Shown: one piece after another, positions 1-28,814 of the stretch
Numbering within the stretch: position 1 is the stretch's first letter
Layout of the letters: every line of letters starts with the position of its first letter
The notes under the pieces: generated by a model
Databases searched by the model: none
Told to the model about the DNA's origin: nothing
What the model saw: the letters and a program-made list of their open reading frames with translations, nothing else
NCBI GenBank assembly: GCA_035288405.1
Contig: DATEAK010000017.1
Location: 1 to 28,814 of the forward strand
Length of the DNA: 28,814 bases
Source of the DNA: JACPSX01 sp035288405 [NCBI: bacterium]
Lineage (GTDB): Bacteria; JACPSX01
Direction: 5' to 3'
Position numbers and translations under genes: made by a program

Positions 1-45
1 ACCGGGAGTGAGATCGTGGACTGGTACAAGGAGCACAACCTTTAA
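1..45 (+). CDS. 3' end of an upstream gene, partial
   Basis: The first 14 codons read in frame to a TAA stop and end in a peptide with VDWYKEHNL. The stop lies 62 bases upstream of the first UbiD gene on the same strand, so the operon probably begins outside the window. The peptide is too short to assign. From the SBP-then-enzyme order in the rest of the cluster it could be the C-terminus of another binding protein, but this is only inference. Confidence 0.45.
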   Translation, partial: TGSEIVDWYKEHNL

Positions 46-107
46 GGGAAAGAAAACCGAACTTCGTTTGAGGGGAATGCTGGGCTTTTCCGCATGGGGA
101 GAAGGTA

Positions 108-1553
108 ATGGCTTACAAAGATCTGCGTGAATTTCTTGACCGTTTGGAAAAAGAAGGGGAGCTCAAACGGATCAACGGAGCCCACTGGAACCTGGAGATT
201 GGTGGAATCACGGAAGTTTCCCTAAAAAAGCCCAACCCTCCGGCTCTGGTCTTTGACAACATCCCCGGTTACCCCAAAGGATTTCGCGTTGCCAGTAATC
301 TGGTCAATACCCATCGCCGCTCGGCCTTGGCCTTGGGGCTTCCCGAGGATGCCAGTCCCCTGGAACTGGTCAGGCTTTGGAAAGATCGCATCAGGAAAAT
401 CGAACCCATCCCGCCTCGTGTTGTAAAGGAGGGTGCCATCCTCCAGAACTTTCTTGAGGGCGAGAGGGTCAACATGCTCGCATTTCCGAGCCCCTTCTGG
501 CACGAGCATGACGGAGGGCGCTACCTGGGAACAGCGGACATGGTCATCCAGGCCGACCTGGACGCTCCTGATTGGATCAACGTTGGAACTTACCGAGTTC
601 AGGTCCACGACGAGAAGCATCTGGGGCTCTACATATCCAGAGGACATCACGGCTGGACGATTTTAGAGAAGTACTGGGCCCGGGGGAAACCCTGCCCAGT
701 GGCCATCACTTTTGGCCAGGAGCCCGCCACTTGGATCGGAATCACTCACGCACTTCCGGACCGGGTTTCCGAATACGATTATGCGGGTTGGATCCGGGGC
801 GAGCCCGTAGAAGTACTCAGGGGACCCGTGACGGGCTTGCCCATTCCTGCCCATGCCGAGATTGCCATTGAGGGTTGGGTTCACCCCGAGACCTCCCGGC
901 ACCGGATCGAGGGCCCCTTCGGTGAGTGGCAAGGCTACTATGCCTCAGAAGCGCGGCCGGAACCGGTGGTGGATGTGGCTGCAATCCTCTACCGCAACGA
1001 TCCGATCATTACCGGGGCGCCGCCACTGAAGCCCACCGCGACACGGAATCCGCAAATTGCCATCGATTTCGGTTCGGCACGGATCTGGGACTACCTGGAG
1101 AAGGCTGGAGTGCCCGAGGTGAAGGGAGTGTTCCGGTTCATTTCCGGACAGACCAGCGCCTACTTCATCGTAGTCTCGATCCGCCAGCGCTACCCGGGGC
1201 ACTCCCGGCAAGCGGCCCACGCGGCTCTCGGCTGCTACGGGGGAGCCAACAACGGACGGTTTGTGATTGTCGTCGATGACGACATCGATCCCTCCAACGT
1301 AGACGAAGTCCTGTGGGCCGTGGGGACCCGCTGTGACGCCGAGGCGGGCATCGATGTAGTGAAGGGGTGTTGGGGGTCGGCCTTGGACCCGCGCCTGGAG
1401 CCCTGGAAGAAAAAGGCAGGAAACCTGGTGAGCAGCCGGGCCATCCTTGACGCCTGCCGGCCTTACCACTGGTTCAACGAGTTTCCGCGTGTTAGCACCA
1501 TCAGCAAGGAGCTGGAGAAGACCATCCGGGAGAAATGGGAAGGCGTGATTTAG
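108..1553 (+). CDS. UbiD-family prFMN-dependent decarboxylase (UbiD1)
   Basis: A 481-residue protein of normal UbiD length, with the ATG preceded by a strong GGGGAGAAGG ribosome site. The family (UbiD, Fdc1, HmfF, pyrrole-2-carboxylate decarboxylase) reversibly decarboxylates aromatic or alpha,beta-unsaturated acids using prenylated FMN in the cytoplasm. Counting against fungal Fdc1, all key positions are present: Asn158 and Arg163 (in NVGTYR), His181, Glu222 (in SEYDYAG), and Glu268 and Glu273 in EGPFGE. The E-R-E catalytic set and the metal/prFMN-phosphate ligands are therefore intact, and I expect an active enzyme. It is most similar to UbiD3 in this window (shared GTYR, GLPIPA, EGPFGEW-GYYASE). 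SBP1 follows 19 bases later. The substrate cannot be read from sequence; a simple aromatic or heteroaromatic carboxylate is likely. Confidence 0.93.
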   Translation: MAYKDLREFLDRLEKEGELKRINGAHWNLEIGGITEVSLKKPNPPALVFDNIPGYPKGFRVASNLVNTHRRSALALGLPEDASPLELVRLWKDRIRKIEPIPPRVVKEGAILQNFLEGERVNMLAFPSPFWHEHDGGRYLGTADMVIQADLDAPDWINVGTYRVQVHDEKHLGLYISRGHHGWTILEKYWARGKPCPVAITFGQEPATWIGITHALPDRVSEYDYAGWIRGEPVEVLRGPVTGLPIPAHAEIAIEGWVHPETSRHRIEGPFGEWQGYYASEARPEPVVDVAAILYRNDPIITGAPPLKPTATRNPQIAIDFGSARIWDYLEKAGVPEVKGVFRFISGQTSAYFIVVSIRQRYPGHSRQAAHAALGCYGGANNGRFVIVVDDDIDPSNVDEVLWAVGTRCDAEAGIDVVKGCWGSALDPRLEPWKKKAGNLVSSRAILDACRPYHWFNEFPRVSTISKELEKTIREKWEGVI

Positions 1554-1572
1554 GCCTTCCGGGAGGGGAAAA

Positions 1573-2532
1573 ATGAGACGTTTTCCAGGAATTGTAGCGG
1601 TTCTCGCTATTATTTTGGGCGCGTTGGTCATTCCGGTTGCGGCCCAGGAGATGACCAAGGTGAGGGTGGGCGATATCGGCATCGGGGGGACATCGGACCA
1701 CTTGCGGGTCGCCGTCGGGGCAGGAATCTTTCGAAAGTATGGGTTTGACGTTGAGAATCTTCTGATTGAAAGCTCCTCCGTCGTCGTTCAGTCTCTGATT
1801 GCCGGAGATCTGAGTTTTGTCCAGATCGGAGCCGCTCCGGTGGTGGCCGCGGTTGCCAACGGGGCCGAGCTCAAGATCATCGCCGTCCCCATGAACCGGT
1901 TTAACTTTGCTATGGTGTCGGCCCCAGAGATAAAAACTCCACAGGATCTCAAGGGGAAGATCCTGGCAATCAGCCGCATCGGGTCCGGGGACGAATTTGT
2001 GACCCGGGAAACCCTGCGCTGGTGGAACTTGAATCCGGAAAAAGATGTGCGCCTCCTGCAGGTGGGCTTCACGCCCGCTCGCCTGGCGGCCCTCAAATCC
2101 GGACAAGTTCACGCCACTTTGCTCTCTCCCCTCGGCGCTGTCGAGGCCAAGAAGATCGGCCTGAATGTTTTGGCTGACCTTACGGAGATGGACATCGAAT
2201 ATGCCCATACGGCTCTGGTCACCCGGAGCGCCCTGATTGCCGAGAAGCGGAGTTTCGTGGAGCGCTTTCTTCAGGCCTTCGTGGAAGGGGTCAAGTATTT
2301 TCGCAGCCACCCCGAGGAGGGGATAGCTTACTTGCGCAAGTTCTCGAAACTACCGGAGGATCAGTTGAAGGCCGTTTACGAAAGTATCCGCAAGAGCATG
2401 CGGGAAGAGCCTGTTCCCACGCTGGGGGGGATCCAGACGGTAATCAGGGGCCTCAGGGGAGAAAAAGACAGGACGCTGGATCCGAACCGTGTCATCGACT
2501 TGAGCTTTTTCAAAGGAGCCGTCTCCAAGTGA
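1573..2532 (+). CDS. NMT1/TauA-type ABC substrate-binding protein (SBP1)
   Basis: A 319-residue periplasmic protein. A basic start and hydrophobic stretch end in VAA with cleavage predicted after about residue 24. The mature part has the features of the NMT1/THI5-like and SsuA/TauA binding-protein superfamily: a repeat of small residues around SLIAGDLSF-IGAAPVVAAVANG, the DLKGK motif near residue 125, and ARLAALKSGQVHA in the second lobe. These proteins deliver small organic anions or N- or S-containing compounds to an ABC permease. GGGAGGGG provides the ribosome site. The stop overlaps the GTG start of UbiD2 by three bases, so the two are probably translated together. No permease is adjacent, so it presumably uses one of the transport cores encoded 8-15 kb downstream. 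Confidence 0.88.
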   Translation: MRRFPGIVAVLAIILGALVIPVAAQEMTKVRVGDIGIGGTSDHLRVAVGAGIFRKYGFDVENLLIESSSVVVQSLIAGDLSFVQIGAAPVVAAVANGAELKIIAVPMNRFNFAMVSAPEIKTPQDLKGKILAISRIGSGDEFVTRETLRWWNLNPEKDVRLLQVGFTPARLAALKSGQVHATLLSPLGAVEAKKIGLNVLADLTEMDIEYAHTALVTRSALIAEKRSFVERFLQAFVEGVKYFRSHPEEGIAYLRKFSKLPEDQLKAVYESIRKSMREEPVPTLGGIQTVIRGLRGEKDRTLDPNRVIDLSFFKGAVSK

Positions 2533-4010
2533 GAAATTCCAGCGTGATACCTAAAATCCCCCAGGACCTGCGCGAGTTCATTGCTTTAATGGAGAGAGAA
2601 GGGGAGCTTTGCCGTGTGCAACGGGAAGTAGATGCCAATCTCGAAGTAGGAGCCATCACTCGCCGGGTCATCGACTTGAAAGAGCGGGCACCCCTGTTCG
2701 AAAAGGTCAGGGGATACGCTCAGGGCTTCCGTCTTTTCGGCTGCGTCCTGGGACCGACCCGACCTGTATTGCAAGGACGGGTTTCACTGGCTCTGGGGCT
2801 GCCGAAAAAGACACCAACCCTGGAGCTAGTCGAGGAATTCGTGCGCCGGACCGCAAGCCCGATTCCGCCCGTGATGGTCTCCAGCTCTCCTTGCAAGAAA
2901 AACATCCTGCGGGGAGATGATGTGGACCTTCTGCGCTTTCCGTCTCCAAGGGTTCATGGGATAGATGGGGGGCCCTATATCGGCTCCTGGAACATCTGCG
3001 TCACTCAGGATCCGGAGACCGCCTGGGTGAACTGGGGTCTGTACCGGGTCATGGTCCACGATCGTAGGCACCTGGGAATCCTCCTTCACCCTCACCGGCA
3101 GCACGGCGGCCACATGTTTTATAACCGCTACGAGAAGCGCGGGGAGCCCATGCCCATCGCGATTGCTATCGGGACGGATCCCATCTCCACCATGGCTTCG
3201 TGCGCAAGCTTCCCCTTCAACGTGAGCGAGGTGGAAATGGCCGGCGCCATGCGTGGAACTCCTGTCCCTCTGGTGGAGTGTGAGACCATTCCCTTGAAGG
3301 TTCCGGCTAGTTCGGAGATCGTCATTGAAGGAGAAGTGCTCCCGGGGGAACGGCGGGAAGAGGGACCTTTCGGGGAATATACAGGATACTCGGTCCACGC
3401 GGAAAAAGCCCCCGTCATCCGGGTAACCTGCATCACGTACCGGGATGATCCGATCCTGACTATGAGCAACATGGGGAAACCTTGGGATGAGGCCTCTGTA
3501 ACTAGTTCGGTAGTGACCAGCGGGGTGGTCTATCACGCCTTGCGGGAAGCGGGGATCCCGTTCCAGGCGGCTTACACGTACGCGCCTCAAATGAGTATCA
3601 TCGTCTCAGCTCCCTCGGTTCCTGGCTTGCCCTTGCGTATTGCTTCGGCTCTCTGGAGCGGGAGAGTGAGGACGGATCTTCCCTATCTGGTCATCGTCAA
3701 TGAAGACGTGGACGTAACCAACATCGAGGATGTGTGGTGGGCCATCACAACCCGCATGCATCCAGCCCACGGGATTCAAGTTGTAGAGGGCAAAGTGGTC
3801 AATCCTCTAATCCCTTGGGTCACCCCCGAGGAGAGGGAGAAACGTGTGACCCACGGGATCATCTTTGATGCCTGCTTCCCTCCTCATTGGAGCGCCGAAT
3901 ACCTGCGAAAACACTGTCAGGTGGTGGACTTCAAACAGGGGTGGCCGCCGGAGGTGCAAGAGCAGGTTCTCAAAAACTGGGAACAGTACGGCTACGGGGA
4001 GGCAACCTAG
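2529..4010 (+). CDS. UbiD-family prFMN-dependent decarboxylase (UbiD2)
   Basis: A 493-residue UbiD-family protein starting at a GTG that overlaps the SBP1 stop. An alternative GTG lies 15 bases downstream, and the conserved family start (PQDLREF) begins at residue 11. The catalytic positions are intact: Asn168 and Arg173 (NWGLYR), His192 after a one-residue insertion, Glu234 (SEVEMAG), and Glu278 and Glu283 in EGPFGE. It belongs to a different subgroup from UbiD1 and UbiD3. It shares with UbiD4 the C-TIPL-VPA segment before the IEGE strand, which UbiD1 and UbiD3 replace with GPxTGLPIPA. It is expected to be an active decarboxylase or carboxylase of a different acid from that of UbiD1. The isochorismatase-like gene starts one base after its stop, suggesting consecutive steps. 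Confidence 0.93.
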   Translation: MRNSSVIPKIPQDLREFIALMEREGELCRVQREVDANLEVGAITRRVIDLKERAPLFEKVRGYAQGFRLFGCVLGPTRPVLQGRVSLALGLPKKTPTLELVEEFVRRTASPIPPVMVSSSPCKKNILRGDDVDLLRFPSPRVHGIDGGPYIGSWNICVTQDPETAWVNWGLYRVMVHDRRHLGILLHPHRQHGGHMFYNRYEKRGEPMPIAIAIGTDPISTMASCASFPFNVSEVEMAGAMRGTPVPLVECETIPLKVPASSEIVIEGEVLPGERREEGPFGEYTGYSVHAEKAPVIRVTCITYRDDPILTMSNMGKPWDEASVTSSVVTSGVVYHALREAGIPFQAAYTYAPQMSIIVSAPSVPGLPLRIASALWSGRVRTDLPYLVIVNEDVDVTNIEDVWWAITTRMHPAHGIQVVEGKVVNPLIPWVTPEEREKRVTHGIIFDACFPPHWSAEYLRKHCQVVDFKQGWPPEVQEQVLKNWEQYGYGEAT

Positions 4011-4011
4011 G

Positions 4012-4689
4012 ATGGACCCCAGGGAATTTTTTCCACCGGAGGAACTGGAAGCCTACCTCAAAGGGAAGCATGGAGAGAGGATGGGCTTCGGGGTCTGCCC
4101 GGCGGTTATTGTGGTGGACCTGACCTATGCGTTCGTGGATCCGGCTCAGGAGTTGACCGGAGGAAAATCCGGCTGGCCCGCAGTCCAAGCCAATGCCCGG
4201 CTCCTGGAAAAGGCCCGGGAGAAATCTGTCCCCATCATCTACACGAAACCTTCGGAACATACCCGAACTCACCCCGTGATGGGCTCTGTGAGTCGCAAGC
4301 GGGTTGAGGCAATCCGTCAGTGTTTGGTCAAGCCTGGAAGCAACGATATCGTTCCGGAGATCGCCCCGCACTCCGAGGACTACGTGATCACGAAGACGGC
4401 AGGCAGCGGTTTCTTCGGCACCGATCTGATCAAGATCCTGATCTATTACCGGGTGGACACGGTGATTGTCACCGGGGCTTCCACCAGCGGCTGCGTGCGA
4501 GCTACAGTGGTTGACGCTGCTTCTTATAACTACTTAACCATCGTACCCACCGAGTGCGTGGCCGATCGCTCTGAGCTCTCGCACCGGGTGAGCCTGTTCG
4601 AGATGGACATGAAATATGCAGACGTGGTAGGCCTCGCAGAGGTGCTGGAATACATTGCCGGATTGCCCCAGCGCCCCTGGGAAGCCTGA
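4012..4689 (+). CDS. Isochorismatase-superfamily cysteine hydrolase (amidase-like)
   Basis: A 225-residue cytoplasmic alpha/beta hydrolase of the isochorismatase/N-carbamoylsarcosine-amidase fold. The ATG just after the UbiD2 stop is chosen because GGGGAGG lies 8 bases upstream and the product then has normal family length; the open frame itself extends further 5'. The catalytic triad is visible: Asp36 in VVDLTYAF, Lys128 in VITKTAGS, and nucleophile Cys161 in TSGCVRATVVDA. TSGCVR is typical of N-carbamoylsarcosine amidase and maleamate amidohydrolase (NicF) rather than true isochorismatases, so amide or carbamoyl hydrolysis is the better guess. The 1-base spacing from UbiD2 implies a shared transcript. 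It may release ammonia from an amide intermediate in N-heterocycle breakdown; the substrate is not determinable. Confidence 0.9.
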   Translation: MDPREFFPPEELEAYLKGKHGERMGFGVCPAVIVVDLTYAFVDPAQELTGGKSGWPAVQANARLLEKAREKSVPIIYTKPSEHTRTHPVMGSVSRKRVEAIRQCLVKPGSNDIVPEIAPHSEDYVITKTAGSGFFGTDLIKILIYYRVDTVIVTGASTSGCVRATVVDAASYNYLTIVPTECVADRSELSHRVSLFEMDMKYADVVGLAEVLEYIAGLPQRPWEA

Positions 4690-4731
4690 TTGGTTCCCGG
4701 AAGAGGCAGGTGATAAACGGGAGGGTAGACG

Positions 4732-5742
4732 ATGAAACAAACGATGAAACAAACAATGTGGCTGGGAGTCAGGATGTTGATTGTATTCTTGGTCCTGGTC
4801 GTGCTCCCACCGAACGGCAGCGCGCAGACCGTGACCAGGATGAACATTGCCCACTCGATGATCTCCAAAGAAACCGCCTCCCTGTGGGTGGCCGAGGCCA
4901 ACGGGCTTTTCAAAAAGCATGGGATCGACGCCGGTATTGTACTGATTACCAGCGGCACCACGCTCACTCAGGCTCTGGTGGCGGGAGATGTCCAGATGGG
5001 TCTCACGGCTCCGCCGCCGGTGCTGGCGGCCGTGGCCGGGGGCTCGGAGATGAAAATCGTGTTGGGCCAGGCCAACGGCCTCAACTTCGTCTTGGCTGGA
5101 AATCCGAAGCTCGTGAAGATCGAGGACCTGAAGGGCAAAAAAGTGGGGGTGAGTCAGGTGGGATCCTCCACCTATATCGGCCTCATGCTGGCTCTGGAAC
5201 ACTTCAAGATGGATCCCATGAGGGATGGGATCACGATCGTTGGTGCAGGGAGCGATCCGGCCCGGTTTGCAGCCCTGACTGCGGGGGGTTTGGATGCTTC
5301 GATTCTCAACCCAGGGTTTGTCCCCCGCTTGCGGGAACAAGGGTACAAAGTTCTAGTGGATCTTAATGAACTTAAGATCCCGTACACGCAGGGGAGCTTC
5401 GTTGTCTCCCAGAAACTTATCAATGAGAATCCGGATCTGGTCCAGCGAGTTGTAAACGCACTGGCCGAATCCATCGTTTACTGCCGGGACCCGATGAACA
5501 AGGAAGCTATCCTTACCCTCTTGGCCAGGAAAATGAGGCTCAAGAATGTCCGCGACGCCGAGGGACACTATGGTCAAATCCTGGCGACCTACGAGCGCAA
5601 ACCCTACCCTTCTATCGATGGGCTGCGCAACGTGATCCGGTTCCTCGGGCAAACGAACCCCAAGGTAGCCCAGATCCGGCCGGAAGATGTTGTGGACGTA
5701 TCGTTCATCAAGAAATTGGATGAAAAGGGGCTGTTCAATTAG
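4732..5742 (+). CDS. NMT1/TauA-type ABC substrate-binding protein (SBP2)
   Basis: A 336-residue secreted binding protein. The signal peptide has a long hydrophobic core (residues 10-28) and a predicted cut after GSA at residue 31. The mature protein shows the two-lobe NMT1/SsuA pattern, with LVAGDVQMG-TAPPPVLAAVAGG, EDLKGKKVGVSQVGS and DPARFAALTAGGLDA. Translation begins at the first of three in-frame ATGs (4732, 4744, 4756); GGGAGGG six bases upstream supports the first. The first 24 coding bases are an imperfect 12-base tandem repeat encoding MKQT twice. It lies between the isochorismatase-like gene and the molybdenum hydroxylase genes, 42-44 bases from each. It is only distantly related to the other binding proteins here. 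Confidence 0.88.
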   Translation: MKQTMKQTMWLGVRMLIVFLVLVVLPPNGSAQTVTRMNIAHSMISKETASLWVAEANGLFKKHGIDAGIVLITSGTTLTQALVAGDVQMGLTAPPPVLAAVAGGSEMKIVLGQANGLNFVLAGNPKLVKIEDLKGKKVGVSQVGSSTYIGLMLALEHFKMDPMRDGITIVGAGSDPARFAALTAGGLDASILNPGFVPRLREQGYKVLVDLNELKIPYTQGSFVVSQKLINENPDLVQRVVNALAESIVYCRDPMNKEAILTLLARKMRLKNVRDAEGHYGQILATYERKPYPSIDGLRNVIRFLGQTNPKVAQIRPEDVVDVSFIKKLDEKGLFN

Positions 5743-5786
5743 GAGCGGCCCGGGCTTCCAAGGGGGGGCCTCGGGGGAAGCGCCTG

Positions 5787-6674
5787 GTGAAACCGGCAAA
5801 CTTCAAGTATGAAGCTCCTGCCAGTCTGGAGGAGGCCCGAGAACTCCTCCGGGCCCACGGTGGAGAGGCCAAGATTTTAGCCGGAGGCCAAAGCCTCATG
5901 CCTCTTCTCAACATGAGACTCGCTCGCCCTCAGGTTATCGTCGACATAAATCGGGTGCAGGAACTGGAATTTATCCGGGTTGGGGAGGACGGATTGCATC
6001 TGGGAGCCTTGGTAAGACAGGCAAAGCTAGAAGAAGACCCGCTCATCGCCCGGCATTGTTACCCACTGAAAGAAATTGCACCTTTCATTGGCCATCCGGC
6101 GACTCGATGCCGTGGAACTGTGGGGGGAAGCCTCGCTCACGCTGACCCTGCTGCCGAGCTTCCATCTCTTCTTGTAGCTCTGGGCGCACGCTTCAAGATT
6201 TCTGGGGAAGGGGAGCGCTGGGTGCCTGCCGATGATTTTTTCGTTACCTATTTCACTACAGCCCTGGGGCCGGAGGAGATCCTGTCTGAGATCGTTATCC
6301 CCTACATGGGCCAAGGTACCGGAGTCTCATTTAGGGAATTTAACCGCCGCTGGGGGGACTTTGCCATGGCCGGCATCGCGGTTTTCCTGGCTGTGGATGC
6401 GACGGGGAAAATTCGCCGGGCGTGCCTCGTTCCCGTAGGAGTCGAGGGGGCTCCAAGGCGGATCCAGGAAGTCGAGGCAAGGCTGCAAGGGGAGCCCAGG
6501 AGCCCAGGCCTTTTTGAGGAGGCCGGAGTCTTGATAGCCCGGGAGGTGGAAGCGCAATCCGATCTGAATGCTTCCGCGGACTACAGGCGTCGACTGCTGG
6601 AGGTTCTTACCGTTCGAGCTCTGGAAGACGCGTACTTCCGAGCTATGGAGGAGAGCGCCCGTGGCCAGGCATGA
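5787..6674 (+). CDS. Molybdenum hydroxylase FAD-binding subunit (CoxM/CutM-like)
   Basis: A 295-residue medium subunit of a xanthine-dehydrogenase-family (CO-dehydrogenase-type) hydroxylase. It starts at GTG after a GGGGGAAG ribosome site. FAD-binding motifs AGGQS (residues 32-36) and TVGGS (111-115) are present in the usual PCMH-type order, followed by the CO_deh_flav C-terminal region. The subunit passes electrons from the 2Fe-2S clusters of the small subunit to FAD and then to an acceptor. Its end overlaps the GTG start of the small subunit by 14 bases, so M-S-L order and translational coupling are clear. True CO dehydrogenase is unlikely; see the large subunit. Confidence 0.95.
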   Translation: MKPANFKYEAPASLEEARELLRAHGGEAKILAGGQSLMPLLNMRLARPQVIVDINRVQELEFIRVGEDGLHLGALVRQAKLEEDPLIARHCYPLKEIAPFIGHPATRCRGTVGGSLAHADPAAELPSLLVALGARFKISGEGERWVPADDFFVTYFTTALGPEEILSEIVIPYMGQGTGVSFREFNRRWGDFAMAGIAVFLAVDATGKIRRACLVPVGVEGAPRRIQEVEARLQGEPRSPGLFEEAGVLIAREVEAQSDLNASADYRRRLLEVLTVRALEDAYFRAMEESARGQA

Positions 6675-7143
6675 GATTCAGGTGACAGTGAACGGCGTGC
6701 AAGGGGTCTACCGTGTGGAGGCCCGGAAAACACTGTGCGATTTCCTGCGTCATGATTTAGGCCTGACCGGGACCCATGCCGGCTGCGAGCACGGATCCTG
6801 CGGAGCCTGTACTGTCCTCGTGGACTCGGTGCCAGTACGCTCCTGTCTGATGCTGGCAGTTCAATCCCATGGATCCCGGATTGTCACCGTCGAAGGCTTG
6901 GCTCAAGACGGAAAACTACACCCATTGCAAAAGGCCTTTGCCGACCATCATGGTTTGCAGTGCGGCTTTTGTACCCCGGGGTTCTTGCTCACTCTTGTCT
7001 ACCTATTGGGCAGGGGCAAACGTATGGGAGAAGAAGAACTGCGCCGGGAGCTGAGCGGCAACCTGTGTCGCTGCACGGGCTACCAGAAAATCGTTGAGGC
7101 CGCCCTGGATGCCCAGGCCGCCCAGGCGGAGGAAAAAAGCTGA
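6661..7143 (+). CDS. Molybdenum hydroxylase 2Fe-2S subunit (CoxS-like)
   Basis: A 160-residue small subunit. The GTG at 6661 is chosen because GGAGGAGAG lies just upstream and the product then starts at the family N-terminus; the open frame itself runs further 5' inside the FAD gene. The eight cluster cysteines are present: a plant-ferredoxin-type set at 42, 47, 50 and 62 (CEHGSCGAC) and the second cluster at 101, 104, 136 and 138 (CGFC and CRC). This is the full complement for electron transfer from the molybdenum centre to FAD. Its TGA overlaps the ATG of the large subunit by one base. Confidence 0.96.
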   Translation: MARHEIQVTVNGVQGVYRVEARKTLCDFLRHDLGLTGTHAGCEHGSCGACTVLVDSVPVRSCLMLAVQSHGSRIVTVEGLAQDGKLHPLQKAFADHHGLQCGFCTPGFLLTLVYLLGRGKRMGEEELRRELSGNLCRCTGYQKIVEAALDAQAAQAEEKS

Positions 7144-9479
7144 TGGATAAAGGTTCGACCGTCTATGTGGGGAAGCCTCTTTCCCCCCGGGAAGACCTGG
7201 CGCTCGTGCAAGGGCAAGGAACCTATGTGGATGATTTCCATTTTGCCGGGATGCTGGAGGCAGCGTTCGTGCGCAGCCCTCATGCCCATGCTCGAATCAG
7301 GGCCATCAACCTCGATGCTGCTCTGGCTTTGCCGGGCGTCTGCGGGATCTTTGTCTACTCCGACCTGCCAACCGACGCCCGCAGCTTCCTGCCTGCTCTC
7401 GGTGATCCTTCCTTAAATATCATTACAGATCCCATCCTGGCCGATGGGGAAGTGCGTTATGTGGGTGAACCCGTCGCCGTGGTTCTGGCGGAAGACCGAT
7501 ACGTGGCTGAAGATGGGGCGGATTTGGTTGCAGTATCTTATGAGCCTCTTCCCGCCTCTGTTGCCCTGGAAAGAGCCTTAGACCCTGATGCGCCGCTCGT
7601 TCATCCGGAGACGGGCACAAATTTGGTCGGGGAGAGGACCTGGGCAACCGGAGATGTGACGGGTGCATTTGGGAATGCAGACCTGATACTGAAAGAAGTT
7701 TTGCGCGTCCACCGAGGCACCTCAAGTCCTATCGAAACTCGAGGGATCGTCGTATTTCCCGAGACCCGTACCGGATTCCTCATGGTCTGGGCCTCGACCC
7801 AATCCCCCCACCGTGTGCGAGACATGCTCGCTGCTCTCCTGAGAATCCCGGTTCATCAGATCCGGGTGATGGCTCCTGCTGTTGGAGGAGGATTTGGTCC
7901 TAAGAGTGGAGTCTACCCGGAGGATTTTTTAATTCCCTGGCTCGCGCAGCGGCTGGGGAGGCCCGTTAAGTGGATCGAGGATCGGCGCGAATACCTTCTA
8001 TGTGCCCGTCAAGAGCGCGACCAGGTGCATCGGGTCGAAATCGCCCTATCCCGCGACGGCAGGATTCTGGGGCTCAAAGATGAGTTTCTCTATGACGTGG
8101 GGGCATACTCCAGCACAATCATTTCCCCTTGGACAACGGCCTATACGATCCCGGGGCCTTACCGTATTTCGAACTTGTCTCTTACACTGCGGCTTGCTTT
8201 CACCCACAAGGTTCCCACCATGACCGTGCGGGGAGCTGGACGTCCCCAGGCCGTCTTTGTCATGGAACGATTGGTGGAGCGTGCGGCCCGGGCTTTGAAA
8301 ATTGATCCTGCCGAGATTCGGCGGCGCAATCTAATTACCCCAGAGGACATCCCATGGGATACAGGGCTCACCACTCGGGAAGGTGAGAGGGTCGTATATG
8401 AATGTGGGAATTTCCCGGATTACCTGAATCGAGTCCTGGAAAAGATTGGTTACGACCGTTTCCGGAACGAGAAAAAGGAGGCAGGGAGAATAAGACGGGG
8501 GATCGGCATTGCTTCCTATGTGGAAACGACGGGTATGGGACCTTACGAAGTTGCCCGGGTCGCCCTTGATTCGAATGGAAAGGTCACCGTGTACGCCGGC
8601 ACCGCCCCTCAAGGCCAGGGACACCAGACGGTTTTATCTCAGATTTGTGGTGAGGAGTTGGGCGTAGACCCGGCAGAGATTCGGGTCATCACCGGGGATA
8701 CTGCTTTCATCCCTTTTGGGATTGGGACTTTTGCCAGCCGGTCTGGTGTGACGGCCGGCAATGCTGTGTCTATGGCTGCCCGCTCTCTGGGGCGTCGGCT
8801 GCGGGAATATGCCAGTCGCGAGTTTTCCTGCCCTGCCGACAGGGTATTCCTTGCCGAGGGGAAGATTCACGTTGAGGGTGAAGTTCCCCATGTCCTCTCC
8901 CTTTCCCAGTTTATGGGTCAGCTTTTGCAACATCGACCTGAACGTAAACAACAAATTATTGGTCCCCCTTTGCTTGAAGAGAGTGCCGTTTTTACACCCG
9001 ATCGACATAGTCACGCGGCTGGAGCCCATGCCGCCATCGTGGAGGTGGATCTAGAGACAGGGGGGGTCAAGATCTTGCGCTATGCCGTCGTTCACGACTG
9101 TGGCCGGGTGCTTAATCCAATAATCGTCGAAGGACAGATCCAAGGTGGGGTAGTCCATGGGATCGGCAATGCCTTACTGGAACGGGTTGCCTACGACGAG
9201 AACGGACAAGTGCTGAGTGGATCGTTTATGGACTATCTCTTGCCAACGGCGGCTGAAGCTCCCCGTGTGGAGATCGGCTTGGTGGAGACGCCGAGCCCGG
9301 TCAATCCATACGGAATTAAGGGAGTGGGGGAATCCGGGACAATGCCTGCACCTGCAGTTCTAATGGCTGCCATTGAAGACGCCTTACGTCCTCTGGATAT
9401 ATTTGTCCGTTCGGTTCCGATGAGCCCGGAGGAGCTCTTGAATCTCATCGACTCGGCGAAAAATTCCGTCGCCTCCTGA
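7143..9479 (+). CDS. Molybdenum hydroxylase large (Mo-cofactor) subunit (CoxL/XdhB-like)
   Basis: A 778-residue catalytic subunit of the xanthine-dehydrogenase family. The aldehyde-oxidase a/b-hammerhead domain occupies roughly residues 15-140 and the Mo-cofactor domains the rest. Cofactor motifs are STQSPH (218-223), GGGFG (248-252), APQGQGH (near 490) and the catalytic-base glutamate Glu730 in KGVGESG. The loop that carries AYxCSFR in genuine aerobic CO dehydrogenase reads VRGAGR (362-367), so this is a form-II-like or unassigned hydroxylase that probably adds water-derived oxygen to an aromatic or N-heteroaromatic ring or an aldehyde. Nicotinate- and furoyl-CoA-type dehydrogenases share this three-subunit plan. 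Dedicated Mo-cofactor insertion genes are absent from the window. Confidence 0.95.
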   Translation: MDKGSTVYVGKPLSPREDLALVQGQGTYVDDFHFAGMLEAAFVRSPHAHARIRAINLDAALALPGVCGIFVYSDLPTDARSFLPALGDPSLNIITDPILADGEVRYVGEPVAVVLAEDRYVAEDGADLVAVSYEPLPASVALERALDPDAPLVHPETGTNLVGERTWATGDVTGAFGNADLILKEVLRVHRGTSSPIETRGIVVFPETRTGFLMVWASTQSPHRVRDMLAALLRIPVHQIRVMAPAVGGGFGPKSGVYPEDFLIPWLAQRLGRPVKWIEDRREYLLCARQERDQVHRVEIALSRDGRILGLKDEFLYDVGAYSSTIISPWTTAYTIPGPYRISNLSLTLRLAFTHKVPTMTVRGAGRPQAVFVMERLVERAARALKIDPAEIRRRNLITPEDIPWDTGLTTREGERVVYECGNFPDYLNRVLEKIGYDRFRNEKKEAGRIRRGIGIASYVETTGMGPYEVARVALDSNGKVTVYAGTAPQGQGHQTVLSQICGEELGVDPAEIRVITGDTAFIPFGIGTFASRSGVTAGNAVSMAARSLGRRLREYASREFSCPADRVFLAEGKIHVEGEVPHVLSLSQFMGQLLQHRPERKQQIIGPPLLEESAVFTPDRHSHAAGAHAAIVEVDLETGGVKILRYAVVHDCGRVLNPIIVEGQIQGGVVHGIGNALLERVAYDENGQVLSGSFMDYLLPTAAEAPRVEIGLVETPSPVNPYGIKGVGESGTMPAPAVLMAAIEDALRPLDIFVRSVPMSPEELLNLIDSAKNSVAS

Positions 9480-9521
9480 GAAGCGCTACGAAATGGGGGC
9501 AAAGAGAGAAAGGGAGGGGCT

Positions 9522-10511
9522 ATGAAGGCGATTGTTCCCAGGAGAATCATGATCTCGGGACTTCTTCGTGTTGCTCTGACTGTTTTCGTGCTGGGAGGGA
9601 CCCAGTTGCTCTGGGCTCAGGGGGTCGCCAAGCTCAACGTCTCGACCTTTGGGGAAACGGCAATCCCGAGTTGGCCACAGTACATCGGCCAGTTGAAGGG
9701 TTTTTTCCAGCAAGAGGGGATTGAGATCAAGACCTTCTTCCTCTCCTCGGAATCCCAGCAACTCCAGGCCCAGCTTGGGGGTTCCCTGGATATTACGACG
9801 ATGGGTTCGGTTACCCTGATCAATGCGGTTCTCAAGGGAGCCGATCTGGCCATCGTGGCAGCAGTGGTCACCCGCCCCCCGGAGGTGTTCGTGGTGACCG
9901 GCGACATCAACAGCTTTGCGGACCTGAAGGGGAAACCCATTGCCATTTCCGAGCTCTTCTCCTCGGATTCCTACGTGACCAAGAAGCTGCTGGAGAGCAA
10001 GGGTCTGAAGTCGGGGGAATACACGTTGCTGCAAATCGGCTTTTCCAGCGCCCGGCTGGCGGCCCTCCAGGCAGGCTCGGTCAAGGGGGCCATTTTGACC
10101 TTCATCGCGGGGCAGCAGGCCCTGGAGGCGGGCTTCAAGCAGCTCGCGGACCCCAAGGACCTCATCGATTTTCCCTGGAACATGATCAACGTGAAGAGGG
10201 ATTGGGCTCAGAAGAACCGGGCCCTGCTGGTGCGCTACCTGCGGGCTCTGGACCGGTCCATCTCCTGGATGAATACTCCCCGCAACGCCGAGGAGGTCAT
10301 CAAGTTTTTGGCGGAGAGGACCAAGACCAAGGATACCTTGATCGCCAAGACCTACGAGTTCATGGTGAGCTCCAGGGCACTGCAAGCAACCCTGTCGGAG
10401 CAGGTGGTGGAGAAGGCGGTGGATTTTATGCGGGAGACGGGGGATATCAAGGGGAGCTTTGAAGTGAAGAAGATTGTGGACCCGAGTTACCTGGCCGAGG
10501 CACGCCGATAG
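9522..10511 (+). CDS. NMT1/TauA-type ABC substrate-binding protein (SBP3)
   Basis: A 329-residue periplasmic binding protein with a signal peptide ending in LLWA (cut after about residue 32). Family patterns include QLQAQLGGSLDITTMGSV in the first lobe, FADLKGKPIAIS, and ARLAALQAGSVKGA. GGGAGGGG supplies the ribosome site. It aligns without gaps, at roughly 80% identity by hand count, with SBP4, which lies on the other side of permease 1. The pair is therefore a duplication with a constant 1914-base offset. It is likely the cognate receptor of permease 1 and ATPase 1. The ligand is unknown; two related ligands are possible given the divergence around residues 46-75. Confidence 0.9.
   Translation: MKAIVPRRIMISGLLRVALTVFVLGGTQLLWAQGVAKLNVSTFGETAIPSWPQYIGQLKGFFQQEGIEIKTFFLSSESQQLQAQLGGSLDITTMGSVTLINAVLKGADLAIVAAVVTRPPEVFVVTGDINSFADLKGKPIAISELFSSDSYVTKKLLESKGLKSGEYTLLQIGFSSARLAALQAGSVKGAILTFIAGQQALEAGFKQLADPKDLIDFPWNMINVKRDWAQKNRALLVRYLRALDRSISWMNTPRNAEEVIKFLAERTKTKDTLIAKTYEFMVSSRALQATLSEQVVEKAVDFMRETGDIKGSFEVKKIVDPSYLAEARR
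10158..10198 (+). repeat. Exact 41-base repeat, copy 1 (SBP3)
   Basis: This stretch is identical to 12072-12112 in SBP4 and marks the best-conserved part of the SBP3/SBP4 duplication. It encodes the segment containing DLIDFPWNMINVKR. Both copies are in the same orientation. Confidence 0.9.
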
Positions 10512-10561
10512 GATGCACCTGGGGAATTGGGGCAAAGGTTATTGGGAGGGAGGCAGCAGCA

Positions 10562-11407
10562 ATGAATCAGGACACGAGGTCTCTGACTGCCGGCAGCGTA
10601 TGTGTCGATAAAGCAGCGGAGCCGGTCTTTGCCGAAGAGCAAAAAACCTGGTGGCAGTATCATCTGAAGACATTCCGCATCCTCCTCTCCCTCTTTCTTG
10701 GGCTTCTGCTGTGGGAGATTGTTGGCCGGCTCAGCAATCCATTGATCTTCGTCCCCTTCTCCCAGGTCGTAGGGGCGTTCCTGGAGCTGGCCCGCAGTGG
10801 GGACCTTTGGCGCCACACCTATGTGAGTTTTGTGGAGCTGGTCGTGGGTTTCTCGATCGGGGCCGGCGTGGGGTTAGCCCTTGGCGTCGTGATTGGCGTA
10901 AGCGAGCCTGTACGGGATATGACGGATCCATGGATTTCGGTCCTCTATTCCACCCCGTACATTGCTGTAACGCCCCTATTCATCATCTGGTTCGGGATTG
11001 GGATCACCTCCAAGGCCGCCATTGTCTTCTTGGCCGTGATCTTCCCTGTTCTGCTCAACACGTACGCCGGCATTGCCACGGCAGAGCGACGCCTGGTGGA
11101 GACGGGGCGCGCTTTTGGGGCCTCTAATTTCCAAATATTTCGTTGGATCCTGCTGCCGTCGGCGTTGCCCTCCATCGTGGTCGGCCTACGTCTGGCCATG
11201 TCTCGGGGACTCATCGCGGTGGTGGTGGGAGAGCTCTTCGGGTCCCTGGCGGGGCTCGGTTTTCTGATCGCCAATTCAGCCCAGAAATTCGACACTGCGA
11301 TGCTCCTGGCAGGAGTCTTCACGCTGGCTGGCATCGCCATGATCTTGGTGGAAACCCTCAAGTGGATCGAGCACCGGATGGCGCCCTGGCGCGAGGCAAC
11401 CGAATAG
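10562..11407 (+). CDS. ABC transporter permease 1 (SsuC/TauC-type)
   Basis: A 281-residue inner-membrane protein of the BPD_transp_1 family with about six hydrophobic segments from residue 38 onward. The cytoplasmic EAA loop that contacts the ATPase is clear at about 175-203 (ERRLVETGRAFGASNFQIF then LLPSALPSI). A polar N-terminal stretch of about 35 residues precedes the first membrane span. The ATG follows GGGAGGGAGG. It sits between the duplicated receptors SBP3 and SBP4 and upstream of ATPase 1, giving a full aliphatic-sulfonate/nitrate/taurine-type importer. The superfamily name describes fold, not substrate. Confidence 0.94.
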   Translation: MNQDTRSLTAGSVCVDKAAEPVFAEEQKTWWQYHLKTFRILLSLFLGLLLWEIVGRLSNPLIFVPFSQVVGAFLELARSGDLWRHTYVSFVELVVGFSIGAGVGLALGVVIGVSEPVRDMTDPWISVLYSTPYIAVTPLFIIWFGIGITSKAAIVFLAVIFPVLLNTYAGIATAERRLVETGRAFGASNFQIFRWILLPSALPSIVVGLRLAMSRGLIAVVVGELFGSLAGLGFLIANSAQKFDTAMLLAGVFTLAGIAMILVETLKWIEHRMAPWREATE

Positions 11408-11435
11408 GAAAGGCGGGGAAAGGAGGAGAGGGGCG

Positions 11436-12425
11436 ATGAAGAGGATCGTTTCCAGGAAAGTTGTGATCTCGGGGCTTCTTGGAATTGCTCTGACCGGTTT
11501 CTTGCTGGGAGGGACGCAGTTGCTCTGGGCTCAAGGGGTCGCCAAGCTAAACGTGGCGACTTTCGGGGAAAACGTAATCGAAAGCTGGCCGCAGTTTATC
11601 GGCCAGTTGAAGGGGTTTTTCCAGAAAGAAGGGATCGAGATCAAAGCCTTTTTCATCGGGGCAGAATCCCAGCAACTCCAGGCCCAGCTTGGGGGCTCCC
11701 TGGACATCACGACGATGGGATCGGTTGGCGTAATCAACGCTGTCCAGAAGGGCGCCGACCTGATCATTGTGGGAGCGGTGGTCACCCGTCCTCCGGAAGT
11801 GTTCATGGTGGCGAGCGATATCAGCAGTTTTGCAGACCTCAAGGGAAAACCGATCGCCATCTCCGAGCTGCTCTCCAATGATGCCTATGTGACCCGGAAG
11901 CTGTTGGAGAGCAAGGGGCTAAAGGTGGGAGACTATACCTTGCTGCAGATTGGCTTCTCCAACGCCCGTCTGGCGGCTCTTAAAGTGGGTGCAGTCAAAG
12001 GGACCATCTTGATCTTCATCGCGGCGCAGCAGGCCCTGGAGGCAGGCTTCAAGCAGTTAGCTGACGCCAATGACCTCATCGATTTTCCCTGGAACATGAT
12101 CAACGTGAAGAGAGACTGGGCCCAGAAGAACCGGACGGTGCTGGTGCGTTATTTGCGGGGCCTGGATCGCTCCATTGCCTGGATGACCGATCCGCGCAAC
12201 GCCGAAGAGGGCATTAAGCTCCTGGCGGAGAGGACCAAGACCAGTGAACCCCTGATTTCCAAGACCTACCAGTTCATGCTGAGTTCCAAGGTCCTGCAGG
12301 CGACCCTGTCCGAGAAAGTGGTGGAGAAGGCGGTGGATTTCATGCGGGAGAGAGGAGACCTCAAAGGTAACTTTGAGGTGAAGAGGATCGTGGACCCGAG
12401 CTACCTGGTCGAGGCGCGCCGGTAG
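11436..12425 (+). CDS. NMT1/TauA-type ABC substrate-binding protein (SBP4)
   Basis: A 329-residue paralogue of SBP3 with the same length, the same signal-peptide ending (LLWA) and no gaps between the two. Differences include NVIESWPQF for TAIPSWPQY and FIGAES for FLSSES in the first lobe. The ATG follows AAGGAGGAGAGGGG. Placement directly after permease 1 and before ATPase 1 makes it a receptor for that transporter. The retained reading frame and clustered substitutions argue for functional divergence rather than decay. Confidence 0.9.
   Translation: MKRIVSRKVVISGLLGIALTGFLLGGTQLLWAQGVAKLNVATFGENVIESWPQFIGQLKGFFQKEGIEIKAFFIGAESQQLQAQLGGSLDITTMGSVGVINAVQKGADLIIVGAVVTRPPEVFMVASDISSFADLKGKPIAISELLSNDAYVTRKLLESKGLKVGDYTLLQIGFSNARLAALKVGAVKGTILIFIAAQQALEAGFKQLADANDLIDFPWNMINVKRDWAQKNRTVLVRYLRGLDRSIAWMTDPRNAEEGIKLLAERTKTSEPLISKTYQFMLSSKVLQATLSEKVVEKAVDFMRERGDLKGNFEVKRIVDPSYLVEARR
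12072..12112 (+). repeat. Exact 41-base repeat, copy 2 (SBP4)
   Basis: Identical to 10158-10198 in SBP3, same orientation, 1914 bases apart. It is part of the receptor-gene duplication that brackets permease 1. Confidence 0.9.
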
Positions 12426-12480
12426 GGGAAGCGCCGGATGGCATGCCAGCGTCGGGCGAAAGGTTTAGAAAGGCGGGGGA

Positions 12481-13365
12481 ATGGCCGGCCTGAAAACGAT
12501 TGGCCTCTATAAAATCTTCTACCAGCGCGGTGGGGGCGTCATCGAGGTGTTGCGCAACATCAACCTTGAGATTAGCGAGGGGGAATTCGTCAGTCTCGTA
12601 GGGCCGAGCGGTTGCGGCAAGACCACGTTCCTCAGGATTTTGCATGGCTTGATCAAACCGTCATTGGGCCGGATCCTCCTGGGAGAAAAGGAGGTCACGT
12701 GCCCAGGAGCCGAACGGGGATTCGTGTTCCAGGACGACAACTTATTCCCCTGGCGGAACGTACTCGACAACGTGGCCTTTGGCCTTCAGGTCCAGGGCGC
12801 TTCCAAGAGAGAGCGCTACGCGCGCAGTCAGAAGTTCATCAATCTGGTGGGCCTCAAAGGCTTCGAGCGCCATTTCCCCCACGAGCTTTCCGGGGGGATG
12901 CGCCAGCGGGTCAACCTGGCCCGGGCCCTGGTGCTAAACCCTGAAATGCTTCTGATGGATGAACCGTTTGCAAGTCTTGACGCCCAGACCCGGGAAATTA
13001 TGCAGGGGGAGCTGCTCAAGATCTGGCAGCGCCAGCACAAAACGGTTCTCTTCGTGACTCACCAGATCGACGAGGCGGTTTATCTGGCCGATCGGGTGCT
13101 GGTTTTCGGAGCCCGTCCGGGAAGCCTCAAGGCCTCCTTGGACATCGACATTGAGCGGCCCAGGCCCCTGGAGATTAAGCGCACGCCGCGGTTCATCGCT
13201 TACGTGGATGCCGTCTGGAAGTTGATCGAGGAGGAGGTTCGGGAGAGCATGCTGCTCCTCTCCGGAGGGCGGCAGGAAGATTTCACAGAGGAGTGGGAGG
13301 CTTCCAATGGAGACCAAGGTGGTGACCGTGCCCACCGAGAAGGTGCTTCAAGCCATCGATCGTGA
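12481..13365 (+). CDS. ABC transporter ATPase 1 (SsuB/TauB-type)
   Basis: A 294-residue cytoplasmic ATP-binding subunit. Walker A GPSGCGKT is at 41-48, the Q-loop Gln at 84, the signature LSGGMRQR at 136, Walker B MLLMDEP ending in Asp160-Glu161, and the H-loop His194. It is complete and probably active with permease 1. The last 20 or so residues (from about 275) overlap the start of the M20 gene by 59 bases and look like unselected read-through sequence, so the functional protein likely ends earlier in evolutionary terms. The ribosome site is a weak AGGCGGGGGA close to the ATG. Confidence 0.95.
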   Translation: MAGLKTIGLYKIFYQRGGGVIEVLRNINLEISEGEFVSLVGPSGCGKTTFLRILHGLIKPSLGRILLGEKEVTCPGAERGFVFQDDNLFPWRNVLDNVAFGLQVQGASKRERYARSQKFINLVGLKGFERHFPHELSGGMRQRVNLARALVLNPEMLLMDEPFASLDAQTREIMQGELLKIWQRQHKTVLFVTHQIDEAVYLADRVLVFGARPGSLKASLDIDIERPRPLEIKRTPRFIAYVDAVWKLIEEEVRESMLLLSGGRQEDFTEEWEASNGDQGGDRAHREGASSHRS

Positions 13366-14590
13366 GGAGTTGATCCGCCTGGCCATGGATCTCTGCGACC
13401 TGTGGACTCCCACGGGGGAGGAGGGACCGGCGGGGCGGTTTCTCTACGACTGGTTTCGGGCCAACGAGTTCGAGGCCGTTCTCCAGGAGGTCGAGCCGGG
13501 CCGATTCAACGCCGCGGGGATTTTGCGCGGGGTGGGGAGCGGGTGCAGCTTAATGTTTAATGGCCACCTGGACGTGTCCCGGGCCGAGTCGGGCCGGATC
13601 GAGAAGTCTTTTGTCCGGGACGGCATGATCTACGGCGAGGGGATCGCCAACATGAAGGGATCCCTCGTGTCGTTCCTGATGGCCGGTAAGGCCTTGCTTA
13701 CGTCGGGAGCCCGGCTCAAAGGGGATCTAATCCTGGCTGCCGTGGTGGGGGAGGTCTCTCTCGCCCCCGTGGGACCTCACCAGAGTCCGCGCTACCGGGG
13801 AGAAGGGATTGGCACCCGGTATCTTCTTTCCCACGGGGTTGAGTCCGATTACGCTGTGGTGACCGATGGCTCGGAATTTTCCGTCGTTCGAGCCCAGGCG
13901 GGAGTGGCCTACTTTCGGATCACCACGAGTGGTGAACGGAGCTACACGCCTTTCACCACCCGAGGGGGTACGATTGCCGAAAGTACCAACGCCATTGTCA
14001 AGATGACCCGGATTATCCAAGCACTGGAGGATTGGGCGTGCGGTTACGAGAAGAGGAATCGCTACGAGTTTCCCGGCGGACTTTTGGTTCCCAAGGCCAA
14101 TATTGGGGCCATCGAGGCGGGTTCTCCCAGCAAGCCAGGGAACGCCCCACCTGATTGCACAATCTACGTGGATGTGCGCCTGGCACCAGGGTGCCGGCCT
14201 CTAGCGGTCGAGCGGGAGGTCCGGGATCTGCTGGCAAAGCTCGACATTGACACCGTCGTGGAGATGTACATGTCGCAACTCGGTTATGAGGGTAAAGGGG
14301 AAAAGGTCGAGGAGCTGGCTAGCGTCGTTGCCAATTGTTACCGGGCCGTGTTCGGGACCGATCCTCCTCCCCCTTCGATCCCGACGGCCAGCATGTGGAC
14401 CGACACCAACCTCTACTGGGAGGTGGGGATCCCCGCCGTCAAATTTGGGCCTTGCCAGCAGAAATATCCAAACCGGAGGATGGTCGAAATTGACGAGCTC
14501 GTGAAGACAGCGCAGGTTGATGCGTTGATCGCAATGGAGATATGCAGCCGGGAGCGAAGGCAGGTTTCGAATCCAGGCACAGGTGTCTGA
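13307..14590 (+). CDS. M20-family amidohydrolase/peptidase-like protein with altered metal site
   Basis: A 427-residue protein with the M20 (ArgE/DapE/carboxypeptidase G2) architecture: a catalytic domain split around a dimerisation domain (about 190-310). These enzymes use two metal ions to cleave amide bonds. His87 and Asp89 (GHLDVS) are present. The bridging Asp of DMKG is Asn115 (ANMKG), only one Glu remains at the EE position (Glu149 in GEVS), the GEP glutamate is replaced within TDGSE (186-190), and the C-terminal metal His is not visible in the segment FGPCQQKYPNRR (380-391). It may therefore bind one metal, act on an unusual substrate, or be non-catalytic; some ArgE-like subfamilies also have NMKG. 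It starts inside the ATPase 1 gene and precedes UbiD3 by 43 bases. Confidence 0.85.
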   Translation: METKVVTVPTEKVLQAIDREELIRLAMDLCDLWTPTGEEGPAGRFLYDWFRANEFEAVLQEVEPGRFNAAGILRGVGSGCSLMFNGHLDVSRAESGRIEKSFVRDGMIYGEGIANMKGSLVSFLMAGKALLTSGARLKGDLILAAVVGEVSLAPVGPHQSPRYRGEGIGTRYLLSHGVESDYAVVTDGSEFSVVRAQAGVAYFRITTSGERSYTPFTTRGGTIAESTNAIVKMTRIIQALEDWACGYEKRNRYEFPGGLLVPKANIGAIEAGSPSKPGNAPPDCTIYVDVRLAPGCRPLAVEREVRDLLAKLDIDTVVEMYMSQLGYEGKGEKVEELASVVANCYRAVFGTDPPPPSIPTASMWTDTNLYWEVGIPAVKFGPCQQKYPNRRMVEIDELVKTAQVDALIAMEICSRERRQVSNPGTGV

Positions 14591-14633
14591 GTTCCAGAGA
14601 ATGGTCGGGGCAGGCGTGGTTTAGGAGGAAGAC

Positions 14634-16091
14634 ATGGTTCAATTAGATCTGAGAGGGTGGCTGGAAGAGGTTCGCCGCCTGGGCGAGCTCCTGGAGCCGG
14701 AGGAGACCCACTGGGACCGGGAGATGGGGGCCCTGACCCAGCTCGTTCACGAAACCCATCCTGAGAATCCTCCGGCGTTGCTCTTTGACAAGATCCCGGG
14801 ATATCCGGTGGGGTTTCGCACCCTTTACGGGACATTGAGCTCCGTGCCGCGGCTGGCCCTGACGCTGGGCCTTCCTCTGGAATACGAAAACCGGCTGGAA
14901 TTCGTCGGCGCCTTCCGGGACAAAATGGCCCGGGTGGAGCGGATTTCCCCGGTGACCGTCAAAGAGGGGCCTGTTCTCGAAAATTTCCAGGAGGGGACGC
15001 AGGTCGACGTTCTGAAATTTCCCATTCCCAAACATCACGAGCAGGACCCCGCCCGCTTTATCGCCACCGCCTCGGCCGTCATTCTCAGACATCCTGAAGA
15101 GGGCTGGGTGAACGTGGGGACCTACCGGTCCATGGTCTATGATGGCCGAACGATTGGCCTGGAGATGTCGCCAACCAGCGATGGGGGTCGTATTCAAGAA
15201 GCCTACTTCCGGCAAGGAAAACCCATGCCGGTTGCCCTGTGCGTGGGGCAGCATCCCCTCCTCTATCTTGTGGGAGCGAGCTCCTGGAAAATCCCCGAGT
15301 TGGATGCGGCGGGGGGGCTGCTGGGAGAGCCCGTGGAGGTGATTGAGGGTCCTTATACAGGACTCCCAATCCCGGCGGCTGCCGAGATCGTCATCGAGGG
15401 GGTTATGGAGCCTGGCCTAACCAAGCCTGAGGGTCCCTTCGGGGAGTGGATGGGATACTACGCCAGCGAGGTGGTGGAACGCCCCTACGTCCAGGTGAAG
15501 ACGGTCCTGCACCGCAACGATCCCATCCTGACCTGTGCTCCTCAGCACCGCCCCACGGATGAAACCGTCCTCCTGCGCTCGGTGGCGAATGCCGCCAAGA
15601 CCTGGGAAGCACTGGATGGTCTCGGGATTCGTGGGGTCAGGGGGATCTGGCAGCACGCCGGAGGGGCCGCCAAGAAATTCCTGGTCATCTCCCTGGAACA
15701 GGCCTACCCCGGACATGCCCGCCATGTCCTGCATTCCGCTGCGGTGTCCGGGGGCGCCATCTTCGGGGGGAAGTGGATCATCGCCGTGGATGAGGACATC
15801 GATCCTTCCAATGCCACCGAGGTCATCTGGGCCCTGTCGACCCGAGTCAACGGCCCGGATGACTTTGACTTCATTCCCGAGGCGCCGTCAGGAGGGCTGA
15901 TCGATCCCCTCACCGGGGGGTATTTCAATACCCGAATCCTGGTCGACGCCACAATCCCCTTCGACCTGAAGAAGGCCGGAAAGTTTCCAAGGCCCGTGGT
16001 GGTCAGCAAGGAGATGGAGGATTCCCTGCGCCGTCGTTGGGGAGATCTCCTAGGGTTTAGTGAGAGAAAATATACCCGGGAGGGGCGATGA
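14634..16091 (+). CDS. UbiD-family prFMN-dependent decarboxylase (UbiD3)
   Basis: A 485-residue UbiD-family protein with a canonical TTAGGAGGA ribosome site. It is most similar to UbiD1, sharing NVGTYR, GLPIPAAAEIVIEG and EGPFGEW-GYYASE. The catalytic set is present: Asn160, Arg165, Glu222, Glu266 and Glu271. At the position of the metal-binding His191 of Fdc1, however, the alignment gives Asp183 in SPTSDGGR, with no His within several residues. Asp can ligate Mn2+ or K+, so activity is still plausible with a changed metal site. The stop overlaps the ATG of permease 2, linking this decarboxylase to the second importer; the acid it handles may be the importer's ligand. Confidence 0.92.
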   Translation: MVQLDLRGWLEEVRRLGELLEPEETHWDREMGALTQLVHETHPENPPALLFDKIPGYPVGFRTLYGTLSSVPRLALTLGLPLEYENRLEFVGAFRDKMARVERISPVTVKEGPVLENFQEGTQVDVLKFPIPKHHEQDPARFIATASAVILRHPEEGWVNVGTYRSMVYDGRTIGLEMSPTSDGGRIQEAYFRQGKPMPVALCVGQHPLLYLVGASSWKIPELDAAGGLLGEPVEVIEGPYTGLPIPAAAEIVIEGVMEPGLTKPEGPFGEWMGYYASEVVERPYVQVKTVLHRNDPILTCAPQHRPTDETVLLRSVANAAKTWEALDGLGIRGVRGIWQHAGGAAKKFLVISLEQAYPGHARHVLHSAAVSGGAIFGGKWIIAVDEDIDPSNATEVIWALSTRVNGPDDFDFIPEAPSGGLIDPLTGGYFNTRILVDATIPFDLKKAGKFPRPVVVSKEMEDSLRRRWGDLLGFSERKYTREGR

Positions 16092-16855
16092 TGGGAGGCA
16101 AGGGTAAGACTGCCTTGATTCGCCTGGGGTCTATCTTCGGCTGTCTGGTGTTCTGGGAGGTCACTTCCCGGTTTGTCCCCATGGGTCTTTTCCCCGGCCT
16201 TCGAGAGACCTTCGATGCCTTTTACGATAACCTAGTCCAAGGGGTACTCCTGGTCAATCTTGGGGTCACCACGCGGCGGGTGTTTGTTGGCTTCCTGGTG
16301 GCCCTTTTGATTGGAGCCATCATGGGGTTGTTCATGGGGCTCAAGCGGGTCGTGGAAGATTCCTTGACCTATCCCATGCTATTTGCCATGTCAATTCCCA
16401 GCTTGGCCTGGGTGATCCTGGGGCTCATGTGGTTTGGCTTGACCGAATTCGCGGGCATCTTTGTCATCTCGGCAATCGTATTCCCCATCGTTGTCATCAA
16501 TACCTACGAGGGGGTCAAGGGTGTGGACAAAACTTTCATCGAGATGGCCCAGGCCTATAAGGCCAGCCAATGCAAGATCATCTTCGAGATCATTCTCCCC
16601 TCCACTTTTCCATACATTCTGTCGGCCTGTCGGTTCGGGATCGGCGTGGCATGGAAAATTGCCATTATTGCGGAAATGCTGGGCATGAGCCTCGGGGTCG
16701 GCTACCAGCTCAAGTACTACTACTCCCTGTCGCGGATGGACCAGGTTCTGGCCTGGATCCTGGTTTTTACTCTGGCCATTTTCATCGTTGACCGCTTTGT
16801 CCTGGCGCGGATTAGCGCTCTGGTTCTGAGGTGGAGGCCAAACGTCGCGTTATGA
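16088..16855 (+). CDS. ABC transporter permease 2 (SsuC/TauC-type)
   Basis: A 255-residue inner-membrane permease with a short N-terminus and about six hydrophobic spans. The EAA loop is at about 147-176 (DKTFIEMAQAYKASQCKIIF then LPSTFPYI). The start codon overlaps the UbiD3 stop (ATGA), and GGGAGGGG just upstream is the ribosome site. It is clearly divergent from permease 1, so the two transport cores are not a recent duplication. It is expected to pair with ATPase 2 and with SBP5-7. Confidence 0.94.
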   Translation: MMGGKGKTALIRLGSIFGCLVFWEVTSRFVPMGLFPGLRETFDAFYDNLVQGVLLVNLGVTTRRVFVGFLVALLIGAIMGLFMGLKRVVEDSLTYPMLFAMSIPSLAWVILGLMWFGLTEFAGIFVISAIVFPIVVINTYEGVKGVDKTFIEMAQAYKASQCKIIFEIILPSTFPYILSACRFGIGVAWKIAIIAEMLGMSLGVGYQLKYYYSLSRMDQVLAWILVFTLAIFIVDRFVLARISALVLRWRPNVAL

Positions 16856-17640
16856 ATCTATCAGTAGATACCAGCCAGCGAACAATCAAGATTTCTCTTC
16901 GCAATGTTCGGAAAGACTTCCGCAAAGGGGATGGGACTGATCTCACCGCGATCGCGAATCTAAGCTTCGATGTTTATGAAGGAGAGTTCCTCTGCCTTTT
17001 GGGTCCTTCAGGTTGTGGAAAGTCCACATGCCTGGGCTTGCTGGGAAGGATCGATACTCCCTCCGGGGGGGAGATTCGGTTCTCGGGTCAGCGTGATTCC
17101 TACAAGATCGGCTTTGTCTTTCAGTCCCCGCGGCTGCTTCCCTGGAAGACCATTTGGAAAAACGTACGCTTTAGTCTGGAGAGCCAGAAGCCTTTTCCCA
17201 GGCAGGAATGGAACGAGCGCGCGGCAAAGGCCATCGAGCTCGTGGGGTTAAATGGGTTCGAGGGTTGCTTCCCACATCAGCTCTCCGGAGGGATGCAGAT
17301 CCGCGGAGCCATTGCCAGGGCTCTAGCCCTGGAGCCCGAGGTTTTGCTCCTCGATGAGCCCTTCAGCAATCTGGACGAAATCACCGCGAAAAAGGTCCGC
17401 AAGGAGCTGTTGTCCATCTGGAGGCGGCTCGGCATGACGATTGTGTTTATTACCCACGATCTGCACGAGGCCGTCTTTCTGGCGGACCGGATCTTGCTGC
17501 TGACACCAAGACCTATGAGCCTCTTTAATGAATTTATGATTACGGTACCCAGGCCGCGCTCCTACTCGGAGCCGGACCTTTTTGAAGCGGAAACCCAAAT
17601 TGCCCGGGCCTTTGAGGCCATGATGCCGAGTGAAGAATAG
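16852..17640 (+). CDS. ABC transporter ATPase 2 (SsuB/TauB-type)
   Basis: A 262-residue ATP-binding subunit. The ATG overlapping the permease 2 stop (ATGA) is preferred. A GTG 21 bases upstream is in frame but lies inside the permease gene, and the GGAGG there is rather far from the ATG. Walker A GPSGCGKS is at 51-58, Q-loop Gln91, signature LSGGMQIR at 144, Walker B VLLLDEP with Asp168-Glu169, and H-loop His202. The helix after the signature reads QIRGAIARA instead of the usual QRVALARA, an unusual but not obviously disabling change. The SBP5 gene follows 46 bases downstream. Confidence 0.95.
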   Translation: MNLSVDTSQRTIKISLRNVRKDFRKGDGTDLTAIANLSFDVYEGEFLCLLGPSGCGKSTCLGLLGRIDTPSGGEIRFSGQRDSYKIGFVFQSPRLLPWKTIWKNVRFSLESQKPFPRQEWNERAAKAIELVGLNGFEGCFPHQLSGGMQIRGAIARALALEPEVLLLDEPFSNLDEITAKKVRKELLSIWRRLGMTIVFITHDLHEAVFLADRILLLTPRPMSLFNEFMITVPRPRSYSEPDLFEAETQIARAFEAMMPSEE

Positions 17641-17686
17641 AATTGCACAGGCGCCCGGTTCGAGGCCGGGGTGGAAGGAGGGGATC

Positions 17687-18670
17687 ATGAAAAGAGCGTC
17701 GAGATGGTTGCTGGCGGGTTTGTGGGCTGTCTCGGCCGTGATGTGGGGAAAAGGTCTCGGCCTGGCGGCAACCCAGACTGAAACTCTCAAGGTGGCCTTT
17801 TTCCCCGGGGCCATCTCGGTCCCCATCAACGTCATGGAGACGCAAAAGCTCCCCCAGAAGTTCGGGATCAATGTGGACTTCAAGCGATTTGCCGACCCCG
17901 AGGCTACAGACCTCGCCTGGATTCATGGGGAAGTCCACCTGCAGCCCGGGATAAACCTGAACCAGTCGGCGGCCAACTTCCTCAAAACGGGCCACGGGCT
18001 CGTGGTCTTCCCCACCTTCATGGCCACGAACAAGGTTCTGGTCAAGGCGGACTCGGGAATTGGGCAGCTCAAGGATCTCAAGGGGAAGCGGCTGGGCATC
18101 CCGAGCCGCACGAGCGGCGAATCCGTTGTCTTGAGGTGGCTTCTCGATGAAGCAGGCCTGCGCTGGGAGCGGGACGTGGACGTGCGCGAGATCCCGCCCA
18201 ATGTTCTGCCTGGGATGCTCCAGCGGGCCCAGGTGGATGCCATCGTGCTCTTTGAGCCTTTTGCTTCGCGGGCCATCGACGAAGGGGGAGGCGCGGTGAA
18301 GCTGCTCTCGGATTTGCAGGTGGAGTGGCAAAAGCGCAAGGGTTTTCCCCTCATGTTCAGCGCCATTCACGTGGATGATAAGTTTGCCCGGAAGAACCCC
18401 GAAGTGGTCAAGAAGTACCTGGCCATGTACAAGGAAGCGGTGGAATACATCGAGAAGAATCCCGACTCGGTGTATGGATTCTACCGGGGGATCTTTAAAT
18501 TCACGCCGGAGGGGTTCAACCTATTAAAGAGAAATCTGCGCGGGATCTACCCGCTGGAGTGGAACGACAAGATGATCGCCGGCATGAAGGACTACCTGTC
18601 CTTGGCTGTTCGCTATGGACTTTTGCCCCGGGTCCCCGACGAGATGTTTACTCGGGAGTTTGCGCCATGA
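17687..18670 (+). CDS. NMT1/TauA-type ABC substrate-binding protein (SBP5)
   Basis: A 327-residue periplasmic binding protein. The ATG at 17687 is preferred over an upstream in-frame ATG because GGAAGGAGGGG lies directly before it and the product then starts with a standard signal peptide (cut after LGLAA, residue 28). Mature landmarks are FPGAISVPINVMETQKLP, DLKGKRLGIPSRTSGES, and VREIPPNVLPGMLQR in the hinge and second lobe. It follows permease 2 and ATPase 2, so it is the natural receptor of that importer. It is about 90% identical in the mature part to SBP6, 2790 bases downstream, and clearly related to SBP7. Confidence 0.91.
   Translation: MKRASRWLLAGLWAVSAVMWGKGLGLAATQTETLKVAFFPGAISVPINVMETQKLPQKFGINVDFKRFADPEATDLAWIHGEVHLQPGINLNQSAANFLKTGHGLVVFPTFMATNKVLVKADSGIGQLKDLKGKRLGIPSRTSGESVVLRWLLDEAGLRWERDVDVREIPPNVLPGMLQRAQVDAIVLFEPFASRAIDEGGGAVKLLSDLQVEWQKRKGFPLMFSAIHVDDKFARKNPEVVKKYLAMYKEAVEYIEKNPDSVYGFYRGIFKFTPEGFNLLKRNLRGIYPLEWNDKMIAGMKDYLSLAVRYGLLPRVPDEMFTREFAP
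18416..18471 (+). repeat. Exact 56-base repeat, copy 1 (SBP5)
   Basis: Identical to 21206-21261 in SBP6, same orientation. It is the longest exact match I found in the SBP5/SBP6 duplication, long enough to serve homologous recombination. The offset of 2790 bases is constant along both genes. Confidence 0.92.
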
Positions 18671-18783
18671 GAAAGGGTCAGGATGGGTAGCGGGACGGAA
18701 AGAATGTCGGGTCGCCCGCCGGAGAGTTGCGGGGAGCCGTCGCGGACAAGGGTCTGTTTTGACCGACCGGGAGAGCCGTAATC

Positions 18784-20409
18784 GTGCAATATTATGAAGA
18801 CCTGCGGGAGTTTGTCGGGTACTTGGAACAACTCGGCAAATTGCACCGCTGGAGAAGACCCATTAATAAGGATACGGAGCTGATGGCGCTCCATCGCTGC
18901 CAGTTCCGTGGGCTCCCCGCGGAAGAGAGGAAAGTATTCCTTTTCGAGCAAGTTACTGACGCTCGAGGAAGAGCGTTCTCCATGAAGGTACTGGCGGGAG
19001 CCTATGCGGTCTCCGGTCAAGTGATGGCGCTGGGCATGGGATGTCAGAATTGGGAGGAGTTGAAGGAGAAATGGCATTATGCCCTGGAGCATCCGGTAGA
19101 CCCCGTGCTGGTCGATTCAGGGCCGGTTCAGGAAGAAGTCCATGTCGGGAGGGAACTGCAGGAGATTGGCCTGGATGAACTGCCCGTTCCTGTCGAGGAA
19201 CCCGGGTTTGCCGGCACGGTGCGGGTCTGTGCGCCTTTTATCACTCGTGATAGTGAGACGGGAATTCGTAATGTCGGAATGTATAGCGGCCATTTGCGGG
19301 CTAAGGATCGATTGATCGCAGGAATCGCCAGAATTCAGCATGCCATGCTCTACCATTGGAGCGACGCGCGCAGGAGAAAACAAGGGTTGCCTGTAGCGAT
19401 CGTTCTGGGTACCACTCCGGACCTTGTGTTTGCTGCTTCCGCGAGCATACCTTACGGTGTGGACGAACTGGCAGTGGCGGGAGGAATCGCGGGAAGGCCG
19501 ATACCGTTGGTCAGGTGTAAGACCATCCCGCTGGAAGTTCCGGCGATGGCCGAAATAGTCATAGAAGGAGAGCTGTCGACTGAGGTACTGGAACCTTATA
19601 CCGCTTTCGGAGATTACCCGGGCTACATGGATATAGAAAGATCTTCGGTTCCTGTAATCAAAGTGACCGCGATCACTCATCGGCACGATGCCATCTTCAA
19701 CCCGATCCTGGTGGGATTTCCTCCCAGTGAGAACAGCGCGATTTCTCGAATGTTGAATGAGATAACACTGTTTCATTTTCTCAGATACAGTTGCAACCTG
19801 CCCATGGTTGAAGAGGTGCACTGGCCGGAAGCGGCCGGCGGTTTGAATTGGTGTGTGATCCGTATGAAAAAGCTGCACCCCAGCCAGTCGTGGCAAGTCC
19901 TGCGCCTTGCCGCCGGTGCCTGCCCGTTGGGGAAAATATTCATCGCCGTGGACGAGGACGTCGATCCGAAAGACCCGGACCTGGTGACGTGGGCTGTGAG
20001 CTTTGCCATGCAGCCTCATCGAGACGTGGAAGTAATAACAGGTCGGGTGCCCGGGCTGGACCCCTCGGGGCTTTTATTGGCTCATAGAGAGGGAGGAAGA
20101 GAAAGCTATCCCGGTCTGCAAGGCTGCTCGAGCATTCTGATTGATGCCACGCGAAAAGGAGCCTATCCGCCTGTGGCTCTTCCGAAGAAGGAGCACATGG
20201 AAACCGCCATAAGGATTTGGAAAGAGGAAGAGGGTCTCCCGAATCTGAATCTTGCTTCTCCCTGGTATGGTTACGACTTGGGTCAATGGTCGGAAGATGA
20301 TAGGGAAAATGCAGAGCTTATAGCCCGGGGCATGTATCTGAAACTCGGCGAAAAAATGGCTCAGCGCCAGACGCCTGTCGGCGATGAGGCCGGAGAAGCG
20401 GGGTTGTAG
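18784..20409 (+). CDS. UbiD-family protein with degenerate catalytic residues (UbiD4)
   Basis: A 541-residue UbiD-family protein, longer than its three relatives, starting at GTG after GGGAGAG. Asn163, His186 and Glu228 (metal/prFMN-phosphate positions) are kept. The position of catalytic Arg173 of Fdc1 is Ser168 (RNVGMYSGHL; codon AGC, one base from the Arg codon CGC). The EGPFGE catalytic loop reads PYTAFGD, so the first Glu aligns with Tyr272 and the second with Asp277. Loss of Arg and one Glu makes ordinary prFMN decarboxylation doubtful. A different chemistry, a phenylphosphate-carboxylase-like role or a regulatory subunit are alternatives. Codon use differs from neighbours: ten ATA isoleucines and several AGA arginines, against almost none in UbiD3, pointing to recent acquisition. 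It is flanked by the near-identical SBP5 and SBP6. Confidence 0.9.
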   Translation: MQYYEDLREFVGYLEQLGKLHRWRRPINKDTELMALHRCQFRGLPAEERKVFLFEQVTDARGRAFSMKVLAGAYAVSGQVMALGMGCQNWEELKEKWHYALEHPVDPVLVDSGPVQEEVHVGRELQEIGLDELPVPVEEPGFAGTVRVCAPFITRDSETGIRNVGMYSGHLRAKDRLIAGIARIQHAMLYHWSDARRRKQGLPVAIVLGTTPDLVFAASASIPYGVDELAVAGGIAGRPIPLVRCKTIPLEVPAMAEIVIEGELSTEVLEPYTAFGDYPGYMDIERSSVPVIKVTAITHRHDAIFNPILVGFPPSENSAISRMLNEITLFHFLRYSCNLPMVEEVHWPEAAGGLNWCVIRMKKLHPSQSWQVLRLAAGACPLGKIFIAVDEDVDPKDPDLVTWAVSFAMQPHRDVEVITGRVPGLDPSGLLLAHREGGRESYPGLQGCSSILIDATRKGAYPPVALPKKEHMETAIRIWKEEEGLPNLNLASPWYGYDLGQWSEDDRENAELIARGMYLKLGEKMAQRQTPVGDEAGEAGL

Positions 20410-20476
20410 TGTTACCGGGCGTTCGTCAAGAGCGACATCGGTTTTGCTGGAAGCACGCAGCAACAGAGGAGGGATC

Positions 20477-21460
20477 ATGAGAAGATATTCAAGGTGCCTG
20501 TCGTTGAGTTTGTGGGTCGTCTTCATGATCGTTTGGGGGAAAGGTTTTGGCCTCGCGGCAACCCAGTCTGAAACTCTCAAGGTGGCCTATTTCCCCGGGG
20601 CCATTTCCGTCCCCATCAACGTCATGGAAACGCAAAAGCTCCCCCAGAAGTTCGGGATCAATGTGGACTTCAAACGATTTGCCGACCCCGAGGCCACCAA
20701 CCTTGCCTGGATTCACGGTGAAGTTCAATTGCAGCCCGGGATGAATTTAAACCAGTCAGCGGCCAACTTTCTGAGAAGCGGATACGGACTCGCGGTGTTC
20801 CCCACGTTTGTGGCCACGAACAAGGTTCTCGTCAGGACGGATTCGGGAATCGCTCAGCTCAGTGACCTCAGGGGAAAGCGCGTGGGTATCCCGAGCCGCA
20901 CGAGCGGCGAGTCCGTAGTTCTGAGGTGGCTACTGGAAGAAGCGGGCGTGGGCTGGGAACGGGAAGTGGAAGTGCGCGAGATCCCGCCCAATGTTCTGCC
21001 GGGGATGCTCCAGCGCACCCAGGTGGATGCCATCGTGCTCTTTGAGCCGTTTTCTTCCCGGGCCATTGACGAAGGAGGAGGGGGAGTAAAGCTTCTCTCA
21101 GATTTACAGGCGGAGTGGCAAAAGCGTAAGGGTTTTCCCCTGATGTTCAGCGCCATTCACGTGGACGGAAATTTTGCCCGGAAGAACCCTGAAGTGGTCA
21201 AGAAATACCTGGCCATGTACAAGGAAGCGGTGGAATACATCGAGAAGAATCCCGACTCGGTTTATGGATTTTACAGAGGCCTCTTTAAGTTCACGCCGGA
21301 GGGGTTCAATCTACTGAAGAAAAATCTGCGCGGAATCTACCCGCTGGAGTGGAATGACAAAATGATCGCTGGAATGAAGGACTACCTTTCTTTAGCCGTT
21401 CGCTATGGACTTTTGCCCCGGGTCCCTGACGAAATGTTCAGTCGGGAGTTTGCTCCCTGA
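20477..21460 (+). CDS. NMT1/TauA-type ABC substrate-binding protein (SBP6)
   Basis: A 327-residue near-copy of SBP5 with the same length and about 30 substitutions in roughly 300 mature residues. The ATG at 20477 is preferred over an upstream in-frame start because GAGGAGGG precedes it and the signal peptide (cut after GLAA, residue 28) then starts normally. The signal peptide has diverged more than the mature part. Most substitutions are conservative (Lys/Arg, Asp/Glu, Leu/Val), so the ligand is probably the same or very similar. It follows UbiD4 by 67 bases. Confidence 0.91.
   Translation: MRRYSRCLSLSLWVVFMIVWGKGFGLAATQSETLKVAYFPGAISVPINVMETQKLPQKFGINVDFKRFADPEATNLAWIHGEVQLQPGMNLNQSAANFLRSGYGLAVFPTFVATNKVLVRTDSGIAQLSDLRGKRVGIPSRTSGESVVLRWLLEEAGVGWEREVEVREIPPNVLPGMLQRTQVDAIVLFEPFSSRAIDEGGGGVKLLSDLQAEWQKRKGFPLMFSAIHVDGNFARKNPEVVKKYLAMYKEAVEYIEKNPDSVYGFYRGLFKFTPEGFNLLKKNLRGIYPLEWNDKMIAGMKDYLSLAVRYGLLPRVPDEMFSREFAP
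21206..21261 (+). repeat. Exact 56-base repeat, copy 2 (SBP6)
   Basis: Identical to 18416-18471 in SBP5 and in direct orientation. Recombination between the two copies would delete UbiD4 and leave one hybrid binding protein. Confidence 0.92.
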
Positions 21461-21532
21461 GCAGGAGCCGGGATGAGTAGAAGTGGATGAAGCTGTCGTA
21501 TTAGGTCTTCCCAATAAAGGAGGGAGCCCAAG

Positions 21533-22573
21533 ATGCAAAGCGCGCGGAAGGAAAAATTGAGGTCCACGTTTCCGAAGGTAAGAGCAAGGGCCACCGATGG
21601 TTTGTCTGTTCTGGCAGCCGTGGTGCTCGTCTTGGTCCTGGCGTTGGTAGGGGCCGGATCAGCTTGGTCCCAGGATGCCGGGGTGCCCATCAAGGTCGGG
21701 ATCATTCCAGGGATCATCGATGTTCCGGTACTGCTCATGCAGGCCATGGGATTGCCCGCCAAATACGGCGTCAAACTGGATGTGCGGCGCTTCGCAGATC
21801 CCGGGACAATCAACGAAGCTTGGCTCCACCGGGAGATTCATCTGCAGCCCGGCATGAACGTGCTGCAGTCGTCAGCCCAATTCCTCAAAACCGGGTACGG
21901 CCTTGCGGTTTTTTCCAGCTTCCTGGCCAGCAACACGGTGATCGTGAAGAGTACTTCTCCGATTACACAGCTGAGGGATCTCAAGGGGAAACGGTTGGGG
22001 ATCCCGAACCGTCTCAGCGGAGAGGGGCTGGTTTTGCGCTGGCTTTTCGATGAGGTTGGAGTTCCCTGGGAAAAGGAAGTTGATGTGCGGGAGATTCCCC
22101 CGAACGTCATGCCTGGCATGTTGCAAAGAGATCAGATCGATGCCATGGTCCTGTTCGAGCCTTTAGCTTCCATGGCTCTCACTACTGGCCCATTTCGGAC
22201 CGCTCTGGACGTTCAGGGAGAGTGGCAGAGGAGGCAAGGGTCCCCTCTCATGTTTAGCGCGATCCATGTGGATGATCGGTTTGCCCGCGAAAACGGGGAG
22301 GTTCTCAGGGCCTACCTGCGAATGTACCGGGAGGCCGCCCTGCAAATCCCCAAGGATCCTGACAAGGCCTTTGCCCACTACAAGACGGCCATGAAGTTGA
22401 CCGATCGCACCTTCGAGGTTCTCAAGGAGAACATGAAAGACGACTATCCGGTCGAATGGAACGAAAAGACGATCAAGGGGATGCACGAGGTCCTGAAGCT
22501 GGCTGTGAGATTCGGCCTGATCGAGAAAATCCCTGAGAAAATGTTCGCTCTGGAGTACGCCCCAAGATCGTAG
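21533..22573 (+). CDS. NMT1/TauA-type ABC substrate-binding protein (SBP7)
   Basis: A 346-residue binding protein of the same subfamily as SBP5 and SBP6, but far more divergent. Shared landmarks include RFADPGT, LQPGMN, DLKGKRLGIPNRLSGE, VREIPPNVMPGMLQR and SPLMFSAIHVDDRFAR. It has a long basic N-terminus (about 23 residues) before the hydrophobic signal core, with the cut predicted after AWS near residue 46. GGAGGGAG precedes the ATG. It is the last gene of the plus-strand run; no strong hairpin-plus-T-run terminator is visible in the 166 bases separating it from the convergent regulator gene. Confidence 0.9.
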   Translation: MQSARKEKLRSTFPKVRARATDGLSVLAAVVLVLVLALVGAGSAWSQDAGVPIKVGIIPGIIDVPVLLMQAMGLPAKYGVKLDVRRFADPGTINEAWLHREIHLQPGMNVLQSSAQFLKTGYGLAVFSSFLASNTVIVKSTSPITQLRDLKGKRLGIPNRLSGEGLVLRWLFDEVGVPWEKEVDVREIPPNVMPGMLQRDQIDAMVLFEPLASMALTTGPFRTALDVQGEWQRRQGSPLMFSAIHVDDRFARENGEVLRAYLRMYREAALQIPKDPDKAFAHYKTAMKLTDRTFEVLKENMKDDYPVEWNEKTIKGMHEVLKLAVRFGLIEKIPEKMFALEYAPRS

Positions 22574-22739
22574 AAAGCCTTACAGCCGAATCTATGGGGT
22601 TATTCAGAGTGAGACGTAGTGCGAGGAGAATGGCGGACGGCGGCCGATGGGATTTAAAGGCGGAAAAAGCTCGTGCTGCCTGGCATGAGGAGAAGGAGAC
22701 AGTTGGCTGTGCTATATCGCTGACCCAAGCCAGCGAAAC

Positions 22740-23429
22740 TCAACTACCAATAGCTGCGCTCAACAGCTCGAGTCTGTGTTCATCCAGAAGAACCGCTTTG
22801 CGTTTCTCGAACGCCAGAAGGCCATCCGTTTCCATCCGCAGAAGGTGGCGGGATGCGGCTTCTCGGGTAATGCCCACCATGTCCGCCAGGTCTACTTTTG
22901 TTAGATCAACCTCCACTACTTTTCCTGCTGCCCGGTGTTTCCCAAACTTCCTGCCCAGCTCGAGAAGAGACTTGGCCAGCGCCGCTTGGACACCACCATA
23001 CGCAACCTCAATGCGGTGATAGGCTAAGAAAGAAACGATTTCGGCAAGCTCTTCAAGAATGTTTTGGGCAGTGGGCCGGTGTCGGAACAAGGAGTTCAGG
23101 TCCGATTTTCGAATTGAGACTACTAGGCAGCGTTCCGCAGAGACTGCGTCATAGGGGTACTCATGTTCTTTTCGAGCAGATAGCGCAGCGGGTCCCAAAA
23201 TCTCGCCCGGTCCCAGAATAGCGACCAGTTGACGTTTACCCAGGCAAGAGGTTCTCAGCATCTTGGCCTTGCCCTGGCATAAGAAGTGTAAGGAATAGAT
23301 CGGAGCTCCTTCTTTGATGATGAGCTGGCCCTTTTCATATTCCAAGAAGAAAGCAATACGGTTGAACTCAGGGGAGCACTCCTTCCGAAAGTCCCGCAGA
23401 GAACAAATACACCTTTCGCACGGTAGCAT
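22740..23429 (-). CDS. Crp/Fnr-family transcription regulator with FNR-like cysteines
   Basis: A 229-residue protein with an N-terminal cyclic-nucleotide-binding-type beta-barrel (about 15-115), a dimerisation helix, and a C-terminal winged HTH (about 177-205, VGITREAASRHLLRM). The ATG at 23429 is preferred: GGGAGGG lies about 9 bases upstream, whereas an in-frame GTG nine bases earlier sits on top of that site. Cysteines 4, 7 and 9 (CERCIC), plus 18, cluster at the N-terminus. Cys101 aligns with Cys122 of E. coli FNR in the matching strand (ERCLVVSIRKSDL against VCEIPFETLDDL). A 4Fe-4S oxygen- or NO-sensing cluster is therefore plausible though spaced differently from FNR. The recognition helix REAASR combines the E-x-x-S-R of FNR with the R-E of CRP. 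It is convergent with the large cluster, and its upstream region is shared with the 24102 gene, so it may control either. Confidence 0.9.
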   Translation of the reverse strand: MLPCERCICSLRDFRKECSPEFNRIAFFLEYEKGQLIIKEGAPIYSLHFLCQGKAKMLRTSCLGKRQLVAILGPGEILGPAALSARKEHEYPYDAVSAERCLVVSIRKSDLNSLFRHRPTAQNILEELAEIVSFLAYHRIEVAYGGVQAALAKSLLELGRKFGKHRAAGKVVEVDLTKVDLADMVGITREAASRHLLRMETDGLLAFEKRKAVLLDEHRLELLSAAIGS

Positions 23430-23551
23430 GTGATCCACCCTCCCTTTGTGTCGGCCAACCCATCACGCATAGACGACCATGACGGGCTGGATATCGTTTT
23501 CTGACTGCAATTTCGCTCAAAAAATAGTGATAAGTGCTTGATACTGCGCAC

Positions 23552-23566
23552 GGTCGCCGGGCGACC
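23552..23566. promoter_or_regulatory. Perfect palindrome in the regulator leader
   Basis: GGTCGCC and GGCGACC flank a single central G, giving seven perfectly paired bases. Read on the plus strand it is followed by ATTTTCAT, a weak terminator-like tail. Read on the minus strand it lies in the presumed leader of the Crp/Fnr gene about 125 bases before its start. It may be an operator, a transcript hairpin, or chance in GC-rich DNA. Confidence 0.35.
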
Positions 23567-23898
23567 ATTTTCATGTTGCACAGGTGGACCGGAAGCCCAC
23601 GGGGAATGATCTGCAAATATGCGGGGTCCCCTCCCCTTAAGGGAGCAACTCCTGACCGTCTCCAAGCGGTCTCTTCCATAGCGAGTTGAAAAGGGTTAAG
23701 AGGTTGTTACATTCGATTACCAACGCATGATTGTCAAGCGTTTTTTTGACTTACGGTCCACCGGATAAACTTCTAGTATCCGCGTTGTCGGTCCTATCAG
23801 TCCGTTCCAATCGTAACGTCCTGGCTACGACTTGACTCCGCAGGCTACATTCTCCGGGACCGGCTCTCTCAGGAAAAAGTCGGTTCCATAGGAACAGG

Positions 23899-23923
23899 GT
23901 CAAGAAGGGTCAATGTCCTTGAC
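23899..23923. promoter_or_regulatory. Phased GTCAA/GTCAA/TTGAC motif cluster
   Basis: AGGGTCAA occurs twice exactly 10 bases apart, and TTGAC follows 5 bases after the second copy. One-turn spacing places the copies on one face of the DNA, as expected for a protein-binding array. A further GTCAA-N8-TTGAC pair is at 23733-23750. The arms point outward compared with the FNR consensus (TTGAT-N4-ATCAA), so binding by the neighbouring regulator is not assured. Confidence 0.3.
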
Positions 23924-24101
23924 GAACTCCAACGTCTATGCTATCTGATGTTTATATCATCTTGAATTCCTTTTCTCTGTGCAAAACCTTGGGCCGGAGG
24001 CTCCGCCGTGCCTGAGTTTTCCCTGGACGTTTCAAGTCCGAAAAGAGCTGTCTTGTTTGTTTACGCGGTCGGGTGGATCTGAGAAGGAGGGGGACTGAAC
24101 T

Positions 24102-24878
24102 ATGGGCGTATATGGATGGAAAGCGACGATCGGGATCATCGTTCCCCCGCGAACGAATGAAACCGTGATTCAGGAGGCGTTTCGCCTGGTCCCCGAGGGG
24201 GTCTCCTGGTGTTGGTCCGTGATGGGACTGCCGGAATTCGGCCAGATGGAATTCGATGAAGCATTGAGCCGCGCGAGTCTAGCCGCCCGGGAGCTTGCGG
24301 ATCGCAATGTGGATATCATTGTGTCGACCGGCATCCCGCTCGTCACTTCCAGAGGACCCGGATATCACGAGCGTCTGGAGAAGGAACTTTCTGCGGCGAT
24401 TGATCACAAAAAGCCGGTCACTACGGACATCCACTGTGTTTTGGGAGCGTTCAAGGCGCTTGAGTTGGATGACCTGGTGATCTCCTCCATCTATCAACGC
24501 TATATCCAGGACAACCTGATTCGGTACCTGGCACACTACGGCATTCGCACGCTTGCGGATGAAGGTTTGAGCTACGCCTTGGCTGACTGCTTGACCCGGC
24601 CCACGATGGAGACCTCCTATGAAGCTGCTTCGAGGGCGAGTCAGAAGGCCCCGCGGGCCAAGGGAATTTTCATTTCCTGTCCTCAGTGGCCGGTGGTCGG
24701 CAATGTCGAGCGGTTGGAGCGCAACACGGGGAAAAAGGTCGTGGCTCAGCTGGCCGCCATTTTGTGGGGATGCTTGAGTCAGATCGGAATCAAGGAATCG
24801 ATTTCCGGTTACGGCCAGCTCCTCCGCGACTGGCCCCAATGGACCGAGCCGGTACCGCAACAGGTTCGGGCCAGTTGA
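24102..24878 (+). CDS. Arylmalonate decarboxylase / maleate isomerase-like protein (Asp/Glu racemase superfamily)
   Basis: A 258-residue protein of the Asp/Glu racemase fold, preceded by AAGGAGGGGG. The start GIIVPPRTNE is typical of the arylmalonate decarboxylase (AMDase)/maleate cis-trans isomerase branch. Racemases and maleate isomerases use two cysteines. Here the first is absent: the segment VSTGIPL carries Gly77 where AMDase has Gly74. The second is present as Cys193 in IFISCPQWP, matching Cys188 of AMDase, and the C-terminal SGYGQLL matches its PGYGRLF. A single-cysteine, AMDase-type decarboxylation is thus the closest parallel, although the Thr-Ser after the Gly that help form the AMDase oxyanion hole are Ile-Pro here. 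It starts the second plus-strand group, behind the long regulatory region. Confidence 0.86.
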   Translation: MGVYGWKATIGIIVPPRTNETVIQEAFRLVPEGVSWCWSVMGLPEFGQMEFDEALSRASLAARELADRNVDIIVSTGIPLVTSRGPGYHERLEKELSAAIDHKKPVTTDIHCVLGAFKALELDDLVISSIYQRYIQDNLIRYLAHYGIRTLADEGLSYALADCLTRPTMETSYEAASRASQKAPRAKGIFISCPQWPVVGNVERLERNTGKKVVAQLAAILWGCLSQIGIKESISGYGQLLRDWPQWTEPVPQQVRAS

Positions 24879-24974
24879 AAATTCCTGGGTGGCGGACCCG
24901 GCTCGGCCGATTGATCGCAGGAGTACGATTCCAACTTTGGGTTACGTGCTTTGCGGTAAAAACTGCGACCTTGT

Positions 24975-25324
24975 GTGCTGAGTAAGTTGGTACAAATCCT
25001 TGGAATGCGCTGGCGATCGTCGATCCATGCGTCGGCCGGATCAATGATTGCGATTCTAAGCACGGTGAGTCCGCGCACCTGCCGGGAAGTCGCGGCCGGA
25101 GCGGGGAAGTGCTCCATCGAGGTAAACGATACTCCCATGGCGCAGGGAACCCTTTCAGCCGAGGAGGAGAACCTCCTTTTCATGGTTGACGGAGAAAGCC
25201 GGGTCGTCGAGCGTTGCCGGCCGGATTTCCCGTGCCCCTCTCCGCCCTGGTAAAGGAGCTGATCAAGTCTCTGACGCCACGCCACGGTAAGGCTCTCTTT
25301 GCGGAGGAATCAAACAATGGTTAG
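24975..25324 (+). pseudogene. Possible small frameshifted ORF before the M24 gene
   Basis: The 438 bases between the AMDase-like and M24 genes contain an open frame (24975-25253) with coding-like sequence such as TLSAEEENLLFMVDGESR. After about 25230 the frame degenerates to PDFPCPSPPW and stops. A frame +2 relative to it continues smoothly (VPLSALVKELIKSLTPRHGK) and ends in a TAG that overlaps the M24 start (ATGGTTAG), as a coupled upstream gene would. A one- or two-base indel in the C-rich stretch near 25235 would join the two. No family was recognised. It could be a real decayed gene, a sequencing indel, or a chance open frame. Confidence 0.3.
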
Positions 25325-26555
25325 GATGGCATCGAAGCTCACATTTGGGACGGCGGCGGCAGACTGGCAGGAACGGATCAACGTGATCCGGATGCGGGAA
25401 GAGAGGGCCGAGCGGGCCCGCAAGGTCATGCGGAAGCATGGCATCCCCGTGATCCTCGCCGCGCGCCCCGATAACACCCGCTATCTCACGAGCCTGCGGG
25501 GCCCCGAGTTCATGCCCCAGCTCTGGTATGCGCTGTTCTTTGCCGAGCATGACCCGGTGATCTTCGAGCACGCAGGATGGCACAGCCAGTTGCCTCGTGA
25601 AGTGCCCTGGATCAAACACTGGCGGGTGGCCCGTTCCTGGCTGGGGGGCGCTCCGGGAGCACAGGCCACGGCAAATGAAACGAAACAGTTTGCTGCCGAA
25701 GTCCGGCAGGAACTTCAGGAGAGAGGGCTCGCGGGCGAGAAACTGGGCTTCGTAGGCCTTGACGGCTTGGCTCGCCAGGCTCTGAGCGATGCCGGGATCA
25801 CCACGGTGGATGCGGGTCCTCTGATGCTGGAGGCCAGAGCCGTGAAGACCGTCGATGAGATCACCTGCATGAAGACCGTAGCCAACATCTGTGAGGCCGG
25901 CTGGTACAAAGCCTGGCAAACTCTGCGCCCGGGCATCCGTGATACGGAAATCTCGCCTGCCGTGGTGGCGACCATCTATGAGGCCGGGGCGGACGAATCT
26001 CCACCCATCACGTTCCACTCGGGCCCGACCTCGTTCGACCGAGGATTCAACCGCTCGGGGCGGCTCCTCCAGCACGGGGATCTGGCCTATACTCCGATGT
26101 GCGGAGTGACCTACTTGGGATACCGGAGCTGCACCTATCGTACATTTATCGTGGGGCGGAAGCCCAATGATCGGGAAAAAGACTGGTATAAGAGTCTTCT
26201 GCACCGGATCGACTCCGTGATCGACTGCATCAAGCCCGGCGCCACCACCGCCGATGCGGCCAAGCACTTTCCTCCGGCGACTTCCTGGGGGTACAAAGAG
26301 GAAGCCGAGGTGCTGACCATGGAAATCGGACACGGGATCGGCCTTTTCCAGTACGAGTATCCGATCATCAACCGCCAGTGGTCTCTGGAAAATCCCCAGG
26401 TGTTTGAAGCCGGGATGATCGTCGCAGTCGAGGGCCGGGAGGGAGATCATCGCATGGGCGGTGTGCGGCTGGAGAACATGCTCGTCGTTACGGAGAACGG
26501 AGCGGAGATCATCGATCATTTTCCCAGGGAGGAGATCCTGCAAGCTCCGCTTTAG
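25317..26555 (+). CDS. M24-family (creatinase/aminopeptidase fold) protein lacking two metal ligands
   Basis: A 412-residue protein with a creatinase-type N-terminal domain (about 20-165) and a pita-bread catalytic domain (about 175-405). The ATG at 25317 follows GGAGG by about 10 bases. Metallopeptidases of this family use Asp-Asp-His-Glu-Glu. His339 (GHGIGL), Glu372 (VEGREG) and Glu386 (LEN) are present, but the two Asp positions align with Pro260 (AYTPMCG) and Cys272 (YRSCTYRTF). The same pattern of lost metal ligands occurs in creatinase, which hydrolyses a C-N bond without metal. A creatinase-like or other non-peptidase C-N hydrolase, or a non-catalytic protein, is therefore more likely than proline dipeptidase. 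The substrate is unknown. It lies between the AMDase-like gene and a LivK-type receptor. Confidence 0.9.
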   Translation: MVRMASKLTFGTAAADWQERINVIRMREERAERARKVMRKHGIPVILAARPDNTRYLTSLRGPEFMPQLWYALFFAEHDPVIFEHAGWHSQLPREVPWIKHWRVARSWLGGAPGAQATANETKQFAAEVRQELQERGLAGEKLGFVGLDGLARQALSDAGITTVDAGPLMLEARAVKTVDEITCMKTVANICEAGWYKAWQTLRPGIRDTEISPAVVATIYEAGADESPPITFHSGPTSFDRGFNRSGRLLQHGDLAYTPMCGVTYLGYRSCTYRTFIVGRKPNDREKDWYKSLLHRIDSVIDCIKPGATTADAAKHFPPATSWGYKEEAEVLTMEIGHGIGLFQYEYPIINRQWSLENPQVFEAGMIVAVEGREGDHRMGGVRLENMLVVTENGAEIIDHFPREEILQAPL

Positions 26556-26642
26556 GGGTGTGTTCTGCAATGCCGCTCCCTGCGGAACCGCCTTGGGATA
26601 AGGAAAGTCAGCTTCTTCACATCGGAAGGAAAGGAGAGTCAC

Positions 26643-27872
26643 ATGAGGATCAGCGGGAATCCATTGAGCGCAGGAAGGCTGTGGAGTGCTGTGTTGGGCG
26701 CGGTTACCGTGGTTGTTCTAGCTCTTTTGCTGGCCTCCTCACCGGCTGGGGCCCAGACGGCCGGGCCGATCAAGATCGGCGTGCTCCATGACACGACAGG
26801 ACCCTTGACACCTCAGGGAACCGATCTCAATGAAGCGATCAGGCTCCACTTTAATGAGATCGGCAATGAGGTGGCGGGCCGCAAGATCGAGCTCACTTTT
26901 GAGGATACAGAGAGCAAGGCGGACGCGGGAATGACCAAAGCGAGAAAGCTGGTGGAAAGGGATAAAGTCAATTTTCTCATCGGCCCCGCCAACACCGCTG
27001 CCGCCTACGCGGTAAGGGATTACGTGGAGCGGATGAAAATGCCCACGGTCCTCACGCAGGCCACCGCGAAGGACCTGACTCAGGAGAGGGGGAGTCCCTA
27101 CATCTTTCGTACGAGTTTTGGCAGCGAACAGCTCCACCTTCCTGCGGCTTGGTACGCGATCAAGAAACTGGGCTACAAGCGGGCCATCGTGGTCGCGTTT
27201 GATATTGCGGCCGGCCGCGAGCAGGCCGGTGGGTTCATCAGGATGTTCAAGCAGCTGGGCGGGACGATCGTGAGCGAAGTGTATGCTCCGCTGGGTACGG
27301 CCGACTGGGCGCCTTACCTGGCCCGGGTAAAAACCGACCTGGACAAGGCGGATGTGGTGGAGACGATTCTATGGGGATCCGACGCGATCCGGTTTGTGAA
27401 AGGCTACACCGATTACGGGTTGAAGGGCGTGAAGCCTATACTGGCCCATGGATCCGTTACGGATGAGGCTTTCCTCCCCTCGGAGGGGGATTCTGCCTTG
27501 GGGATTATGAGCTACTTGTTTTACACCCCGAGCCAGGATACTCCGGAGAACCGGCGGTTCAGGGAGCTGATGCGGAAACAATACAACAAGGAGCCTACGA
27601 GCTATCACGATATGGGATACGTGACGGCAAAGGCAATCACGGAGACGCTCCGCAAGATAGACGGGAAAGTGGAGGATGTGCCTCGCTTCCTGGCGGAACT
27701 GCGGAAAGTCCGGTTTGAGTCTCCCCAGGGGCTGTTCCGCTTTGATGATAAGCAAAACGCCATCATCGACCTGCACATTCGCAAGGTGGATAAGGTCGAC
27801 GGAAAACTGGTCAATGTCTATCTGGAGAAGATCTCCGGTGTGGACCAGTTCTGGACTCCACCACAGCAGTAG
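26643..27872 (+). CDS. Branched-chain-amino-acid-type (LivK-like) ABC substrate-binding protein
   Basis: A 409-residue periplasmic binding protein of the Peripla_BP_6 family. The signal peptide ends at PAGA (residue 37). The mature start IKIGVLHDTTGPLTPQG and the segments DTESKADAGMTKARKLV, FLIGPANTAAAYAV and SYHDMGYVTAKAI are typical. Despite the family name, many members bind aromatic acids, amides or urea-like compounds. No LivH, LivM, LivG or LivF homologue occurs in the window, so its transporter is elsewhere or beyond the right edge, although the sequence immediately downstream is decayed. The ATG follows AAGGAGAG. The product is unrelated to SBP1-7. Confidence 0.93.
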   Translation: MRISGNPLSAGRLWSAVLGAVTVVVLALLLASSPAGAQTAGPIKIGVLHDTTGPLTPQGTDLNEAIRLHFNEIGNEVAGRKIELTFEDTESKADAGMTKARKLVERDKVNFLIGPANTAAAYAVRDYVERMKMPTVLTQATAKDLTQERGSPYIFRTSFGSEQLHLPAAWYAIKKLGYKRAIVVAFDIAAGREQAGGFIRMFKQLGGTIVSEVYAPLGTADWAPYLARVKTDLDKADVVETILWGSDAIRFVKGYTDYGLKGVKPILAHGSVTDEAFLPSEGDSALGIMSYLFYTPSQDTPENRRFRELMRKQYNKEPTSYHDMGYVTAKAITETLRKIDGKVEDVPRFLAELRKVRFESPQGLFRFDDKQNAIIDLHIRKVDKVDGKLVNVYLEKISGVDQFWTPPQQ

Positions 27873-27895
27873 CAGGCGACAAAACTCTCCGTTTA

Positions 27896-27980
27896 CCCTT
27901 CGACTATGCTCAGGGCGAACGGAGGAAGTCCTGAGATTGCTGACGATTTTCCGTTCGTGGTGAGCTTGTCGAACCACGAA
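27896..27980. repeat. REP-like double-hairpin intergenic element
   Basis: The left arm (27896-27923) contains CCCTTCGAC...GCTCAGGGCGAACGGA, where CCCT and AGGG pair. The right arm (27950-27980) contains TTCGTGGT and ACCACGAA around a GAGCTTGTCGA loop, forming an 8-base stem. The outer segments also pair with each other (TTCGAC...CGAACGGA against TCCGTTCG...GTCGAA). This layout, and the exact TTCGACAAGCTCA-type core, resemble dispersed repeats I recognise from many environmental genomes, whose spurious translations read RPEHSRR and RQAHHER. It lies 24 bases after the LivK-like stop and could stop or stabilise that transcript. Confidence 0.75.
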
Positions 27981-28043
27981 AAGGACTTTTTCCGCATCCT
28001 GATAGATGGAGAATTGACGGCCCGATGAGGAAGGAGACGCAAC

Positions 28044-28178
28044 CATGGTAACAAGGGGGGCATCAACCAGATTCACTTTATGGCCACCACGCCCATGCGG
28101 AATCCGGAGATCTGCATGCCCTCTCAGCATCTCTCGAATCGCGTGATCCAGAAGGGAGACGTTCTCATCACCGAGATC
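28044..28178 (+). pseudogene. Internal fragment of an M24-family peptidase gene
   Basis: Translation gives GGINQIHFMATTPM, then NPEICMPSQHLSNR and IQKGDVLITEI. This is the metal-site approach region of a Xaa-Pro-dipeptidase-like M24 subfamily (ATTPM-NP---PSQ-PSNR---GDV--TEIS). The homology stops abruptly after TEI, where the family continues with the S-YYGY metal-ligand segment, and the 5' part is also missing. It is a different subfamily from the intact M24 gene at 25317-26555. The rest of the frame reads antisense to the DUF433-like and DUF2442 segments and is not coding. Confidence 0.55.
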
Positions 28179-28232
28179 AGGATAGGCTGTGAGGATTTCA
28201 TCGCTGCTCATCCCGCTGGCAACGATCCGCGG
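28173..28232 (-). pseudogene. DUF433-like antitoxin fragment
   Basis: The minus-strand translation PRIVASGMSSDEILTAYPDL matches the conserved centre of DUF433 proteins (LAAGMS-EEIL--YP-L), which are antitoxin-like and often paired with DUF5615 toxins. The match starts just after an in-frame stop and ends exactly where the plus-strand M24 fragment begins. What follows in this frame is only the antisense of that fragment. It is therefore a remnant of about 20 codons. The assignment rests on a short motif. Confidence 0.4.
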
Positions 28233-28575
28233 CTAAGCCACGGCGGCTTTTTGGGCGAAGTGCTCTCGTTCCTGAACTGCTGCCTGTTGTTGGCCCTGCT
28301 TGCTTCCTATGTCGCACGTGGCTCATAAGCGGATACCGCTCCGGGTGATCTAACGAATCCACCGCAAGGTCGACATCAAGTGTCGGCCAGTACAAATGAT
28401 GGGGACTGGGAAACTCAATGTTGGTAAGCTCCCCGATCGAGGCGTCTCGGAACCACGGAAAATCCTTGAAGGACGCGAAAACCTCACGGCCTTGAACGAG
28501 AAGCCAGAACCCGTGAGGCGAGATGTTGGTGACTTCAACGGCTGAAATGTGTTTCCCATGCGACGCGGATTTCAT
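28198..28575 (-). CDS. DUF2442-domain protein
   Basis: A 125-residue product with the DUF2442 core at about residues 10-80: VTNISPHGFWLLVQGREVF, then FKDFPWFRDASIGEL, and SPHHLYWPTLDVDLAVDSL. These small proteins frequently sit beside toxin-antitoxin-like or DUF4160 genes; their function is not known. No clear ribosome site precedes the ATG. The C-terminal 40 residues are unlike the family and run into the DUF433-like remnant. An alternative frame over the same bases ends in VQEREHFAQKAAVA, so a frameshift near the end is possible. Confidence 0.7.
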   Translation of the reverse strand: MKSASHGKHISAVEVTNISPHGFWLLVQGREVFASFKDFPWFRDASIGELTNIEFPSPHHLYWPTLDVDLAVDSLDHPERYPLMSHVRHRKQAGPTTGSSSGTRALRPKSRRGLAADRCQRDEQR

Positions 28576-28623
28576 TTCAGTAGAAGCGATAGCCGCGGAT
28601 CTGCTGACAGGTTCATGGCTATG

Positions 28624-28686
28624 TTAGCAAACTCCCTCCCGGACCAACCAGGGCAAGGATCCTAACGTATCGCGGGGTACTACCAT
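28624..28686 (-). pseudogene. Truncated mazF-like toxin start
   Basis: An ATG overlaps the mazE stop (ATGGTAG), the usual translational coupling of mazE and mazF, and the product begins MVVPR. After about seven residues the similarity to MazF fails, and the frame stops after 20 codons. The toxin gene appears to have been deleted or disrupted, leaving only its start. The identification rests mainly on position and the first residues. Confidence 0.45.
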
Positions 28687-28814
28687 GCTTCCCGCCCAAC
28701 GGGTCCGCCCGTTGACACCTCTTGAGGCAGGTTCTGCAAGGTAACGCCTTTGAGCAGGTCACTCAGCGCGTACTTTCGGCGGCGCACAGGCCGAATGACA
28801 AGGCTGCCATCCCC
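28680..28814 (-). CDS. mazE: MazE-like (AbrB-fold) antitoxin, C-terminal part; cut by window edge
   Basis: Forty-four codons are visible up to a TAG stop. DGSLVIRPVRRRKYAL corresponds to the last strand of the AbrB/MazE DNA-binding domain. LSDLLKGVTLQNLPQEV and TGGPVGREAW form the toxin-binding tail, with the GREAW ending typical of MazE (ChpAI). The N-terminal half lies beyond the window. Because the partner mazF is broken, this is either an orphan antitoxin or a dying locus. Confidence 0.8.
   Translation of the reverse strand, partial: GDGSLVIRPVRRRKYALSDLLKGVTLQNLPQEVSTGGPVGREAW

What the first reader, a model, noticed from the sequence alone, without database searches (positions are those of the whole stretch)
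18784..20409. UbiD4 lacks the catalytic Arg and one catalytic Glu of the UbiD family
Aligned by eye to Fdc1 numbering, Arg173 is Ser168 and the EGPFGE loop is PYTAFGD, while the metal/prFMN-phosphate residues Asn163, His186 and Glu228 stay. UbiD1-3 in the same window keep Arg and both Glu. An intact 541-codon frame with a changed active site suggests a different reaction (for example a phenylphosphate-carboxylase-like or non-oxidative route) or a regulatory partner of another UbiD protein. Known: Arg173, Glu277 and Glu282 are needed for Fdc1 catalysis. Seen: the substitutions. Inferred: altered function.
Basis: partly seen in the sequence, partly recalled or inferred. Interest (0 to 1): 0.66.

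Follow-up and report, generated by a model that had tools for sequence, protein, structure and literature searches.

The report
UbiD decarboxylase subfamily lacking catalytic arginine
This gene belongs to a conserved bacterial subfamily of the prenylated-flavin decarboxylases in which the arginine thought essential for catalysis is always serine while the acid-base residue is kept, so it probably still works as an enzyme but holds its substrate in a new way.

Summary
UbiD4 (18784-20409, +) is an intact UbiD-fold protein with Ser168 at Fdc1 Arg173 and Tyr272 at Fdc1 Glu277. The third change (Glu282 to Asp277) is not a loss: E. coli UbiD has Asp there, and Fdc1 E282D stays active. Ser168 marks a clade: all 22 relatives found at 54-64% identity keep it, while 69 of the 74 other loci (49% or less) have Arg. 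The Ser clade is one branch (support 100), was found in one bacterial order only (16 of 35 genomes), and is under purifying selection (dN/dS 0.04-0.12, closest pairs). Position 277 varies (G, E, S, Y, H); an acid at 282 is invariant (193 of 193). Arg is lost at least twice more (Asn and Thr clades). In the long-tailed subfamily both Arg-less clades carry a new Arg on the neighbouring strand; no Arg type does. A true PpcA keeps Arg, so 'phenylphosphate-carboxylase-like' does not explain it. Best reading: an active prFMN enzyme with a rebuilt carboxylate site. Main rival: a non-catalytic UbiD partner. Nothing was tested biochemically; no model coordinates were available.

The parts
18784..20409 (+). 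UbiD4: 541-aa UbiD-fold protein, long C-terminal tail, Ser at the Fdc1 Arg173 position
   Evidence: ORF and translation; Pfam UbiD, UbiD_N, UbiD_C above cut-off; AF2 model pLDDT 92.4, best PDB match HmfF Z 48.1, rmsd 1.9 over 423 residues
19285..19287 (+). codon of Ser168 (Fdc1 Arg173)
   Evidence: Ser in 23 of 23 clade members
19597..19614 (+). YTAFGD, codons 272-277 (Fdc1 Glu277 = Tyr272, Glu282 = Asp277)
19222..19224 (+). codon of Arg147, clade-specific Arg on the strand next to Ser168
   Evidence: 22 of 22 readable clade members (23 in all); no Arg in columns 144-149 of 94 Arg-type long-tailed relatives
19291..19293 (+). codon of His170, two residues past Ser168 on the same strand
   Evidence: His in 23 of 23 clade members; Arg types Gln 45, Met 24, His 10 of 94
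17630..18670 (+). SsuA-type ABC substrate-binding protein just upstream
   Evidence: NCBIfam SsuA_fam match below cut-off; 87% identical to the copy downstream of UbiD4
20384..21460 (+). second copy of that substrate-binding protein; its longest frame overlaps the 3' end of ubiD4 by 26 bases
21533..22573 (+). third, more distant substrate-binding protein of the same group
16088..17640 (+). ABC permease and ATPase genes upstream (16088-16855 and 16831-17640)
   Evidence: ORFs; each clusters with other ABC genes (the permease cluster's other member, 10562-11407, is Pfam BPD_transp_1; the ATPase cluster holds an ABC_tran protein of L133); not scanned themselves
14634..16091 (+). UbiD3, canonical Arg and both Glu, nearest UbiD paralogue in the window

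Best explanation
UbiD4 is a member of a conserved Arg173-less UbiD subfamily that most likely still binds prFMN and still does acid-base chemistry on a prFMN-bound substrate, but no longer holds the substrate carboxylate (or CO2) with the family's Arg-Glu pair. Shown: UbiD fold predicted with high confidence; Asn and Glu that bind metal in Fdc1 kept (the His in most members); acid-base position always Asp/Glu; Arg replaced by Ser in the whole clade; Glu277 freed to vary, as expected if its job is to tune the Arg; purifying selection. Inferred: catalysis is retained; Arg147 on the adjacent strand and/or His170 now binds the substrate, so that substrate, binding pose or direction of reaction differs from the canonical enzymes; oxidative maturation of prFMN, which is severely affected by loss of Arg173 in Fdc1, proceeds another way or is helped by a partner. 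Substrate unknown; the gene sits among ABC importers, a molybdenum hydroxylase and canonical UbiDs, which suggests breakdown of imported organic acids or aromatics.
For: Asp/Glu at 282 in 193 of 193 UbiD sequences, all 34 Arg-less ones included. Acid at 277 in 159 of 159 Arg types but only 13 of 34 Arg-less ones (only about three independent origins, so the Fisher p of 1e-19 overstates it). In the clade Asn163 22 of 22 readable, Glu228 23 of 23, His186 20 of 23. Clade support 100 on 83 rows. dN/dS 0.04-0.12 in the 14 closest pairs. AF2 model pLDDT 92.4, pTM 0.90; HmfF at Z 48.1. New Arg in columns 144-149 in 28 of 28 readable Ser/Asn-type sequences against 0 of 94 Arg-type long-tailed ones. 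Fdc1 R173A keeps low activity and matures slowly (PMC5818171, passages), so an Arg-less UbiD need not be dead.
Against: No activity, cofactor binding or substrate is known. In Fdc1, R173A has only low activity and, when reconstituted in vitro, is dominated by the prFMN radical; E277Q is nearly dead. The His186 column is a weak marker: 3 of 23 clade members have Asp, and only 82 of 159 Arg types have His there. The Arg-swap idea has only two independent origins, too few for a test on the tree. The new Arg is not at the same position in both: by the strand ends of the two models Arg147 of the Ser clade lies one residue past the conserved Tyr, whereas the Asn clade changes the Tyr itself, so at most one of them should face the same side as position 168. 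Of the other Arg-containing (mostly short-tailed) types 32 of 65 also have an Arg in this stretch, so an Arg there is not special to Arg-less proteins.
Confidence: 0.58

Rival explanations
1. UbiD4 is a non-catalytic or weakly catalytic partner (regulatory, cofactor-delivery or structural subunit) of a canonical UbiD encoded nearby, as heteromeric UbiD-type carboxylases use two UbiD-like subunits.
For: Loss of Arg and, in 16 of 23 clade members, of Glu277. Canonical UbiDs directly adjoin two clade members: L091 abuts an Arg-type gene in L135, and L063 has an Arg-type gene 34 bases downstream. UbiD3 is 2.7 kb upstream in the window. Two UbiD-like subunits are described for phenylphosphate and phenylphosphoamidate carboxylases (PMC7500099, passages).
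Against: The acid-base residue is invariant and Asn163/Glu228 are kept, which a mere scaffold would not need. Where a constant neighbour exists it is a cupin gene (16 of 23 clade members), not a UbiD. A true PpcA keeps Arg.
Confidence: 0.24
2. The enzyme uses prFMN for a reaction that is not decarboxylation at all (for example isomerisation, hydration or another addition-elimination), so no carboxylate-binding Arg is needed.
For: Exactly the carboxylate-binding pair Arg173/Glu277 is relaxed while the acid-base is kept. Many clade-specific residues (for example Glu138-Glu139 against Ser-Thr) suggest a changed site.
Against: I know of no such reaction for a UbiD (recall, not searched for). The neighbourhood does not point to one substrate.
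Confidence: 0.12
3. UbiD4 is a decaying copy without function.
For: Changes at two active-site positions; one clade member (L010_16052) has a broken frame.
Against: Intact 541-codon frame; clade-wide conservation of Ser; dN/dS 0.04-0.12 among the 14 closest clade pairs; 22 relatives.
Confidence: 0.03
4. Alignment artefact: the Arg is present but shifted.
For: A new Arg147 lies on the neighbouring strand and there is a one-residue deletion nearby.
Against: Asn163, five residues before the column, is present in 192 of 193 rows (the other is a fragment), and no gap separates it from the column in the HmfF and E. coli UbiD alignments or in the rows printed.
Confidence: 0.03

Closest known systems
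HmfF, UbiD-class enzyme of Pelotomaculum thermopropionicum (PDB 6h6x)
   Same: Fold over 423 residues at rmsd 1.9, Z 48.1, 30% identity; Asn and Glu of the prFMN/metal site
   Different: HmfF has Arg and EGPFGE; UbiD4 has Ser and YTAFGD and a longer C-terminal tail
E. coli UbiD (PDB 5m1d, 2idb)
   Same: Fold (Z 44.8); Asp at the acid-base position (EGPYGD)
   Different: E. coli UbiD keeps Arg and Glu277
A. niger Fdc1 and its R173A variant (PDB 4za4, 6evd)
   Same: Fold (Z 40.9 for both); natural Ser168 resembles the engineered R173A in lacking the Arg
   Different: R173A is an engineered loss with low activity; UbiD4 is a natural, conserved state that also changes Glu277 and many other residues
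Long-tailed Arg-type UbiD relatives (most of L012-L086; annotated 'UbiD family decarboxylase' in Neorhizobium petrolearium, L002)
   Same: 37-49% identity over nearly the full length including the C-terminal tail; in L002 also beside molybdenum hydroxylase, ABC and UbiX genes
   Different: Arg (by definition) and Glu277 in all 94 counted; no Arg in columns 144-149
Phenylphosphate carboxylase alpha/beta (PpcA, PpcB)
   Same: UbiD-fold paralogues used in heteromeric carboxylases
   Different: UbiD4 far below both cut-offs; a PpcA over its cut-off keeps Arg and both Glu

Membership tests
UbiD family (Pfam UbiD_N, UbiD, UbiD_C) | three domains above Pfam gathering scores | tested here: met
   28.9, 165.4, 75.3 bits against 24.3, 23.3, 24.2
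UbiD family | UbiD fold | tested here: met
   AF2 model pLDDT 92.4; 49 of the 50 entries shown are UbiD-type enzymes at Z 37 or more, the 50th an unrelated flavoprotein at Z 11.3
UbiD family (NCBIfam TIGR00148) | score over curated cut-off | tested here: not met
   217.8 bits against 244.85; window UbiD3 also falls below at 223.7
UbiD family, canonical E(D)-R-E catalytic network | Arg at Fdc1 173 | tested here: not met
   Ser168
UbiD family, canonical E(D)-R-E catalytic network | Glu at Fdc1 277 | tested here: not met
   Tyr272
UbiD family, canonical E(D)-R-E catalytic network | acid-base Glu/Asp at Fdc1 282 | tested here: met
   Asp277; 193 of 193 sequences acidic
UbiD family | Asn, His, Glu that bind Mn2+ (Fdc1 N168, H191, E233) | tested here: met
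   Asn163, His186, Glu228 in UbiD4; the His column is only half conserved among Arg types (82 of 159). Fdc1 roles from PMC4947166 (passage)
UbiD family | binds prFMN and (de)carboxylates | not testable with these tools
   needs purified protein
Phenylphosphate carboxylase alpha (TIGR02723) / beta (TIGR02724) | score over curated cut-off | tested here: not met
   80.7 of 564.6 and 88.4 of 468.95 bits
VdcC non-oxidative hydroxyarylic acid decarboxylase (NF041204) | score over curated cut-off | tested here: not met
   183.2 of 650 bits

The most novel reading that the evidence does not exclude
The UbiD family's supposedly essential catalytic Arg has been dispensed with at least three times, and in the long-tailed lineage twice together with a new Arg on the adjacent strand. 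The Ser clade would then be a natural prFMN enzyme with a relocated or abolished carboxylate-binding site, a different reaction or substrate class, and a route of prFMN maturation that does not use Arg173.
Probability: 0.4. Interest if true: 0.75.

Novelty: new variant of a known kind. Interest (0 to 1): 0.58.

Why it matters
[quoted passage not shown] passages). A conserved natural clade without that Arg, in genomes that carry dozens of UbiD genes, gives a direct test of what the Arg is for, and an enzyme set that may do chemistry the canonical ones cannot. In the listings of the eight paper searches that ran and the passages read, I saw no report of an Arg-less natural UbiD; the library lacks most subscription journals.

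Tried and rejected
Phenylphosphate-carboxylase likeness: rejected on scores and because a true PpcA keeps Arg. For PpcB only one match, below the cut-off, was found; it keeps Arg.

Same-column Arg compensation: the first alignments put the new Arg of the Ser and Asn clades in one column. The two AF2 models place the strand ends at the same distance from the invariant Asn, so the one-residue deletion of the Ser clade most likely lies in the loop before the strand, and the two Args differ by one position. I therefore dropped 'the same residue moved twice'.

Cupin partner as part of the system: 16 of 23 distinct Ser-type genes have a cupin gene within 2.5 kb, against 3 of 94 long-tailed Arg types; counting only genes that could be judged (a cupin found, or at least 1.2 kb on both sides) it is 16 of 22 and 3 of 79. 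But UbiD4, its nearest relative L087 and the basal L063 have none, so it is not part of the basic unit. Short-tailed Arg types have one in 13 of 52 that could be judged (62 in all), and some of those were fetched only because they lie near Ser genes. The Asn clade has none in 4 that could be judged (6 in all). The cupin queries came from Ser loci.

Rfam on the window: no match at gathering scores. PHROGs on UbiD4: no match. Promoter/terminator scan of 17500-22700: one promoter-like site against 1.7 in shuffles; 13 terminator-like sites against 5.6 expected, not followed. A DNA pattern search over 297 genomes of the phylum found the motif in 2 genomes, both already known, and its reversed control once in another; the pattern would miss L087. 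Model coordinates were not in the Python box, so side-chain directions rest on strand pairing alone. The tree is the quick kind, with SH-aLRT and no bootstraps, and the trait columns were left in.

Full report
WHAT WAS CLAIMED AND CHECKED. The frame is intact, all three Pfam UbiD domains are present, and alignment to solved structures of HmfF and E. coli UbiD gives the same correspondences: Ser168 = Arg173, Tyr272 = Glu277, Asp277 = Glu282. The last is not a loss, since E. coli UbiD has Asp there and Fdc1 E282D keeps 0.63 of 9.4 per second (PMC5818171, passages). UbiD1-3 of the window are canonical.

A CLADE, NOT AN ODDITY. A capped scan of the GTDB species genomes with an alignment gave 78 loci of the same long-tailed UbiD subfamily. 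Four of them (L009, L010, L011, L063; 54-60% identity) have Ser, 69 have Arg and 5 have Asn. Further genome searches raised the Ser set to 23 sequences including UbiD4. Matches at E <= 1e-150 occur in 16 of 35 genomes of one order; in a class sample of 118 they occur in 12, all of them among those 16. In the tree of 83 rows the Ser sequences (22 used, one fragment left out) are one side of a branch with support 100; L087 is nearest to UbiD4 at 64%. The 14 closest pairs in the clade have dN/dS of 0.04 to 0.12.

ARG LOSS IS RECURRENT. Of 193 UbiD sequences, 159 have Arg, 23 Ser, 6 Asn, 4 Thr and 1 Met at this column. This sample is not random: it was gathered around UbiD4-like genes. On the tree Arg loss needs three changes: Ser clade, Asn clade inside the long-tailed Arg types, Thr clade inside the short-tailed ones. 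The Met case (L068_8540) was not in the tree. In one genome, G004, which has 65 matches, 53 UbiD genes were read; of the 52 readable at the column, 45 have Arg, 4 Ser, 2 Asn, 1 Thr.

WHAT CHANGES WITH THE ARG. Every Arg type has an acid at column 277 (159 of 159); of the Arg-less, 13 of 34 have one. The acid-base column 282 is acidic in 193 of 193. This is what the Fdc1 work would predict if Glu277 serves mainly to tune the Arg (PMC5818171) and if the Arg-less proteins still need a proton shuttle. The number of independent origins is too small for a test that respects the tree. Asn163 (22 of 22 readable) and Glu228 (23 of 23) stay in the Ser clade; His186 is His in 20 of 23 and Asp in 3, but this column is His in only 82 of 159 Arg types, so it says little. 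Other clade-specific residues include His170, Arg147 and Glu138-Glu139.

A NEW ARG NEARBY. In columns 144-149, on the strand paired with the one that bears residue 168, Arg is present in 22 of 22 readable Ser-type and 6 of 6 Asn-type sequences and in 0 of 94 long-tailed Arg types. The AF2 models of UbiD4 (pLDDT 92.4) and of the Arg-type L012 (pLDDT 86.1) give strands 146-155/162-173 and 147-156/163-174. From the strand ends, residue 147 would pair with 170 and 149 with 168, which would put Arg147, His170 and Ser168 on one face. This is inference; without coordinates a shift by one would reverse it. The Asn clade's Arg sits one position earlier, so both should not be on the same face. Among the other Arg-containing types 32 of 65 also have an Arg in this stretch, so the swap is a hypothesis, not a result.

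STRUCTURE. The model's best matches in the PDB are HmfF (Z 48.1, rmsd 1.9, 423 residues, 30% identity) and E. coli UbiD (Z 44.8); Fdc1 follows at Z 41. Fold membership is not in doubt. NCBIfam's general UbiD model is missed narrowly (217.8 of 244.85 bits), as it is by UbiD3.

NEIGHBOURHOOD. In the window UbiD4 lies between two substrate-binding proteins that are 87% identical, behind an ABC permease and ATPase and UbiD3, with a molybdenum hydroxylase set at 5787-9479. In other genomes 16 of the 23 distinct Ser-type genes adjoin a cupin-protein gene, against 3 of 94 long-tailed Arg types (16 of 22 and 3 of 79 among those that could be judged). UbiD4 and its nearest relative lack it. The Thr-type UbiDs lie on the same contigs as Ser-type genes in the 4 of 4 cases read, but those loci were fetched around Ser genes or from the same genomes.

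EXPLANATION. Most likely an active prFMN enzyme with a rebuilt carboxylate site (0.58). Rivals: a UbiD partner subunit (0.24); a non-decarboxylating prFMN reaction (0.12); decay (0.03); misalignment (0.03). The phenylphosphate-carboxylase idea was tested against a true PpcA (747 bits over a cut-off of 564.6), which keeps Arg and both Glu.

NOVELTY. In the passages seen, the network is described as conserved in the family (PMC8379154, PMC8988006, PMC5818171). No Arg-less natural UbiD was met in the listings of eight searches. I rate it a new variant of a known kind.

Noticed in passing
G001-G004 (genomes of L009, L010, L011, L063): Each of these 4.2-6.6 Mb genomes holds 44 to 65 UbiD-like matches, and first-look candidates run from 17 to 132 in the 35 genomes of the order, while the 20 genomes outside the order that the class sample lists show 0 to 9 (86 more are not listed). 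An extreme expansion of prFMN-type enzymes.
   Followed up: partly
L053, L062, L063:11867-13519, L069, L071, L076: A second Arg-less clade: Asn at the Arg173 position, Asp at 277, Glu at 282, with Pro-Arg where Arg types have Pro-Tyr. Found in records labelled Delta- and Betaproteobacteria and Verrucomicrobia.
   Followed up: partly
L009:6782-8248, L134:18377-19849, L146:17749-19212, L096:2-1264: A third Arg-less type among short-tailed UbiDs (NCAYQT, loop RHGLRADYARYY: His at 277, Asp at 282), on the same contigs as Ser-type genes and within 2.5 kb of a cupin gene.
   Followed up: partly
L009:5462-6556, L138:9671-10786 and relatives: A roughly 370-aa protein family with cupin-type Pfam matches and a very weak 5-aminosalicylate dioxygenase match, adjoining 16 of 23 Ser-type UbiD genes.
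   Followed up: partly
window 17630-18670 and 20384-21460: Two 87% identical substrate-binding protein genes flank ubiD4 (copies 2790 bases apart), with a third more distant copy after them: a local duplication around ubiD4.
   Followed up: partly
L068:8540-9982: A short-tailed UbiD1-like protein with Met at the Arg173 position and a changed loop (PVARFGDWAGYY): possibly a fourth loss of the Arg.
   Followed up: no
window 24102-24878: A protein of the arylmalonate decarboxylase family (Pfam Amdase 101.8 bits over 25.9; NCBIfam below cut-off) near the UbiD cluster.
   Followed up: no
L010:16052-17320 (G002:C32): A Ser-type UbiD whose frame is broken after about 420 residues, with the rest in another frame downstream; either a pseudogene or an assembly error.
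   Followed up: no
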